From Tessaracoccus timonensis (GTDB lineage: Bacteria > Actinomycetota > Actinomycetes > Propionibacteriales > Propionibacteriaceae), in the NCBI RefSeq assembly GCF_900343145.1, contig NZ_LT996886.1, positions 2,666,001-2,730,000 on the forward strand: a stretch of 64,000 nt of DNA, in the 5' to 3' direction. The number at the start of each line of letters is the position of its first letter. The stretch's first letter is position 1. Positions 1-64,000 of this stretch are shown here, piece by piece. A program made the position numbers and the translations under genes. The notes under the pieces were generated by a model. That model was given only the letters and a program-made list of their open reading frames with translations. It ran no database searches and was not told the origin of the DNA.

Positions 1-1519
1 CCTCCTCCACATCGGAGAGCTGCTCGACGATTCAGGTCACCGCAGCACCGTGGCACTGCTGCGCACCATCGATGAGCAATCGAGACTCGACGGTCAAGCC
101 GAACTTCGCGTGACCACCGACGCACCTTCCATCCGGGTGATGACGCTGCATTCTGCGAAGGGTCTCGAGTTCCCTATCGTGTTGCTTCCCGACATGTCCC
201 CGCTTCGGCACTACCCCAAGCGCCCCTTCCATGTCGAACTCGACGAAGCTTCAGTGTTGTGGATGCGGCAAGAGCCCCAGGGAACGCACATCAGCGACCT
301 GGCCGCCCGCCAAGCCCGGCAAGAAGAGCTGCGGCTACTGTACGTCGGGCTCACCAGGGCGAAACACCTTGCCATCGCGTGGCACACCGACGAGCGCAAC
401 AGCAGCCGAGGCCCCCTCTCGGCGGTCATGTTTCATGACCGCTCGCAACCGCAGCTGGCAGACGCATACCCGTGGTCCACACCTTCGCCTGTACCGTTGG
501 TGCGTGTCGATGCCGTCCCCGAGGCGCCCGTCGCGCCACGCAATACCCGCAAACGGACTACCCCGTCGTTGCATCTGGCTACGGCACACCGCTCGATCGA
601 TCAGCAGTGGCGACGCACCTCGTACACCGGTCTCACGCAGGGCATGCACGATGCCCCCTCTGGCGCCGATGAACCAGCCACTGGCGACGAGCTCGTCGCT
701 GATCCCGCCCTCAGTACCCTGGCTCCCATGGGCTCGCTGCCCGCAGGAGCTGAGTTCGGAACCCTGGTTCACGAAGCACTCGAAGTGCTCGACTGGACAG
801 GTGATGGGCGCCCAAGCCGCATCGCGGAGATCGTCCGTACGCACGCCATCGCCTTCACCGAGTCCGAGCGCGCCATCTTGGCCGACGGTCTCGAAGCCGT
901 CGTCACCACGCCGCTGTTGCCGCTCACGCAGCAGTCGCTCAGCGACGTCCCCACCCAATTGCGGCTCGCTGAACTCGACTTCGACCTTCCCATGGGAGGC
1001 GACAGCGCGGCCACCGTCGGGCAGCTTGCGCAACTCATGCAGGCACACCTCCCGGCGAACGACCCGCTCGTCGAGTACCCGAACCTCCTCGCAGCTTCGG
1101 AAGCTTCGCACAAGTTGCTCTCGGGCATGCTCACCGGCTCCATCGATGCGGTCCTGCGCACCGAAGCCGGGAAGTTCCTCGTCGTCGATTACAAAACGAA
1201 CCGGCTCGCGCCTTCGCCCGACGACGTACTCACGCTGGGCCATTACACACAAACTGCGATGGCTCACGCCATGATGGCCGCCCACTATCCGCTGCAGGCC
1301 ATCTGTTATTCCGCAGCGCTCCACCGTTACCTCTCCGTACGCCTGCCTGGGTATGTTCCCGAGCAGCATCTCGGCGGGGTCGGCTATCTTTTCATCCGCG
1401 GTATGGCCGGGCCCACTACCCCGGTGATCGACGGGCACACTTGCGGAGTGTTCTCCTGGTACCCGTCACCCGATCTGGTGGTTGCCGTGAGCGATCTGTT
1501 GGGAGGCCACCATGCATGA
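1..1519 (+). CDS. recB: RecBCD exonuclease V beta subunit RecB, 3' portion
   Basis: C-terminal part of the helicase-nuclease subunit of the RecBCD double-strand-break repair enzyme. The reading frame is open from the first bases, so the 5' end lies outside the window. Superfamily 1A helicase signatures remain: VMTLHSAKGLEF (about 137-172) and LLYVGLTRAKH (about 334-366). The C-terminal RecB-type nuclease follows, with GSIDAV (about 1136) and VVDYKTNR (about 1181-1204), the family's metal-binding Asp and DYK residues. It overlaps recD by 8 bp, so the two are probably translationally coupled; recC would be expected upstream. The adjoining recD argues for RecB rather than AddA or AdnA. The coordinates mark the visible part only. 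Confidence 0.93.
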   Translation, partial: LLHIGELLDDSGHRSTVALLRTIDEQSRLDGQAELRVTTDAPSIRVMTLHSAKGLEFPIVLLPDMSPLRHYPKRPFHVELDEASVLWMRQEPQGTHISDLAARQARQEELRLLYVGLTRAKHLAIAWHTDERNSSRGPLSAVMFHDRSQPQLADAYPWSTPSPVPLVRVDAVPEAPVAPRNTRKRTTPSLHLATAHRSIDQQWRRTSYTGLTQGMHDAPSGADEPATGDELVADPALSTLAPMGSLPAGAEFGTLVHEALEVLDWTGDGRPSRIAEIVRTHAIAFTESERAILADGLEAVVTTPLLPLTQQSLSDVPTQLRLAELDFDLPMGGDSAATVGQLAQLMQAHLPANDPLVEYPNLLAASEASHKLLSGMLTGSIDAVLRTEAGKFLVVDYKTNRLAPSPDDVLTLGHYTQTAMAHAMMAAHYPLQAICYSAALHRYLSVRLPGYVPEQHLGGVGYLFIRGMAGPTTPVIDGHTCGVFSWYPSPDLVVAVSDLLGGHHA

Positions 1520-3218
1520 ACTGCCCGCATCGGCGACGGGCCTGCTCCGCCAGTACTGTGAGGCGGGCATGATCGGGCTCGCCGACTTCCATCTCGCCCG
1601 GCGCCTGAGCCAAGGCTATGAGCCCGACGAACGCGTGCTGCTCGCCTTCGCGCTCGCGGTTCGGGAGCTGCGGCTGGGTTCCGTATGCGTGATGCTGGCT
1701 AATGCTCACGAGCTGAAACCCCTGTCGGAGATCGACGACGGTGGTGGTGCTCTCACCGACCAAGCGCTGCCATGGCCCCACCCGCAGGAGTGGGTGGAAC
1801 TCGTCGCGAACTCTCGCCTCGTGGGGGACGGACGGCCTTTCGTCCTCGACGACGGCAGGCTCTACCTGGCACGGTTCCACGCCCAAGAGCGTGCGGTTGC
1901 TGAAGCGTTGGAACGCAGGAAAGCCCTGCCCATCGCCGACGATGCTGTGCCGTTGCCCTCTACGAACGAGCCCGACGAGCAGCAAGACGCCGCTGTCCGC
2001 GCCGCGATGACGCACATGACGAGCGTAGTCACCGGCGGGCCTGGCACCGGCAAGACCACCACAGTGGTGCGTGTCTTGAATTCGCTCGGCGCATCTTGCC
2101 CCATCTCCATCGCGCTGGCGGCACCGACGGGTAAGGCCGCTCGACAACTGTACGATTCGGTGCGCGGTCAGCTACTGCCGGGCACCGCCGTTCGTCCACC
2201 CTTCTCGGGAACGCTGCACAGCCTGTTGGGCAAGCCCGTGCGAGGCCCACGCGCCACATATCACGCCCAGAATCCGCTGCCCTATGACGTGGTGGTGGTC
2301 GACGAGGTCTCGATGGTGTCGCTCGAGCATATGGCGTCACTGCTCGATGCACTCTCCAACCGAACCCGGCTGGTGCTGGTCGGCGATCCGCATCAGCTGC
2401 GGTCGGTCGACGCCGGCGCCGTGCTGGCTGACATCGTCGCAAATCCACAGCTCACGCAGCCCGGCAGCGTCATCGAGCTACGCACGAACAGGCGCAGTAA
2501 TCCTGAAATCTCCGCGCTGGCAACCGCTATCGATCAAGGCGACGTGGCCGCGGCTACCTCCATCATTAATGACGCCAGCTCCATTTCGTGGTTCGACTAT
2601 GAAGGGCGCGACATCGTGGGCTTCGAGCAGTTCCGCGACGACGTCACCGCCACCGCTCAGGCGGTGCTCTCAGCCGCCAAGGATGGGCAGGCGCGAGCGG
2701 CCCTTGACGCGCTCAATGCCCACCGAGTCCTGTGCGCGCATCGACTGGGGCCATTCGGCGTGCAGGCGTGGGGGCAAGCAGCGCGCCGCATGGTCGCCGT
2801 CGAGTTCCCGCAGTACGGCGCGACACGTCCGTACGTCGGCGAGCCATTGCTTCTCGCGCGCAATGCAGGCGGGTTTCACAATGGCGACGTCGCGGTGATC
2901 ATCAACGATGAGGGGCAGCTCGTCGCAGCCGTCGACGATAGCGATGAGCCGCGCCTGGTGCCGCCGTCGCTCCTCGACGGCGCTGCGGAGTTGCACGCCA
3001 TGACGGTGCACAAGGCGCAGGGCGGCCAGTACACAGTGGTGAGCGTGGTGCTCCCTCCCGAAGGGTCACCACTGGCCACCCGCGAACTTGTCTACACAGC
3101 CATCACGAGAGCGCGCAGCGAGTTGCGCATCTACGGCTCTCGCGCAGCCCTCGAAGAGTGCATCCGCACCCCGGTGCGCCGGTCGTCGGGGCTGGCCCTA
3201 CACGCGAGCCAGCCCTGA
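1512..3218 (+). CDS. recD: RecBCD exonuclease V alpha subunit RecD
   Basis: 5'-3' superfamily 1B helicase subunit of RecBCD. The 568-residue product is slightly shorter than the E. coli protein (about 608). Walker A GGPGTGKTTT lies near residues 174-183 and Walker B VVVVDEVSMV near 260-269. The C-terminal motif HAMTVHKAQG and the TAITRAR motif near residue 530 complete the helicase core; the N-terminal 160 residues match the RecD N-terminal region in size. The ATG lies 8 bp inside recB, after GGGAGG five bases upstream, so expression is probably coupled to recB. The 3' end stops 4 bp from the convergent aminotransferase gene, with no clear terminator between them. Confidence 0.95.
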   Translation: MHELPASATGLLRQYCEAGMIGLADFHLARRLSQGYEPDERVLLAFALAVRELRLGSVCVMLANAHELKPLSEIDDGGGALTDQALPWPHPQEWVELVANSRLVGDGRPFVLDDGRLYLARFHAQERAVAEALERRKALPIADDAVPLPSTNEPDEQQDAAVRAAMTHMTSVVTGGPGTGKTTTVVRVLNSLGASCPISIALAAPTGKAARQLYDSVRGQLLPGTAVRPPFSGTLHSLLGKPVRGPRATYHAQNPLPYDVVVVDEVSMVSLEHMASLLDALSNRTRLVLVGDPHQLRSVDAGAVLADIVANPQLTQPGSVIELRTNRRSNPEISALATAIDQGDVAAATSIINDASSISWFDYEGRDIVGFEQFRDDVTATAQAVLSAAKDGQARAALDALNAHRVLCAHRLGPFGVQAWGQAARRMVAVEFPQYGATRPYVGEPLLLARNAGGFHNGDVAVIINDEGQLVAAVDDSDEPRLVPPSLLDGAAELHAMTVHKAQGGQYTVVSVVLPPEGSPLATRELVYTAITRARSELRIYGSRAALEECIRTPVRRSSGLALHASQP

Positions 3219-3222
3219 CCCG

Positions 3223-4410
3223 CTAGCTACGAACGTTGGCGATTGCGCTCGCGACCTTCTCGATATTGCCGTCGTTGAGTGCTGCGACGCACAGACGCCC
3301 AGCGTCGGTGCCGTATACGCCATGCTCGGCGCGCAGTCGCTGCATCTGGTCGCGTGTGAGACCGCAGTAGCTGAACATGCCCCGCTGCTCTGCGATGAAG
3401 CCCATGTCGTCCACGCCTTGCGCTGCGAGGTTCTGCACGAGTTTGGTGCGCAGGGACGCGATGCGTTCGCGCATGTGTTGCAGCTCGGTCTCCCATGATG
3501 CGCGCAGGGCAGCGTCGCCCAACACGGTTGCGACGACGTTGGCGCCGAAGGCCGGCGGGTTGGAGTAGCTCTTACGGATGAGCAACTTGAGCTGCGATAG
3601 CACGCGCGTCGCCTCGTCAGCATCGCTGGTAGCCACGTGGAGTGCGCCGGTGCGCTGCCCGTAGAGGCCGAAGTTCTTGGAGTAGGAGGTGGCCAGCAGG
3701 AACGGCAGCTTGGCGTTCATGAGTTTCCCGACGAGCGCGGTGTCGGCATCCGGCCCGTCGCCAAATCCCTGGTACGCCATGTCGACGAACGCGACCAGCT
3801 CCCGTTCACCAATCGCTTGCACCACCTGATCCCACTGCGCGTCCGTGAGGTCGTAGCCGGTGGGGTTGTGGCAGCAGGCGTGCAGCACCACGACGGTGCC
3901 CGCCTCCGCTTGTCTGAGGCCATCCAGCATGCCCGCGAAGTCGATGCCGCGGGCGTCCGCGTCGTAGTAGTTGTAGGTGTCGACGTCGAAGCCCACCTGA
4001 GTGAACAGTGCCCGGTGGTTCTCCCAGCTGGGATTCGACAGCAGCAGCCGGCTGTCGGGCGAGAGTTGTTTCAGCAGTTCGCCGCCGATGCGCAGCGCGC
4101 CGGTGCCACTCAGACTTTGGACTGTGGTCACGTGGTCGATGTCAGCATCGTCACCGAAAATCAACGCACGAGTCTGCTCCCGGTAGGCCGGCAAACCGTC
4201 GATAGGCAGGTAGCCGTGGGGCTTCTGCGCGGCGACGTACTGCTCCTGCGCTTGCCGGACCGCATCCATCAGCGGGATGGCGCCACTCTCGTCAAGGTAG
4301 ACACCCACGCCCAAATTCACTTTGTCTGAGCGTTGGTCCTTGTGAAATGCCTCAGTGAGGCCCAGGATGGGATCGGCGGGGGCCTGCTCGGCACGCGAGA
4401 ACAATGACAT
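3223..4410 (-). CDS. Aspartate/aromatic amino-acid aminotransferase (AspC/TyrB family)
   Basis: PLP-dependent class I aminotransferase of 395 residues, the usual AspC/TyrB length. It should transfer the amino group between aspartate or an aromatic amino acid and 2-oxoglutarate in the cytoplasm. The N-terminus SRAEQAPADPILGLTEAF and the segment VNLGVGVYLDE are typical of this subgroup. The Schiff-base lysine is in SYSKNFGLYGQRTGAL near residue 245. I chose the ATG at 4410 over one 48 bp upstream because GGAAGG precedes it by six bases and the extra residues are atypical. Sequence alone does not settle whether aspartate or aromatic substrates are preferred. It is probably transcribed alone. Confidence 0.9.
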   Translation of the reverse strand: MSLFSRAEQAPADPILGLTEAFHKDQRSDKVNLGVGVYLDESGAIPLMDAVRQAQEQYVAAQKPHGYLPIDGLPAYREQTRALIFGDDADIDHVTTVQSLSGTGALRIGGELLKQLSPDSRLLLSNPSWENHRALFTQVGFDVDTYNYYDADARGIDFAGMLDGLRQAEAGTVVVLHACCHNPTGYDLTDAQWDQVVQAIGERELVAFVDMAYQGFGDGPDADTALVGKLMNAKLPFLLATSYSKNFGLYGQRTGALHVATSDADEATRVLSQLKLLIRKSYSNPPAFGANVVATVLGDAALRASWETELQHMRERIASLRTKLVQNLAAQGVDDMGFIAEQRGMFSYCGLTRDQMQRLRAEHGVYGTDAGRLCVAALNDGNIEKVASAIANVRS

Positions 4411-4519
4411 GGGCAGCCTTCCGTGAGTTGCGTTCACCACCGCCACATTAGCGTGCATCGGGGGCGGTCACGTTCACTTGCTCACCACCCAGAGCGAACA
4501 GCGGCGCCGCAAGCGACAC

Positions 4520-6034
4520 TCAGTCGAGGTAATCGCGAAGCACCTGGGAGCGCGACGGGTGACGCAGCTTGCTCATGGTCTTCGACTCGATCTGGCGGAT
4601 GCGCTCGCGAGTGACCCCGTAGACCTTGCCGATTTCGTCGAGCGTCTTCGGCTGGCCATCGGTGAGGCCAAAACGCATGCTCACGACGCCGGCTTCGCGT
4701 TCAGAGAGCGTGTCGAGCACGTCGTTGAGCTGCTCTTGCAGGAGCGTGAAGTTGACCGCATCGGCGGGAACTACCGCCTCGGAATCTTCAATGAGATCGC
4801 CAAATTCGGAGTCGCCGTCCTCACCGAGCGGGGTGTGCAAGGAGATGGGCTCGCGCCCGTACTTCTGCACTTCGACGACCTTCTCTGGCGTCATGTCGAG
4901 CTCTTCAGCCAGTTCCTCCGGGGTGGGTTCGCGACCCAAGTCTTGGAGCATCTGGCGCTGCACACGAGCGAGCTTGTTGATGACTTCCACCATGTGCACG
5001 GGGATGCGGATGGTTCGTGCCTGGTCCGCCATGGCACGGGTGATGGCCTGCTTAATCCACCATGTGGCATAGGTGGAGAACTTGTAGCCCTTCGTGTAGT
5101 CGAACTTCTCGACGGCGCGGATGAGGCCGAGGTTGCCTTCCTGAATGAGGTCGAGGAAGAGCATCCCGCGCCCGGTGTACCGCTTCGCCAGCGAAACCAC
5201 GAGACGCAAGTTGGCCTCGAGAAGGTGATTCTTCGCGTTGCGGCCGTCTTCCTGGATCCAGATGTAATCCTCGATGTCGTCGGCTTTCACAGGGTTTTCT
5301 TCGTCGGCGAGCGCCTCCTCGGCAAACAGGCCGGCCTCGATACGTTTGGCGAGCTCTACCTCTTCGACGGCGTTAAGCAGCGCGACTTTACCGATCTGCT
5401 TCAGGTAGTCCTTCACAGGATCAGCAGTGGCGCCTGCGGACACGACCTGCTGCTCAGGCTCGTCAGCATCGTCGGAATCAGAGAGCGCGAAACCTTCCTC
5501 CTCGACGAGTTCCTTCTCGTCCTTGGCTTCTTCCTGCTCGTTGAACGTGGACTCGTCGACATCGTCGAGCGAACGACGCTTACCGCCGACGGTCATGACG
5601 ATGTGGTCGCCATCCTTGTCAGCCTTGGAAATGTGCACTTCACCAGCTGCCACCTGCGCGACGGTCGGTTCCGTCACCTCATCGGTTGCCTTCCGATTGC
5701 TCTTCGCACGACGGGTCGTCGTCTTCTTGGCCGCCGGCTTCGTGGTGGTCTTCGACGCCGACTTCGCTGCACTCGCCTCAGCCTTGGGCTTCGCCTTCTT
5801 AGCGGCCGCAGTCGTCTTCTTCGCCGCGGTGCTCGTTTTCTTGGCGGCCGTCGTGGTCTTCTTCGCCGCGGTGCTCGTCTTCTTCGCCGCCTTGGTGGTT
5901 TTCTTCGACGCACTGCTGGTGCGGGTCGTCGTCGATGTCTTCTTGGAGCGCGACGACTGCGTGGTGGTCTCCTTGTCAGGGGCGTCGCTAGCCTCCGCAG
6001 CCGAGTTGCTCGGGTTCTTGCGGGTTTCTGCCAC
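4520..6034 (-). CDS. sigA: Principal RNA polymerase sigma factor SigA (RpoD/HrdB)
   Basis: Housekeeping sigma-70 of 504 residues. From about residue 200 it carries region 1.2 ([12 protein letters not shown]), region 2 ([18 protein letters not shown]), region 3 and region 4.2 ([18 protein letters not shown]). The first 200 residues are a Lys/Ala/Thr-rich disordered tail with repeats like [14 protein letters not shown], followed by an acidic stretch, as in many actinobacterial SigA proteins. The start is the GTG at 6034, with GGAGGAA five bases upstream; longer in-frame starts lack a ribosome site. It is divergent from sigB across 210 bp. This pairing recalls the sigA/sigB neighbourhood of mycobacteria. 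Confidence 0.96.
5815..5878 (-). repeat. In-gene repeat in the SigA N-terminal tail
   Basis: Two identical 22-bp copies (5815-5836 and 5857-5878) lie one 42-bp period apart. They encode successive 14-residue units of the AAKKT-type Lys/Ala/Thr repeat; degenerate copies flank them. Such a tract can change in length by slippage or recombination. Confidence 0.75.
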
Positions 6035-6185
6035 GTTCTTCCTCCGATAATTGGGCACGCCACGCGCCGGTGTAGTCAAGGGACGCGCCGTCCATACTTG
6101 CACGGGCAACGAGCACATGCAAACGGACTGCGCGACGGCGTTACAGACCCATCTTTACACGCACCGAAAAATCTTCGCTTTTATC

Positions 6186-6215
6186 GGGAACTTCTCCGCC
6201 ACCCACAGCGTTGTT
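6186..6215 (+). promoter_or_regulatory. ECF-type promoter of sigB
   Basis: GGGAAC (6186-6191), a 17-bp spacer, then CGTTGTT (6209-6215). This matches the GGAAC/GTT promoter class read by stress ECF sigma factors of the SigE/SigH/SigR type. It sits about 30 bp before the sigB start, with no other plausible promoter in between. Confidence 0.7.
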
Positions 6216-6244
6216 ACCTGTAGACGGCTGCGAAAGGAGTCACA

Positions 6245-7171
6245 TTGAGCACCGCACGACGCCAAGCCGAAGGTATTGACGGCAAAGACACCATCGGTCA
6301 GTACCTGGATGAGATCGCCAAGACGCCGCTGCTCAGCGCGGTGGAAGAGGTAGAGCTCTCCAAACAAATCGAAGCCGGCATGTTCGCCAGCAAGATTCTC
6401 GAAGGCGAAGTCGAGAACCCGTCTGATGCCACCGACGACGAGCTTCGCGAGATCGCGGAGGACGGCGAGGCCGCGCTTCGCCGGTTCGTGAAGTCCAACC
6501 TGCGCCTGGTCGTTTCTATCGCCCGCAAGTATGGGCGTGCGCAGATGCCACTGCTCGACCTCATTCAGGAAGGCAACACCGGCCTCATCCGCGCTGTCGA
6601 GAAGTTCGACTACACCAAGGGTTTCAAGTTCTCCACCTACGCGACGTGGTGGGTCCGCCAGGCCATCTCCCGTGGAGTTGCGCAGCAGGCCCGAATCGTA
6701 CGCCTGCCAGTGCACGTCGCTGAACAGGTCAACCAGGTTTCCGCTGTACGCCGCACGCTCGAGCGCCAGCTCGGACGCGAACCAGAAATCGAAGAGATTG
6801 CCGACGAGCTCGGCCTCGAAGAAGGACGCGTCGTCGACCTGGTTCGTTGGTCTCGCGAGCACGTTTCCCTCGACGCCCCCGTCGACACCGACGGCGACAC
6901 CTCGCTCGGTGATTTAATCGCCCGCGACGTCGCTCCCGGCCCCGACGAGGTGGTACTCGACGTGGAAGACCGCGCCCGTATTGAGGAGATGCTCGACGGC
7001 CTCGACGAGCGTTCGCAAGACGTCGTTCGTCGTCGCTACGGTCTCCTCGACGGCCGTCAGGCAAAACTCGCCGATATCGGTTCCCACTGGGGCATCACGG
7101 CTGAGCGTGTCCGCCAGATCGAGCGGCTGGCACTCGCGAAGATGCGCGAGCGCGTCGGCCTCGCCGCCTAA
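6245..7171 (+). CDS. sigB: Group 2 sigma factor SigB
   Basis: Sigma-70 family protein of 308 residues without the long SigA tail. It has region 1.2 (DTIGQYLDEIAKTPLL), region 2 ([18 protein letters not shown] and [14 protein letters not shown]), and region 4.2 (LADIGSHWGITAERVRQI). The start is TTG at 6245, preceded by AAAGGAG at 6233-6239; no ATG or GTG fits the ribosome site. It is the non-essential stress or stationary-phase paralogue of SigA found beside it in actinobacteria. The ECF-type promoter upstream suggests a sigma cascade. A strong hairpin follows the stop. Confidence 0.94.
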   Translation: MSTARRQAEGIDGKDTIGQYLDEIAKTPLLSAVEEVELSKQIEAGMFASKILEGEVENPSDATDDELREIAEDGEAALRRFVKSNLRLVVSIARKYGRAQMPLLDLIQEGNTGLIRAVEKFDYTKGFKFSTYATWWVRQAISRGVAQQARIVRLPVHVAEQVNQVSAVRRTLERQLGREPEIEEIADELGLEEGRVVDLVRWSREHVSLDAPVDTDGDTSLGDLIARDVAPGPDEVVLDVEDRARIEEMLDGLDERSQDVVRRRYGLLDGRQAKLADIGSHWGITAERVRQIERLALAKMRERVGLAA

Positions 7172-7180
7172 CATCAACAC

Positions 7181-7222
7181 AACAATCGCCCCGGGACTCC
7201 CTACAGTTCCGGGGCGATTGTT
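7181..7222. terminator. Bidirectional intrinsic terminator between sigB and tesB
   Basis: Perfect 14-bp stem (7181-7194 with 7209-7222) and a 14-nt loop, placed between the sigB stop at 7171 and the tesB stop at 7227. The outer stem is AT-rich on both sides, so it can end transcription from either direction. Confidence 0.88.
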
Positions 7223-7226
7223 ATAT

Positions 7227-8066
7227 TCAGCGAACCCGGATGAGCCCTTCTTGCCCACATGAGGCGATGGTGACGCCATTTTGATAGAGCCTGCCACGGC
7301 AGAATCCACGGGCGCCTGCCGCCGACGGTGAGATCATGTCGTACAAGATCCACTCGTCGGTGCGTACCGGGCGGTGGAACCACATGCTGTGGTCGATCGA
7401 AGCAGCCTGCAGATTAGGCGACGTGATCTGCACCTTATGCGGCACCAGCGTCGTGCTGAGCAAGGTGATGTCCGAGAGGTAAGCGAGCACTGCGTTGTTC
7501 AGCAGCGGGTCTGGTGGCATCGTCGACTTCGTGCGCACCCAGGCGCGCATCGTCGCTCCCAGATGGTTTTCTTGCGGTGGAGTGGCCAGACGCACGTCCA
7601 GTGCATCCCACTCCGAAAGCATTTCGGCGTGCGAGCCGAACTGCTCCTCGAGGACAGTTCTGAGCGCGGGAGCCTCGTTGGGAGGTAATACGTTGTCCCG
7701 CGGCTGCTGAGCGCTGTGCTCAAGGCCGGCCTCAGATTCGTGGAAGGAGGCATTGAGCTGGAAGATCATCCGCCCGTCTTGCTTCGTCACTACCCTGCGA
7801 GTGCTGAACGTACCGCCGTCGCGGAGGCGCTCCACCTCGAAACGCAGCGGTGAATCTGGAGAGCCACCGCGCAAGAAATAGGCATTGAGGGAATGCACCA
7901 CGCGTTCTGGGGAGACCGTGCGTGCTGCGGCAACGAGGGTCTGCGCGAGCACTTGCCCGCCGAAGAGTCGCTGGAAGTAGGTGTCCGGCTGTGGGCCCTC
8001 CCACACGTCCTCATCGATCTGGTGAATATCAAACAGCGATAGCAGTCCTGCAACATCCTTTGGCAC
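7227..8066 (-). CDS. tesB: Acyl-CoA thioesterase II (TesB family)
   Basis: Double hot-dog thioesterase that hydrolyses acyl-CoA to free fatty acid and CoA. The 279-residue product matches the family length of about 285. N-terminal hot dog: FGGQVLAQTL and VHSLNAYFLRGG. C-terminal hot dog: AVLAYLSDITLLSTTL and IDHSMWFHRPVRTDEWILY, including the conserved catalytic-region Asp. I set the start at the GTG at 8066 because the protein then begins like other TesB proteins; there is no well-spaced ribosome site, so a start further upstream remains possible. It is convergent with sigB. Confidence 0.85.
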   Translation of the reverse strand: MPKDVAGLLSLFDIHQIDEDVWEGPQPDTYFQRLFGGQVLAQTLVAAARTVSPERVVHSLNAYFLRGGSPDSPLRFEVERLRDGGTFSTRRVVTKQDGRMIFQLNASFHESEAGLEHSAQQPRDNVLPPNEAPALRTVLEEQFGSHAEMLSEWDALDVRLATPPQENHLGATMRAWVRTKSTMPPDPLLNNAVLAYLSDITLLSTTLVPHKVQITSPNLQAASIDHSMWFHRPVRTDEWILYDMISPSAAGARGFCRGRLYQNGVTIASCGQEGLIRVR

Positions 8067-8096
8067 TCCCCCATCATGGCACTTCTGGCCGCGTAA

Positions 8097-8142
8097 CAGC
8101 ACAACCCCACCACACAATGAGTATGCGAGCGGGGTTGTGCTG
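8097..8142 (-). terminator. Hairpin downstream of the lipoprotein gene
   Basis: Perfect 12-bp inverted repeat (8097-8108 with 8131-8142), 22-nt loop, about 20 bp past the lipoprotein stop and upstream of tesB. There is no clear T-tract, so termination is likely but not certain. Confidence 0.6.
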
Positions 8143-8160
8143 ACGTGACTTACGCGAATG

Positions 8161-8964
8161 TCACTGCGCTGCAGCAACTGCCTCCGTGAGCAGCTTCTCA
8201 GCATCACCAGGGGTGGCGGAGCCTTCCGTACCTGTGAGTGCAACGTTGATGAACAGATTGCCTCTGGCAGCCTGGCCGTTAAACGACACCTGCTTCACGC
8301 CTCCGAGATCCACAACGTTCTCAATGATGTGCGCAACATCGGCGCCCTGCACGGAGTGCGCGTCATGCACCTTGATGGTGGCCGGGAACGTTTGCTCGCC
8401 TTCGCCGATGGTGATCTGCGGACACTTCTCCGACATCGTGCGCGCATCCTCGACGAGCGGCCCGGCTTCCTGTCCGAACTGAGCCACAGCGATGCTGGTG
8501 CTGCTGCCCGACGACGTATCCACGGTCGCAGCTCCTCCCCACACAGCGTTGTTCAGCAATTCCGGATTCTGCTGTGCACCCAGCACGGTGTTGCACTCGG
8601 CAGGCTCAACCTTCAACTGGCTGAGCATTTTCTTGGCTTGTTCCGGATCGAACATTTCCGCGGGGATTTCCTCTGCTTCCTTGTGCTTCGCCAAGAAGTC
8701 ATCGATGACCGCACGTCCTGCATCGTCGAGCGCGGGCGCCGTCGCCTCTGGGCTCTGCGCAGGAGACTCCTCGCCGCCGGACGTGTTGTCCTCGGACTGC
8801 TCCGGCGTCGAAGGCTCTTCCTCCACAGGCTGATCCGAGGGTGCCTGCTCCGTCGCGGATGCTGCCGGCTCTGAGGATTCAGGCTTGGCGCTGTCATCGT
8901 TTCCACAACCCGCGAGTCCGAGGGCGAGGGCAACGAACGCTGCCCCAGCGAGCTTCAGTTTCAT
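8161..8964 (-). CDS. Putative secreted lipoprotein of unknown function
   Basis: A 267-residue protein with a lipoprotein signal peptide: MKLKLAGAAFVALALGLAGC, lipobox LAGC with Cys20. A Glu/Ser/Pro-rich linker of about 60 residues follows, then a folded domain. The mature protein should sit on the outer face of the membrane. The start at 8964 has GGAAGGA seven bases upstream; an in-frame start at 9021 would bury the signal peptide. The C-terminal domain resembles the generic substrate-binding or sensor-like lipoproteins of actinobacteria, but I recognise no specific family. It starts just beyond the end of hrpA. Confidence 0.8.
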   Translation of the reverse strand: MKLKLAGAAFVALALGLAGCGNDDSAKPESSEPAASATEQAPSDQPVEEEPSTPEQSEDNTSGGEESPAQSPEATAPALDDAGRAVIDDFLAKHKEAEEIPAEMFDPEQAKKMLSQLKVEPAECNTVLGAQQNPELLNNAVWGGAATVDTSSGSSTSIAVAQFGQEAGPLVEDARTMSEKCPQITIGEGEQTFPATIKVHDAHSVQGADVAHIIENVVDLGGVKQVSFNGQAARGNLFINVALTGTEGSATPGDAEKLLTEAVAAAQ

Positions 8965-9017
8965 CTTAGGTCCTTCCCAAACCAATGTGTCCCACCCAGA
9001 GTAACGGCCGATCAAGA

Positions 9018-12000
9018 TCACTTAAGGCGAACCGCGTGCATGGCTTTGCGGATTCTCTTGGCAGATACTGGCACCGACGTGCGCAACTGCTGGGCAAACA
9101 CACTCACTCTGAACTCCTCCAGTAGGAACGCAATCTCCTCTACCTCGGGCCGCAGCGGGCCCGGCGGTTCTGCGTCGGTGAGGGCTGCGTACTCGTCCTC
9201 GAGCACTTCAATCTGCAATGCCTCGCGCGCGTCGCGAGCAGGATTTGCTAGCGCCGACTGCACGCGGACCGCCGCCGCCTCGCAGTACCGCGGTAGATGG
9301 TGGAGCCATGGGTCGGGCGTGAACGACAGGAAATTGGTGAACAGCAGGTTGTCGAGCTGTGTCGTAACGTCGACGCGTACGGGGTGGTCGTCGGGCAACG
9401 ACGCCAGTGCGAGTCGGGTTCTGGTGGCGGCAGTGAGGGACTCGGCCGCGATCGACACCACCTTCTGGGTACGCTCCGCCTGGTCTTGACGCACCTTCAC
9501 CGCCACCCGTTCGAACGTCTCGCGGTCGCGCACCGCGAGGGCGGGGCCGTGCTCCTCGGCGAGCTGCTCGCTCGCTTTGAGCCATGCATCGGCGAGCAGG
9601 TCAGGAACGCTCGAATAGGGAGAATCAGCCAGGGCAAGCTTCTCTGTCCTCGTGAGATGCGCTACCACCCACTTCGTGGGGTTGGGGTTCACGAGAGTGA
9701 GGAGCCGACGCAACCCTTGTACGTGCGCCCTCTCGGCTTTGTCCTTGGTATCCGCGACGGTAACCCCCACCGTCGTGCCTTCATCTGCGAGCGACGGATA
9801 CCCGGTCACGCCCTTACCCAGGCTGGTGGTCGTGGGGATCGGCGGGAACACCCACGACGTCGCCCCCGACTGGGCGATCCCGTCGGCCGCCTGGGTAAGC
9901 TTCTTCGCCACCTTCTGGGAGAGCTTCGTCTGCAGCTGTTCGAGATCGTCGCCACGAGCAATCTCCTTGCCATCGTCGGTGATGACGAACGTCGGTTTGA
10001 GGTGGCTGGGAATAGAATCGACGCGCCACGCATCGGCGTCGACGGGGACACGTGTGAGCGTGGTGAGCGCGCGCCCGAGGGTGTGGGTGATACTCCCCTG
10101 CCCCAGCTCCTTGCGCTGCTCGAGCAGTTCGAGGGCGCGACGGGCGAAGTCGGGCGCGGGTACGAAATTCGTGCGGATCTGTTTGGGCAACGAGCGGATC
10201 AGTTCCGTCGCCAGCTCCTGACGCAGCCCCGGCACAAGCCACGAGAACGGCTCTGGAGCCAGCCCGGCGAGCTGTTCCATACGGATGGTGATGGTTGCCC
10301 CATCGTCTTGGCGTCCGGGTTGGAAGACATACCGCACCGGGAGCTTCGTCGGCCCGACGGTGAACTGCTCGGGAAAATCTGATGGCTTGAGGTTAGCGTC
10401 GTCGGTGATGCAGTCTTCCGCGCGCAGCGTTGGCCACTGCTCCTTGGGCGTCGACCGTAGCCACTTGTCTAGCGTGGAGCCGGAGAGCACGTGTTCAGGG
10501 AGGCTGCGGTCGTAGAAGGCATACAGCGCGTCGTCGGAGATAAGGAGGTCCGGTCGGCGCATCCGGTCGGTGAGCTGCTCCGCGCGTTGGAGAGCCTTCT
10601 TGTTGGTACTGACCAGCGGGTTGCGCGTCTGCCACGATCCTTCCACCAGCGCGCTGCGAATGAAGATGTCGCGCGCCTCTGCAGGGTGGTTGCGCGCGTA
10701 GTTCGTGGTGCGCCCGGCGATGAGCGGCACCCCGAACAGCGTGACTCGCTCGCTGGCCACCACCGTCGCGGTTCGTTGCGCGAAGCGGGGCTCGGAGAGC
10801 GTCTTGGTCACGAGTGGCCCGGCGATCTGCTCAACCCACTCGGCGTTCACGCCGGCGACGGTGCGCGCCCATAGCCTGCTCGTTTCCACGAGTTCGAACG
10901 CGACAACGAGCGGCGGGGTCGCCTTGGCGAGACACGATCCTGGCTGAATCGCGAAGTGTGTGCCGCGTGCGCCAAGGTACTCCCGCAGTGGCCGACGTTT
11001 GCCGCGCTCAGGCTTGGATTTCTCCGGCTCAATGAGTCCGACGTTGGACAGCATCCCTGACAGGAGCGATTTCAACACCTCCGGCATGGCGCCTTCACTG
11101 TCGACGGGAAGTCCGAGGTCTCTCGCCACTTCCTTGAGCTGACTCACGAGTTCTTCCCATTCGCGGAAGCGCACGAAGTTGAGGAATTCATCGCGGCAGA
11201 GCCGTCGGAACTGGTTGCCGGAAAGCGCCCGGCGTTGCCTTCGCAGATAGCCCCACAGGTTGAGGAGCACCTCGAAGTCGCCACCCTCCGGAGCCTTCTT
11301 GCGCTCGTCCTCCCCGCTGTTCCAGAAGCGGCGGTGCAACTCGTCGGCTTTCTGTTGATGCTCGAGGGGGCGTTCTCGGATGTCGGGGATGGTGAGGCCG
11401 GCGACGAGCACCAGCACCTGCCGGAGGCACCCGCGTCGGGCGCCCTCGATAATCATCCGCCCAAGGCGGGGATCCACGGGCATGCGCGCCAGTTGGTGGC
11501 CGATCTTGGTCAGACGCACCTGCTCGCCCCGGGCACGCTCCTTGAGCGCGCCGAGTTCTTCGAGGACGCGAATGCCGTCGTTAATTTGGCTCGTCACCGG
11601 CGCTTCGATGAACGGAAAGCGCTGAATGTCGCCCAATCCGGCCTGGGCCATGAGGAGGATCACGGTGGCGAGGTTCGTGCGCAGAATCTCGGGGTCGGAG
11701 AACTCGGGCCTGGAGAGGAAGTCTTCCTCGGAGTACAGGCGCACCGCCACGCCCGGCCCGATCCGCCCGCATCGACCTGCGCGCTGATTCGCTGAGGCCT
11801 GGCTGATGCGCTCGATGGGAAGGCGCTGCACTTTGGTGCGCGCCGAATAACGCGAGATGCGCGCGGTGCCAGCGTCGATCACGTACCGAATGCCCGGCAC
11901 GGTCACCGACGTCTCGGCAACGTTCGTCGCCAGCACGACCCGCCGTAACGAATGGGGCTGGAACACCCGCGACTGGTCGCCCGCCGACAGCCTGCCAAAC

Positions 12001-12746
12001 AGCGGCACCGTCTCCACTCCGCGCAGCCCGAGCCCGTCGACGGCTTCCTGCGCATCGCGGATTTCTCGCTCGCCGCTCAAGAACACCAGCACGTCGCCCG
12101 TCGACGATTCGCGGATGAGGTCCTGTACTGCTGCGGTGACTTGGTCGATCTCGTCCTCGCCGTCGACTGGCTCGCGGTATCGCACTTCGACGGGGTACGT
12201 GCGGCCAGACACTTCCACGACGGGGGCGTCCTCGAAATGCTCCGCAAATCGGGCGGTATCGATGGTGGCGGAGGTGACGATCACCCGCAGGTCTGGGCGT
12301 TTCGGCAGGAGCTGTTTCAGGTAGCCGAGGAGGAAGTCGATATTGAGGCTGCGTTCGTGCGCCTCGTCGATGATGATGGTGTCATAGCGGCGAAGCTGCT
12401 TGTCATGGGTGAGTTCGTTCAGCAGGATGCCATCGGTCATGAGCTTGATCCGCGTGGCCTTGCTGGCCTTATTCGTGAAGCGAACCTGGTAGCCGACGAA
12501 ATCGCCGAGTTCCTCGTCGCATTCCTGCGCGATGCGCTGCGCTACCGTGCGAGCGGCGAGGCGTCTGGGCTGGGTGTGGGCGATGCGTTGGCGCCCAGCG
12601 AGGAGACAAATCTTCGGCAGCTGGGTGGTTTTACCCGACCCGGTCTCACCCGCCACCACAACCACTTGGTGCTCCCGAATGAGCTGCGCAATGTGCTCCG
12701 CCTCGGCGGCGATGGGAAGGTCGGGCGCGACGGTGAGCGTCGTCAC
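9018..12746 (-). CDS. hrpA: ATP-dependent RNA helicase HrpA (DEAH box)
   Basis: Superfamily 2 DEAH/RHA helicase of 1242 residues, typical HrpA length. Walker A GETGSGKTTQ is near residue 35, DEAH in IIIDEAHERSLNIDFLLG near 125, SAT in VTSATIDTARF, and motif VI as QRAGRCGRIGPG. The helicase-associated region and the long C-terminal DUF3418-type domain (about residues 620-1242) follow. In other bacteria HrpA acts on mRNA or stalled ribosomes. I prefer the GTG at 12746, which forms a GTGA overlap with the Usp stop; a GTG at 12767 is also in frame. Coupling to the Usp gene is likely. Confidence 0.95.
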   Translation of the reverse strand: MTTLTVAPDLPIAAEAEHIAQLIREHQVVVVAGETGSGKTTQLPKICLLAGRQRIAHTQPRRLAARTVAQRIAQECDEELGDFVGYQVRFTNKASKATRIKLMTDGILLNELTHDKQLRRYDTIIIDEAHERSLNIDFLLGYLKQLLPKRPDLRVIVTSATIDTARFAEHFEDAPVVEVSGRTYPVEVRYREPVDGEDEIDQVTAAVQDLIRESSTGDVLVFLSGEREIRDAQEAVDGLGLRGVETVPLFGRLSAGDQSRVFQPHSLRRVVLATNVAETSVTVPGIRYVIDAGTARISRYSARTKVQRLPIERISQASANQRAGRCGRIGPGVAVRLYSEEDFLSRPEFSDPEILRTNLATVILLMAQAGLGDIQRFPFIEAPVTSQINDGIRVLEELGALKERARGEQVRLTKIGHQLARMPVDPRLGRMIIEGARRGCLRQVLVLVAGLTIPDIRERPLEHQQKADELHRRFWNSGEDERKKAPEGGDFEVLLNLWGYLRRQRRALSGNQFRRLCRDEFLNFVRFREWEELVSQLKEVARDLGLPVDSEGAMPEVLKSLLSGMLSNVGLIEPEKSKPERGKRRPLREYLGARGTHFAIQPGSCLAKATPPLVVAFELVETSRLWARTVAGVNAEWVEQIAGPLVTKTLSEPRFAQRTATVVASERVTLFGVPLIAGRTTNYARNHPAEARDIFIRSALVEGSWQTRNPLVSTNKKALQRAEQLTDRMRRPDLLISDDALYAFYDRSLPEHVLSGSTLDKWLRSTPKEQWPTLRAEDCITDDANLKPSDFPEQFTVGPTKLPVRYVFQPGRQDDGATITIRMEQLAGLAPEPFSWLVPGLRQELATELIRSLPKQIRTNFVPAPDFARRALELLEQRKELGQGSITHTLGRALTTLTRVPVDADAWRVDSIPSHLKPTFVITDDGKEIARGDDLEQLQTKLSQKVAKKLTQAADGIAQSGATSWVFPPIPTTTSLGKGVTGYPSLADEGTTVGVTVADTKDKAERAHVQGLRRLLTLVNPNPTKWVVAHLTRTEKLALADSPYSSVPDLLADAWLKASEQLAEEHGPALAVRDRETFERVAVKVRQDQAERTQKVVSIAAESLTAATRTRLALASLPDDHPVRVDVTTQLDNLLFTNFLSFTPDPWLHHLPRYCEAAAVRVQSALANPARDAREALQIEVLEDEYAALTDAEPPGPLRPEVEEIAFLLEEFRVSVFAQQLRTSVPVSAKRIRKAMHAVRLK

Positions 12747-13609
12747 GCCGCCACGTACAGCGGGCACAACGCGTGGGCCAGCAGCCCGCGCATCAGCCCA
12801 CCTACCTGCACACCCGGAATGGCTGAATCCGTGATGCCGAGCACGAGGAGGTCGTAGTTGCTCGAGCGCGAAACGAGTTCGTTGATGGGGCTATCCGCCA
12901 CGACGATGATCTCGAAGTCAACGTCGGGGTACTGCTCGGCGAGCGGTGCAGTGAGGGCTTCGATGCCACCCTTGGCGAACAGAATCTGTTGATCGAGTTC
13001 TTCGGGCGAGAGCTTGGGTCCGAAGATTCCCACCGGGGGCTGGATGACGTGCACAATTTCGAGCTTGGATTTGTGCAGCACCGCCTGCTGGAACCCGGCC
13101 TCGAGGGTGGATTTCGAACCGGGGTTGGTATTGACGGCGACTCCGATGGTCTTCTTGTCCCCCACCTCATCGGGGTTGGCCGCTGAGGAAATCACGACGA
13201 CGGGGCACGCCGCGCTGGTCACGACGGCCACCGAGGTGGAGCCGACGAACATGCGTTCCAGCCCGGATGCGGCGCGCCGCCCGAGCACGAGGAGGGATGC
13301 GACTTCCGACAAGCGTGTCAGCACGCCACCTGGGGAGCCCATGATGACTTCCGTCCGAACACGCTCCTCCGGCAGCCCAGCCTCAAAGGCGCGCTGTCTG
13401 GCTACGTCGTTGGCATTCACACCCGCTTCGTGCAGCACCTCGGGGTCGTACACCACGCCCCAGGCGCCGGCCATAAGTGTGTCGTCGACGGCGTTGGCAA
13501 GCAGGAGCTCTGCTCCGGTGAGCAGCGCGATACCAGCGCCGTATCGCACGGCGCGCAGCGCGTCGTCGCTGCCGTCGACACCGACGACGATGAGGTCATG
13601 TTCACTCAT
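12743..13609 (-). CDS. Tandem universal stress protein (UspA family)
   Basis: A 288-residue protein with two Usp domains (about 1-145 and 150-288). Domain 1 begins IVVGVDGSDDALRAV and ends with the ATP-binding G-2x-G-9x-G-S pattern in LGRRAASGLERMFVGS. Domain 2 begins IGVAVNTNPGSK, but its ATP loop (LGITDSAIPGVQVGGLMRG) is degenerate, so only domain 1 is predicted to bind nucleotide. The ATG at 13609 has GGAGA six bases upstream. It overlaps the upstream flavoprotein gene by 8 bp and hrpA by 4 bp, forming a three-gene operon. The role is probably stress or dormancy related. Confidence 0.9.
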   Translation of the reverse strand: MSEHDLIVVGVDGSDDALRAVRYGAGIALLTGAELLLANAVDDTLMAGAWGVVYDPEVLHEAGVNANDVARQRAFEAGLPEERVRTEVIMGSPGGVLTRLSEVASLLVLGRRAASGLERMFVGSTSVAVVTSAACPVVVISSAANPDEVGDKKTIGVAVNTNPGSKSTLEAGFQQAVLHKSKLEIVHVIQPPVGIFGPKLSPEELDQQILFAKGGIEALTAPLAEQYPDVDFEIIVVADSPINELVSRSSNYDLLVLGITDSAIPGVQVGGLMRGLLAHALCPLYVAA

Positions 13610-14009
13610 GGTGGTCTCCGATCTTCTTTCCGGATATGGCGCGCCCAGACAGGCCGCGTTCGGTGATCATGATGCCGAGCGTGCGTCCATCGGCAAGCCA
13701 GCTGGAGGGCACGGCATCGCGTGGGGCGGGCCCCGTGGTGCCGCGCACGAGCACACTCCAGCCGTTGGCTACTTCGTCGTCGATGTAGTCAACCTGAAAG
13801 GCCACCTCAACGCCTTCCACGAGTGTCGAGAGCGACGATGTGGGGCTGGTGTGAAACACCACGTGGCCGTCAATCAGCCGGAAATTCACCGGCACGATGG
13901 TGATCCCATCGCTGGCGTGCCACGCGATGTGCCCATATTCGATCTCTTCGAGAAGCGCCCTGCACTCGGCCTCGGAGATCTCAGAGAAGTACGCGCCGTC
14001 TGAGTCCAT
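13602..14009 (-). CDS. Pyridoxamine 5'-phosphate oxidase-like split-barrel protein
   Basis: A 135-residue protein with the FMN-binding split-barrel pattern: the helical start SEISEAECRALLEEIEYGHIAWH, then IVPVNFRLIDGHVVFHT and VAFQVDYIDDEVANGWSV. This family binds FMN, F420 or heme and often sits beside usp genes in actinobacteria, as here. The substrate is unknown. I chose the ATG at 14009 because a TACAGT -10 hexamer ends seven bases before it, which suggests a leaderless mRNA; a GTG at 14018 lacks any such support. It overlaps the Usp gene by 8 bp. Confidence 0.85.
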   Translation of the reverse strand: MDSDGAYFSEISEAECRALLEEIEYGHIAWHASDGITIVPVNFRLIDGHVVFHTSPTSSLSTLVEGVEVAFQVDYIDDEVANGWSVLVRGTTGPAPRDAVPSSWLADGRTLGIMITERGLSGRAISGKKIGDHHE

Positions 14010-14016
14010 AGCGTCC

Positions 14017-14022
14017 ACTGTA
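14017..14022 (-). promoter_or_regulatory. -10 hexamer for leaderless start of the split-barrel gene
   Basis: TACAGT on the minus strand, 7 nt before the ATG at 14009. This places transcription start at or next to the start codon. Confidence 0.6.
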
Positions 14023-14026
14023 ACGG

Positions 14027-14932
14027 TTATGCACTGGGGAAGGTCGTGCGTCCTCCCAGCTTGTCGGCAAGATCGTCGTCAATCATGTCCGCAACCTGGC
14101 TGATGACACTGAGGACCTGCCGCAGATGCGCAGGCACGAAAGGCCTAGCCAGCACGGATGCTTGGACGTACACGCGGTCTTTGTGCAGCGCGAATCGCCC
14201 GTAGCGCAGCTCCACGTTGAGATCGTTGAGCACCTCGCAAGCGCGGGAGCGTCCGGATACGTCGTGCACCAGCGGGGAGAAGACGACGATCTCGTCCGCG
14301 TCGGGAGTGGAGCGGAGGAAAATCATGGCGGAGCCCATGCGGATGGCCACGTCCCCGTCAGGATCACGCATGGGCGGATGGCCCAGGATCTGGCGGAGCT
14401 GGTCATCGACGAGCCTGTCCAGGTCGGCACGATCTGCTGGCACGATCGCCACGTCCTCCGGGCCTGCCGGCGGACGCGGCTGGTCTTGCCAGCTCTCGGT
14501 TCCGCGAAGAATCTCTTGGAGATGGTCTGGTTCGAGGAATACGGGGTGAATGACGTCGAAGATTTCCTGCAGGGTGCCGGTGGTGAGCGCGGCGAGCGAC
14601 AGCGTGTCCTCCTGATCGCACGACGCGTGGTAGCGCGGGTGTTGTTCGTCGGGTTCCTGCCACCCCAGTTGCAGCAGGGTTGGCTTCTCTTCTTCCGAGG
14701 GGTCGGGGTGCCCCGGCGCCGTGACGCCGCGGAGAATGACGGCAGTGATGTGCGGTCCGTCGGCGGAGAAGCGGATGGCTGGCACGTCGTTGTCGACGAT
14801 TCCCCGCGCCACCGCGATGGTGAGGTCCGACGAGTCATCCATCACGGAAAGCACCTCACCGAGGTTGTTCGTGAACGACTCCCATGCGCCTGATGTGGCA
14901 CCGTCGATGTCAAAGTCTTCGAGTTCCATCAT
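14027..14932 (-). CDS. YbjN-like protein of unknown function
   Basis: A 301-residue acidic soluble protein without signal peptide or membrane segment. The C-terminal half (about 175-300) resembles the YbjN/type III chaperone-like fold: MIFLRSTPDADEIVVFSPL, then a charged helix (EVLNDLNVELRYGRFALHKD) and VYVQASVLARPFVPAHLRQV. The N-terminal half looks like a divergent copy of the same fold. Actinobacterial proteins of this type have no agreed function. Two consecutive ATG codons start the gene; GGAAGG lies seven bases before the first. It stops 18 bp before the split-barrel gene starts. Confidence 0.75.
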   Translation of the reverse strand: MMELEDFDIDGATSGAWESFTNNLGEVLSVMDDSSDLTIAVARGIVDNDVPAIRFSADGPHITAVILRGVTAPGHPDPSEEEKPTLLQLGWQEPDEQHPRYHASCDQEDTLSLAALTTGTLQEIFDVIHPVFLEPDHLQEILRGTESWQDQPRPPAGPEDVAIVPADRADLDRLVDDQLRQILGHPPMRDPDGDVAIRMGSAMIFLRSTPDADEIVVFSPLVHDVSGRSRACEVLNDLNVELRYGRFALHKDRVYVQASVLARPFVPAHLRQVLSVISQVADMIDDDLADKLGGRTTFPSA

Positions 14933-15066
14933 TCAGCTACCTTCCTGCCACTCCAACCTAGCAGTGAGTCTCGTGGTGGCTTGGCGTCGCAACGATACAA
15001 TTCGCGAGGCGCTACTGCCCGGCAGGCAAGGGGCGTGAATCCACGAACGGAATTGAGGTGAGACGC

Positions 15067-16194
15067 ATGGCCGAAGGCAAAGTCCGTTTGGGGCTGTTCG
15101 GACGAGGGAAGCGCAGTGCTCCTTCGCAGGCACCAAGCGATGTTCACGCCGAGCAAACCGCTAGCAACCCGGTCGACTGCATCGTCGATGCAGGCATCTA
15201 TGTCGATGGACGACGCGTCGCCACCCCCACCACCGTCGACGAGGCCTCCCGCGCGTTGAACGACACCCCCGGCGGCTTCGCCTGGATCGGCCTTCACCGC
15301 CCCGACGCCCCTGCAATGGAGACCCTCGCCCAGCAGTTTGCACTGAACGAGCTTGCTGTGGAGGACACCATCGTCGCCCACCAGCGCCCCAAGTTGGAGC
15401 GGTACGACGACACGCTGTTTCTGGTACTTCGCGCCGCCCACTACGTCGATGCGACCGAGTCGGTGGAGTTCGGCGAAATCCATGCGTTCGTGGGCGAGCG
15501 CTTCGTCATCACCGTGCGCCATGCGGACACCCCCGAGCTCAAGCCTGTGCGCCAGGAACTCGAGGCCAATCCGGAAATCCTCCAACAAGGGCCGAGCATC
15601 GTCTTGATGCGTCTGCTCGACGTTGTCGTCGATCAGTACATGCCCGTCGTATACGGGATCGACAATGACATCGACGAGATCGACGCCCAGGTATTCACCG
15701 GACACAGCGGCGTCTCGAAACGTATCTACCAGCTCACTCGCGAGGTGATTGATTTCCAGCGTACCGTGCGTCCCGTCGGGGCCGTCATCACGACGCTGCG
15801 TCACGACCGCGTGTTCTACCGTGCCGACGACACCATGCGGCAGCAACTGCGCGACATCGAAGATCACATCATCGCCGTCAACGAGCGCGTTGAATCCATG
15901 CGGGACGCGCTCGTCGGGGTGCTGAACCTCCACCTGGCATTGCAAGCCCAGGTGAGTAATGAGGAGATGGCCAAGATGAGCGAAGCCTCCCTCAAGCAGG
16001 CCGAGGATGCGCGGCGCATCGCCGCATGGGCGGGCGTGTTGTTCGTCCCCACCCTTGTGACGGGCATCTACGGGATGAACTTCAGCAACATGCCGGAGTT
16101 GCACTGGGAAGCTGGCTACCCGTTCTCCTTCGCTGTCATGGTTGTTGCAGCCTTTATCATGTGGGTCGTTTTCAAGATCCAGAAGTGGCTCTAG
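15067..16194 (+). CDS. corA: Magnesium/cobalt transporter CorA
   Basis: CorA-family Mg2+ channel of 375 residues, functioning as a membrane pentamer. A long cytoplasmic domain (about 1-310) precedes two C-terminal membrane helices: [22 protein letters not shown] and [19 protein letters not shown]. The signature YGMNF after TM1 and the basic end FKIQKWL are as expected. GAGGTG five bases before the ATG at 15067 fixes the start. Its TAG stop and that of convergent ilvD share one CTAG. Confidence 0.94.
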
Positions 16195-18041
16195 TCGAAC
16201 GCGTCGAAGCGTCGCGCGGCGCCCTTATCAGCAGACTGTGCCAGCGCACCGTAGATACGCAGCGCGCGTGACACCTGACGCTGCCTGTGCTTAGGACGCC
16301 AACCCGCGGCGTCGGCCTTGCGTCGTCGTTCCGCGAGCTCTTCGTCGTCGACCTCGAGCTGGATCGTACGGTTCGGTATCGAGACGGTGATGCGGTCGCC
16401 GTCCTCGACGAGACCGATGGTGCCACCTGCCGCCGCCTCGGGTGACACGTGTCCAATCGACAGACCCGACGAGCCGCCCGAGAAGCGTCCGTCGGTGATG
16501 AGCGCGCACTTCGGACCGAGCCCCACGCCCTTAAGGTACGACGTCGGGTACAGCATCTCCTGCATCCCCGGCCCACCGCGGGGGCCCTCGTACCGCACGA
16601 CGACGAAGTCGCCCTCCTTCACACGTCCGTGGAGGATGGCGTCGACCGCTTCCTGCTCGCTCTCCGTGACGACGGCGGTGCCGCTGAACTCCCACTGCTC
16701 TTCAGGAACGCCCGCCGTCTTGACGATCGCACCGTCGGGGGAAAGGTTGCCCTTCAGCACCGCGAGGCCACCGTCGGCGGTGTAGGCGTGATCGACGCTG
16801 CGGATGCAGCCTTCCTTAGCGTCGGTGTCGAGTGATTCCCACCGGTTGTCGGTGGAGAAGGCTTCGGTGGTGCGCACTCCCCCGGGTGCGGCGTGGAACA
16901 GCTGGGTGGCCTCCGACGTCGCCTTCCCACCGCGGATGTCCCAGTCGTCGAGCCAGTGCTGGAGCGACTCGGCGTGCACGGGCCTCACGCTGTGGTCGAG
17001 CTTACCTGCCCTGTTGAGCTCGCCCAGCAGCGCGGGGATGCCACCGGCGCGGTGCACGTCTTCCATGTGGTAGCGCTCGGAGTTCGGCGCCACCTTCGCC
17101 AGGCACGGCACCTCCCGACTGATCGCGTCGATGTCGTCGAGGGTGAAATCGACGCCCGCTTCCTGCGCCGCTGCCAGCAGGTGCAGCACGGTGTTCGTCG
17201 AACCGCCCATAGCTACGTCGAGCTTCATGGCGTTGGCAAATGCGGCCTTGGTCGCCACCGACTTTGGCAGCACCGACTCGTCGTCGGCGTCGTAGTAGCG
17301 CTTCGCCAACTCGACGATCAACTCGCCGGCTCGCTCAAAGAGCGCCTTGCGGGATGCGTGAGTGGCTAGCGTCGATCCATTGCCCGGCAGCGCCAGACCG
17401 ATGGCCTCGAGCAGGCAGTTCATGGAGTTCGCGGTGAACATACCGGAACACGAGCCGCAGGTAGGGCACGCATTCGCCTCTAGCTGGGCGAGCTCGTCGT
17501 CGGAGACAGCGTCGTTGACGGCAGCTGACATCGGATGGATGAGGTTGAGGTTCGAGGTCACCGTGCCGTCATCCTTCGTCACAGCCTTGCCGGATTCCAT
17601 CGGCCCACCGGAGACGAATACCGTCGGAACGTTCAACCGCAGGGCGGCGAGGAACATGCCGGGGGTGATCTTGTCGCAGTTGGAGATGCACACCAGCGCA
17701 TCCGCGCAGTGCGCATTCACCATGTACTCAATGGAATCGGCGATGAGCTCTCGGCTGGGAAGCGAGTAGAGCATTCCACCGTGCCCCATGGCGATACCGT
17801 CATCGACCGCGATGGTGTTGAATTCTCGACCGATGCCGCCGGCGGCGCCGATCGCGTCGCTGACGAGCTGGCCCATGTTCCGCAGGTGGACGTGGCCAGG
17901 CACGAACTGGGTGAACGAGTTCGCCACGGCGACGATGGGCTTCCCGAAGTCTTCGGGTGCGACGCCCGTGGCGCGCCAAAGCGCGCGAGCCCCTGCCATG
18001 TTGCGGCCATGCGTGCTGGTTTTCGACCTCAGATCGGGCAC
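16191..18041 (-). CDS. ilvD: Dihydroxy-acid dehydratase IlvD
   Basis: Iron-sulfur enzyme that converts 2,3-dihydroxy acids to 2-oxo acids in isoleucine and valine synthesis. The 616-residue length and the start [20 protein letters not shown] are typical. Cluster cysteines lie in [11 protein letters not shown] and in [18 protein letters not shown]. The C-terminal segments [17 protein letters not shown] and [10 protein letters not shown] are the family signature. The start is GTG at 18041, with GAGGAGC six bases upstream. It appears monocistronic and ends in the CTAG shared with corA. Confidence 0.96.
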
Positions 18042-18125
18042 AGTTGCTCCTCGTGTGACGACGTGTTGCTGTGTGCCAGGGTAGTCGGAAGGCACCACCT
18101 AAGGCAGGCGGTGCCCACATTCGGA

Positions 18126-19292
18126 CTAGTCGACGAGAGGATCTACGCTCTGGTCGACGTTGCGGAATCGCCCATCCTCGCGTGCTTCCAGGTACTCGTT
18201 ATCTGCGGCACTGACCACTTTTCGCGCGCGCTTGGCCGTCGTGGACTCCGGTTTGCTGTATCCGGCTTCCTTGTTCTCGTCGAGGACTCTCTTATATTCC
18301 TTGTTGGCGGCAGCGTACTCTCTACTCGCTGCATCGGCGTAGTCGTCCGCTCGGTTACGGATGTTGTCAGCTACACCCTGGTCCGCATATCGGAGGTTGG
18401 GGTCCTGAGCAGTCGCGTAATCCCGATTCGCAGCCTTCTCGTAAGCGCGTGCATTACTGAAATGCTCCGAGCCCGTTGCGTTCGACTTATCCCAGCTCTT
18501 CGCGTGCTGGCTGGCCTGGTTCGCCCGTTTGCTTGCGCTCGCGCTCATGCTCGCGAGTTTGTTACTCAATTCGCCAAGCTTGCTGCTGAGTTTCGTCCCC
18601 TTGCCCGCCAGCTTCGAGCATTTGCTGAGCAGTTTGGCGAATATTCGGGAGACTTTCGCGAACACGAAAGCAACCTTCGCAGCGGCCCACGACATGTAGG
18701 CGGCAACAGCCGTGCCAAGCGAAGGAACGGCCGCGAGTGCCGCCATGATTCCCTTACTCACCAACTCGTTGATGAGCTCCTTCAGCACGGTGATGACGAG
18801 CTCTTTCGTTGCCGCAACCACGACGCCGAACGCGTAGGTCAGGTTCGCGATGGCTTCGAAGGCCTTGGACAGCCCCTGTTGCGTGCGAATCACGAGTTCG
18901 GTGGCCGTCCGGAACGCGTCGCGCGCCATGCCCTCCCAGCTCTGCAGGGCCGGATTGACCGCGGCAACCAATGCGTTCGCTTGGTCGATGATGCCTTGCG
19001 AGGCCTCCTTGTACATATCGCCCTGTGCCCGGACCTCCTCGGGACTACCTGACACCAGCTCGATGCTCTGCTTCACCGGTGGCACGTTGGCGATAATCCA
19101 GTTGTAGATGGGGTCGAGCAGATTGCCGACAATCCACTTCACCGGATCGACGAATGCTCCCAGCAAGTCGAGACCTGCACCTACCGGCGCAGTGATGTCA
19201 CCGACAGACAGGTGTCCGTCGCCCCATTTCTCAGCAACGGATGTGTACTCGCCGAAGAACGATTTTCCCCACGGGGCTGCAAGTTCAGTCAT
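18126..19292 (-). CDS. Putative type VII (ESX)-secreted effector-like protein with WXG motif
   Basis: A 388-residue protein I do not recognise as a named family. Residues 1-150 are helical and contain WEGMARDAF, a WXG turn as in WXG100 substrates. A hydrophobic Ala/Val-rich stretch follows (about 150-230; LAAVPSLGTAVAAYMSWAAA), which could enter membranes. The last 130 residues are charged and helical, rich in Ala, Asn, Arg, Asp and Tyr. There is no Sec signal. AGGAG lies seven bases before the ATG at 19292, which is 1 bp after the stop of the upstream EspC-like gene. No ESX secretion machinery is in the window, so export is inferred from family resemblance. Confidence 0.55.
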   Translation of the reverse strand: MTELAAPWGKSFFGEYTSVAEKWGDGHLSVGDITAPVGAGLDLLGAFVDPVKWIVGNLLDPIYNWIIANVPPVKQSIELVSGSPEEVRAQGDMYKEASQGIIDQANALVAAVNPALQSWEGMARDAFRTATELVIRTQQGLSKAFEAIANLTYAFGVVVAATKELVITVLKELINELVSKGIMAALAAVPSLGTAVAAYMSWAAAKVAFVFAKVSRIFAKLLSKCSKLAGKGTKLSSKLGELSNKLASMSASASKRANQASQHAKSWDKSNATGSEHFSNARAYEKAANRDYATAQDPNLRYADQGVADNIRNRADDYADAASREYAAANKEYKRVLDENKEAGYSKPESTTAKRARKVVSAADNEYLEAREDGRFRNVDQSVDPLVD

Positions 19293-19293
19293 C

Positions 19294-19605
19294 TCAGATC
19301 TCCTGGGTGAATTCGTGGCACGCGCGTGCGACGTCGTCTTCAAACTGGTCGTATGTATCGGCGGTTTCTCGCAGCATGGTGCCCATGACACGATCAGACT
19401 GGGCGATGCCGGAAATCAGTCCCTGCGCGGCAACGTACGTCGCCTGGGCGAGCACATTTCCTACAACGCCTGACACGAGGATTCCGCACATGACCGGCGA
19501 CGGTTGCGAGATGCCGCCTTTGAGTCCGTCGACGCCATCCGCGACGGCGTCGATGCCGTCGGATGCGCTGCGCAGCGCATCCGTGTTCACCTTGAAATCC
19601 GTCAT
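19294..19605 (-). CDS. EspC/WXG100-like small protein, possible ESX substrate
   Basis: A 103-residue helical protein beginning FKVNTDALRSASDGIDAVADGV, the pattern of the EspC-like ESX-secreted family. Near the C-terminus YDQFEDDVARA provides a YxxxE element resembling the type VII YxxxD/E export signal. A canonical WXG is absent. The ATG overlaps the stop of the upstream YbaB-like gene (ATGA), and GGGAGAA lies seven bases upstream, so the three genes are probably made together. It could act as chaperone or secretion partner for the large protein next to it. Confidence 0.6.
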   Translation of the reverse strand: MTDFKVNTDALRSASDGIDAVADGVDGLKGGISQPSPVMCGILVSGVVGNVLAQATYVAAQGLISGIAQSDRVMGTMLRETADTYDQFEDDVARACHEFTQEI

Positions 19606-20474
19606 CGTTGTTCTCCCATCGTGGTGATATTCCTCACGTCGAAATCGGCTACGGAGGTGCCGGCGAGCAGGGAGCGAACCTCCGCGTCGGCCTGTGCTGC
19701 GGCTTCCTCCAGAGTCCGCATCACGTCGGCTGCGAGCTCCTCCGGGTTGCGACTCGTCGCCCCTGTCCGAAACTCGATGCGTAGCACGTTGCCCCACGCT
19801 CCGACTGTGGCACTCAGCTCATCGTTCTGCGCCGTTGCCTGCACCGTGCGAAGTTGCTCGCCCGCCTGCGTGATGCGCTCAGCGGTTGCGGCGATGTCTC
19901 GCCGGATAGCTTCATCCAGGTCTTCGCCCGGCCCGACTTCCGGCAGCGACGGCACTTCGCCTTGGGCGGCTTTTTCGTGCAACGCGGCGAGGGGATCGTC
20001 GGCATCAAAAATCTCGTCGAGGAGTCGGTCGAACTCTGGGTCTGGCGGCAGATCGTCGACGGTAAACGTTCCCTGTCCGACGGGTTCGTCCGGCCCGTCC
20101 ACAACGACGGCATCGGGTCCTCGTTGTTCTGTAATATCCGCGGGCACGGAGTCGAGCACCGCGCTGCGCACGTCAGCGTCGATGACCGACGATGCGGTGG
20201 CGCGATTGGCTCGCTCACTCGCCTCGCGAATGGCCTGCATGGTGAAGTTCGTCAGCGCGGCGATGCCTACCTGGTCAGGTTCCTGAGTAAAGACGATCTT
20301 CCTTACGCTGCCTTCTGGAGCGAGTGTGACTTCCACTGGCCCTTTGCGTGCCCAGCCTTCAGCTTCTTCGAGTGCCGCCCTCTGGGTGTCTGCTGCCCGG
20401 CTCAGTGCTTGCGAGCGGCGCACGAGATCACTGATGACTGCTTCAGCGTCGGCATCGAAGTGTTCGTAAACCAT
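19602..20474 (-). CDS. Double YbaB/EbfC-like protein associated with the ESX-like cassette
   Basis: A 290-residue protein with two YbaB/EbfC-like modules (about 1-85 and 195-285) joined by an acidic, Asp/Pro-rich linker. Each module has a helix followed by a strand pair, for example VEVTLAPEGSVRKIVF in the first and VGAWGNVLRIEF in the second. YbaB-like proteins bind DNA as nucleoid factors. In actinobacterial type VII loci, YbaB-related genes such as espL recur beside substrates, which fits this context. The upstream -10 TAGCGT ends six bases before the ATG, suggesting a leaderless operon mRNA. Confidence 0.65.
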   Translation of the reverse strand: MVYEHFDADAEAVISDLVRRSQALSRAADTQRAALEEAEGWARKGPVEVTLAPEGSVRKIVFTQEPDQVGIAALTNFTMQAIREASERANRATASSVIDADVRSAVLDSVPADITEQRGPDAVVVDGPDEPVGQGTFTVDDLPPDPEFDRLLDEIFDADDPLAALHEKAAQGEVPSLPEVGPGEDLDEAIRRDIAATAERITQAGEQLRTVQATAQNDELSATVGAWGNVLRIEFRTGATSRNPEELAADVMRTLEEAAAQADAEVRSLLAGTSVADFDVRNITTMGEQR

Positions 20475-20480
20475 GCGCCC

Positions 20481-20486
20481 ACGCTA
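20481..20486 (-). promoter_or_regulatory. -10 hexamer of the ESX-like cassette
   Basis: TAGCGT on the minus strand, 6 nt before the ATG at 20474; consistent with leaderless transcription of the three-gene cassette. Confidence 0.5.
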
Positions 20487-20648
20487 ATGCGAGCCTCGGT
20501 TCATTCGGTACGTATTTCGGGCCCTTGCGACGAACATGAGCCCAAGCACTCATTCGCTGTCACAGTGTGCAGCGGCGATCACGGTATGGTGGCGCGTTTC
20601 CCATATTGGGCGCGGGTTATGCTCGAGGTAGAAGAGGAAGGACCAATC

Positions 20649-21125
20649 ATGAAGATTCAAGACAACGGCCCGAAACCCAATGCCTTCGACATCGAGACCG
20701 CAACTCGTGAGAACCGCAACTACCGCACCACCGCATGGACCGGCAAGTACCTCCAGGTGACGCTGATGTCCATCGAGCCAGGCTCCTCCATTGGCCTCGA
20801 AGTGCACCCCGAAACCGACCAGTTCCTCCGCCTCGACGCAGGCCAGGGACGCTGCGTGATGGGGCCGAGCGAAGACCAGCTCGATTTCCAGCAGGACGTC
20901 AGCGATGGCTGGGCGATTCAGGTGCCAGCTGGTGTGTGGCACGACGTGATCAACACCGGCGATGAGCCCATGCAGGTGTACGCCGTCTACGCGCCTTCGC
21001 ACCACGCGCAGGGCATCGTGCAGGAGACTGCGGAGCAGGCTGAGCAGGACGAAGAGTCTGGCAAGGACGTGCCCCCGGAGTGGACAGTCCAGCCCGGCCA
21101 CCAGGTTGCCGACGGCCACGCCTGA
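20649..21125 (+). CDS. Single-domain cupin protein
   Basis: A 158-residue small beta-barrel protein. Cupin motif 1 is GSSIGLEVHPETDQFLRLDAG, with His and Glu metal ligands at the expected places; motif 2 is IQVPAGVWHDVINTG. The 30-residue C-terminal tail is acidic and polar. Such cupins bind a metal and are enzymes or sugar/organic-acid binders; the substrate is unknown. GGAAGGA precedes the ATG, which rules out the longer upstream frame. A small palindrome, CCCATATTGGG (20600-20610), lies upstream as a possible operator. Confidence 0.85.
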   Translation: MKIQDNGPKPNAFDIETATRENRNYRTTAWTGKYLQVTLMSIEPGSSIGLEVHPETDQFLRLDAGQGRCVMGPSEDQLDFQQDVSDGWAIQVPAGVWHDVINTGDEPMQVYAVYAPSHHAQGIVQETAEQAEQDEESGKDVPPEWTVQPGHQVADGHA

Positions 21126-21152
21126 GCCATTGCGATGAGCCGAGCGTCGGCG

Positions 21153-22802
21153 TCAGCCCTCAGCGTTCGAGGTGACTGATGCCGATGCCCGGCGCAGGCG
21201 AAGCGCGCCGATGAACCCCATCACCAGGAACACCGTGGCAATCAGCAGCGCCCAGCGCGTCGCCGTCGAGAACCCAACGGTCAAGGCATCCACGGCCGTC
21301 GCGGTCTGATCACCAAGGTCGCTGTGACTGCCCTGCGCCCGAAGCTGCGGGATGACCGTGCCTGCGGTTTGCCTCGTAGCCTCGGCTATGGAATCCGCGT
21401 TGGAGCCCGTAACCCCGGCATCCGCAAGCGAAGCCGGCAGCGTCAACGCCAAGGCGACCGACAGTGCAGCACCAGCGAAGGCCGTTCCCAGGGCTGACCC
21501 AACCTGTCGTACGGTGCTCTGTGTGGCCGACGCCTGTCCTGAAAGCTCAACCGGAACATCTTGCAACAGTGTGCCCGTGAGCTGCGCTGAGGCAAGCCCC
21601 AGTCCAAGGCCGTAGACCACCAGCGCGGCGGCCACCAGCCAGCCAGAAACTGCAGGTCCGAGGAGCACAGCGAGCACCGTGGCTCCCGCCACTTCTAAGC
21701 CGAGTCCGATGAGCACCGTGCCGGGAGCACCTACGTTCGCTGCGAGATGTCGGGCAGCGGCGCCAGAGAGAAACGCTCCCACTGCCATGGCAGCCAACAC
21801 CAACCCGGCGCTGATGGCGCTGAGTCCCAAAGCGTTGATGAGGTAGAGGGGAAGCACGAAGATGATGGCGAACTCCCCGATAGCAACCATCGCTGCGACG
21901 ATATTGCCCCACGAAAACGTCGAGAACGAGAAGAGACCGAGGTCAAGCAGTGCCGAGCGCTGCACCCGCTCGCGGTGACGCTCCCAAACAACGAATAACA
22001 CCAGTGCGACGAGCGCAACCGCCAGCACCACAGGGATCACCGACACCGGCGCATTTTGCGACCACGTCCAACCGAATACCTGGAACTCTCCCTTCGGCCT
22101 CCACCAGCCGAGTTCGGGACCTTCGATCACCGCGAAGACGAGTCCACCGAAAGCGATGGCGCTGAGCTGGGCGCCATCGACATCGATTCCCGGGCGCCGC
22201 TGCTCCCCGCGCGTTTCGGGAACAGTGAACACCGCGGCAACGAAGATCAGTACGCCGATAGGCACATTCACCAGGAAGATCCAGTGCCAGGATGCCCACT
22301 GTGTGAGCGCACCTCCCGCTAGCGGGCCGACAGCGGCCGCTCCCGAGATCACGGCTCCCCACACACCGAACGCCGCCGCACGGTACTTTCCACGGAAGGT
22401 GGCGTTCACCGTGGACAGCGTGGAAGGCATGATGCATGCCGCACCCGCTGCTTGCACCGCCCTCGCGCCAATCAGCATTCCTGCCGTCGACGCGATCGCC
22501 GCAAGCACGCTGCCACCGATGAAGATGACGAGCCCACAAAGGAAGAGACGCTTGCGCCCGACTCTGTCCGCCAAGTTGCCGGTAGACAGCAGCAGCGCAG
22601 CCAAGAGCACTGCGTAGAGGCTATTCACCCACTGCGCATCGGTGAGGTTGAGGTGCAGATCACCGATGATGGCCGGCAACCCGACCCCGACGATGGTGCC
22701 GTCGAGCACGATGAGGCCAAGCCCGACTGACAGCACAGCGAGACCAGCCCAATCCCGTCGGCTCGGGACTTCTTCCGCAGCGGTGGGCGCGGCGTCGGTC
22801 AT
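21153..22802 (-). CDS. DHA2-family MFS multidrug efflux transporter
   Basis: A 549-residue major facilitator with about 14 predicted membrane helices, as in EmrB/QacA drug:H+ antiporters. Motif A appears as GNLADRVGRKRLFLCGL after TM2. LDGTIVGVGLPAI in TM1 is close to the DHA2 motif D1 (LDxTIVNVALP). The C-terminal extracytoplasmic region rich in Ala/Thr (about 460-510) is common in this family. The start ATG overlaps the stop of the upstream DUF2871 gene (TGATG); a GTG one codon earlier is possible. The substrate is unknown; drug or dye export is inferred from the family. Confidence 0.9.
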   Translation of the reverse strand: MTDAAPTAAEEVPSRRDWAGLAVLSVGLGLIVLDGTIVGVGLPAIIGDLHLNLTDAQWVNSLYAVLLAALLLSTGNLADRVGRKRLFLCGLVIFIGGSVLAAIASTAGMLIGARAVQAAGAACIMPSTLSTVNATFRGKYRAAAFGVWGAVISGAAAVGPLAGGALTQWASWHWIFLVNVPIGVLIFVAAVFTVPETRGEQRRPGIDVDGAQLSAIAFGGLVFAVIEGPELGWWRPKGEFQVFGWTWSQNAPVSVIPVVLAVALVALVLFVVWERHRERVQRSALLDLGLFSFSTFSWGNIVAAMVAIGEFAIIFVLPLYLINALGLSAISAGLVLAAMAVGAFLSGAAARHLAANVGAPGTVLIGLGLEVAGATVLAVLLGPAVSGWLVAAALVVYGLGLGLASAQLTGTLLQDVPVELSGQASATQSTVRQVGSALGTAFAGAALSVALALTLPASLADAGVTGSNADSIAEATRQTAGTVIPQLRAQGSHSDLGDQTATAVDALTVGFSTATRWALLIATVFLVMGFIGALRLRRASASVTSNAEG

Positions 22803-23245
22803 CACGCGGCCATGTGTTCAGGCTGCGCGGTGCCGTTTCCGGGCAGCGCACGGCTGAGGGCAATCATGAGGACGATAAGCCCTGCGGTGATCGCAATGTG
22901 CCCCAGGCCGGCGATCCCGGAGATCATCGCGTTCGATTCCTTGCCGAGTACGGTGAGGGAGCCGTGCCAGATCATCATTGAGGCGGTTATCACAACGCCA
23001 GCGTTGTAGAGCCAGAAGAACCATGAAAACAGTTTCGGGCTCCGCGAGATGCTGAACACCTTCTCCAACGCAAGCACGATGAGCGACGTCATGAAACCGA
23101 GCGCCAGCAGGTGCGTGTGGGCGACTCCGAGTTGCGTGAACTGCCCCTCCGGAAAGTCGTTCATCTTGGTGAATTCACGATAGAAGAGACCTGCGAGAAG
23201 ACCAGCCGCCAGATAGCAACACGATGCGGTGAACAGTCGTTTCAT
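22802..23245 (-). CDS. DUF2871-family small membrane protein
   Basis: A 147-residue integral membrane protein with four hydrophobic helices. The start MKRLFTASCCYLAAGLLAGL, the FYREFTKMNDF loop and the TQLGVAHTHLLALGF segment with paired His residues are the DUF2871 pattern. The family is found in Firmicutes and actinobacteria and has no assigned function; the histidines resemble heme or metal ligands of oxidase-like folds. AAAGGA precedes the ATG by about ten bases. It is translationally coupled to the efflux gene, so it may be a partner or a stress-response co-product. Confidence 0.8.
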   Translation of the reverse strand: MKRLFTASCCYLAAGLLAGLFYREFTKMNDFPEGQFTQLGVAHTHLLALGFMTSLIVLALEKVFSISRSPKLFSWFFWLYNAGVVITASMMIWHGSLTVLGKESNAMISGIAGLGHIAITAGLIVLMIALSRALPGNGTAQPEHMAA

Positions 23246-23389
23246 GGCCGAGATGTCCTTTCCAAGACTGCGTCGTTGAAGTGGTTGAGCGGCATGCGCA
23301 GCTCACTGCCCATGCTAGGCCAACTTGCTCGTGACTATGCGCTTCACATCTGGCGTTCCCTTCTCGCCAGGGGATGCTGCGGTACCTGG

Positions 23390-23395
23390 TAGCCT
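23390..23395 (+). promoter_or_regulatory. -10 hexamer upstream of the ABC-F leader ORF
   Basis: TAGCCT ends exactly 7 nt before the ATG of a three-codon ORF, which predicts a leaderless transcript beginning at that ATG. No good -35 is visible. Confidence 0.5.
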
Positions 23396-23402
23396 GAATC
23401 TC

Positions 23403-23414
23403 ATGTTGCTGTGA
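23403..23414 (+). CDS. Putative three-codon leader peptide (Met-Leu-Leu)
   Basis: ATG TTG CTG TGA, 40 bp before the ABC-F gene. Its ATG sits 7 nt behind a -10 hexamer, as at many leaderless starts in this window. Its stop overlaps the 5' arm of a hairpin whose 3' arm covers the ABC-F ribosome site. The size and placement fit a ribosome-stalling leader; translation is not proven. Confidence 0.45.
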   Translation: MLL

Positions 23415-23451
23415 AACCTGTCGTTATTGCCCACCCAACGTACGAGGTTTC
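23413..23451 (+). promoter_or_regulatory. Possible attenuator hairpin masking the ABC-F ribosome site
   Basis: Inverted repeat GAAACCT (23413-23419) / AGGTTTC (23445-23451), loop 25 nt. The 3' arm contains the AGG of the only Shine-Dalgarno-like sequence before the ATG at 23455. A ribosome held on the leader ORF would cover the 5' arm and free the site. Confidence 0.45.
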
Positions 23452-23454
23452 CGC

Positions 23455-25152
23455 ATGCCCACTACTTCCACCGCCCCTTTGCAACCCGGAGCGCATCTGC
23501 GCCTGGACGGACTCTCTAAGTCGTACCCGGACCGACGGGTGCTCACCGACATCAATCTGAGCGTCAGCCAAGGCGAGCGTATAGCCCTCATCGGCGAAAA
23601 CGGCGCGGGCAAATCCACATTGCTCCGCATCGTTGCTGGAGTCGAACAGCCCGATAGCGGTTCCCGGGAGGTTCCCGGACGCATCGGCCTATTGTGGCAG
23701 GAACCTCCCTTCACGCTGACAGACACCGTCGACGACGTGATCGCGCAAGCACTGTCTGCACCCAGAGCCATCCTGAAGGAGTTCGACGCCGCCACTGCTG
23801 CTTTGGAGGGCGACGAGGCTTCCGCTGCGGAACGCTACGACCACGCGTTGGAGATGGCCACCCGACACGACGTGTGGAACCTAGAACACCGAGCCCAGAT
23901 CGTGCTCGACGGTGTCGGCCTGTCGGGGCTGAGCGGCAGCCGTCGTGCGGGCGAGCTATCCGGCGGGCAACGTGCTCGACTGCAGCTCGTCTGGCTGCTG
24001 CTGAGCCGACCAGACACGCTCCTACTCGACGAGCCCACCAATCATCTCGACGACGCTGGCATCGATTTCCTCACCCAATCGCTGCTCGACTGGCCCGGGC
24101 CCGTGCTGTTCGCCAGCCACGATCGCGCGTTCATGGACGCCACCGCCAACGGCATCGTGGACCTCGACCCGGCACCCCAGCCTCATTCCCTGGTGAGCGA
24201 GGTTGCCGTCGACGGCCCAACCACTGGCATCGGCGTTACGCGATACACGGGTACGTTCAGCGAGTACCTCCTTGCCAGAGCATCGCAACGTGAACGCTGG
24301 CAGCAGCAATACGATGCCGAACAGACTGAACTCAAGACTCTAGCCCGGGCAGCCCGCGACAGTCACACCGTCGGTCACGAAGGCGCACCTCCCCGAAGCG
24401 AGGTCAGAATGGCGAAAAAGTTCTACGCCGATCGAAACGCGAAGGTGGTTGCTCGACGGGTGAACGACTTCACGCGTCGGTTCGAAGAGCTCAGGAGAGA
24501 GCAAATCCGAAGGCCACCACGCGAACTCGAGTTCCAGGGCCTCGATGTGAGCCGGTGCGGCACGCGCAGTGCCCCGCCCGTACTCGTGGCTCTCTCGCGG
24601 GCCGGGGTCACTCATCGGCTCTCCCCTACCTCGCTCACCATCGGCAGGCAGGACCGCTGGCTCGTCACAGGGCCCAACGGCGCAGGAAAGTCCACCCTGC
24701 TTGCGCTCCTCACAGAAACGCTACAACCAGATACCGGCACCATATCCAGATCCCGCTCTGCAACCGTCGGGATATTGCCCCAGGAGGTGGCGCTCAACCC
24801 TGCACCCACAGTGGAACAGCTCTACGTCAACACGCTCGGAGTCGAACTGGCTGAGGAAGTTCCACTCACCAGCTTTGGACTCGTAGCACCCCGAGACTTG
24901 TCACGCACAGTCGGGCATCTGAGCACCGGGCAACAACGCCGCCTGGCGCTGGCCATGGTGCTGGCCAGCGCACCTGATCTATTGATTCTCGACGAACCCA
25001 CCAACCACTTCTCTCTGACGTTGACCACCGCGATCGAGGAACAGCTGCCCCACTACCCTGGCGCCGTCGTCGTGGCAAGCCACGACCGGTGGCTGCGACG
25101 ATCCTGGACCGGTGAGCGGCTCGAGCTGGCTCCTACAAATTTATGCCTCTAG
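23455..25152 (+). CDS. ABC-F ATPase, possible ribosome-protection factor
   Basis: A 565-residue protein with two ABC domains and no membrane helices. Domain 1: Walker A GENGAGKS (about residue 48), signature ELSGGQRARL, Walker B LLLDEPTNHLD. Domain 2: Walker A GPNGAGKS (about 408), signature HLSTGQQRRL, Walker B LLILDEPTNH. The linker (about 265-360) is charged and helical. ABC-F proteins act on the ribosome; some expel macrolides, lincosamides or pleuromutilins, others are housekeeping factors. The leader ORF and hairpin upstream favour an inducible antibiotic-response type, which is inference. Confidence 0.88.
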   Translation: MPTTSTAPLQPGAHLRLDGLSKSYPDRRVLTDINLSVSQGERIALIGENGAGKSTLLRIVAGVEQPDSGSREVPGRIGLLWQEPPFTLTDTVDDVIAQALSAPRAILKEFDAATAALEGDEASAAERYDHALEMATRHDVWNLEHRAQIVLDGVGLSGLSGSRRAGELSGGQRARLQLVWLLLSRPDTLLLDEPTNHLDDAGIDFLTQSLLDWPGPVLFASHDRAFMDATANGIVDLDPAPQPHSLVSEVAVDGPTTGIGVTRYTGTFSEYLLARASQRERWQQQYDAEQTELKTLARAARDSHTVGHEGAPPRSEVRMAKKFYADRNAKVVARRVNDFTRRFEELRREQIRRPPRELEFQGLDVSRCGTRSAPPVLVALSRAGVTHRLSPTSLTIGRQDRWLVTGPNGAGKSTLLALLTETLQPDTGTISRSRSATVGILPQEVALNPAPTVEQLYVNTLGVELAEEVPLTSFGLVAPRDLSRTVGHLSTGQQRRLALAMVLASAPDLLILDEPTNHFSLTLTTAIEEQLPHYPGAVVVASHDRWLRRSWTGERLELAPTNLCL

Positions 25153-25165
25153 GAACAGTGCAGGT

Positions 25166-25908
25166 CTATCCACGGTGCTTCGTGCGTCGACGCGCGGGCG
25201 TCACCGCAGTAGAACTTAAGAACGACGGAGTTTGCCAGACCTGAGAGAAAGTCTCAAGGCACTGGATGGCTCGAGTGCGGTTCACCGGAGCCATCAGCGA
25301 CCATGCCTCGGCCGTATCCATCAGGCATTGCACGACATAACTCAGATTTGATCGCATCGACTTGCTCGGTTGCGGTTCGAGCCCGGTCGGGCCACCACAT
25401 GCCAACAGCGCTACTGCATCCTGCAAGTGTCTTACTCGATTCACGCTAGGAACCTGATGGGCTGCTCCTTTCAATGAGACCGCTGAGGGCAGATCGGGAA
25501 GATGAATTTTCACACCGTTGTTGAGTTCATACTCGATCGTTCGTTTCAAGGCAGAACCAGATCCCGAACTCTTACGATGTCCCTGCCCATGTATCGAGAT
25601 CTCCTTGATTGCCGATCAGAAACCATGAGATCAACGATCTCGATGCCGCGAGCAAAGCGATGAAATGGCGCGTCCACATCGATCGGCTCATGCGGAACGA
25701 ACCCTACATTGATGAGCGCCTGCGCATGCATGGCATAGGACCCTGTGTGGAGTTTCACAACAATGTCTGTGTCATCCGTGGGACGTAGATGAGTGATTCC
25801 AGCCATCTGCGCATGACAGTGCACCATGAGACCCCCTACCAGGATCCAGGTGTCGGGATCCACAATGGCAGCGACCTCTGCCAGTAGGGATAACGGATCA
25901 GAGCGCAC
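25166..25908 (-). pseudogene. Frameshifted AbiEii-type nucleotidyltransferase
   Basis: The 5' frame (stop at 25546) encodes a minimal nucleotidyltransferase core: ILVGGLMVH (GG motif), RPTDDTDIVVKL (the D-x-D metal site) and IEIVDLMVSD. The family C-terminus continues in another frame to 25166: KSSGSGSALKRTIEYELNN, then LPSAVSLKGAAH. The frame change falls at about 25560-25615 and fits loss of one base. I saw no XXXYYYZ slippery site there, so a broken gene or a sequencing error is likelier than programmed frameshifting. The start is a GTG at 25908, with GAGGAG seven bases upstream, overlapping the HTH gene by 11 bp. Related enzymes are toxins of AbiE-type toxin-antitoxin systems. Two counted 60-bp lines are 50 and 53% GC, against 65% in nrdJ. 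Confidence 0.72.
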
Positions 25909-26524
25909 GCGCCAGCTCCTCAATGTTCCGAGCAGCAGCTGCAGACTCTCGAGCATCACCGAGGACATAGACATCGATGAGTTGCCGAGCCCAACGGTCG
26001 TCCCGTTGTCGTTCGATAACGACGAGGTCCCCACCCGGATCGGCAATCACAGGTTGAGTAGATTCGAACTGATCGAGTGAATCAACTTGGGCGAAATGCA
26101 TCCACGAAGCTCCTGGAATAATGCCCAGCTCGGTGAGATCCATCACGCTCGGCCCAATGCGCGAGACATCTACTTGGCCAAGCATCCTGTACCTGGCCCA
26201 AGTACCTGGCCAAGACGAGGACGCGATCTGGTGCGCAGACATTTCGCGCAAGGCCGACCGGAGTCTGGACCGTTCAGATGGCGAGATCGATACATCTCGC
26301 TCATTCGAGAGCATGCTGATGGCCGCGTCGCGTATCCTGGGTGACCATTTCCGCCCTCGGAACGTTGTCCGAACCCAAGCTTGCACAGCAAGATCGTCCG
26401 TTGATACCTGCCGTCCAATGAGTCGAGCCATGCCAAGGTGACCACTCTTCAATGCCCGTTGCACAGTTCGAGGTGCTACTCCGGCAATCTGTGCGGCACC
26501 CGCCACCGTCATCTCCATACACAT
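25898..26524 (-). CDS. Helix-turn-helix protein, probable partner of the nucleotidyltransferase
   Basis: A 208-residue protein with an N-terminal excisionase/MerR-like helix-turn-helix (VAGAAQIAGVAPRTVQRALKSG). A variable, basic C-terminal region follows that I do not recognise. It directly precedes a nucleotidyltransferase gene, as HTH antitoxins do in AbiE-like systems. GC content is lower than in neighbours, so lateral acquisition is likely. Three in-frame ATGs start it (26524, 26518, 26512), none with a good ribosome site. A TTGACA lies about 30 bp upstream and may be its -35 box. Confidence 0.6.
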   Translation of the reverse strand: MCMEMTVAGAAQIAGVAPRTVQRALKSGHLGMARLIGRQVSTDDLAVQAWVRTTFRGRKWSPRIRDAAISMLSNERDVSISPSERSRLRSALREMSAHQIASSSWPGTWARYRMLGQVDVSRIGPSVMDLTELGIIPGASWMHFAQVDSLDQFESTQPVIADPGGDLVVIERQRDDRWARQLIDVYVLGDARESAAAARNIEELARAL

Positions 26525-26622
26525 AACGTCGCATGAACGACATATTGTGTCAACCTAAGGTTCTCCCCAAGCTCGGCTCTAGGCCGCCATGTCAGCTGAA
26601 CTCCCTGCCAGCCCAATGCGAA

Positions 26623-26665
26623 GAGACGTGTGGCGCAGGGAACTATGCGCTGCGCCACACGTCTC
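26623..26665 (-). terminator. Strong intrinsic terminator of nrdR-nrdJ
   Basis: Perfect 16-bp stem (26623-26638 with 26650-26665) and an 11-nt loop, starting 8 bp past the nrdJ stop. It also separates the operon from the HTH/nucleotidyltransferase pair. Confidence 0.9.
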
Positions 26666-26673
26666 GCATCGAC

Positions 26674-29526
26674 TTAGCTGCAGCCGCTGGTGGCGCCGCA
26701 ACCTTCACAGGCGTAGCAGGAACCCGACGGACGCATCTTGGTGCCGCAGGTCATGCACAGCGGCGCGTCGATGGCGTGGCCCGTCATGTTCTCCAGCAGT
26801 TCCGCTGTCGTGTGGGCGTCGATGAGCGACGGTTGGCGTGCACCGTCGACGTCAAAGTTGTCGGCGTCGTCGTTGCGCAGCTGCTCGTACTCGGGCAGTG
26901 AGGACTCATCCTCTTCCGAAACGTATTCGCCGGTTTGGACATACCGGGCACGCTCAGCCGCGGTGTAGATGCCCAGCTCGGAGCGGTCGTCGAAGTCGAG
27001 GTAATCGAGCGCGAGACGACGGAAGATGTAGTCCATGATGGACTGCGCGATGCGGATGTCCTGGTCGTCGGTCATGCCTGCGGGCTCGAACTTCAAGTTG
27101 GTGAACTTCTGCACGAAACTCTCCAGCGGCACGCCGTACTGCAGACCGATGGATACCGCGATCGAGAACGCATCCATCACGCCGGAGAGCGTCGAGCCCT
27201 GCTTACCCAAGCGGAGGAACACCTCACCCAGGCGGCCATCATCGTACGACGACGACGTCATGTAGCCTTCGGCACCGCTCACGGAGAAGCTGGTGGTGCG
27301 CGACATTCGCGACTTCGGCAGGCGTTCACGCTTCGGGCGGTACACCACCTTTTCAACGATCTTCTCTTCCACCACCTTGGCGGATTCGCTCTGCTTCTTG
27401 CCGTCGGAGAGCGGCTGGCCCACCTTGCAGTTGTCACGGTACACAGCCAGCGCCTTGAGCCCCAGCTTCCAGCCCTGCATGTACACGTCGGCGATGTCTT
27501 CGACGGTGGCCGACTCGGGGAGGTTTACCGTCTTAGAGATGGCGCCGGAGAGGAAGGGCTGGACCGCGGCCATCATGCGCACGTGACCCATAGGCTTGAT
27601 GGAGCGTTGCCCCATCGCGGTATCGAAGACTTCGTAATGGCGTTCCTCGAGGTGCGGAGCGCCAATGACGTGACCGTGTTCGGAGATGAAGTCGACGATC
27701 TCGGTGATCTGCGTCTCATCGTAGCCGAACTTCTGCAGCGCCCTCGGGATGGTCTGGTTCACGATCTGCATGGAACCGCCACCGACAAGCTTCTTGAACT
27801 TCACCAGGGAGAAGTCGGGCTCGATGCCGGTGGTGTCGCAGTCCATCATGAAGCCGATGGTGCCAGTGGGAGCCAGCAGTGAGGCCTGTGCGTTGCGGAA
27901 GCCATCGGCCGCGCCGAGTTCGATCACCTTCGCCCACTCGCGAGACGCAGCGGCGTGGATGCCCTGGTCTTCTGGCATCGGCTTGAAGCTCTCGTTGGCA
28001 GCCTGGTGCTTGCGCATGACTTGCTGGTGCGCGTCGGCGTTCTCTGCATACCCGGCGTACGGGCCAACCACTGCGGCGAGTTCCGCCGAGCGTCGGTACG
28101 ACGCGGCGGTCATCAACGACGTGATCGCTGCGGCCGTCGAGCGGCCACCCTCGGTGTCGTAACCCTTGCCTGTGGCCATGAGCAGCGCGCCGAGGTTGGC
28201 GTACCCGATGCCGAGCTGACGGAAGTTGCGCGTCGTCTCACCAATGGCCTGCGTTGGGAAATCCGCGAAGCAGATGGAGATATCCATGGCGGTGAAGATG
28301 AGCTCCACGGCCTTCACGAAGTGCTCAACGTCGAACGTGCCGTCGGCGTTCAGGAACTTCAGCAGGTTCAGCGACGCGAGGTTGCAGGAGCTGTTATCGA
28401 GGCTCATGTACTCCGAGCAGGGATTGGACGCCGTGATTCGGCCGGTGACGGGGTTGGTGTGCCAGGCGTTGATCGTGTCGTCGTACTGAATGCCGGGGTC
28501 TGCGCACTCCCACGCCGCCTTGGCGATCTTCTCAAATAGCTCCTTGGCATCCACCTCTTCGATGACTTCGCCCGTGTGCCGAGCCTTGAGACCGAACTTG
28601 CCTCCGGCTTCGACTGCCCGCATGAACTCATCGTTGACGCGCACCGAGTTATTGGCGTTTTGGTACTGCACCGACGTGATGTCTTTGCCACCGAGATCCA
28701 TGTCGAAGCCTGCATCACGCAGCGCGCGGATCTTGTCTTCCTCGCGAGCCTTCGTCTCGACGAACTCCTCGATGTCAGGGTGGTCTACGTCGAGCACCAC
28801 CATCTTCGCCGCCCGACGGGTAGCGCCGCCCGACTTGATGGTGCCGGCGGATGCGTCTGCACCGCGCATGAAGGACACCGGGCCGGACGCGGTGCCGCCG
28901 GAGCTCAGCAGCTCCTTCGAGGAGCGGATGCGGGAGAGGTTGAGGCCAGCGCCGGAGCCTCCCTTGAAGATGAATCCCTCTTCCTTGTACCAGTTGAGGA
29001 TGGATTCCATGGAGTCGTCGACGGAGAGGATGAAGCAGGCGCTCACCTGCTGCGGCGATGAGGTGCCGACGTTGAACCACACAGGAGAGTTGAACGCGAA
29101 GACCTGGTTCAGCAGCATCCAGGTGAGCTCTTCTTCGAAGATCTTGGCGTCGTCTTCAGTAGCGAAGTAGCCGAATTCGCGACCGGCTTCGACGTACTTG
29201 CCGACGACGCGGTCGATCAGCGTCTTGAGGCTAGCTTCACGCTGCGCGGTGCCTACAGCCCCGCGGAAGTACTTGGTAGTAACGATGGTGGAGGCGTTGA
29301 TGCTCCACGCCTTGGGGAATTCGACGCCATGCTGCTCGAAGACAATCTCGCCCGTCTTCCAGTTGGTCTGCACGACGTCGCGCAGCTCCCACTCTTGCTC
29401 GTCGTAGGGATGCACACCCTCTGTGGTGAATACTCGCTCGATCGTGAGGCCGCTGGGCGCCTTCTTCGTCGCGCGTGCTTTGCCTGTTGTACGCCCGCTG
29501 GTGCCTTTGGTGGCGTTCGCCGTCAT
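26674..29526 (-). CDS. nrdJ: Adenosylcobalamin-dependent (class II) ribonucleotide reductase
   Basis: Reduces ribonucleotides to deoxyribonucleotides with a B12-generated radical. The 950-residue length matches actinobacterial NrdJ. Recognisable parts are FNSPVWFNVGTSSPQQVSAC with the first active-site Cys, GSGAGLNLSRIRSSKE, and NPCSEYMSLDNSSCNLASLN, the specificity and radical-site loop. The C-terminal tail has zinc-like pairs CMTCGTKM and CYACEGCG. A basic 25-residue N-terminal extension precedes the catalytic part. GGGAGAG lies eight bases before the ATG. It is co-transcribed with nrdR and ends at a strong hairpin; NrdR boxes lie before nrdR. I see no other ribonucleotide reductase genes here. 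Confidence 0.96.
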   Translation of the reverse strand: MTANATKGTSGRTTGKARATKKAPSGLTIERVFTTEGVHPYDEQEWELRDVVQTNWKTGEIVFEQHGVEFPKAWSINASTIVTTKYFRGAVGTAQREASLKTLIDRVVGKYVEAGREFGYFATEDDAKIFEEELTWMLLNQVFAFNSPVWFNVGTSSPQQVSACFILSVDDSMESILNWYKEEGFIFKGGSGAGLNLSRIRSSKELLSSGGTASGPVSFMRGADASAGTIKSGGATRRAAKMVVLDVDHPDIEEFVETKAREEDKIRALRDAGFDMDLGGKDITSVQYQNANNSVRVNDEFMRAVEAGGKFGLKARHTGEVIEEVDAKELFEKIAKAAWECADPGIQYDDTINAWHTNPVTGRITASNPCSEYMSLDNSSCNLASLNLLKFLNADGTFDVEHFVKAVELIFTAMDISICFADFPTQAIGETTRNFRQLGIGYANLGALLMATGKGYDTEGGRSTAAAITSLMTAASYRRSAELAAVVGPYAGYAENADAHQQVMRKHQAANESFKPMPEDQGIHAAASREWAKVIELGAADGFRNAQASLLAPTGTIGFMMDCDTTGIEPDFSLVKFKKLVGGGSMQIVNQTIPRALQKFGYDETQITEIVDFISEHGHVIGAPHLEERHYEVFDTAMGQRSIKPMGHVRMMAAVQPFLSGAISKTVNLPESATVEDIADVYMQGWKLGLKALAVYRDNCKVGQPLSDGKKQSESAKVVEEKIVEKVVYRPKRERLPKSRMSRTTSFSVSGAEGYMTSSSYDDGRLGEVFLRLGKQGSTLSGVMDAFSIAVSIGLQYGVPLESFVQKFTNLKFEPAGMTDDQDIRIAQSIMDYIFRRLALDYLDFDDRSELGIYTAAERARYVQTGEYVSEEDESSLPEYEQLRNDDADNFDVDGARQPSLIDAHTTAELLENMTGHAIDAPLCMTCGTKMRPSGSCYACEGCGATSGCS

Positions 29527-29541
29527 CTCTTACTCTCCCAA

Positions 29542-30066
29542 TTAACCGATGAGTGGTTCTTGCATCGTGCCCCGGTGCTGTCTCCCGGAGCGGTGTGGCG
29601 TCGAGCCCTTCTGATGGTCGGACTCGACCTCGTTCATGTCGTCGATCTCGCGCACAAAATCGTCGACTGATTCGAAATTCTTGTAGACGGACGCAAACCG
29701 CAGGTAGGCCACGGAATCAAGCCGTGCCAACGGGCCAAGGATGGCCACGCCTACCTGCTCTGCCGGAATCTCGGCGACCCCTGCAGAACGAAGATTCTCT
29801 TCCACTTCTTGTCCGAGTGCCGCAAGTTGGTCAGGTGTGACGGGCCGGCCCTGGCAAGCCTTGGACACGCCTTTGATGACCTTCTCGCGGCTAAATGGCT
29901 CGATCACCCCGGAACGCTTCACCACTGTCAGGACTACCTGCTCCAGCGTGGTGAATTTCCTGTCACATGCGACGCAGGTGCGACGTCGACGAATTGCGGA
30001 ACCGTCCTCTGTTGCACGCGAATCTGACACTCGGGTGTCAGAGTTACGGCAGAACGGGCAGTGCAC
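29542..30066 (-). CDS. nrdR: Transcriptional repressor NrdR
   Basis: Zinc-ribbon/ATP-cone repressor that senses ATP/dATP and controls ribonucleotide reductase genes. The 174-residue product begins [17 protein letters not shown]; the second zinc pair is CVACDRKF. The ATP cone [20 protein letters not shown] follows. The C-terminus has about 25 extra polar residues compared with common NrdR. GTG is the start, as in many relatives. It sits 15 bp upstream of nrdJ in one operon, and paired NrdR boxes upstream predict autoregulation. Confidence 0.96.
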
Positions 30067-30127
30067 TTCGAGGACCTTTCCAGCGTGATCGGGCGACCCA
30101 GCTAATTACACCCGACACCCCCGAAAA

Positions 30128-30143
30128 ACACAAGCTCTTGGGG
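30128..30143 (-). promoter_or_regulatory. NrdR box 2 (downstream)
   Basis: Minus-strand CCCCAAGAGCTTGTGT, a partial match to the ACACTATATnTTGTGT-type NrdR consensus, best in its right half. It starts exactly 32 bp from the other box, the helical spacing known for NrdR pairs. Confidence 0.65.
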
Positions 30144-30159
30144 AATGACGTCGGTGTAA

Positions 30160-30175
30160 CTACTAGATATAGGGG
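30160..30175 (-). promoter_or_regulatory. NrdR box 1 (upstream)
   Basis: Minus-strand CCCCTATATCTAGTAG, close to the NrdR consensus centre TATATC. It covers the predicted transcription start just after the -10 at 30177-30182, so NrdR bound here would block RNA polymerase. Confidence 0.7.
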
Positions 30176-30176
30176 T

Positions 30177-30205
30177 ACGCTACGCAGCTAGCGACAGAAG
30201 GTCAA
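30177..30205 (-). promoter_or_regulatory. nrdR-nrdJ promoter
   Basis: -35 TTGACC (30200-30205), 17-bp spacer, -10 TAGCGT (30177-30182) on the minus strand. The leader to the nrdR GTG is about 100 nt and contains both NrdR boxes. Confidence 0.65.
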
Positions 30206-30224
30206 CAACGACGCGCGGGGTGAT

Positions 30225-30554
30225 TCAGGGCTCGACGTGCGCCCACGCGGCCGCATCGGAAGCATCCGTCGTGGCGTGCATGTCGGCAACTGCAGACACG
30301 TAGCCGGTGACCCCAACAACGCCGCCCGCGACCGCGATGAACCCAATGGCAAGCGACTTGATACGCAGACTCCACGTCGACGTCAGCATGCCAGCACAAC
30401 GGACCTCACGGCGATCCACGACGCAGGACGCCACCGTCTGACGAGGGAGCCCACGGCTGACCCGCCTGGGGTGCGCCTCAGCGATATGGAAATTCGGGCG
30501 CCTCACAGGTGCGTGCGACCGACGAGCGGAGAGATTCTTCATGACGGTGCTCAC
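30225..30554 (-). CDS. Small single-TM protein divergent from lexA, SOS-controlled; possible division inhibitor
   Basis: A 109-residue protein: an Arg-rich cytoplasmic N-terminus (1-64), one membrane helix (about 66-88, IKSLAIGFIAVAGGVVGVTGY), and about 20 residues outside. GTG at 30554 is the start, with GAGGAG five bases upstream. A near-perfect SOS box lies 20 bp before it. In Mycobacterium (Rv2719c/ChiZ), Corynebacterium (DivS) and Bacillus (YneA) the gene beside lexA encodes an SOS-induced single-TM protein that slows cell division. This one shares position, basic N-terminus and TM but lacks the LysM domain of ChiZ and YneA. Function is inferred from context. Confidence 0.7.
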   Translation of the reverse strand: MSTVMKNLSARRSHAPVRRPNFHIAEAHPRRVSRGLPRQTVASCVVDRREVRCAGMLTSTWSLRIKSLAIGFIAVAGGVVGVTGYVSAVADMHATTDASDAAAWAHVEP

Positions 30555-30573
30555 AGCGACTCCTCACAGCGTG

Positions 30574-30589
30574 TCAAACATTTGTTCGA
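30574..30589. promoter_or_regulatory. SOS box for the small membrane gene
   Basis: TCAAACATTTGTTCGA, one mismatch from the actinobacterial LexA site TCGAAC-N4-GTTCGA, 20 bp before the GTG at 30554. Confidence 0.85.
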
Positions 30590-30617
30590 TTAGATAGTAG
30601 CTCATCGATTCGAGGTA

Positions 30618-30633
30618 TGCAACACATGTTCGA
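30618..30633. promoter_or_regulatory. Second SOS box in the lexA divergent region
   Basis: TGCAACACATGTTCGA: perfect right half GTTCGA, two mismatches in the left half. It lies between the other two sites. Confidence 0.6.
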
Positions 30634-30727
30634 TAGTCCACATTTCCTCGACACTGGACACCCCATCAGAGACCTCTGACAAAACTGCACAATGCGCCGA
30701 CACGCCCACTCAAACCCGGCGCCGTTT

Positions 30728-30743
30728 TCGAACATGTGTAGGG
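30728..30743. promoter_or_regulatory. SOS half-site overlapping the lexA -10
   Basis: TCGAACATGTGTAGGG: perfect left half TCGAAC, degenerate right half, running into the -10 hexamer of lexA. This supports autorepression. Confidence 0.6.
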
Positions 30744-30744
30744 T
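30739..30744 (+). promoter_or_regulatory. -10 hexamer for leaderless lexA
   Basis: TAGGGT, 7 nt before the ATG at 30752; overlaps the SOS half-site. Confidence 0.6.
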
Positions 30745-30751
30745 ATGTGGC

Positions 30752-31477
30752 ATGACGACCCCGAATAAGCCACGTGGCAGCGGACGCCCCTCGCGGGCCG
30801 ACATCGAAGCGGAGTTCGGCACTGGGGGGCCAGTTGAACCCGGCCTCACTCCCCGTGCATCGAAGCTCCTGGGCATCATCCGGGAATCCATCAACCGCCA
30901 CGGGTATCCCCCCAGCGTGCGCGAGATGGCGGAGCTAGCCGGGCTGTCCTCGCCGTCGAGTGTCACCTACCAGCTGAAAGCACTCGAGAAGGCCGGCTAC
31001 CTCCGTCGTGACCCGAACCGCACCCGGGCCATGATGGTGATGGATCCTCTCACTGGAGAGCCCGAGGCCGCTGCGCCCACAACAGACGCCGTCGAAGCAC
31101 CCGGCGTCGTCTCAACACCTCTGGTCGGGCGTATCGCAGCCGGTGGCCCCATCCTTGCGGAGCAACATATCGAAGACGTGTTCGCGCTGCCTGAACAGCT
31201 CGTCGGGCACGGTGAGTTCTTCATGCTCGAGGTGAAGGGCGACTCCATGATCGACGCCGCCATTTGCGAGGGCGACTGGGTGGTAGTTCGTCGCCAGCCC
31301 ACCGCCGTCAACGGCGACATCGTCGCCGCACTGCTCGACGACGAAGCCACCGTGAAAACCTTCAAGCGTGACGGCAACCAGGTGTGGCTACTTCCACACA
31401 ACGAGCGCTACTCCCCCATTGACGGCAACCACGCCACCATCATGGGCAAGATCGTCGCGGTCATGCGCCGCGTGTAA
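30752..31477 (+). CDS. lexA: SOS repressor LexA
   Basis: Repressor of DNA-damage genes that cleaves itself when bound to RecA filaments. The 241-residue product has a winged HTH ([20 protein letters not shown], then [18 protein letters not shown]). The Ala-Gly cleavage site is in [12 protein letters not shown]. The catalytic Ser is in GDSMIDAAI and the Lys in ATVKTF. I place the start at the ATG at 30752, 7 nt after a -10 hexamer; an in-frame ATG at 30734 would fall inside the promoter. A 30-residue N-terminal extension before the HTH is usual in actinobacteria. It is divergent from the small membrane gene. Confidence 0.97.
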
Positions 31478-31488
31478 CCCGTAGCTGG

Positions 31489-32892
31489 TTACGCGTTCGC
31501 AGGAGTCGGGAGCTCAGCGACGAGATTGTTGGTCGATTCCTTGGCGTCGCCAAAGTACATCAGCGAATTCTCGTTGAAGAACAGCGGGTTCTGCACACCC
31601 GCGTATCCTGCACTCATCGAGCGCTTGAACACCACGACGTGCTTGGCTTCCCACACCTTCAGCACGGGCATGCCCGAGATTGGCGACCCCGGTTCATTCG
31701 CAGCGGGGTTGACCGTGTCGTTGGCGCCGATGACGAGCACGACATCTGCACTGCCGAAGTCGTCGTTAATCTCGTCCATTTCGAACACGATGTCGTAGGG
31801 CACCTTGGCTTCCGCGAGCAGCACGTTCATGTGCCCAGGCAGTCGGCCAGCAACCGGATGGATGGCGAACGCCACCTCCGTGCCGTTGGCCTGCAAACGC
31901 TGTGTCAGCTCCGCCACGGGATACTGCGCCTGCGCGACCGCCATGCCGTAGCCGGGCGCGATCACGACCTTCTTCGCATCTCGCAGCAATCCCGCGACGT
32001 CCTCCGTCGTGGCGGTGGTGTACTCGCCCATCTCACCTTGTTCAGCAGGAGCCGCGTCGCCGAATCCTCCGAGGATCACCGACGTGAACGAGCGGTTCAT
32101 GGCCTTGCACATGATGTACGAGAGGATCGCGCCGGAGGCACCCACCAGGGCACCGGTGATGATGAGGATCGACATGTCAAGCATGAAGCCCGACGCGGCA
32201 GCGGCCCAGCCTGAATACGAGTTCAGCATCGAAATCACGACGGGCATATCGGCGCCGCCGATGGCCGCCACCAAGTGGAAGCCCAGGAACAGCGCGAGCA
32301 CCGTCATGATGACGAGCGGGATGATTGACTGGGTATTGCAGTACCAGACCCCCAGCGCAACCATCACAATGACGTTGATGAGGTTCAGCCAATGCCTGGC
32401 GGGCAGCATGAGCGGCTTAGATGCGAGCTTGCCGTTGAGCTTGCCCCACGCCACGAGCGAGCCGGTCAGCGTCACGGCACCAATCAGCACGCCGAGGTAC
32501 ACCTCGAGCAGGTGCAGCAGGTCTGCGCTCTCGCCGAGAATATGCACGTTGTACCCGACGAGCACCGCGGCGGCACCCACGAAGGAGTGGAGCAACGCGA
32601 TGAGTTCCGGCATACCTGTCATCTCAACCTTGCGGGCGCGCCAGATGCCAATCATGCCGCCGATGGCGATGGCGACGTAGAGCGCCACTGCCGAGAACCA
32701 CTGAATGTTCTCGCCCACGATGTCGGTGTAGGCAATCGCAAAGTTCGTCGCGACGACAGCAAGCACCATGCCCATGACGCCGAACGCGTTGCCGCGCTTC
32801 GCCGTTTCGTGCTTCGACAGCCCCGCAAGCGCGAGGATGAACATGATGCCGGAGAAGATGAATGTGGCATTGATGAAGTTGGCGAGGTACAT
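31489..32892 (-). CDS. pntB: NAD(P) transhydrogenase subunit beta PntB
   Basis: Membrane subunit of the proton-translocating transhydrogenase that makes NADPH from NADH. The 467 residues comprise about eight N-terminal helices (1-260) and the C-terminal NADP-binding domain. The latter begins near [20 protein letters not shown] and includes [19 protein letters not shown] and [12 protein letters not shown], the expected NADP site. The ATG at 32892 is 3 bp from the pntA stop, with GGAAGGG eight bases upstream inside pntA. Confidence 0.96.
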
Positions 32893-32894
32893 CG

Positions 32895-34427
32895 TCAGCC
32901 CTTCCTAAACATGTTCAGCATTCGGTGAGTGACGGTGAAGCCGCCGAACACGTTGATCGATGCGATAAGCACTGCGATGAAGGCAATGACTTTCACCGCA
33001 ATGTTGTCGTGTGCGAGCTGTGTCATTGCACCCACGATGATGATGCCGGACACCGCGTTGGTGACGCTCATCAGTGGCGTGTGCAGCGCGTGTGTGACGT
33101 TCCAGACGACGTAGTAGCCGACGATGCACGCCAACGCGAACACTCCAAACAGGGTGACAAACGAGCTGGGCGCGATGGTGAGCAACGCGATCATCGCGGC
33201 AGACCCGAGCCCTACCACCGCGACGGGCATCCACCACGGTTTGGGCGGCTTCGACGGTGCGGGCGGTGCCTCGGGTTGCGTGGCGGGTGGTTGCGCCGTC
33301 GGTTGGGGTGCCGCTGACACCTGAATGGGCGGCGGCGGGAAGGTGACTTCCCCATCACGAGCGACGGTCATGGTGCGAACGACTTCGTCGTCGAAGTCGA
33401 TCACGATCTGGCCGTCCTTGCCCGGCGTCATGAGCTGCAGGGCGTTGACGAGGTTCGTCGCGTAGAGCTGCGACGCCTGCCCAGGCAACCTGGATGCCAT
33501 GTCGGTGTACCCGATGATGGTGACGCCGCCGTCAGTGACGTAGCTCTCACCTCTGCGGGTGAGTTCGCAGTTGCCACCGCCGAGCGCCGCCAGGTCGACG
33601 ATAACTGAGCCCGGCTTCATCGACGCCACCATGTCGGCGGTGATGAGCCTCGGCGAAGGTTTGCCCGGGATGGCGGCCGTCGTGATGATGATGTCCACCT
33701 CGGCGGCCTGCTGGGCATAGAGTTCTGCGGCGCGAGCGGCGTAGTCAGCGCTCGCTTCCTTGGCGTAGCCGTCGGAGCTCACACCCTGGTCGGCGGCGAC
33801 GTGTAGGAACTCGGCCCCCATGGATTCGACCTGCTCAGCCGTCTCCGGGCGGACGTCGGTGGCCCGCACGATGGCGCCCAGCGAGTTGGCGGCGCCGATC
33901 GCGGCGAGTCCTGCGACGCCGGTGCCCGCGACGAGCACCTTCGCGGGCGGCACCTTGCCTGCCGCAGTCACCTGCCCGGTGAAGAACCTGCCGAAGGCAT
34001 GCGCCGCTTCGATCACGGCGCGGTAGCCGGAGATGTTCGCGAGCGAACTGAGCGCATCCAGCGCCTGGGCGCGCGAGGTACGCGGCACCATGTCCATGCT
34101 CAGCGCCGTCACGCCAGCGGCCGCAAGTTTCTCGGTGAGCGTGATGTCTTGACGGGGGCCGAGGAAGGTGATCAGCACTGCGCCCGGCCGCATTTGGCTG
34201 ATCTGCTCCGGCGTGGGCGCATTCACGGCGACGACGATGTCGCAGTGCCAGGCGTCGTCGACGATCGAGGCGCCGGCGTCGAGGTATGCGTGATCCTCAA
34301 ACGACGCCAGCTGCCCCGCACCCGACTCGACGAGCACGTTGTAACCGAGCTTTCGGAGGCCTTCCACGGATTTCGGTGTTGCCGCTACGCGCGCGTCACC
34401 CAGTTCTTTTGGTACACCAATATCCAT
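32895..34427 (-). CDS. pntA: NAD(P) transhydrogenase subunit alpha PntA, one-piece form
   Basis: A 510-residue subunit with the NAD-binding domain (about 1-380) fused to the C-terminal membrane segment, as in E. coli; many bacteria split this into PntAA and PntAB. It starts [20 protein letters not shown]. The NAD site is [22 protein letters not shown], split by no insert, and the RQD loop is in [15 protein letters not shown] Pro/Ala-rich linker (about 380-415) leads to four helices. The start at 34427 is supported by a TACGGT hexamer 7 nt upstream; a longer frame from 34541 is atypical. Confidence 0.95.
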
Positions 34428-34434
34428 GGTTCTA

Positions 34435-34440
34435 ACCGTA
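34435..34440 (-). promoter_or_regulatory. -10 hexamer for leaderless pntA
   Basis: TACGGT on the minus strand, 7 nt before the ATG at 34427; there is no ribosome site before this ATG. Confidence 0.55.
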
Positions 34441-34494
34441 CCGACGAGCTCTCTCGCGCCGACACCGGGGCGGGATTGACGCAGTGTCAACCAC

Positions 34495-36420
34495 TCATGG
34501 TGCGCCCCGCAAGCGGCGCAGCGCGTCGGATGCCACCTCAACGTCGTTGGTGATCCAAAACTCTGGCATCGAGCGCAAGAGGAATGATCCGTAGCGAGCG
34601 GTGGCGAGCCGCGAGTCGAGCACAGCGACCACGCCCCGATCCGAAGAACGCCGGATCAAGCGTCCGGCACCCTGCGCCAGCAGCAAGGCAGCGTGCGTGG
34701 CAGCCACCGACATGAACCCGTTGCCACCGGCGTCGCTCACCGCCTTCTGTCGCGCCTGCATGAGCGGATCGTCGGGGCGGGGGAAGGGAATCTTCTCGAT
34801 GATGACCAGCTGGCACGTCTCCCCCGGCACGTCCACGCCTTGCCACAGCGACAGGGTGCCGAACAGGCTCGTCTCCGGGTCGTCGATGAATCGGCGGGTG
34901 AGCTCTGACAGCTGCGCGTCGCCCTGGCACAACACCGTAAACGACGGTAGCGCCTTGCGCACGTGATCCGCGGCCTGCTCCGCCGAACGTCGGGAGGCGA
35001 AAAGCCCGAGGGTACGCCCACCAGCTGCCCACACGAGTTCCGCGATCTGCTCCTTCATGGCCTCCGACATGCCGTCGCGGTCGGGTTTGGGCAGCGACTT
35101 CGCCACGTACAAGATGCCCTGTGTGCCGTAGTCGAACGGTGAACCGACGTCGATGCCCTTCCACTCCAAATCCGAGGGAATCAACCCGACCGAGCGCGCC
35201 ACCGAGTCGAAGTTACCGCCGAGCGAGAGCGTCGCCGACGTCAGCACCGTCGTCGTTTCCCCGAACACGTGTTCACGTAGCAAGCCAGCGACATTGAGGG
35301 GCGCGACGAACACCGCTCGCCCCATCACTTCGGATTCTGCAACCCACACCACGTCGGCGTCGGCGAGCGTGGCGATGCGGCCTGCGACGTCGTAGATCTC
35401 GCGCACTGCGCCCAACACCTGAGACTTCTCGGCGTCGTCCTTCGCTGCGCCCATGGCCGAGACGACCTTGCGCGCCACGTCGCGAACCAGCGCTGCAGCA
35501 CGCGTGATCTCTAGGCTGGCATCGAGTACGCGCCCCACTTCGGCGTCGGCGAGGGCCTCCCGGAATTCGTCGGCAACTTCGAGGAAATCGGCACCCAGAT
35601 CGTCGTTGACGTGGTCAAGAGCGCGCTTCGCGGCGCGTTCGATGATGCCCGGGGTGAGCTCGTCGGTGGCGGCGTTGGTGATCCGACTCACCAGTTCGTG
35701 TGCCTCGTCGATGATGACGGCGTCGTGCTCGGGCAGCGCAGTGCCGCCATGCATTGCGTTGATGGCCAGAAGCGCGTGATTCGTGACTACCAGATCGGCC
35801 TCACGGGCTTTCTCACGCGACAGCTCGACACGGCACTCGTCGATGAATGGGCACGAAACACCCAAGCACTCGCGGGTGGGGATAGAGACCTGCTGCCACG
35901 CGAGCGGCGTGTGCGCCGGGGCATCGTCGCGGTCAGCCAAGCCGCCAGATTCAACCTGCTCCTCCACCCACTCGCGCAGGCGCAGCACTTCGGAGCCCGT
36001 GTCGCTCACCTGCACCGTCTCGGAGCCCAGTAGCGCCGACTGCTCTGGTTGCACACCGTCGCGCGCTCGATACAGGCACGCGTAATTGGTGCGCCCTTTC
36101 AGGATGGCAGTGCGCGGGCGTTCGCCCGTGGTGCGCTCCATGGCGGCAAGTGCCGTCGGAATGTCCTTCGTGGCCAGCTGCGCTTGGAGGGCGAGAGTGG
36201 CCGTCGCGACGACGATGCGCTCTCCCGTCTCAGCCGCGCGATGCAGCGCAGGGATCAGGTAGCCAAGCGATTTACCCGTACCCGTGCCCGCCTGCACCAG
36301 CAGATGCTCCTGGGTTTCGAGCGCGGCGCCCACCGCCTCGACCATCTCTTGCTGCCCAGCGCGCGTCTGCCCACCGAAGCTCTCGACTGCGGCCTCCAGA
36401 ACGTCGAGAGAGCTAACCAT
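34495..36420 (-). CDS. dinG: DinG-family ATP-dependent DNA helicase
   Basis: Superfamily 2 XPD/DinG helicase of 641 residues, 5'-3' polarity in known members. Walker A is in [17 protein letters not shown] (about residues 42-58), the DEAH box in [14 protein letters not shown], and motif VI in [20 protein letters not shown]. The four Fe-S cysteines expected between motifs Ia and II are [14 protein letters not shown] and FIDECR. The ATG lies 8 bp inside hflX, so it is coupled to hflX. No LexA box precedes it, unlike E. coli dinG. Confidence 0.92.
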
Positions 36421-37807
36421 GGCGCATCAGCTCGTCGGCGAGGTCGGGCTTCGCGAGCCCGACGATGTGCGTGCCCTGCTCGACGTGCTCGATGCTGTGG
36501 ATGAGGGCTTCCTTGTGGACGCGGTCGACGAGATCACCTCGCGAATACGGCACCACCACGTCGACGGGCACTTCCGGTTTCGGCAGACGTTCGGCGATCA
36601 CATCGCGCAGCTCGTCGATGCCATTACCGGTGCGGGCCGACGTTACTACGGCATCCGGGTAGTTGGCACGCAACATCATCAAAGTGGTGGCATCCGCGCG
36701 GTCAACCTTGTTGAACACGAGTTGTTCGGGCACCGAACTCGCACCAATCTCGCTCAGCACCGTGCGCACCGCGTCGATCTGGCCTTGTGGCGCGGGGTCT
36801 GAAGCGTCGACGACGTGCAGCAGTAGATCTGCATCGACGGATTCTTCCAGCGTAGAGCGGAACGCCTCCACCAGGTCGTGTGGCAAGTGACGCACGAACC
36901 CGACGGTGTCCGTCAGCGTGAACACTCGCCCGTCGTCGGTTTGGGAGCGTCGCGTGGTGGGGTCGAGCGTGGCGAACAGGGCATTTTCGACGAGTACGCC
37001 GGCGCCGGTGATGCGGTTGAGCAGCGACGATTTCCCAGCGTTCGTGTATCCGACGATGGCGACGCTGGGCACAGCGTTGCGTTTACGCTCGGCCCGCTTC
37101 GATTCGCGCTGCTGTTCCATCTCGTTCAGTTTCCGGCGCAGCTGGGCGATGCGCACGCCGATGCGCCGACGATCCGTCTCGATCCGGGTTTCACCCGGGC
37201 CTCGGCCACCGATACCCGCGCCGCCTGCGGCACGCCCACCGGCCTGCCGCGACAGATTGCCACCCCAACCGCGCAACCGCTGCTTCATGTATCCAAGCTG
37301 CGCCATCTCCACCTGGGCCTTGCCCTCCGCAGACTTCGCGTGCTGCGCGAAGATGTCGAGGATCAGCCCAGTGCGGTCGACAACCTTCACCCCGATGCGA
37401 TCTTCCAGGTTACGCAGCTGCGCCGCCTCGAGCTCACCGTCGCAAATGACCGTGTCTGCCCCAGTGGCCTCCACTACTTCACGAATCTCGGCCACCTTGC
37501 CGCTACCGACGTAGGTGGCCGGGTCAGGCGTAGAGCGGCGCTGGACGAGCGCGTCGAGCACCTGCGAGCCCGCGGTTTCGCTGAGCAGTTTCAGCTCGGC
37601 CATGGCGTTGTCGGCGTCGGCTTGTGTGCCGGACGTCCACACACTCACGAGCACCACTCGCTCGAGCCGCAGCTGGCGATACTCGACCTCGGAGATGTCG
37701 CCCAGCTCGGTGGACATGCCAGCCACGCGCCTGAGCGCATGGCGATCCGCAAGATCTTCTTGGGCGCCGTCGTAGGAGAACTCGTCGTTGGTCGTCATGA
37801 TTGGCAT
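36413..37807 (-). CDS. hflX: GTPase HflX
   Basis: Ribosome-associated GTPase that splits stalled 70S ribosomes. The 464-residue product has the N-terminal HflX domain (about 50-180; ATYVGSGKVAEI), a Gly-rich linker with GGRGPGETRIETDRR, then the G domain. The G1 motif is GYTNAGKSSLLNRI, G3 is DTVGFVRHLPHDL and G4 is NKVD. ATGs at 37807 and 37798 are both possible starts; GAGAG just before the first favours it. It lies in the conserved hflX-dapF-miaA-miaB order. Confidence 0.95.
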   Translation of the reverse strand: MPIMTTNDEFSYDGAQEDLADRHALRRVAGMSTELGDISEVEYRQLRLERVVLVSVWTSGTQADADNAMAELKLLSETAGSQVLDALVQRRSTPDPATYVGSGKVAEIREVVEATGADTVICDGELEAAQLRNLEDRIGVKVVDRTGLILDIFAQHAKSAEGKAQVEMAQLGYMKQRLRGWGGNLSRQAGGRAAGGAGIGGRGPGETRIETDRRRIGVRIAQLRRKLNEMEQQRESKRAERKRNAVPSVAIVGYTNAGKSSLLNRITGAGVLVENALFATLDPTTRRSQTDDGRVFTLTDTVGFVRHLPHDLVEAFRSTLEESVDADLLLHVVDASDPAPQGQIDAVRTVLSEIGASSVPEQLVFNKVDRADATTLMMLRANYPDAVVTSARTGNGIDELRDVIAERLPKPEVPVDVVVPYSRGDLVDRVHKEALIHSIEHVEQGTHIVGLAKPDLADELMRHG

Positions 37808-37867
37808 ATTCTCTCAGCCACCACTGACAGCTCCAAGCGGGCGCGACGAACCTGTGGAAAACCCGGC

Positions 37868-38680
37868 TCAGTGCTCGTGAAAATCACCACTTGCGACGAT
37901 CACCGCCGGTCCTGTGAGCACTGCTTCATCGGCATTGAACTCAACGAGCAGCTGCCCGCCGGGCACCGTCACTTGCACCGGCCCTTCGAAGTCGACGCGG
38001 GAACGGTACGCGGCCGCTGCCGCGACGACGCCCGTGCCGCAGCTCATGGTTTCGCCGACCCCGCGCTCGTGCACCCGCATGGCGAGCTCGCCTGGGCCAT
38101 CGACGCGCACGAACTCGATGTTGACCCCGTCTGGAAAGAGGCTGCTTGGTTCCACCACGGGCGCCTGGCGCAGATCGAGAGCGGCGAGATCCTCGTCGCC
38201 AATGAATGAAACGGCGTGGGGATTGCCGACGTTGACCGGCACGGCGTCGAATGTCGTATCACCGACGGTGACCCGCGCCGTGTCGTCACTTACCACCGCA
38301 CGCCCGACCCCGACCGCAACGCCGCCGGGCACGAACCGCGCGCGCTTCAAGCCGGCGCGCGTGGCCACGTCGAATTCTCGTTCGTTCAGCATCTGCTCGC
38401 TGCGCAGGAACTCGGCGAACACGCGAAGCCCGTTGCCGCACATCTCTGCAACGGTGCCGTCGGCATTCCAGTAGTCCATGAACCACAGATCCGGATCGCC
38501 TTCCCATCCATCGACGAGCCCGGCGCGCACCGCGCGGATCACACCGTCGCCGCCGATGCCTCCCCGCCGGTCTGCCAAGGCGCGAACGAGCTCAGGCGTC
38601 ATCTCTCGCATGCCGCCTGGGTCTTTGAGCAGCACGAAGTCGTTGTGCGTGCCGTGTCCTTTACGGAAGTGAATACCCAT
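37868..38680 (-). CDS. dapF: Diaminopimelate epimerase DapF
   Basis: Cofactor-free epimerase that makes meso-diaminopimelate for lysine and cell-wall synthesis. The 270-residue length is typical. The two catalytic cysteines are in AEMCGNGLRVFAEF and ETMSCGTGVVAAAAAY. The N-terminus IHFRKGHGTHNDFVLL is also characteristic. I take the ATG at 38680, with AAGGAG eight bases upstream, rather than the longer frame from 38725. It follows miaA with a 10-bp gap. Confidence 0.96.
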   Translation of the reverse strand: MGIHFRKGHGTHNDFVLLKDPGGMREMTPELVRALADRRGGIGGDGVIRAVRAGLVDGWEGDPDLWFMDYWNADGTVAEMCGNGLRVFAEFLRSEQMLNEREFDVATRAGLKRARFVPGGVAVGVGRAVVSDDTARVTVGDTTFDAVPVNVGNPHAVSFIGDEDLAALDLRQAPVVEPSSLFPDGVNIEFVRVDGPGELAMRVHERGVGETMSCGTGVVAAAAAYRSRVDFEGPVQVTVPGGQLLVEFNADEAVLTGPAVIVASGDFHEH

Positions 38681-38690
38681 CCTGGCTCCT

Positions 38691-39620
38691 TCATGCCTGC
38701 AGCGCTTGGGCGACATCTGCGGCAATCGTCGACACGTTGCTGTCGTCGCCTGCTGCCAACCAGCGTATTCGAGGATCTCTGCGGTACCAGCCCAGCTGTT
38801 TGCGGAAGAACTTTCTCGTGGCTCGTTTCACGGCGTCCTTCGCCTCGTCCTCGGTGAGTTCTCCGTCGAGCATCTGCACCACTTGCCGGTACCCGATGGC
38901 GCGCAGCGCCGTGCGTCCTTCTCGCAGGCCCACAACGAGCAGCGCGCGCACCTCGTCGACGAGCCCCGCTTCCCACATGCTCTCAACACGAGCATCGATC
39001 CTGGCGTCGAGTACGTCGCGCGGCAGGTCGAGCCCGTACTGTTGGACCCCTTCCAGCTCGTACGTCCATTGCGGCAGCGTCGGTGAATGTTCACCCGTGA
39101 GTTCGTGAATCTCGAGAGCGCGCACGATGCGGCGCCCATTGCCCGGCTCAATGTTCTCGGCAGACGACGGCGCAACCTCACGCAGCCGCTCGTACAACGC
39201 CGAAACCCCGACGCGGTCAAGCTCCGCCTCCCACTTCGCACGCACCTGTTCGTCGGAGCCCGGAAAGTGGAAGGCATCGGTGATGGCGCGGGTGTACAGC
39301 GGCGATCCGCCCACGACGATCGGCACCCCACCTCGGCGTTGGATATCCGCGATTACCGCGCGTGCCTGCGCCTGGAACTCGGCCACGGAGGCCTGCTCAG
39401 TGACCTCCATGATGTCGATGAGGTGATGCGGAATTCCCCGACGCTCCTCAAGCGTGGGCTTGGCGGTACCGATGTTCATTCCGCGGTAGACGAGCATGGA
39501 ATCCGCGTTCACGATCTCCGTGAGAATCCCGTCGGCTCGCAGCTGCACCGCGACGTCGACGGCGAGCGCGGACTTGCCGCTGGCCGTGGGGCCAATCAGG
39601 ACAATCACGGGTTGAGTCAT
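38691..39620 (-). CDS. miaA: tRNA dimethylallyltransferase MiaA
   Basis: Adds the isopentenyl group to A37 of tRNAs reading UNN codons. The 309-residue product has the P-loop GPTASGKSALAVDVA at the N-terminus, NADSMLVYRGMNIGTAKP, and HHLIDIMEVTEQASVAEFQ, with GGSPLYTRAI further on. MiaB, which methylthiolates the same base, is encoded 370 bp upstream, separated by the small opposite-strand gene. No clear ribosome site is visible before the ATG. Confidence 0.95.
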   Translation of the reverse strand: MTQPVIVLIGPTASGKSALAVDVAVQLRADGILTEIVNADSMLVYRGMNIGTAKPTLEERRGIPHHLIDIMEVTEQASVAEFQAQARAVIADIQRRGGVPIVVGGSPLYTRAITDAFHFPGSDEQVRAKWEAELDRVGVSALYERLREVAPSSAENIEPGNGRRIVRALEIHELTGEHSPTLPQWTYELEGVQQYGLDLPRDVLDARIDARVESMWEAGLVDEVRALLVVGLREGRTALRAIGYRQVVQMLDGELTEDEAKDAVKRATRKFFRKQLGWYRRDPRIRWLAAGDDSNVSTIAADVAQALQA

Positions 39621-39715
39621 AGGCCAAGTGTGTCACCATGGAAGTACCAGGTTGGTATGGATTCGCGTTCAGCACTGATCTGGATATCACTCCACGAATT
39701 GTGAAAGGAAGCGAC

Positions 39716-39910
39716 ATGGGAATGTTCGACGACATTAAGAACAAGGTTGCTGGACAGGATCCAGACAAGCTTCGTGAGGGCGCAGAGCGCGCTGGCGACT
39801 TCGTCGACGAGAAGACCGACAGCAAGTACGCCGACAAGGTCGACAAGGCGCAGGACTTCGCCAACGACCAGATCGACAAGCTCGCTGGCGGTAAGAACGA
39901 CAACAACTGA
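39716..39910 (+). CDS. MT0933-like antitoxin-family small protein
   Basis: A 64-residue charged helical protein starting MGMFDDIKNKV, with repeated Asp/Lys helices (VDEKTDSKYADKVDKAQDF) ending in GGKNDNN. This is the pattern of the MT0933/Rv0909-type antitoxin family, whose members are often orphans. No toxin-like gene is adjacent. AAAGGAA lies six bases before the ATG. It is inserted on the plus strand between miaA and miaB, which run the other way. A stress-related role is as likely as a toxin-antitoxin role. Confidence 0.78.
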   Translation: MGMFDDIKNKVAGQDPDKLREGAERAGDFVDEKTDSKYADKVDKAQDFANDQIDKLAGGKNDNN

Positions 39911-39916
39911 GCTGTG

Positions 39917-39932
39917 GCGGGCTGAGCCCCGC
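39917..39932 (+). terminator. Short GC hairpin after the MT0933-like gene
   Basis: GCGGG/CCCGC with a 6-nt loop, 7 bp past the stop; no T-tract. Confidence 0.4.
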
Positions 39933-39947
39933 AACGTAGACGCTCAC

Positions 39948-40010
39948 CCGAAGGCCGGGGCCTCCTGACTACACGCTACGCGTGGGTGCAGGTTAGGCTC
40001 CGGCCTTCGG
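39948..40010. repeat. Inverted repeat spanning the miaB 3' end
   Basis: CCGAAGGCCGG (39948-39958) pairs perfectly with CCGGCCTTCGG (40000-40010). A smaller hairpin, CACGC-TAC-GCGTG, sits between the arms. The right arm is inside the last codons of miaB. It could terminate transcription from both sides. Confidence 0.6.
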
Positions 40011-41459
40011 CCGTAGTGTGGGCATGCCCAGGCCCACCCCCGCCGGGCGCGCGGGACCTTCCTCACGCAGCTGCCATGCATCGCCACCGCGAGTGCGACG
40101 CAGGTCGCGGATGGGCTCGTCGGAGTTCAGGTGGTGCGGTGCGGCGTAGGTGATGCGCGCTGTCGCGATATCTCCGGGACGCGGGCGCTCGGCTGGATCA
40201 TCGCTCACCGCGACGTGCACCAGACGGTTGTCGCGCGCGCGTCCGCTCATGCGCTGCGTCTCGCCGTCTTTACGGCCTTCACCCACGGCGAACATGACCT
40301 CGACGTCGGTACCCTCTAGCTTGCGGTTTTCCTCCCACGAGATCTGGTCGACGAGCTGCACGAGACGCTCGTAACGCTCCTGCACGACGGGCTTGGGCAC
40401 CTGGTTGTCCATCTCGCCCGCCGGCGTGCCCGGACGAATCGAGTACTGGAACGTGAACGCCGCCGAGAACCGCGACTGCTCCACCACGCGCAGCGTGTCT
40501 TCAAAGTCCTCGTCGGTTTCTCCAGGAAAGCCCACAATGATGTCGGTGGTGATCGCCGCATGCGGAATCGCATCGCGCACGTTCGCGAGGATGTCGAGGA
40601 ACCGCTTCGAGCGGTACGAACGCCGCATAGATTTCAAGATGGCATCGGAGCCAGACTGCAACGGCATGTGCAAGCTCGGCATCACATTGGGCGTTTCCGC
40701 CATGGCCGCGATCACGTCGTCGGTGAAGTCCTTGGGATGCGGTGACGTGAACCGCACGCGCTCCAGCCCGTCGATCTCCCCGCACGCGCGCAACAGCTTG
40801 GCGAACGCCTGACGGTCGCCGAATTCGACGCCGTAGGCGTTCACGTTTTGGCCGAGCAGGGTGATCTCCTGAACGCCCTCGTCGACGAGCATGCGGATCT
40901 CAGCGAGGATGTCGCCGGGTCGACGGTCGGTCTCCTTACCACGCAGCTGCGGGACGATGCAGAAGGTGCAGGTGTTGTTGCAGCCCACCGAGATGGACAC
41001 CCACCCCGAGTACGGAGACTCGCGCCTGCTCGGTAAATTCGACGGGAACGTCTCTAGCGCTTCCTTGATCTCGACCTGCGCCTGCTGTTCCACGCGAGCG
41101 CGCTCCAACAGCGTCGGCAACGCACCGACGTTGTGCGTACCGAACACGACGTCCACCCACGGCGCACGCTTCACGATGGTGTCGCGGTCTTTTTGCGCCA
41201 TGCAGCCACCCACGGCGATCTGCATGCCGGGGTGCTGCTCCTTGACTCGCGCCATGTGCCCGAGGTTGCCGTAGAGCCGGTTGTCCGCGTTCTCGCGCAC
41301 CGCGCAGGTGTTGAACACGACGACATCCGCCCCAGCCGACGGGCCCTCGCCCTCGGCACGCACCATGCCTGCGTCTTCGAGGAGGCCGCTGATGCGTTCG
41401 GAGTCGTGCACGTTCATCTGGCACCCGTAGGTGATTACGTGGTAGCTGCGCTCAGTCAT
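39993..41459 (-). CDS. miaB: tRNA 2-methylthio-N6-dimethylallyladenosine synthase MiaB
   Basis: Radical-SAM methylthiotransferase acting on i6A37 made by MiaA. The 488-residue product has the N-terminal MTTase domain ([18 protein letters not shown], and [15 protein letters not shown] with cluster Cys). The radical SAM motif is [15 protein letters not shown], and a TRAM domain forms the C-terminus. I take the ATG at 41459, where homologues begin; a longer frame from 41519 adds an atypical tail. RimO encoded at 49.6-51 kb is its ribosomal-protein paralogue. Confidence 0.95.
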
Positions 41460-41564
41460 AACCGCACCAGGGTACCTGGCGGAGCGCGGCCACACCCAAC
41501 CGTGACGACGCAGCAGCACGCCCAGCTACGCTGGAGCGCACGCAACGTGGGAAGGACGAACACC

Positions 41565-43082
41565 TTGACCGCACCCCGACTTCGCCAGTTCCCCTCGCTC
41601 GCAAGCCCGACGAGCGTCACTGGCAAGCGCAACCCTTTGGGCGCAGACCTCACCATCGCCGAGGCGCCGGAACATCGTCGATTCCACTTCCCCGGCGCAT
41701 GCCGCTTGCCCGACGGCACGTTGCTCGTCGTCGCTCGACAAGGCAAAGAGCACGTCGATCCGACGGGCATCATTCAGCTTGTGCGCTCCACCGACGACGG
41801 GGCCACATGGAGCGAGCCCGTCACCGTCTGGGATTCCGATCACGACGACCGCGACCCGATGCTGAGCGTCGGCCCCACCGGGAGTGTGCACCTCATCTTC
41901 TTCACGCGGACAGAACCGCAGCTGGGAGACGTCGAGGCCATGGGCGTGCGCGTCATGTCGAGCGATGACGGCGGGTACTACTGGACCATGCCGACGCGCC
42001 TGGAGAACTCGCGGCCAGGATGGCTGGCTTCGCACGGACAAGTGATGGAGACCGCGAATGGCACGCTCGTGGCACCCGTGTACGGCCCGATGTGGTCCGG
42101 CATCTCCCGATCGCTCGACGGCGGGGAGTCCTTCCCCGCTTCCGAGCAATACGTGTTCGACACGTTTGGTGTGGCCACCACCGAGGTCACGCTCACGCTC
42201 ATCGACGGGGTGCTCATCGCGTGGCTGCGCCCGACGATCACCGGGGTGCCGTCACTGCTGTTCCGATCATACGATGATGGCGCGACATGGGACGGCCCCG
42301 AACCCACCAGCATCATCCAGTCGTCGGCCGCTGCCCTGCCCCTTCCAGACGGGCGCCTGTTGGTGGCCTGGGGCGATGTCTCACGGCGCTACGACGAGCG
42401 ACGCGTCACTTGTGTGGGAATCGTGAACGACCCGTTCGCGCCATGGACCGACGTGACGCCGCTGCCCATATGGGACGCGCTCAACAACGACCAAGGCAAC
42501 CCCACGCTCACTCTCCTGGGAGACGGCACTCCCCTCGTGATCGTCAACGACTACGCCTCGCGTCAGCTCGTCGGCATCCGCATGCCAATCGCAATGATCG
42601 ACGCCGCCGTACGCGACGAGGCACAGCTGGAGGGCGCCATCGATCTGCTCTCGATGGTGCGCGACGGCCGGGCCGCGCTCGAGACGAATGCCCCCGAACC
42701 AACGGAAGGGCCCGCTGCGCCCGAACGCCTGTTCGATGGCGAGCTCGGGCTCGCGACAGCGCTCATGGGCGCTGACGACCAGACGGAGCTCTGCGCCACG
42801 CTGCGGTTTGCTCTCCCACTCCCGGTGCATGAGGTGGGCGTCGCCCTGCGCCCCGGCGAATGGCAGAACGCCGAGGTCGAGGTAGAACGTCAAGACGGCG
42901 CTTGGCACGTCGCAGGCACGCTCAAGCACGGATGGCGGCTGGGTGACGTCGATTGGCTGGCGCTCGACGGTGGCGAGGTGCAGGCGGTGCGTGTCACGTC
43001 GCGCCTCAATCCGGCTGAGCGCCCGCGGTGGAGCGGCGAGGAGTCGCCAACGATTGCCATCAGCCAGATTGCTCTGCGGTGA
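41565..43082 (+). CDS. Sialidase-superfamily (BNR/Asp-box) beta-propeller protein
   Basis: A 505-residue protein with at least four Asp-box loops: RSTDDGATWSEP, SSDDGGYYWT, SLDGGESF and RSYDDGATWDGP. These indicate a six-bladed sialidase-like propeller (about 20-340). The last 150 residues form a beta-rich domain I do not recognise. There is no signal peptide, so it should act in the cytoplasm. The early arginine of sialidases could be in APEHRRFHFPGACRLPDG. The start is a TTG at 41565, with GAAGGA eight bases upstream. The next gene is an aldose-epimerase-like enzyme, suggesting intracellular sugar use. True sialidase activity is unproven. Confidence 0.72.
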   Translation: MTAPRLRQFPSLASPTSVTGKRNPLGADLTIAEAPEHRRFHFPGACRLPDGTLLVVARQGKEHVDPTGIIQLVRSTDDGATWSEPVTVWDSDHDDRDPMLSVGPTGSVHLIFFTRTEPQLGDVEAMGVRVMSSDDGGYYWTMPTRLENSRPGWLASHGQVMETANGTLVAPVYGPMWSGISRSLDGGESFPASEQYVFDTFGVATTEVTLTLIDGVLIAWLRPTITGVPSLLFRSYDDGATWDGPEPTSIIQSSAAALPLPDGRLLVAWGDVSRRYDERRVTCVGIVNDPFAPWTDVTPLPIWDALNNDQGNPTLTLLGDGTPLVIVNDYASRQLVGIRMPIAMIDAAVRDEAQLEGAIDLLSMVRDGRAALETNAPEPTEGPAAPERLFDGELGLATALMGADDQTELCATLRFALPLPVHEVGVALRPGEWQNAEVEVERQDGAWHVAGTLKHGWRLGDVDWLALDGGEVQAVRVTSRLNPAERPRWSGEESPTIAISQIALR

Positions 43083-43110
43083 TGCGCACCAGGCTCCCGG
43101 CGCTGCGCAT
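43082..43110 (+). terminator. Hairpin after the sialidase-like gene
   Basis: ATGCGCA/TGCGCAT, 7-bp perfect stem with a 15-nt loop, starting at the last base of the stop codon. There is no T-tract. Confidence 0.4.
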
Positions 43111-43117
43111 GGGCCGA

Positions 43118-43123
43118 TAGGCT
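43118..43123 (+). promoter_or_regulatory. -10 hexamer for leaderless epimerase gene
   Basis: TAGGCT, 7 nt before the ATG at 43131; no ribosome site precedes that ATG. Confidence 0.6.
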
Positions 43124-43130
43124 GCTCCAC

Positions 43131-44012
43131 ATGAGCATCTCGCCGACAGGAACGCAGTACCGCATCGCCAAGGGAGATTTCGCCGCAGTCATCGGCGAAG
43201 TGGGGGCCACCCTCCAAAGCCTCACATGGCAAGGCACGGAAGTGCTGCAGTCACTTCCGGAAGGCGAACCGTTCAAGCCGTGGTTCGGTACGTCGCTAGC
43301 GCCTTGGCCCAACCGTGTGCGTGATGGGCGTTACACGTTCGATGGCGAGGCCCTCCAACTGCCGATCAACGAACCGGAGCGCGCTTGCGCCCTGCACGGA
43401 TTGGCGTATGCGCTGGAGTGGCGCCTGGTCGAACGCACCGACGAGCGCCTCACCCTGAGCGCCACCATCTACCCGCAGGTTGGCTGGCCGGGCATCTGCC
43501 AAGTGGAGAGCCGCTTCGAGGTGGTCGACGCAGGCCTCCAAGTCACGTGGCGAGCGAAGAACGTCGGCTCCGTGGCATTTCCGTTCGGCTACGGATCGCA
43601 CGTGTATTTCCGCTTCGACGACCTTGCCGAGGTGGTGCTCACCTCACCATTTGAGCAAGAGCTCTACGTCGACGAGCGCCTGCTGCCTGCGGAACTCGGC
43701 GAGCTCTCCCCCGAGCATGACTTCCGCACTGCTCGCCCACTTGGTGGTGCAACATTCGACACCGCCTTCACCGCGGCGCCCGCCGAATGGGAAGTGACAG
43801 TGGAAGGCTGCGGGCGCACCGTCGCGCTCTGGGGTGACGAACGCCACCCGTGGATTCAGGTGTTCACCCACCCCGACCTCCCCGCCATCGCCATCGAACC
43901 CATGACGTGCGGCCCCGACGCCTTCAACGAGGGCATCACCCATGACGACACACTCCGCCTCGAGCCAGGCGACGAAGCCAGCGGAACGTGGGGCATCCGG
44001 GTGCAGGGATAA
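43131..44012 (+). CDS. Aldose 1-epimerase-family protein
   Basis: A 293-residue galactose-mutarotase-like protein. It has the family pattern GEVGATLQSLTWQG, then FGTSLAPWPNRVRDGRYTF, ACALHGLAYALEWRLVE with a catalytic-type His, and YGSHVYFRF with a second His. The general-base Glu would be in IAIEPMTCGPDAFNEG. It interconverts sugar anomers; which sugar is unknown. It follows the sialidase-like gene by 48 bp but appears to have its own leaderless promoter. It is convergent with rny, with a CAGGG/CCCTG hairpin at the stop. Confidence 0.88.
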   Translation: MSISPTGTQYRIAKGDFAAVIGEVGATLQSLTWQGTEVLQSLPEGEPFKPWFGTSLAPWPNRVRDGRYTFDGEALQLPINEPERACALHGLAYALEWRLVERTDERLTLSATIYPQVGWPGICQVESRFEVVDAGLQVTWRAKNVGSVAFPFGYGSHVYFRFDDLAEVVLTSPFEQELYVDERLLPAELGELSPEHDFRTARPLGGATFDTAFTAAPAEWEVTVEGCGRTVALWGDERHPWIQVFTHPDLPAIAIEPMTCGPDAFNEGITHDDTLRLEPGDEASGTWGIRVQG

Positions 44013-44018
44013 CCCTGG

Positions 44019-45380
44019 TCAGTGTGCCGTCGCGCTGGCGCGTGATTCACGCACGACAGTGACGTGAATGAGGCCTGGATATGTGAGCGCCTCTTCGATC
44101 TCTTGTGCAATGTCATGCGCCAGCACCTGGGCTGCGGCATCGTCAACCTCTTCGGGGTGAACGAGCACCCGCACCTCGTGACCAGACTGCATCGCGAATG
44201 CCTTGGCGACGCCGGGCTTCACGGTAGCGATGCGTTCGAGCGCGTGCATGCGCTCAAGGTAGGCCTCGAGCGACTCTCGCCGAGCGCCAGGCCGCGAACC
44301 GGAGATGGCGTCAGCAGCTTGTGTCAGGAGCGCCTCGGCTGTGCGAGGTTCTACTTCTCCATGGTGTGCTTCGACGGCATGCACGATGTCGTCGCCCTCC
44401 CCATGGGTTCTCAACAGCTCAGCCCCGATCAGGGCATGCGATCCTTCTCGTTCATGCGTGAGGGCCTTGCCGATGTCGTGCAGGAACGCGGCGCGCTTGC
44501 AGCGGGCAACGTCGAGCCCCAATTCCGACGCCATCGTGCCAGCGAGGTGCGCGCATTCCACCAGATGATCGAGGACGTTTTGGCCGTAACTCGTGCGGAA
44601 AGCGAGCGTGCCAAGGTATGGCAGCAACTCGGGGGCGAGGTCGGCGATGCCCACCTCAGCCAACGCGCGCTCAGCCATGTCTCGCATACGCTGCTCCATG
44701 CTGCGCTTCGCTTTGGACACCGCGTGCTCCACCCGCGCCGGATGGATAGTGCCGTCATCAATCAGCGACGCCAGCGCCAGGCGCGCGGTTTCACGTCGGA
44801 CGGGATCGAAGCAGCTGATGGTGACCGACTGCCCTTCGTCGATGAGCAGGTTGGCACCAGTAGCTTGCTCAAACGCCCGAATGTTGCGGCCTTCTTTGCC
44901 GATGATGCGCCCCTTCATATCTTCGGAAGGAAGCCTGATCGACGTGACCACCGTTTCTGCGGTCTGTTCGACGGCAACGCGCTGAATTGCGCCGACGACG
45001 ACCATGCGCGCCTTCTGCTCAGCTTCTCGCCTAGCCTGCTGTTCGATCACTCGCGCCTCGCGCAGTGCCGTGAGCTTCGCACGATGCAGAACGTCGTCGA
45101 TGATCTCTTGCTTCGCCTCTTGACAGGTGAGGCCAGCAATGCGCTCCCGTTCTGCTCGAAGCTGGGCTCGCTCGTCGTCGAGTGCTTGGCGCGCCGCCGA
45201 ACGTTCGTCGGTCCACCGCGTTCGCTCAGCCTCAAGCTGGAGTCGCGCTTCGGCGAGCTCCTCGCCTCGGCGATCAGGTTCTGGCTGGGACTGGGATTGG
45301 ATGGATCGATTCTGCCGAACGAGGACGACCACCACAGCTGTGAGCGCCGTCACCGCGACGATCCACGGCAGCCAATCCAT
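44019..45380 (-). CDS. rny: Ribonuclease Y
   Basis: Membrane-anchored endoribonuclease starting mRNA decay. The 453-residue product has one N-terminal helix (about 5-22), a charged coiled coil (about 30-130), a KH domain (MKGRIIGKEGRNIRAFEQ), and an HD domain (AFLHDIGKALTHE, and EGDDIVHAVEAHHGE). The coiled coil is shorter than in Firmicute RNase Y of about 520 residues. GAGGAGG precedes the ATG. Its place directly after recX is an insertion into the actinobacterial recA block. Confidence 0.93.
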   Translation of the reverse strand: MDWLPWIVAVTALTAVVVVLVRQNRSIQSQSQPEPDRRGEELAEARLQLEAERTRWTDERSAARQALDDERAQLRAERERIAGLTCQEAKQEIIDDVLHRAKLTALREARVIEQQARREAEQKARMVVVGAIQRVAVEQTAETVVTSIRLPSEDMKGRIIGKEGRNIRAFEQATGANLLIDEGQSVTISCFDPVRRETARLALASLIDDGTIHPARVEHAVSKAKRSMEQRMRDMAERALAEVGIADLAPELLPYLGTLAFRTSYGQNVLDHLVECAHLAGTMASELGLDVARCKRAAFLHDIGKALTHEREGSHALIGAELLRTHGEGDDIVHAVEAHHGEVEPRTAEALLTQAADAISGSRPGARRESLEAYLERMHALERIATVKPGVAKAFAMQSGHEVRVLVHPEEVDDAAAQVLAHDIAQEIEEALTYPGLIHVTVVRESRASATAH

Positions 45381-45392
45381 GCACGGTCCTCC

Positions 45393-45881
45393 TCACCATT
45401 CTTCGTCGTACAAATCTACCAGCGTCTCATTCGTCACCTGCATCACAGCGCCCGGCCCGAAACCCCGTCGAGCGAGTGCTCCGGCCAAACGACGCTTGGC
45501 CACATGGGGTTCGAGCCCAGACAAGCTGCGCATTTTCCGCTGCGCAACCGCACGGGCTGCGTCAAGCTCGGCGTCATCGTCAATCTCGTCCAAAGCAGCC
45601 TGGGCATGCTCGTCGGGCACGCCCTTATTCCGAAGCTCTTGACGGATGCGGCGCTTACCGTGGTGGGAGAACGACGAGCGACTCGCCACCAGCATCGATG
45701 CGAACTGCGCGTCGTCCAGCAAACCCACCTCGGTGAAGCGCCCGCATAGTTCGTCGATGAGTTCGTCTGGCACGTTGCGTTTGGCCAAGGCTGTGCGCAG
45801 TTCGGCCTCAGAGCGAGGCCGAATGCTCAGCAGGTCGAGGGCGATCTTGCGTGCGAACTCGATGTCAGAAATCGACTTCAC
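45393..45881 (-). CDS. recX: RecA regulator RecX
   Basis: Small helical protein that inhibits or modulates RecA filaments. The product is 162 residues if it starts at the GTG at 45881. Its three-helix repeats include [19 protein letters not shown] and [14 protein letters not shown], with a C-terminal copy near [17 protein letters not shown]. The gene overlaps recA by 17 bp from this start. A GTG at 45899 is also in frame, but its only ribosome site is immediately adjacent. Coupling to recA is expected. Confidence 0.9.
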
Positions 45882-46914
45882 CTGTTTCCGGATCGACACC
45901 CTCCGGCACGTCCTCGGAGCCATCGATGCCGAGGTGAAGGCGGATACGACGCTCCAGTTCCTCGGCCACGTCGGGGTGTTCCTTCAGGTAGTTACGGGCG
46001 TTTTCCTTGCCTTGGCCAAGCTGATCGGATTCGTAGGTGAACCAAGCGCCAGCCTTACGCACGATGCCGGCGTCGACGCCCATGTCAAGCAGAGAGCCCT
46101 CGCGGGAGATGCCTTGGCCGTACATGATGTCGAATTCGGCCTGCTTGAACGGCGGAGCCACCTTGTTCTTGACCACCTTGACGCGGGTGCGGTTGCCCAC
46201 CATCTCGGTGCCATCTTTCAGCGTCTCGATGCGGCGAACGTCGAGGCGCACCGACGAATAGAACTTGAGCGCCCGGCCACCCGTGGTGGTTTCGGGGTTG
46301 CCGAACATGACACCGATCTTCTCGCGAAGCTGGTTGATGAAGATGGCTGTGGTGTGGGCGTTCTTGAGCGCGCCCGTCATTTTGCGCAGCGCCTGGCTCA
46401 TGAGGCGGGCCTGGAGACCGACGTGAGAATCGCCCATTTCGCCCTCGATTTCGGCGCGCGGGGTAAGGGCCGCCACCGAGTCGACGACGATGAGCGCCAG
46501 CGCGCCGGAACGCACGAGCGTGTCGGCAATCTCGAGTGCCTGCTCACCGTTATCTGGCTGGGACACGAGCAGCTCGTCGGTGTTCACCCCGAGTTTCTGC
46601 GCGTAGTCTGGATCAAGTGCATGCTCGGCGTCGATAAAGGCACAGATGCCGCCCTCCCGCTGTGCATTCGCGATGGCGTGCAGCGCCACGGTGGTTTTAC
46701 CGCTCGACTCGGGACCGTAGATCTCGACGATGCGCCCGCGGGGAAGCCCCCCGATACCGAGCGCGACATCGAGTGCCACGGACCCGGTGGGAATCACGTC
46801 GACGGGGAGCCGTGTTTCTGCGCCAAGGCGCATGACGGAGCCTTTGCCGTGGGTTTTCTCGATCTGGGCGAGTGCGTTTTGGAGCGCCTTCTCGCGATCT
46901 GCGACTGCTGCCAT
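45865..46914 (-). CDS. recA: Recombinase RecA
   Basis: Strand-exchange ATPase and LexA co-protease. The 349-residue length is typical. Walker A is [16 protein letters not shown], Walker B is [12 protein letters not shown], and L2 is in [20 protein letters not shown]. The acidic C-terminus is also normal. ATG at 46914 has AGAGGAAC about six bases upstream. An SOS box lies about 120 bp upstream, next to a TACGCT -10, leaving a roughly 105-nt leader with a perfect hairpin. Confidence 0.98.
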
Positions 46915-46963
46915 GGATGTTCCTCTTCTCAATTCAAAGACGGCGAAGCGTTACGTCCAACAC

Positions 46964-46985
46964 TTTGTCAGCGAGCACTGACAAA
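46964..46985 (-). promoter_or_regulatory. Perfect hairpin in the recA leader
   Basis: TTTGTCAG/CTGACAAA, 8-bp stem and 6-nt loop, about 50 nt before the recA ATG. It may stabilise the mRNA or pause RNA polymerase. Confidence 0.55.
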
Positions 46986-47032
46986 TTTGCAACGACGCGT
47001 TGACCTGTGGATAACTTTCTACACCTAGCGTA

Positions 47033-47048
47033 CCGAACATCTGTTCGA
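47033..47048. promoter_or_regulatory. SOS box of recA
   Basis: CCGAACATCTGTTCGA, one mismatch from TCGAAC-N4-GTTCGA. It directly abuts the minus-strand -10 TACGCT (47027-47032), so bound LexA would occlude RNA polymerase. Confidence 0.88.
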
Positions 47049-47078
47049 TTGCTTGCGCGACACGCGCTTTCCCACACA

Positions 47079-47273
47079 TCACCGTAACCGCTGAGGTAGC
47101 TCGAGTTGCTCCCACACCGCGAGCCAGATGCGCTTGCTGTCGATGCCGTCAGCGATGGCCTGCACGACCGTGCGGGAGTCCAGCTGCGCCAGCACCGTGT
47201 TCTCCGCCCACACGGGGGCGTAGTCGTGCCCCAGCACGTCATTCAACCTTGCCCACAACTCAACCTCACGCAC
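47079..47273 (-). CDS. DUF3046-family small protein
   Basis: A 64-residue soluble protein starting REVELWARLNDVLGHDYAPVW and ending VWEQLELPQRLR, the DUF3046 pattern. It is encoded just before recA in many actinobacteria, as Rv2738c is in M. tuberculosis; function unknown. The GTG start has no ribosome site, but TATACT ends 7 nt before it, so the mRNA is probably leaderless. It is divergent from the DeoR gene across 22 bp. Confidence 0.88.
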   Translation of the reverse strand: MREVELWARLNDVLGHDYAPVWAENTVLAQLDSRTVVQAIADGIDSKRIWLAVWEQLELPQRLR

Positions 47274-47280
47274 CCGGCCA

Positions 47281-47286
47281 AGTATA
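47281..47286 (-). promoter_or_regulatory. -10 hexamer for leaderless DUF3046 gene
   Basis: TATACT on the minus strand, 7 nt before the GTG at 47273; overlaps the opposite -10 by 4 bp. Confidence 0.7.
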
Positions 47287-47288
47287 TT
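47283..47288 (+). promoter_or_regulatory. -10 hexamer for leaderless DeoR gene
   Basis: TATATT on the plus strand, 7 nt before the ATG at 47296; shares bases 47283-47286 with the opposite -10. Confidence 0.7.
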
Positions 47289-47295
47289 TCACTGC

Positions 47296-48081
47296 ATGCA
47301 TGGTGGCTCGTCGAAGAAGCGCTCCGACCGCCTCGTCGCACTGCTCGATCTGGTGCACGATCGCGGGGCGGTGTCGCTCGTCGAGCTCGCCGAGCAGCTC
47401 GGGGCCTCCCCCGCCACAATCCGCCGCGACGTCGCGGCACTGGCATCTCAGGGACTCGTGGAGCGCACGCATGGGGGCGTGCGCCCAGTGGCGTCGGACG
47501 ATGGAGAGCTGCCGTTCCATCTCCGCGATACGCGTCAGGTGGAGGTGAAACGCGCCATCGGGCGCCGTGCGGCGCTGGAAATCCCGGCAGGGCGGCACGC
47601 CGTCGCGCTCACCGGCGGCAGCACGACGGCTGCGGTACTCCGGGAGCTGAGCGACCGAACAGATCTCACTATCATCACCAACTCGGTCAGCATCGGGCTC
47701 CAGGCCGCCGAGCTCAGCATGGAGAAAGTACTCATCGCAGGCGGTGTACTGCGCCCCAACTCGCTGGAATTGGGCGGCCCGCTCACTGAGTCCACGATGA
47801 ACCTCGTGCACATTGACACCGCCGTCGTCGGAGCCGACGGATGCACCGTCGAATATGGCCTCACCACGCACGACGACATCGAGGCCCGCACGAACCGTGC
47901 CATGGTGCAGCGTGCATCACGGGTGATCGCCACACTCGACTCGAGCAAAATCGGGCACGTTACGAAGGCACCGATTCTCGAGATGCGCAACGTCGATGTA
48001 CTCATCACCGACGACGGGGCGTCGATGAAAATGCTCCGCCGCTTCCGGGAGCTCGGCGTGGAAGTGATCGTCGTCGAGTAA
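47296..48081 (+). CDS. DeoR/GlpR-family transcriptional regulator
   Basis: A 261-residue sugar-responsive repressor. The N-terminal winged HTH reads LVELAEQLGASPATIRRDVAAL, then GLVERTHGGV, the DeoR signature. The C-terminal sugar-phosphate isomerase-like domain includes ALTGGSTTAAVLREL, TIITNSVSIGLQAA and VIATLDSSKIGHV. The target is unknown; the intracellular sugar genes at 41.5-44 kb are one candidate, without direct evidence. Its own promoter overlaps that of the DUF3046-recA operon. Confidence 0.92.
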   Translation: MHGGSSKKRSDRLVALLDLVHDRGAVSLVELAEQLGASPATIRRDVAALASQGLVERTHGGVRPVASDDGELPFHLRDTRQVEVKRAIGRRAALEIPAGRHAVALTGGSTTAAVLRELSDRTDLTIITNSVSIGLQAAELSMEKVLIAGGVLRPNSLELGGPLTESTMNLVHIDTAVVGADGCTVEYGLTTHDDIEARTNRAMVQRASRVIATLDSSKIGHVTKAPILEMRNVDVLITDDGASMKMLRRFRELGVEVIVVE

Positions 48082-48107
48082 CCCTGGGCAACACAGCCGA
48101 CGGTGCA

Positions 48108-48380
48108 TCAGGCCGCGATAGCGATACCTTCCTGCGCCATCTCGGCTGCATGCACTTTCAAAGTCACGAGGCTCAGTACCTCACTCAGCGGAACGTCCAT
48201 GGCCTTGCAGATAGAGGCCAGCACCTCGCTGGAGGCTTCCTTATGCCCCCGCTCGATTTCCGAAAGGTACCCCAGCGACACCACCGAGGCGGTGGAGACT
48301 TGCCGGAGCGTCATTCCTGCATCACCGCGAAGCTCACGCAGCGTCTGACCGATGATCTCCCGCAAGACAATGCCCTTCAT
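48108..48380 (-). CDS. clgR: XRE-family regulator, ClgR-like
   Basis: A 90-residue HTH protein: [20 protein letters not shown], then [20 protein letters not shown] and [16 protein letters not shown], which is the ClgR pattern. ClgR activates clp protease and stress genes in Streptomyces, Corynebacterium and Mycobacterium. Its position near pgsA and cinA also fits. It is about 20 residues shorter than mycobacterial ClgR. The last residues [15 protein letters not shown] end in two Ala, a terminus compatible with Clp-mediated turnover. Confidence 0.82.
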
Positions 48381-48445
48381 AGTGACCTACCAAACTCGCA
48401 GGGCCGTCGCCTGCGTCTGGAGCTATAACGGTCAGGCTCAACGGA

Positions 48446-48922
48446 TTATTCCCGCCCGCTGACTTCGAGCAACAGCGCCAGCGTTGCGTCGACGGTGTCA
48501 CGGCGAATGGCGGCACGGTCGCCGTCGAATAGGTAGCGTTGCGCGAACGGTTCCAAGCCCGGCCCAGTGATGCCGATCCACACCGTGCCCACGGGCTGGC
48601 CGTCCTGCATCGTCGGCCCCGCAACTCCGGTCGTGGCGATGCCCCAATGCGCCTCGCAGCTTCGACGAGCCCCGTCGGCCATCTGCGCTGCCGTGCGCTC
48701 GTTGACGACACCGTGTTGCGAAATCCATGTGGAGTCCACCTGGGCGAGTGTGGCTTTGAGATCGCTCGCGTACGTGATGAGCCCACCGCGGTACACCGTC
48801 GACGCCCCGGGCACTGCGGTGAGCGTGGCGCCGAGCATTCCGCCGGTGAGCGATTCGCAGGTCGCGAGCGTCCAGCCGCGCCCGGCCAGGCGCGCAATCA
48901 GCATCGCGGCTGGATCTGCCAT
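48446..48922 (-). CDS. pncC: CinA C-terminal domain / nicotinamide-nucleotide amidase
   Basis: A 158-residue stand-alone CinA C-terminal protein, which in other bacteria deamidates NMN to nicotinate mononucleotide. The signature TCESLTGGMLGATLTAVPGA contains the catalytic Ser, and ATTGVAGPTMQDGQPVGTVW the second conserved loop. The N-terminal MoaB-like half of full CinA is absent, as in actinobacterial PncC. The ATG overlaps the pgsA stop by one base (TGATG). Confidence 0.9.
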   Translation of the reverse strand: MADPAAMLIARLAGRGWTLATCESLTGGMLGATLTAVPGASTVYRGGLITYASDLKATLAQVDSTWISQHGVVNERTAAQMADGARRSCEAHWGIATTGVAGPTMQDGQPVGTVWIGITGPGLEPFAQRYLFDGDRAAIRRDTVDATLALLLEVSGRE

Positions 48923-49614
48923 CAGTCTTCCGGGGCCGCCCGACGCGGCGCGACGGGTTCCCCCTCCTCAGCGGGCTGTTCCTCAGCGGGATTTTCCTCA
49001 GCAGGCTGCTCCTCACGCGTGGCAGTCCAAGCTGCGCGAAGGTAGTCGAAACCGGTGATCACGGTGAGGATGAGCGCGGCCCACATGAGCACCCAGCCCA
49101 CCACCTGCAGCCAGCCGGGCAGGTGGTGCAGGTTGAGTAAAAACAGCAGCAGCGCGGCGGTCTGCGTAACGGTCTTCGTCTTGCCGCCCTTGTTCGCCGC
49201 CATGATGATGCCGCGCTTCTTCAACCGGCTGCGCAGCAGCGTGATGCCCCACTCGCGAATCAGAATGATGATGGTGAAGAACCACGGCAGCTCAGGTTGC
49301 CCGTCACTGTGCGTCAGGATGCTGAGCGAAATGAAGGCCGCACCGGTGAGCGCCTTGTCCGCAATCGGATCCCACAGCTTCCCAAAGTCGGTGATGAGAT
49401 TGTATTTCCGCGCGATCGTCCCGTCGAGGAAGTCGGTGATCATCGCGACGGCGAACACGGCCGTCGCGGCGATGCGCATGGCGGTGCTCGCGGGGTTGAG
49501 GAACAGCAGCACCACCATCACTGGTACGAGGATGATGCGGACGACGGTGAGCACGTTGGGGACGTTCCAGTTGCTCACCGGCGTCTCTGCCCTAGCGGCT
49601 TTGTGCTCGGTCAT
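48922..49614 (-). CDS. pgsA: CDP-alcohol phosphatidyltransferase PgsA
   Basis: Integral membrane enzyme making phosphatidylglycerophosphate, or a related lipid, from CDP-diacylglycerol. The 230-residue product has about five helices. The signature D-G-x2-A-R-x8-G-x3-D-x3-D is present as DGTIARKYNLITDFGKLWDPIAD, given here as one motif spanning about residues 65-87. The C-terminal tail is an acidic Glu/Pro/Ala repeat (EEQPAEENPAEEQPAEEGEP). The ATG overlaps the rimO stop (ATGA). Confidence 0.9.
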   Translation of the reverse strand: MTEHKAARAETPVSNWNVPNVLTVVRIILVPVMVVLLFLNPASTAMRIAATAVFAVAMITDFLDGTIARKYNLITDFGKLWDPIADKALTGAAFISLSILTHSDGQPELPWFFTIIILIREWGITLLRSRLKKRGIIMAANKGGKTKTVTQTAALLLFLLNLHHLPGWLQVVGWVLMWAALILTVITGFDYLRAAWTATREEQPAEENPAEEQPAEEGEPVAPRRAAPED

Positions 49615-50993
49615 GACGCCTCCGCGATGAGATCAATGCCTTCAGCGTCGACGGCTACTGCGTCGACGAAGGTACCCACAGGATACTCGCCGTCGAGGAT
49701 GACGACGCCGTCGGTCTCTGGGCCCTGGTGTTCGGCGCGCCCAACCGCTTGCCCGTCCTCGTTCGATTCCACCAGAACGCGCAGCGGCTCACCGATGCGT
49801 TCCGTCGCCCGATGTTCGGACACCTCGAGGGCGACGTCGGCGAGCATCGCGCGTCGCTGTTCGATGGTTTGTTCGTCGAGATGTCCGTCGAGGGTCGCGC
49901 CCTCCGTGCCTTCTTCGTCGGAGTAGCCGAACACGCCCATGACGTCGAGTTCTGCATCGATGATGAACTGTTTGAGCAGTTCGACGTCGGCCTCAGTCTC
50001 GCCAGGGAACCCGGCGATGCAGTTGGAGCGGATGCCCGCCTGCGGCGCGTAGTGACGGATCTGCTCGATGAGTGCGAGGAAGCTGTCGGGGTCGCCGAAT
50101 CGTCGCATCCTGCGCAGTAACCCCGGCGCCGCGTGCTGGAAACTCAAGTCGAAGTAGGGCACCACCTTGTCGGTGTGCAGCAGGGCGTGCAGCATCGACG
50201 GGCGAATCTCCGCTGGCTGCAGATAGCTGACGCGGATCCATTCGAGCCCATCGACCGTTGAGAGGTCGGCCACGAGGGTCTCGAGGCGCTCGTCGGCGCC
50301 GAGGTCTTTGCCGTAGCTGGAGGTGTTTTCGCTCACCAGGAACACTTCTTTGACGCCTTGTTCGACGAGCCACCTCGCCTCGGCGATGATCTCCTCGCTG
50401 GGGCGCGACAGGTACGAGCCGCGGAAGCTCGGAATCGCGCAGAACGCACAGCGACGGTCGCAGCCCGAGGCGATCTTCAGGCTCGACCACGGCGCATCCG
50501 AGAGTCGCCGACGGTGGGTCAGCCACGCATGACCCGGCACAGCCAAGTCGCGGGCCGCGACCGGTCGGGCAGCCGGAGCCAGTGGCAGCAGCTTGCGGCG
50601 GTCCCTGGGCACATGCGAGGCCGGGCGTTCGCCGTCGAGGATGGAGCGTAGGCGGTCGGCGATGTCGGTGTAGGAATCGAAGCCCAGCACCGCGTCGGCC
50701 TCGGGCAGTTCCTTGGCCAACTCGACGCCGTAGCGCTCCGCCATGCAGCCCACAGCCACGACGGATTTCACGGTGCCGTCGTGTTTCATATCGGACGCGG
50801 CGAGCAGCGTGTCGATCGAGTCTTTCTTCGCTTGTTCGACGAAGCCGCAGGTGTTGACGACGACGGTCTCAGCCGACGCGGGGTCGTCGACGAGCTCGAA
50901 GCCCTCTGCTTCGAGACGGGCGGCGAGCTCCTCGGAGTCAACGTCGTTGCGGGCGCATCCGAGGGATGCGATGTGAACAGAGTGCATGGTCAT
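49611..50993 (-). CDS. rimO: Ribosomal protein S12 methylthiotransferase RimO
   Basis: Radical-SAM enzyme modifying Asp of ribosomal protein S12. The 460-residue product has MTTase-domain cysteines in SLGCARNDVDSE and VNTCGFVEQAKKDS, the radical-SAM triad in CDRRCAFCAIPSFRG, and a C-terminal TRAM domain. The phrase GCARNDVDSE and the FVEQAK motif distinguish RimO from MiaB. Two near ATGs (50993, 50987) are possible starts. It is 13 bp from the ftsK stop. Confidence 0.94.
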   Translation of the reverse strand: MTMHSVHIASLGCARNDVDSEELAARLEAEGFELVDDPASAETVVVNTCGFVEQAKKDSIDTLLAASDMKHDGTVKSVVAVGCMAERYGVELAKELPEADAVLGFDSYTDIADRLRSILDGERPASHVPRDRRKLLPLAPAARPVAARDLAVPGHAWLTHRRRLSDAPWSSLKIASGCDRRCAFCAIPSFRGSYLSRPSEEIIAEARWLVEQGVKEVFLVSENTSSYGKDLGADERLETLVADLSTVDGLEWIRVSYLQPAEIRPSMLHALLHTDKVVPYFDLSFQHAAPGLLRRMRRFGDPDSFLALIEQIRHYAPQAGIRSNCIAGFPGETEADVELLKQFIIDAELDVMGVFGYSDEEGTEGATLDGHLDEQTIEQRRAMLADVALEVSEHRATERIGEPLRVLVESNEDGQAVGRAEHQGPETDGVVILDGEYPVGTFVDAVAVDAEGIDLIAEAS

Positions 50994-51005
50994 GACCAGC
51001 TCAGT

Positions 51006-53573
51006 CTATCCCTCGGCGAGATTGGCGAGCACCTCGTCGAGGTCGTCTGGTTTGACGAGCACTTCGCGCGCCTTCGAGCCTTCCGACGGTCCGACGACGC
51101 CCCGTGACTCGAGAATGTCCATGAGCCGCCCAGCCTTGGCAAAGCCGACGCGCAGCTTGCGCTGCAGCATCGACGTCGAACCGAGCTGCAGTTCGACGAC
51201 GAGCCGGCAGGCGTCCAGCACGAGCTCGAGGTCGTCGCCGATGTCGTCGACCACCTTCTTCTCGGTGGCTGCCCCAGCGGTCACGTCCTCGCGGTACTCG
51301 GGCTGCAGCTGCTGGCTGATGTGGGAGACGACCTCGCGGATCTCTGACTCGTTCACCCACGCGCCCTGCACACGAATGGGCTTGCCAGCCCCCATCGGGA
51401 GGAAGAGGCCGTCGCCCTTGCCGACGAGTTTCTCCGCGCCCGGCTGGTCCAAGATGACGCGTGAATCGGTCATCGAGGACGTGGCGAATGCGAGGCGCGA
51501 GGGAACGTTGGCCTTGATGAGGCCGGTGACGACATCGGTCGAGGGGCGCTGCGTCGCAAGCACTAGGTGGATGCCTGCGGCGCGGGCGAGCTGCGTGATG
51601 CGCACGACGGAGTCCTCCACCTCGCGCGCGGCCACCATCATGAGGTCGGCGAGCTCGTCAACCACCACGAGCAGGTAGGGGTACGGTTCGAGTTTCCGTT
51701 CAGAACCCTCGGGTACCTTCACCTGGCCGGCACGCACGGCCTTGTTGAAATCGTCGACGTGACGGAACCCAAAGTTCGCCAGGTCGTCGTAGCGCATATC
51801 CATCTCCCGCACCACCCATGCGAGCGCTTCGGATGCCTTCTTCGGGTTGGTGATGATGGGCGTAATGAGGTGCGGAATGCCCTCGTACTGGTTGAGCTCC
51901 ACTCGCTTCGGATCAACGAGGATGAGGCGCACCTCGTCGGGAGTGGCGCGCATCATGATCGACGTGATGAGCGAGTTGATGAAGCTCGATTTACCGGATC
52001 CGGTGGCACCGGCCACGAGCAGGTGCGGCATCTTCGCCATGTTTGCGACGACGAATCCGCCGTCGACGTTCTTGCCCAGGCCGACGGTGAGGGGATGATG
52101 GTCGCCTTGCGCCTTGGGCGAGCGGAGCACGTCGCCGAGCGAGACCACTTCCTTGTCGACGTTGGGGATCTCGATGCCAATGGCGGATTTGCCGGGGATA
52201 GGTGTGAGGATGCGCAGCTCGTTGGAGCCGACGGCGTAGGCAATGTTGTCTTGCAGGCCGGTGATCTTGGAGACCTTCACGGCGGCGCCCAGCTCGATCT
52301 CGTAGCGGGTAACCGTCGGGCCACGGGTGTAGCCGGTGACGGTAGCATCCACTTCGAACTCGTTAAGCACGTGGGTGAGCTGGCGCACGATCCTGTCGCT
52401 GGCTTCGGTACGTGCCTTCGGTTTCGAACCGGGCGCGAGCAGCGATTGCTCGGGCAGGTGGTACACCACGTCGCCCGAGAGCATCAGCTGCTCACCGCGC
52501 GGAGGTTCGACGGCGCTCGGCGCCGGCACTGACTCGACCTGCCCCACCTGCACGCCCGCCATGGGGTCGGGCTGGCGCTTGCCCGCCGTAACGGGCTTCG
52601 ACGGCGCCTCGTCGGTGTAGGCGGGCTGAATGCGTGTGGCGGGAGGCTTGTCGTCGACGCGCGGGGTGATCTGCGTCTCAGCCTCAAAGTCGTAGACGTC
52701 GTCGAATACCTCCGGGTCGTCCACTTCGTCTTCCAGCAACGGCGTGTCGTAGGGCTTGTCGACGCCGTACTCCAGCTTGTCGTTCGCTTCCCGCTGGCGG
52801 CGCTGTTCGTCGCGTTTTGCCTTGCGCTCTTGACGGTGGGCGATCTCCTCGTCGGAGCCTTCGACGAGAGTCGCGAACACGGCGCGCACGCCGTCGATGA
52901 TCTCGACGAGGGGGCGCCCGATGATGATGAGCGCGGCGAACAGGGTGACGAGTATGAGTATTGGCACCGCTACCCAGGCCGTCATGAGGTCAACGAGCAG
53001 CGACGATGAGAGGAAGCCGAGGATTCCGCCGGCATCGCGCAACGCGTCCATGTTGTCGGGGCGCGGCAGCCCCTTGGAGATGTTGAGCAGGCCCAGCACA
53101 CCAAAGATGAGCAGTATCCACCCCAAACCAAGCCGGGGTGCGCGGTCCACGTCGCGCGGGTTGCGCAGCACACTCCAGGAGGCGTAGAGCAGCACCGCAG
53201 GCACGGCAATCGCCAGGGAGCCGAACACCGTCGTGAGTCCGATGGATAGCCAGTGCGACACTCCTGGCAGCGAGAACCACACGCCTCCCATCGCGACGAT
53301 GGCAAGGGCAAGCAGGAACAGGCCGAGGCCGTCGCGACGGAGTTTCGGGTCGATGTCTTTCGCAGAGCCGCCGATGGAGCGGGCGAGCCAACCGAGGCCG
53401 CTCGCGAGCGCCCCGAAGGTTGTGCCGATGCCTTTAAGTATCGCAGTGCCCACACCGGGGCCTTGGCTTGCCTTGGGTGTGGGTGCCTTGGTGCGCGTCG
53501 AGGAACGAGTCGAACCCTTCGAGGACTTCGACTTGGAGCCGCTCCGCGACGAGGAAGAAACGCGGGACGCCAT
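51006..53573 (-). CDS. ftsK: DNA translocase FtsK
   Basis: Hexameric septal DNA pump. The 855-residue product has a Ser/Lys-rich N-terminus (about 1-35), four membrane helices (about 80-250), and an acidic Pro-rich linker (about 250-380). The motor follows, with Walker A GATGSGKSSFINSLI near residue 527 and Walker B LLVVVDELADLMM. The C-terminal gamma winged helix (about 795-855; STSMLQRKLRVGFAKAGRLM) reads polar DNA sites. The short linker is normal in actinobacteria. Confidence 0.95.
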   Translation of the reverse strand: MASRVSSSSRSGSKSKSSKGSTRSSTRTKAPTPKASQGPGVGTAILKGIGTTFGALASGLGWLARSIGGSAKDIDPKLRRDGLGLFLLALAIVAMGGVWFSLPGVSHWLSIGLTTVFGSLAIAVPAVLLYASWSVLRNPRDVDRAPRLGLGWILLIFGVLGLLNISKGLPRPDNMDALRDAGGILGFLSSSLLVDLMTAWVAVPILILVTLFAALIIIGRPLVEIIDGVRAVFATLVEGSDEEIAHRQERKAKRDEQRRQREANDKLEYGVDKPYDTPLLEDEVDDPEVFDDVYDFEAETQITPRVDDKPPATRIQPAYTDEAPSKPVTAGKRQPDPMAGVQVGQVESVPAPSAVEPPRGEQLMLSGDVVYHLPEQSLLAPGSKPKARTEASDRIVRQLTHVLNEFEVDATVTGYTRGPTVTRYEIELGAAVKVSKITGLQDNIAYAVGSNELRILTPIPGKSAIGIEIPNVDKEVVSLGDVLRSPKAQGDHHPLTVGLGKNVDGGFVVANMAKMPHLLVAGATGSGKSSFINSLITSIMMRATPDEVRLILVDPKRVELNQYEGIPHLITPIITNPKKASEALAWVVREMDMRYDDLANFGFRHVDDFNKAVRAGQVKVPEGSERKLEPYPYLLVVVDELADLMMVAAREVEDSVVRITQLARAAGIHLVLATQRPSTDVVTGLIKANVPSRLAFATSSMTDSRVILDQPGAEKLVGKGDGLFLPMGAGKPIRVQGAWVNESEIREVVSHISQQLQPEYREDVTAGAATEKKVVDDIGDDLELVLDACRLVVELQLGSTSMLQRKLRVGFAKAGRLMDILESRGVVGPSEGSKAREVLVKPDDLDEVLANLAEG

Positions 53574-53672
53574 GGGCCCAACTTTAGAGGCAGGTTCGCA
53601 GGTGGCTAGGTTCCCACGCCCGGGGCATCCCCTTTTCCCGTCAATTGCGCGCCGCCTGCGAGGGCGCCGGCA

Positions 53673-54593
53673 TCAGGCGAAGTGGTTCCAGCCGCTGAAC
53701 TCCGAGGGCGATCCGTCCACGGTGACCCCCTCGCCAGACGTCACGCGGCCGATGATCCGCCACTCGTCGGGCACATGACTGGCGTCGGGGAAGGTCGCCA
53801 CGAGCGCGTAGTCCTCTCCCCCACCGAGCACGAAGGTGAGCGGGTCTTTCCCCGTCGCTGCGCCCACGCGGGTCATGGGGTCGGTGACCTCGAGCGCCTC
53901 AGTGTCGACGTCGATGGCCACGCCGGAGCTAGTAGCGATATGGCCGAGGTCTTGCATCAGCCCGTCGGAGACATCCATCATGGCGGTGGCACCCGCAGCA
54001 GAGGCGATGATGCCCTGCCCATAGGCCACCTCGGGTTGCAGCGCGAGACGCACCACGTCCTTGGGCGAACGGAAGCCGCGCGACAAGGCCGCATGACCAG
54101 CCGCAGCCCAGCCGAGCTTGCCGAATGTGGCGACGACATCCCCTGGTTTCGCGCCCGAACGCGTCACGGCTTCGCGCGGCCCGAGGTCGCCAATGGCTGT
54201 GACGGAGCAGACGATGAGGTCGGAGCGGGAGAGGTCGCCGCCGACGAGCGAGACGCCGGCGAGCTCGCACTCGGCGCGCACGCCGTCGGCAAAGCTCTGG
54301 AGCCAGGCCTCGTCCAGGTCTTGAGGAAACGCCAGCGCGACGACGACCGCCACCGGCAGCGCTCCCATGGCCTCGATGTCCGAAACGTTGACCGCGACAG
54401 CCTTCCGACCCACCTGCTCGGGGGTGCTCCAGGCGCGCTTGAAATGCACGTTCTCAACGAGGATGTCCGTGCTGACGACGGCGTTTCCATCAACGCGTAG
54501 GGCTGCCGCGTCGTCGCCGGGCCCGAGCACGACGTGCTCGTTGGTGGGGAGATCGCGGGTGAGGTTCGCGATGAGCTCGAACTCGTCGTTCAT
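53673..54593 (-). CDS. thiL: Thiamine-monophosphate kinase ThiL
   Basis: Makes thiamine diphosphate, the active coenzyme. The 306-residue product has the PurM/ThiL pattern: GPGDDAAALRVDGNAVVSTD, then VSDIEAMGALP, and SLVGGDLSRSDLIVCSVTAIG. MMDVSDGLMQDLGHIA and FVLGGGEDYALVATF complete it. The ATG at 54593 overlaps the ddl stop (ATGA), with AAAGGTGG upstream; a longer frame upstream is only a shadow of ddl. Confidence 0.93.
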   Translation of the reverse strand: MNDEFELIANLTRDLPTNEHVVLGPGDDAAALRVDGNAVVSTDILVENVHFKRAWSTPEQVGRKAVAVNVSDIEAMGALPVAVVVALAFPQDLDEAWLQSFADGVRAECELAGVSLVGGDLSRSDLIVCSVTAIGDLGPREAVTRSGAKPGDVVATFGKLGWAAAGHAALSRGFRSPKDVVRLALQPEVAYGQGIIASAAGATAMMDVSDGLMQDLGHIATSSGVAIDVDTEALEVTDPMTRVGAATGKDPLTFVLGGGEDYALVATFPDASHVPDEWRIIGRVTSGEGVTVDGSPSEFSGWNHFA

Positions 54594-55702
54594 CGAAGGC
54601 CCACCTTTCGCTCGGCTGCCACGTCGACGATCCGCCCGACGAGTTCCGCATAGCTCATGCCAGTGGACTGCCACAGCGATGGGAACATGGAAATTTGCGT
54701 GAAGCCGGGCATGGTGTTCGCCTCGTTGATGAGTACCTCGCCATCGTCGGTGAGGAAGAAGTCGATGCGCGCCAACCCTTCGCAGTCCAGTGCGTTGAAG
54801 GCCTGCTTTGCGAGCTCCTGAATCCGGCTCACGAGCGGCTCGTCGACCTTGGCGGGAATGTCGAGCGCGGCGCCCTTCTCGTCGAAGTATTTCGTTTCGT
54901 AGTCGTAGAACCCGCTTTCGTCGAGCACGCGCACCTCGCCCAACGGGGATGCCTCGCAGCCGTCGGGAAGGTCGGGGTTGGCGAGGACCGCGCACTCGAT
55001 CTCGCGCCCGCGCACCCCCTCCTCAACGATGACCTTGGGATCGAACTCGCGGGCGTGTTCGATGGCCTCCACCAGCCCAGCGGGATCGTCGACCTTGGTG
55101 ATGCCCAACGACGAGCCACCTCGGCATGGCTTCACAAACAGCGGGTAGCTGAGAGCATTGCATTCGGCGAGCACGGCGTCGCGATGGTGGCGCCAGCGGC
55201 GGTCAGTAGCGACGACGTACGGCCCGACGGTGAGCCCCGCAGCCTCGAATGTCTGCCGCATGAAGTGCTTGTCCATGCCGACCGCGCTCGATGTGACGCC
55301 GCAGCCTACGTAGCGGATGCCCATCATCTCGAAGAGCCCCTGAATGGTGCCGTCCTCACCGAACGGGCCGTGCAGCAGCGCGAAGGCGACGTCGACGTCG
55401 TTCACGTCGATCAGGTGCTCACCGCTACGAGTGGCGATCTGGCAGCCGTCTATGGTGCTTATCCACACGGCGTCCTCGTCGGGCTCGGCCACCTCGGGGG
55501 CAACGCCGTCGACGATGGCGTAGGCGGCCAGCACGTCGAGCGGCACCTGCGTCCAGCGCCCCGATTTCGCGATGCCAATGCCGACGACGTCATAGCGCGA
55601 TCGGTCAATGGCACCGAGCACGCTCGCGGCGGTTAGGCATGAGATGGAGTGCTCGGGCGAGACGCCGCCGAACACCAGGGCCACCTTGGTGCGTTCCGAC
55701 AT
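54590..55702 (-). CDS. ddl: D-alanine--D-alanine ligase
   Basis: ATP-grasp ligase making the D-Ala-D-Ala end of peptidoglycan precursors. The 370-residue product starts VALVFGGVSPEHSISCLTAA. It has LHGPFGEDGTIQGLFEMMGI, KPCRGGSSLGITKV, and EGLARIDFFLTDDGEVLINE with NTMPGFTQISMFPSLW. GAGGAGG precedes the ATG. It precedes thiL, as in many actinobacteria. Confidence 0.95.
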   Translation of the reverse strand: MSERTKVALVFGGVSPEHSISCLTAASVLGAIDRSRYDVVGIGIAKSGRWTQVPLDVLAAYAIVDGVAPEVAEPDEDAVWISTIDGCQIATRSGEHLIDVNDVDVAFALLHGPFGEDGTIQGLFEMMGIRYVGCGVTSSAVGMDKHFMRQTFEAAGLTVGPYVVATDRRWRHHRDAVLAECNALSYPLFVKPCRGGSSLGITKVDDPAGLVEAIEHAREFDPKVIVEEGVRGREIECAVLANPDLPDGCEASPLGEVRVLDESGFYDYETKYFDEKGAALDIPAKVDEPLVSRIQELAKQAFNALDCEGLARIDFFLTDDGEVLINEANTMPGFTQISMFPSLWQSTGMSYAELVGRIVDVAAERKVGLR

Positions 55703-55736
55703 GGTGATGCCTCCTCAACAACTGCGCCCGCCATCC

Positions 55737-55742
55737 TACAGT
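55737..55742 (+). promoter_or_regulatory. -10 hexamer for leaderless trmO
   Basis: TACAGT, 7 nt before the ATG at 55750; no ribosome site is seen. Confidence 0.6.
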
Positions 55743-55749
55743 GGGCTGC

Positions 55750-56403
55750 ATGGAACCCATCGCGACGATCCGCACCGATTTTCCCGAAAAGTTCGGCGTG
55801 CCTCGGCAAGCCGGCTTGGTGCCTGAGCTCGAGGGACGCGTGATCTTCCAGCCTGCGTTCCGTTCATCCGACGCGGTGCGCGGGCTGGAGGGGTTCTCGC
55901 ACATCTGGCTGGTGTGGCTGTTCTCGAAATCGCCTGCCGAATGGTCGCCGACGGTGCGTCCACCCAGGCTCGGCGGCAACGAGCGCATGGGCGTGTTCGC
56001 AACCCGCGCGCCAGTTCGCCCGAACCCCATCGGGCTGTCCTGCGTGCGCCTGGTGCGCGTCGATCCAGGCCCGGAGCTCGTCATCGCGGGCGCGGACCTC
56101 GTCGACGCAACACCCATCCTCGATATCAAGCCGTACGTGCCAGCTGACGCGCACCCCGACGCCCGCTACGGGTTTCTCTCCAGAAATGCCAGCTACCGGC
56201 TCCAAGTACAGATTCCCGACGAGCTCCTCACCCAGGTGCCCGATGCGAAGCGTGAGGCGCTCGTCGGGTTACTGAGCGAAGACCCCCGGCCGGCGTACCA
56301 GCGCGACGGGCGTGCTTACGGTGTTGCGTTCGCGGGCTACAACGTGCGGTTTCACGTGGAGGACGAGACACTCGTCGTCGATGCGATCACTCAGCTCGGC
56401 TGA
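55750..56403 (+). CDS. trmO: tRNA (t6A37-N6) methyltransferase TrmO (TsaA family)
   Basis: A 217-residue SAM-dependent beta-barrel enzyme that methylates t6A37 in tRNA-Thr. The motifs are EPIATIRTDFPEKFGVPRQA, GLEGFSHIWLVWLF, RPPRLGGNERMGVFATRAPV and RPNPIGLSCVRL. VDATPILDIKPYVPADA forms the conserved C-terminal loop. The last 17 bp overlap the 3' end of the convergent acyltransferase gene. The start follows from the leaderless -10. Confidence 0.92.
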   Translation: MEPIATIRTDFPEKFGVPRQAGLVPELEGRVIFQPAFRSSDAVRGLEGFSHIWLVWLFSKSPAEWSPTVRPPRLGGNERMGVFATRAPVRPNPIGLSCVRLVRVDPGPELVIAGADLVDATPILDIKPYVPADAHPDARYGFLSRNASYRLQVQIPDELLTQVPDAKREALVGLLSEDPRPAYQRDGRAYGVAFAGYNVRFHVEDETLVVDAITQLG

Positions 56404-57124
56404 CGTATTCCTCTTTCCAACTGTTCCAGATCAACTCAGGCGCGGGCTCTCCGCGCACGGATGCGTACACGTTCGTGAGCGCCTCGGTGATACGACGGCT
56501 GGCCTCGCGGATGTCATCGTCGCTCGGTGTGTCGGAGAGCAGGTCGGTGAGCTCGACGGGCTCCCCCACCGCGAGCCGAATGGGCCGCCTGCGCAACGAG
56601 AACAGCTTGCGCAGCCGTAGATACCGTCCACCGAGCACCTCCTGGCACCCTTCTTGAGCGATGGGAAGCACCGGCACCCCCGTCGTGAGAGCCAGGCGCG
56701 CGGCGCCATTGCGTGCCACCATGGGCCAGCCGCGCGGGTCGCGCGTGATCGTCCCTTCGGGAAAAATCGCAACACAGCCGCCCTCTTCCAGCGCCGCGGA
56801 GGCGTGCCGCAAAGAGTCCTTGGCCCGCGCGGTGTGCCGCTCGACGGGAATCTGCCGGCACTGCACAGCCAACCATCCGAGCACCGGCACCTTCCAGATC
56901 TCTGATTTACCCAGGAATCGCGGCCAGCGTCCAGCCGCGACGAGCGCGTCACCCAACGTGACAGTGTCGAAGTTCGAGGTGTGGTTACAGACGACGAGCA
57001 CCCCGCCCTGCTTGGGAACACGATGCAGACCTCGCCATTTCCGCGTCACCAGCAGCGGCAGGAGGCACCGTACAAACCCCACCAGGCTTCGGTACACGAT
57101 GGGTGCGGATTCGGGCTTCGACAT
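56387..57124 (-). CDS. PlsC-type 1-acylglycerol-3-phosphate acyltransferase
   Basis: A 245-residue membrane-associated acyltransferase. The catalytic HX4D motif is in VCNHTSNFDTVTLGDAL; the second block is FPEGTITRDPRGWPMV, and a weak N-terminal hydrophobic segment precedes them (YRSLVGFVRCLLPLLV). It should acylate lysophosphatidic acid or a related lipid. The start at 57124 is supported by a TACAGT hexamer 6 nt upstream, and homologues begin here; a frame from 57304 would run into the SOS-box region. Confidence 0.88.
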   Translation of the reverse strand: MSKPESAPIVYRSLVGFVRCLLPLLVTRKWRGLHRVPKQGGVLVVCNHTSNFDTVTLGDALVAAGRWPRFLGKSEIWKVPVLGWLAVQCRQIPVERHTARAKDSLRHASAALEEGGCVAIFPEGTITRDPRGWPMVARNGAARLALTTGVPVLPIAQEGCQEVLGGRYLRLRKLFSLRRRPIRLAVGEPVELTDLLSDTPSDDDIREASRRITEALTNVYASVRGEPAPELIWNSWKEEYVSRAE

Positions 57125-57130
57125 GGGGCC

Positions 57131-57136
57131 ACTGTA
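57131..57136 (-). promoter_or_regulatory. -10 hexamer for the acyltransferase gene
   Basis: TACAGT on the minus strand, 6 nt before the ATG at 57124. Confidence 0.5.
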
Positions 57137-57233
57137 CTGCCCTAACCTCGCTCTATTCGACCGTGCGTAAACAGGGCGCTCTCGCGTCTGGCTCGTAGAT
57201 TGCTGCAAACTATTTCGCACAACCCCTTTGTTT

Positions 57234-57249
57234 TCAAACGTTTGTTCGG
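57234..57249. promoter_or_regulatory. SOS box of the 13E12/HNH gene
   Basis: TCAAACGTTTGTTCGG, two mismatches from TCGAAC-N4-GTTCGA and nearly identical to the box at 30574. It lies 28 bp before the ATG. Confidence 0.75.
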
Positions 57250-57276
57250 TATGATGGTTGGTGTTGAAGGAGAACA

Positions 57277-58632
57277 ATGATGTCCGACGCAGCACCCCTC
57301 GCATTCGCCGCCATGGTTCACGCGCGCCACGCCGCCTGCGCCGCCGAAGTTGCAGAAATCGTCGCGCTCCTCGAAGCGTCCGACACCTACGTGCTCGAAG
57401 AAGACATGACGCTACCCAAGGCCCTCCGCATCAAACGCCTCTCTTCCGGGCGCGACGGAGTGCGCGGCCCGTCGGAAGCGTTCGTGCTCGAAGCGAGCGC
57501 CGCTACCGGCATGAGCTTTTCCGGCATGCGCGAGCGCGTCTCCCAGGCCCTCAGCATTCGCACTCGGCATCCGCGCATCTGGCAGCTGTTTATCTCCGGC
57601 AGTATTCAGTGGTGGATGGCAATCAAGGTTGAGGAAGCCACCCAGAAACTGCCTTGTTCGGCGGCCATGGACGTCGATCGCCGCGCCTCGCACTGGCTGG
57701 GCATCAACTCGGTGTGGACGCTGTTCGAGCAGCTGCCTGTGTGGGTTACCGAAGCCGACGTCGAGGGCGCTCAGCGTCGGGCCCGCATCGCTGCCCAAGA
57801 GCGCTTCGTGCACGTTGGGCGCTTCGAAGACGACCACGTCGGCATCTTCGGGAAGGTCGCGGCGGCCGACGGCGTGTTGTTCGATCAAGCCCTCGATCAG
57901 ATCGCCGCCACGCTTCCCGAGCCCGAGGTTCCCGACGAACTCGAAGCGCACGAGCGTGCTTCCTTCATCCGTGGCCAGCGACGTGCTGCCGCCTTCGGCA
58001 TCTTCGCGCAGCAAGCTGTCGGTCAAGAGTCGTTGATGAGCGTTGAGATGGTGGTGCACGTTCCTGCGGAGCGCTCCGACGACGAAGCCGCTCTGGCAGC
58101 TGACGGCGCGACCCCACTCGGATCAGCGGCCTATGTCGAGGGTTGGGGGCACTTGCTCACCTCGACGCTGCCGGAGTTCCTGTCCGGTTCGAACGTCACG
58201 GTGCGGCCCGTACTCGACCCGAACCTGATTCCTGATGCGCCCGGCAGCACGCCGAGCAGCCGTCAGCTCTGCGCCTTGCAGGTTCGCAATCCGCGTTCGG
58301 TGTTTCCGTTCTCCGCCACCAAGGCGAAGCATTGCGACGTCGACCACACCGTCGCCTACTCCCCCAGCCGCGACGCGGGCGCCACGAGCATGGCCAACCT
58401 CGGGCCTCTCGACAGACGTGCGCACCGTATGAAAACCGCTGGCCACTGGCACCTGCAGCAGCCCGAGCCCGGCGTCTATCACTGGACGTCACCGCTGGGT
58501 TACCAATATCTGGTGACGGGCCGGGGCAGCGTCTGCACCCAAATACCCGACGTCCCCATCGCCCCCATCCCGGAGCTGCCGCCACAGCCACCCGTTGACG
58601 AGCCTCCACCCGACTGGGCCCGCGCTGCGTAA
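57277..58632 (+). CDS. DUF222 / 13E12-repeat protein with degenerate HNH domain
   Basis: A 451-residue member of the actinobacterial 13E12 family: an N-terminal DUF222 helical domain (about 20-330) and a C-terminal HNH-like domain (about 350-410). The HNH core keeps CDVDHTVAYSP and SMANLGPLDRRAHRMKT. The cysteines that normally hold zinc before and after the core (C-FPGC and LCRRHH types) are replaced, reading VFPFSA and LDRRAH. Cleavage is therefore doubtful. A Pro-rich tail follows. AAGGAGAA lies five bases before the ATG. 13E12 genes of M. tuberculosis include LexA-controlled members, matching the SOS box here. Confidence 0.85.
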   Translation: MMSDAAPLAFAAMVHARHAACAAEVAEIVALLEASDTYVLEEDMTLPKALRIKRLSSGRDGVRGPSEAFVLEASAATGMSFSGMRERVSQALSIRTRHPRIWQLFISGSIQWWMAIKVEEATQKLPCSAAMDVDRRASHWLGINSVWTLFEQLPVWVTEADVEGAQRRARIAAQERFVHVGRFEDDHVGIFGKVAAADGVLFDQALDQIAATLPEPEVPDELEAHERASFIRGQRRAAAFGIFAQQAVGQESLMSVEMVVHVPAERSDDEAALAADGATPLGSAAYVEGWGHLLTSTLPEFLSGSNVTVRPVLDPNLIPDAPGSTPSSRQLCALQVRNPRSVFPFSATKAKHCDVDHTVAYSPSRDAGATSMANLGPLDRRAHRMKTAGHWHLQQPEPGVYHWTSPLGYQYLVTGRGSVCTQIPDVPIAPIPELPPQPPVDEPPPDWARAA

Positions 58633-58645
58633 CGTCCGCTCACCA

Positions 58646-58688
58646 CACCGGTACCCCGCACTCCTGCCGGAGTCGCGGGGTACCGGTG
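58646..58688 (+). terminator. Strong intrinsic terminator after the HNH gene
   Basis: Perfect 14-bp outer stem (58646-58659 with 58675-58688), extended inside by ACTCC/GGAGT (58660-58664 with 58669-58673) past one bulged base. Confidence 0.85.
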
Positions 58689-58749
58689 CTGCGTGCATTT
58701 ATTAGGCACATGCAACAAGCGCTCACCCGAGTTGCAGACGTACCGACAG

Positions 58750-58762
58750 GGAACGTTGTTCC
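58750..58762 (-). terminator. Small hairpin downstream of the DUF4865 gene
   Basis: GGAAC-GTT-GTTCC, 5-bp stem, about 32 bp past the stop at 58794. A weak terminator candidate. Confidence 0.35.
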
Positions 58763-58793
58763 ATGACAGGCGGGCGACTGAATCGTTGGTGGT

Positions 58794-59351
58794 TTAAGCA
58801 GCAGCGGAAACGTGCAATACCTCGTAGGCGGTGACATTGGTGGAGCTCTCGTCGGTCTCACGAGTGCTGAGCTCGACGAGGATGGCATCCCAGGTGGTGA
58901 CATCGACGGCGGCGATTCGGGCCACGGTTGAGTCAGTGTTCGTGGCGAGGAAGTCGGCGGTGGTGCCCTTGATGCAGTCGGACGGCGCGGCACTGGCCGG
59001 CAGCGGCACGGTCTTGACGGTGAGGCTGCGGGCGTTGGAATAGTCGGCCGGGCCAGCGACGAGCTGGTGGACTGTCCAGTCGTGGATCGAGTGGCGACCA
59101 AAGTCGCGCACGATGGCCGAGTAGCCGGGTTCTCCCCAGCAGAACTGGCGCATCCCGTCGATGTCGCGCCAGACGTAGAAGGGAGCGTAGGAGTTCTGAG
59201 GCGCGCCCTTGGCCTTCTCCTGGATGAGGTAGGCCTTAAACTCCAGTCCGAGGTAGCCGTCCATGAGATGACCCGTCCGAGTGACACGATCGCGGATGAT
59301 CTGCATGTCATAGTCGGTGGGCAAAGTGATCTGGTATTGCATGGCGTACAT
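58794..59351 (-). CDS. DUF4865-family protein
   Basis: A 185-residue soluble protein starting MQYQITLPTDYDMQIIRDRV after a short lead, with HLMDGYLGLEFKAYLI and NSYAPFYVWRDIDGMRQFCW, the DUF4865 pattern. Members look like dimeric alpha-beta-barrel proteins of unknown function and are often next to a TetR regulator, as here. AAGGAG lies nine bases before the ATG at 59351; that ATG overlaps the stop of the upstream small gene by one base. Confidence 0.82.
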   Translation of the reverse strand: MYAMQYQITLPTDYDMQIIRDRVTRTGHLMDGYLGLEFKAYLIQEKAKGAPQNSYAPFYVWRDIDGMRQFCWGEPGYSAIVRDFGRHSIHDWTVHQLVAGPADYSNARSLTVKTVPLPASAAPSDCIKGTTADFLATNTDSTVARIAAVDVTTWDAILVELSTRETDESSTNVTAYEVLHVSAAA

Positions 59352-59665
59352 CAGTGATTCTCCTTGATTGTTGATTGCGTGGCATTCGGTCGTGGGAGTA
59401 ACGGGTTCCTTCCGGTCAACAGTCGACAGGACATCAACTGTTCGGCTATAGAGCCAGACCAGTGCCGCTGGCCGGCATCATTCCAGACAGACTCGCCCTC
59501 GGTCAGATGCCGGGGTGGTGGTCCTTCGACGTGGGCCGGAGCAACGCCGTCCGTGACGCAGAGCCGCCGCACCTCGGAGGGTGTGCCGGCGGGTGCACAC
59601 TCAGCGACGAACGTGACAGCGTAGACACCCAGAGTCGACGGTGCCCTTCGGTACCCCAGGGTCAT
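59351..59665 (-). CDS. Unrecognised 104-residue protein between tetR and DUF4865 gene
   Basis: I do not recognise this protein. The ATG overlaps the tetR stop (ATGA), and its stop overlaps the DUF4865 start (TGATG), the spacing of a true middle gene. The sequence is soluble, Pro-rich in the middle (APAHVEGPPPRHLTEGESVW), and has two Cys. The ribosome site is weak. No signal peptide or membrane helix is seen. A decayed gene remains possible. Confidence 0.45.
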   Translation of the reverse strand: MTLGYRRAPSTLGVYAVTFVAECAPAGTPSEVRRLCVTDGVAPAHVEGPPPRHLTEGESVWNDAGQRHWSGSIAEQLMSCRLLTGRNPLLPRPNATQSTIKENH

Positions 59666-60228
59666 CCTCGACTCCAAGTGCGCAGGAGAGTGCTTGCACC
59701 GTGGACGGCTGCGTCAAACTCAGCGGGATCTTGCTGCGCGCGAGCCAGGACATAACCGCCTTGCACAGTAGCCACAACCAACGAGGCCAACTGGTGGGCG
59801 TCAGTCTCGGGCGGGAACTCACCTGCCTCAACCCCTTCGCTGACAACTGCCCCGATCATCTCCACCAACCACGCCAAGGTCTCGGACACCGGCTGAAGCA
59901 GCTCAGGTGTAGCGAGCACGTCGGCGTCATACGTCATACGACCCATACGGCAGCCTCGGAGCGAATCACGTTGACGTTCAAGGTAGGCGACGAGACGCTC
60001 TGTGGCCGTCCCCTCGCCACGAAGCAGGGCATCCGCATCCTCCCGCATGGCTTCCGCACTGGCTTCGAGTGCAGCCACAGCGAGAGCCTGTTTCCCCGAG
60101 AAGTGGTGGTACATGCTGCCTTGGCCGGCGTCGGCTCGGCTCAAGATCTCCTTCGGGCTGGTTGCTGCGTAACCTCGCTCCCACAGCAGCTCCTGGACTG
60201 CATCCACAAGACGTGTCCTCGTGTCCAT
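59662..60228 (-). CDS. TetR-family transcriptional regulator
   Basis: A 188-residue repressor. The HTH reads LVDAVQELLWERGYAATSPK and EILSRADAGQGSMYHHFSGK, the TetR signature. The C-terminal ligand domain has a Cys pair region (DSLRGCRMGRMTYDADVL) common in regulators of this group. It should control its own operon, with the two genes downstream. ATG at 60228 follows a TACAAT -10 by 6 nt. A 20-bp palindrome covers the promoter spacer. Confidence 0.9.
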   Translation of the reverse strand: MDTRTRLVDAVQELLWERGYAATSPKEILSRADAGQGSMYHHFSGKQALAVAALEASAEAMREDADALLRGEGTATERLVAYLERQRDSLRGCRMGRMTYDADVLATPELLQPVSETLAWLVEMIGAVVSEGVEAGEFPPETDAHQLASLVVATVQGGYVLARAQQDPAEFDAAVHGASTLLRTWSRG

Positions 60229-60234
60229 GATCCG

Positions 60235-60240
60235 ATTGTA
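60235..60240 (-). promoter_or_regulatory. -10 hexamer of the tetR operon
   Basis: TACAAT on the minus strand, 6 nt before the ATG at 60228. A TTGCAT lies 18 bp further upstream as -35. Confidence 0.65.
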
Positions 60241-60256
60241 CATACCAGTAGTTACA
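60237..60256. promoter_or_regulatory. Probable TetR operator
   Basis: 20-bp imperfect palindrome TGTA-N2-TAC-N2-GTA-N2-TACA, 14 of 20 positions symmetric. It lies between -35 and -10 and overlaps the -10, ideal for autorepression. Confidence 0.65.
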
Positions 60257-60312
60257 GAATGCAACGGGGCATACTCCAACATCAACCCAATCAACGTCTC
60301 CGGTCAGTCCTG

Positions 60313-61242
60313 CTAGGCCTTGTCAGCTTGGATGATCCCGCAGATCTCGTCGGTGGTGATTTGCGCGTACGATCGCCCGTCGGGGCCGTGTTCTCGTCGT
60401 CCTAGGTACCCTTTCGCGCCGGCGTGCTCCATGGGGCCGATCGTGCGGTGCTCGAACCGGTCGGAGCGCCGAATGCGCCCGTACGGCGACAGCGGCGCCG
60501 TGACCCAGCGTCCTGGGAATGCGACGTTACCGATGTAATGGAGCCGGTCGCCGGTGCCGGTGAGGTGCCATACATGCTGCATCTTGTCGAGGCCGGGGTC
60601 GTCGCCGAAGATGCCCCCTATGGAGATGAGGTTGACGGGGATGCCGAAGCGGTCGAGGAACCAGCCGGCACCGAGCGCCATCTGCGCCCCACCGGAGAAC
60701 CCGATAAGTGTGACGGGCACGCCGCTTCCCCGCACGTAACCTTTGCGTTGGAGTGAACGCCAGATCTCCTGCGCCAGGCCGATATTAAACGTTGGGCCGT
60801 AGCGCGGGTCGGCAGAGACCAGCACCTGCGCCACGTTGCGCAGGTTGATCAGCATCGGCAACATCAGGGGGAACCGCCCGCGGCGCAGCTTGTCTAGCGC
60901 CCCCCACAGCCAGGCCGTAGTGCGTTGCAGCAGGCCCTGGTTGTTCACCGCGTAGGGGAACACGTCGTCGACGATACGCACGCCTGGCATCCGCTGCCCC
61001 AACTCATCCAGCCACGCTTGCTCCCGACGGGACAACTCGCCGCCCAGCGTACCCACGCCAGATAAGTAGACGAGGTAGTGCTCGGAGGACGCTTCCGACG
61101 ATGGCTCCAGCGCGAGCTGTTCCATCGTGTGCGCCACTTCGCGTTCGCCGCGATCGGCCCACCAGTTGAGTGACTCCAACGGGGACAACAGCACAAACAG
61201 CACCACGACCAGCACCGCGCCCCAGATCAGCGAGCTCATCAT
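60313..61242 (-). CDS. Membrane-anchored protein with serine-hydrolase motif
   Basis: A 309-residue protein with one N-terminal helix (about 5-21, LIWGAVLVVVLFVLLSPL). An alpha/beta-hydrolase-like domain follows: YLVYLSGVGTLGGE, a nucleophile elbow in LIGFSGGAQMALGAGWFLD, and a conserved-looking HLTGTGDRLHYIG. GFSGG fits a G-x-S-x-G elbow; later Asp and His could complete the triad. The substrate is unknown. The ATG overlaps the stop of the upstream membrane gene (ATGA), so the two are made together. Confidence 0.72.
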   Translation of the reverse strand: MMSSLIWGAVLVVVLFVLLSPLESLNWWADRGEREVAHTMEQLALEPSSEASSEHYLVYLSGVGTLGGELSRREQAWLDELGQRMPGVRIVDDVFPYAVNNQGLLQRTTAWLWGALDKLRRGRFPLMLPMLINLRNVAQVLVSADPRYGPTFNIGLAQEIWRSLQRKGYVRGSGVPVTLIGFSGGAQMALGAGWFLDRFGIPVNLISIGGIFGDDPGLDKMQHVWHLTGTGDRLHYIGNVAFPGRWVTAPLSPYGRIRRSDRFEHRTIGPMEHAGAKGYLGRREHGPDGRSYAQITTDEICGIIQADKA

Positions 61243-61880
61243 CGTGTGAGCTCCTTATGCTGCCCCACGGGAACCATGGGCGTGCCGGCGAGGATGTCGC
61301 GCGAGCGCACGAAGGTTGGTCTGCCGGATGCGAGCGTCCACAGCCGCCCCACTACCCAGTTGAGCGGTTCGGCGAGCAACCTGGACAGAATTTGCATGAC
61401 GAGCCAGCCAGCGATGGTGATGGCCAGCGCCGACCAACGCCCTAGGCTGAACGCGTGCAGGGTGCCCACCCAGATGATGAGGTAGCTCCAGACCTCGAGC
61501 AGACGCCCAATCCCCAGCCCGATATGCGGCATAGCAGTGATGAATGCGAACACGTGTGGCGCAAGCGCTAGGAGTGCCACCTCGATGAGCGGTATAAGCG
61601 GCATGGCGCGCATTAGCACCAGCGATCCGATACACCAGATCATCGCCGCTTGAATCACGTAGAGCGAGACGAGCAGCAGAGCATTCACGAGCAAGCTCGT
61701 GAGAAGTCTGAGGCCCGCGATGTGGTTGATCTTGAGCACGGCGACGTGCCCGAGCATCGATGACAGTCCGGCAAGAAGCGCCACCCAGGCGGCGATCTGC
61801 CATGTAAGGCTGTCAGGTTGCTGGAAGATTGCCGGGTCGAGTCTCAACGCAGCAGCCAACGTCGCGAGCACTTCCAGCAC
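61239..61880 (-). CDS. Multi-pass membrane protein, partner of the hydrolase-like protein
   Basis: A 213-residue protein with about five hydrophobic helices, for example IAAWVALLAGLSSMLGHVAV, LLLVSLYVIQAAMIWCIGSL and LIPLIEVALLALAPHVFAFI. Its arrangement recalls Yip1-like membrane proteins, but I do not recognise the family with confidence. The GTG start has no ribosome site; TAGACT ends 7 nt upstream, so it is probably leaderless. It shares an ATGA overlap with the hydrolase gene. Confidence 0.72.
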   Translation of the reverse strand: MLEVLATLAAALRLDPAIFQQPDSLTWQIAAWVALLAGLSSMLGHVAVLKINHIAGLRLLTSLLVNALLLVSLYVIQAAMIWCIGSLVLMRAMPLIPLIEVALLALAPHVFAFITAMPHIGLGIGRLLEVWSYLIIWVGTLHAFSLGRWSALAITIAGWLVMQILSRLLAEPLNWVVGRLWTLASGRPTFVRSRDILAGTPMVPVGQHKELTR

Positions 61881-61887
61881 GCACTCG

Positions 61888-61893
61888 AGTCTA
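61888..61893 (-). promoter_or_regulatory. -10 hexamer for the membrane-protein/hydrolase operon
   Basis: TAGACT on the minus strand, 7 nt before the GTG at 61880. Confidence 0.6.
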
Positions 61894-61924
61894 ACCCCCG
61901 CATCCAGACACAGCTGGTGGGGTA

Positions 61925-63082
61925 TCAGGGGTGGGAGTATCGAGGCGGCAAATCCAGTTGCTGCAGGGTTTCGGCGACAGCGTGTTCCAGGTTGTGGGCG
62001 CCTTCGGCGAGCGCGGTGTCGAGGCCTGTCGCGGGGTCGACAATGGGCACGGCGGCGAGCACACCGTCGGGCAGTTGCGTGTCGGCGTCTTGCACGCGCC
62101 CAGCGAAAATCACGGTAGGCACCCCATGCGCCGCCGCGCGAGCCGCCACAGCTGCCGGCACCTTCCCAGCCGCCGACTGCGCATCCCAGCTACCCTCGCC
62201 CGTGAGCACGAGCGACGCTCGACCGACCAGCGCGTCAAACCCCACCGCATCCATAATGAACTCAGCACCCGAGCGGATAGTGGCGTTCGTGAACGCAAGC
62301 AGGCCCGCACCCATGCCGCCCGCCGCACCCGCGCCGGGAACGTCACGAACATCCTTGTCAACAGCGGGTTCGACAACGTCAGCCCACTGCCCCAGCGCAG
62401 CATCCAGCTCCGCGACGGCCTGCGAATCCGCACCTTTCTGCGGCCCGAAAATGTGGCTGGCACCCTGGGCGCCGAGCAGCGGGTTCGTCACATCACTGGC
62501 GATGGTGATCCGCACGCTACGAAGCCGAGGATCGATACGCCCAGTATCCACAGCGGCCAACCTCGCCAGCGCCGCACCGCCAGGCGACAACGGCGCGCCA
62601 TGCTCATCGAGGAACCGCACACCCAGCGCGGCGAACATGCCCGCGCCGGCATCATTCGTGGCGCTACCACCCAACCCGACGAGGATCTCGTCGACACCCA
62701 AATCCAGCGCGGCGAGGAACAGCTCGCCCACCCCAAGCGAGGTGGCACGACGCGCGTCACGTTCGTTCCGTTTGAGCAGCTCCAACCCGGCCGCAGCAGC
62801 CATCTCCACGACGGCCAACCGCCGCTCAGGAGCGTGCACGATGTTGGCGGTGGTGGGCCGACCCAGCGCATCGTGGCACCGCACCTCAACAAACTCCCCA
62901 CCCAACGCCACGCGCAAAGCCTCCCCCGTGCCCTCACCACCATCAGCCAACGGCACCAGCACCGGATCACACGCACCCAACGCACGCCGCACACCCCGTG
63001 CCATCGCCCCAGCCGCCTCCGCAGCCGTCATCGACTCCTTAAACGAATCGGGTGCACAAACGATCAACGGTGGTCGCTCCAT
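61925..63082 (-). CDS. glxK: Glycerate kinase
   Basis: A 385-residue type II (GarK/GlxK family) glycerate kinase. The family patterns are CAPDSFKESMTAAEAAGAMA, then VPLADGGEGTGEAL, and GLGGSATNDAGAGMFAALG. VLTGEGSWDAQSAAGKVP and GVPTVIFAGRV lie near the C-terminus. It phosphorylates glycerate, linking glyoxylate or sugar-acid breakdown to glycolysis. Start ATG at 63082: TACACT ends 7 nt upstream; the longer frame to 63187 is not supported. The GH43 gene stops 27 bp before it. Confidence 0.93.
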   Translation of the reverse strand: MERPPLIVCAPDSFKESMTAAEAAGAMARGVRRALGACDPVLVPLADGGEGTGEALRVALGGEFVEVRCHDALGRPTTANIVHAPERRLAVVEMAAAAGLELLKRNERDARRATSLGVGELFLAALDLGVDEILVGLGGSATNDAGAGMFAALGVRFLDEHGAPLSPGGAALARLAAVDTGRIDPRLRSVRITIASDVTNPLLGAQGASHIFGPQKGADSQAVAELDAALGQWADVVEPAVDKDVRDVPGAGAAGGMGAGLLAFTNATIRSGAEFIMDAVGFDALVGRASLVLTGEGSWDAQSAAGKVPAAVAARAAAHGVPTVIFAGRVQDADTQLPDGVLAAVPIVDPATGLDTALAEGAHNLEHAVAETLQQLDLPPRYSHP

Positions 63083-63089
63083 ACGAGGA

Positions 63090-63095
63090 AGTGTA
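63090..63095 (-). promoter_or_regulatory. -10 hexamer for leaderless glxK
   Basis: TACACT on the minus strand, 7 nt before the ATG at 63082. Confidence 0.6.
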
Positions 63096-63108
63096 CGCGG
63101 CAGCCTCC

Positions 63109-64000
63109 TCAGGGCTTGTCGGGGTGCTCCACAGTCGGCTCCTGCACTTCGATGGATTCGCCGTCGAATGTCACTTTCGACAGCCACAGTTGGCGCCCGC
63201 TTACTTCGTCGCCAACCTCACCCGGAACCCAAGCGTGGTAGGCGATCCACCACTGACCGTTGGCTTCGACGAACTGGCAGTGCCCTGGGCCAGCGGCGAC
63301 GTCGTTGGCCATCATGACCGGCTTCGGATCCTTGCGCCATGTCCCATCCGGAGCATCCGCGACGGCGTGCCCCATCGCGTAATCCTCCGATCCGTAGTCG
63401 TTCGCGGAGTACAGCATGTGGAACACACCGTCGACCTCGACCACCGCAGGCCCCTCGACCAGGTTGCCTTCCCAGTCTTCCGTCTGTTTGAAGAGGTTCT
63501 TGGTTTCGCCTTCTATGCTCCGGCCGTCGTCGGACAGCTTGGCTACCTTAATCCAGGTATCGACGCCGATAGCGTTGCCATCGTTCTTCCAGAACAGCCA
63601 TTTGGACCCATCAGAGGCGATAAACGGCGACGCGTCGATAGACCCGCCTTCCTCGACCTCGCAGATGATGGGTTCCTCGGAAGTGTCTTCGTAGGGCCCT
63701 GCGGCTTGCTCCGACGTGGCAACCCCGATGCACTGCCACTGCGGGTCTGGCGCCTTGGTGGTGTAGTACATGCGGTAGGTGCCGTCATCCCACTCGATGG
63801 CCTCGGGCGCCCAGACCTTGCCCGCGCTCGTCCACGAGGCCAATGTGGGCATGGCGTCGACCGACTGTGACCAGTCGACCATGTCCGGACTGATGAGCAC
63901 CTGGACGTTCATACCGTTGCCGTTGGTGGCGATGGCGACGTACCCGTCGTCGGTATTCAGGATCTGCGGATCCGGAAAATTGTGCGCGTAGACCGGGTTC
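63109..64000 (-). CDS. Glycoside hydrolase family 43 protein, 3' part
   Basis: Five-bladed propeller glycosidase, arabinan or xylan type, cut by the window end; the frame is open to base 64000. The visible part begins NPVYAHNFPDPQILNTDDG, whose Asp is the expected catalytic base. SIDASPF carries the pKa-modulating Asp and LVEGPAVVEVDG the catalytic acid Glu. The N-terminus, and hence any signal peptide, is outside the window. It probably removes arabinose or xylose from plant polysaccharides; exact substrate unknown. Confidence 0.9.
   Translation of the reverse strand, partial: NPVYAHNFPDPQILNTDDGYVAIATNGNGMNVQVLISPDMVDWSQSVDAMPTLASWTSAGKVWAPEAIEWDDGTYRMYYTTKAPDPQWQCIGVATSEQAAGPYEDTSEEPIICEVEEGGSIDASPFIASDGSKWLFWKNDGNAIGVDTWIKVAKLSDDGRSIEGETKNLFKQTEDWEGNLVEGPAVVEVDGVFHMLYSANDYGSEDYAMGHAVADAPDGTWRKDPKPVMMANDVAAGPGHCQFVEANGQWWIAYHAWVPGEVGDEVSGRQLWLSKVTFDGESIEVQEPTVEHPDKP

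Follow-up and report, generated by a model that had tools for sequence, protein, structure and literature searches.

The occupants of the lexA-linked slot whose function has been tested, namely DivS, ChiZ, YneA and SosA, are division inhibitors. Overexpression of divS suppresses division, and the LysM domain of ChiZ appears to be dispensable, according to PMC3989709; DivS and SosA are described as lacking LysM (PMC6851548). The N-terminal region of ChiZ together with its helix is reported to be sufficient for filamentation (PMC7355643, citing earlier work). As described in PMC13396833, YneA requires both its LysM and glycan binding; its helix alone reaches the septum, via FtsW TM7, yet the helix without LysM does not inhibit division. 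The LysM-less SosA is stated to stop septum closure, with conserved residues in its outside segment being essential (PMC6851548). As for the step affected, DivS and ChiZ are reported to reduce the number of Z-rings (PMC3989709), and YneA and SosA to block septal wall synthesis or the closure of the septum (PMC13396833, PMC6851548).

We describe here an open reading frame (ORF) in the same slot of Tessaracoccus timonensis, which most likely represents an additional relative of known inhibitors such as DivS and ChiZ, and not a new kind of protein.

The lexA-divergent locus and its predicted LexA operators

The ORF lies in a window of 64,000 nucleotides (contig NZ_LT996886.1) of a 2.76 Mb genome belonging to the Tessaracoccus/Arachnia genus group of the family Propionibacteriaceae (f1). 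It occupies positions 30225..30554 on the minus strand, stop codon included, starts with GTG and encodes 109 residues, predicted to form a small SOS-controlled membrane protein and a candidate for a division inhibitor. A Shine-Dalgarno-like GAGGAG, read from the letters at 30560..30565 of the same strand, precedes the GTG by 5 nt. The ORF is divergent from lexA (30752..31477, plus strand; LexA_DNA_bind and Peptidase_S24 domains, TIGR00498), the ATG of which was placed at 30752 by reading, and it lies upstream of nrdR (29542..30066, minus strand). The closest match of this LexA among the named contigs was that of Tessaracoccus oleiagri (80%), with Arachnia propionica also among the matches.

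Three parts can be distinguished in the protein, all on the minus strand. Residues 1-66 (30357..30554) form an Arg-rich region that includes Cys44 and has 12 Arg and 2 Lys against 3 acidic residues; they are predicted to be cytoplasmic, the side being deduced from charge. The only hydrophobic segment, with a hydropathy maximum of 2.0 at residues 68-86 (30297..30353), is a predicted membrane helix. The remaining 23 residues (30228..30296), ending in AAAWAHVEP, make up a predicted extracytoplasmic tail without Arg or Lys and with four acidic residues. The positive-inside rule serves as a guide to membrane topology; by this rule, the basic N-side and acidic C-side of the helix suggest an N-in, C-out orientation.

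No Pfam or NCBIfam family matched the protein at E≤1, in agreement with the claim that it carries no LysM, and no catalytic or DNA-binding family was found. Thirty-five of the 38 genus proteins, aligned for the family models (alignment A1; L029, L050 and L080 left out), gave weak and scattered matches with at most two members per family, and a PDB profile search with the genus profile returned no chains at E≤1. The preliminary description of this locus had reported the Arg-rich frame with one helix, the GAGGAG-GTG start and the divergence from lexA, all of which are present; the short tail, given there as about 20 residues, counts 23.

The LexA box consensus used for scoring is TCGAACANNTGTTCGA, with 14 fixed positions. 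The gap between the ORF and lexA contains three LexA-type boxes: box 1 (30574..30589; 13/14), reading TCGAACAAATGTTTGA on the minus strand and located 19 bp upstream of the ORF start; box 2 (30618..30633; 12/14), 44 bp from box 1, which would overlap the -35 element; and box 3 (30728..30743; 11/14), which adjoins lexA. The near-perfect SOS box that the preliminary description had seen 20 bp upstream is there, but as one of three. When 3000 stretches of 200 bp were drawn at random from the window, 2.4% contained any box of at least 11/14. Genome-wide, six sites within one mismatch were found in 2.76 Mb versus one for the reversed pattern; three of the six lie in the ORF promoter, in the recA promoter and upstream of a gene for a DUF222 protein (L248). 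The recA gene (45865-46914) is located in the same window, with its 13/14 box (47033-47048) 119 nt upstream of the start.

A further LexA-like box (57234-57249; 11/14) was noticed 43 nt upstream of another DUF222 protein gene (57277-58632). As boxes precede two DUF222 genes, this one and L248 elsewhere in the genome, DUF222 proteins may be SOS genes in this organism.

The operators recur in the genus. At least one box of at least 11/14 was present in all 38 loci and at least two in 37. In the 110 bp preceding the gene, 37 of the 38 loci hold two boxes of at least 10/14, and L023 holds one. The spacing of these twin operators is 42-47 bp in 36 of the 37 loci and 30 bp in L049, and a TA...T hexamer can be seen by eye between the two boxes. 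In the window, the corresponding hexamer, TACTAT (30594..30599, minus strand), a possible -10 element also read by eye, stands 17 nt from TTGCAT (30617-30622). These -10 and -35 elements are a reading of the letters, since a consensus promoter scan found no sigma-70-type site over threshold in 30100-30800; with TTGCAT-N17-TACTAT so read, box 2 would fall on the -35 element and box 1 close to the start site. The case for LexA control thus lies at the operator level, in three predicted boxes.

Compared by description, the ORF protein shares with DivS of Corynebacterium glutamicum (cgR_1759/cg2113), reported as SOS-induced, the proximity to lexA, the single membrane segment, here a predicted one, and the lack of LysM (PMC6851548, PMC3989709). 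Five genomes of genus g112 (probably Corynebacterium) show by eye the same plan, without LysM and without the tail motif described below. ChiZ of Mycobacterium tuberculosis (Rv2719c) is likewise a lexA neighbour (PMC6851548); its first 64 residues are described as disordered and cytoplasmic, followed by one helix and an outside C-terminus (PMC7355643). However, ChiZ continues with a disordered linker and a LysM of 53 residues, whereas the ORF protein ends 23 residues past its helix. According to PMC6851548, SosA of Staphylococcus aureus is also divergent from lexA, with one helix, no LysM and a conserved outside segment, but it consists of 77 residues with the helix at 10-30, and it comes from a different phylum; the ORF protein, with 109 residues and its helix at 68-86, does not fit this plan by description. 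The position of the SosA helix leaves no room for a long Arg-rich N-terminus. YneA of Bacillus subtilis, which is SOS-induced, resembles the ORF in being a lexA neighbour with one helix, a predicted one in the ORF protein. To our knowledge, YneA has no long basic N-terminus. It further differs from the ORF protein in its need for LysM and glycan binding (PMC13396833). In sum, a predicted single-pass membrane protein behind LexA boxes is best read as an occupant of the ChiZ/DivS slot, as had been proposed.

The neighbourhood leaves room for another reading, namely an SOS-controlled membrane protein with a different task, such as an effector acting on the envelope or membrane potential, or a protein that regulates the output of LexA or of NrdR. 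The nrdR gene lies downstream and is followed, likewise on the minus strand, by nrdJ (26674..29526), encoding a class II ribonucleotide reductase, so co-transcription could tie the ORF to dNTP supply. We regard such a task as unlikely, given that the tested occupants of the slot inhibit division, at least as their sources describe them, and that the ORF protein matched no catalytic or DNA-binding family, the scattered weak matches being confined to relatives.

Absence of LysM and the short tail

The occurrence of LysM in a lexA-linked slot, characteristic of ChiZ and YneA, was surveyed in 197 loci (39 from the genus, 51 from other Propionibacteriaceae, 67 from the class and 40 from family f5, probably Mycobacteriaceae). 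An HMM built from 81 slot proteins was applied, with a cut-off of 15 bits, to all six frames of as much as 1.8 kb of sequence preceding lexA, which makes the counts independent of gene calls; loci with fewer than 600 bases upstream of lexA were skipped. The Propionibacteriaceae loci are part of the 104 genomes, out of 117, with a LexA match, and the class and f5 samples are partial too. No LysM was detected upstream of lexA in the 39 genus loci (one genome counted twice), nor in the 51 loci of other Propionibacteriaceae; in the genome of the window (L021), no frame upstream of lexA scored above 15 bits. LysM was found in 53 of the 67 class loci and 24 of the 40 f5 loci, presence counts that are not independent because the matches include proteins used to train the HMM. 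In a set of named organisms, 7 of 22 loci had LysM, four of those without it repeating genus loci. The plan seen across the class comprises a basic N-terminus (often ...RLTRRGR), one helix, a linker and LysM; slot proteins without LysM are found in Propionibacteriaceae and also in several genera of f5. The LysM family PF01476 does occur twice in the genome of the window, within one long frame away from lexA.

The absence of LysM is the rule in the lexA slots of Propionibacteriaceae, and with counts of 0/39, 0/51 and only 24/40 in f5 it is a lineage trait and not a local reduction. The preliminary description had presented the ORF as a new, minimal version of the checkpoint; this was overstated, as LysM is missing from the other surveyed loci of the family and, as far as PMC6851548 describes them, already from DivS and SosA.

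Some lineages stood out in the course of the survey. In family f20 (probably Streptomyces relatives), LysM was absent from the 1.4 kb preceding lexA in all seven loci L161-L167, unlike most class loci. In the f5 genus g134 (L234, L236, L237), the slot LysM seems by eye to be eroded in one species and truncated close to its first loop in two others, although L234 is still scored as LysM by the slot HMM; this suggests that LysM can be truncated in this way and is possibly a loss in progress. Finally, 13 of the 117 Propionibacteriaceae genomes gave no LexA match at 1e-20, eleven of them in two genera (five in g4 and six in g14); two g14 genomes do have a match, and LexA is possibly divergent or lost in the genomes without one.

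The genus proteins end in a short tail with the consensus ...DPAxxYVAGDPAWAHV near the C-terminus. W-x-H-V is present in 34 of the 38 proteins and the exact GDPAWAHV in 21; the tail of the window protein keeps WAHV, without G-D. W-x-H-V is missing in L023, L024, L046 (short tail) and L029 (G006), where the tail looks frame-shifted relative to the genus motif, and no gene called in other Propionibacteriaceae contains it. These counts are to be read with the automatic ORF choice in mind, which gave a small bonus to tails with G-D or G-E, although the genus ORFs are also present in the list made without this bonus; automatic gene calling returned no gene at 19 loci and gave a few genes that look wrong, L099, L105, L162 and L204 among them.

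On the other side of the helix, Cys44 is kept in 35 of the 38 genus proteins. A pattern [AS]-C-x-[VL] preceding the helix, chosen after the data were seen and with nine loci dropped beforehand, was observed in 26/38 genus proteins, 11/48 other Propionibacteriaceae, 4/17 named organisms (one a genus repeat), 4/40 of family f5 (all four LysM-less) and 0/56 class proteins; it seems to go with the absence of LysM.

It could be supposed that the short tail is the stub of a lost LysM, GDPAWAHV being the first LysM loop (PGDTLWSIA), kept for contact with septal glycan. The best hhalign alignment of a tail profile from 35 of the 38 genus proteins (L023, L029 and L046 left out) indeed sets aGdpAW on pGeTLW in register, in g134 the slot LysM shows, by eye, erosion or truncation close to that very loop, and residues D46 and T47 of the YneA LysM, taken as the same loop, are reported to be needed for activity (PMC13396833). 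However, 76 of 150 column-shuffled controls reached the hhalign score, and for this reason the register is kept as a lead and the stub is not supported. Moreover, none of the 38 genus proteins scored above 2.9 bits with the slot LysM HMM, the match with that score lying outside the tail; W-x-H-V is absent from the genes called in the other Propionibacteriaceae, and the tail of the window protein itself has no G-D. An origin of the tail from LysM is accordingly improbable, to about the same degree as a task unrelated to division.

Conservation in Tessaracoccus and Arachnia

The reading of the ORF as a member of the division-inhibitor slot is accompanied by a well-conserved position. In the sample of 39 genus genomes, LexA was matched in 38 (all but G025), and each of these 38 carries, between nrdR and lexA, a short ORF that encodes a hydrophobic segment. 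The frame is conserved in these close relatives, so the objection that the preliminary description had raised at the sequence level does not apply. A protein search by sequence recovered the gene in 15 of the 39 genomes, including that of the window, so that for all but the nearest relatives kinship is judged from position and architecture.

All 38 genus loci have the gene frame open, against 31, 16, 13, 1 and 1 for the other five frames. For the two closest pairs of the genus, dN/dS comes to 0.39 and 0.35; it is 0.50 to 0.58 between the window protein and its clade-mates L022, L023 and L024, and as high as 0.95 among the 25 genus pairs with the lowest dS. Given the open frame and these ratios, the ORF is a genuine gene that evolves fast and bears signs of purifying selection. 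Shine-Dalgarno-like sites are kept in the genus, as are the twin operators. An antisense ORF (30237-30593, plus strand, 118 residues) matches no family and was not favoured as a gene; one antisense frame of the gene is open in 31 of the 38 loci, which we take to be the mirror frame commonly seen in GC-rich genes.

In the LexA tree, constructed from 37 of the 38 genus sequences and three outsiders (outsider L062 was left out, as was L082), L021-L024 form one clade (support 100/99), with L024 on a long branch. The omitted L082 (G005) has one TGA inside its LexA frame. Identity is distributed differently over the protein at the two levels, with region borders set by the analyst. Across the genus, the mean pairwise identity rises from 33% in the N-terminus and 35% in the helix to 46% in the near tail and 57% in the distal tail. 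Within the clade of the window (L021-L024), the N-terminus has 29%, the helix 51%, the near tail 22% (3 pairs) and the distal tail 24%; without L024, the helix reaches 59% and the tail 20-22%. The earlier proposal that the protein acts through its membrane segment consequently agrees with the clade, where the helix is the best-kept part, but not with the genus as a whole, where the distal tail is.

That the ORF is a decaying, functionless leftover of a LysM-bearing inhibitor, as could be read from the missing LysM, the diverged tail and raised dN/dS of the window clade and the four proteins without W-x-H-V, is highly improbable in view of the frame open throughout the genus, a dN/dS under 0.4 for the two closest pairs, the retained Shine-Dalgarno-like sites and twin operators and the helix conserved at 51% in that same clade.

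Proposed function in a LysM-free checkpoint

The ORF is probably the Tessaracoccus/Arachnia occupant of the lexA-divergent division-inhibitor slot, working in the manner of DivS and ChiZ, and we hold with slightly more confidence still that its product delays division. In undamaged cells, LexA bound to the two operators flanking or overlapping the promoter would keep the amount of protein low. Upon damage, activation of LexA self-cleavage by RecA would allow the protein to be produced alongside LexA and RecA. Its Arg-rich part would then remain in the cytoplasm, with one helix crossing the membrane and the short acidic tail outside. By analogy with the known inhibitors, the helix, perhaps together with the N-terminus, may contact membrane proteins of the divisome (FtsW, FtsQ or FtsI) and so localize to the septum, where the protein would delay septation until repair. 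The partner and the step of the block are named here from that likeness. The short tail might provide a contact or govern turnover, in place of glycan binding by LysM.

The N-terminus and helix are favoured as the active part because the window protein possesses the parts reported as sufficient in ChiZ; that they are the main one is a tentative view, which we hold a little less firmly than its reverse. The simplest model, with the helix acting alone, is countered by YneA, which without LysM is described as present at the septum and yet not inhibiting. A broader scheme, which we offer as possible but doubtful, would have Propionibacteriaceae dropping LysM family-wide, with GDPAWAHV and the cytoplasmic Cys motif replacing it in Tessaracoccus/Arachnia and the checkpoint becoming purely a matter of protein-protein contact with FtsW, FtsQ or FtsI.

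In the open-access literature, judged mainly by titles, no description of a lexA-linked slot protein in Propionibacteriaceae was found, and the present locus probably extends the lexA-linked division checkpoint to this family. The need for LysM is disputed, being asserted for YneA (PMC13396833) and set against the reported sufficiency of N-terminus and helix in ChiZ (PMC7355643). Natural LysM-free proteins, which in one genus share a conserved short tail, offer small test objects for the part that stops septation. If the checkpoint in Propionibacteriaceae is indeed LysM-free and based on contact only, divisome targeting would be separated there from glycan binding, both of which YneA is described as needing.
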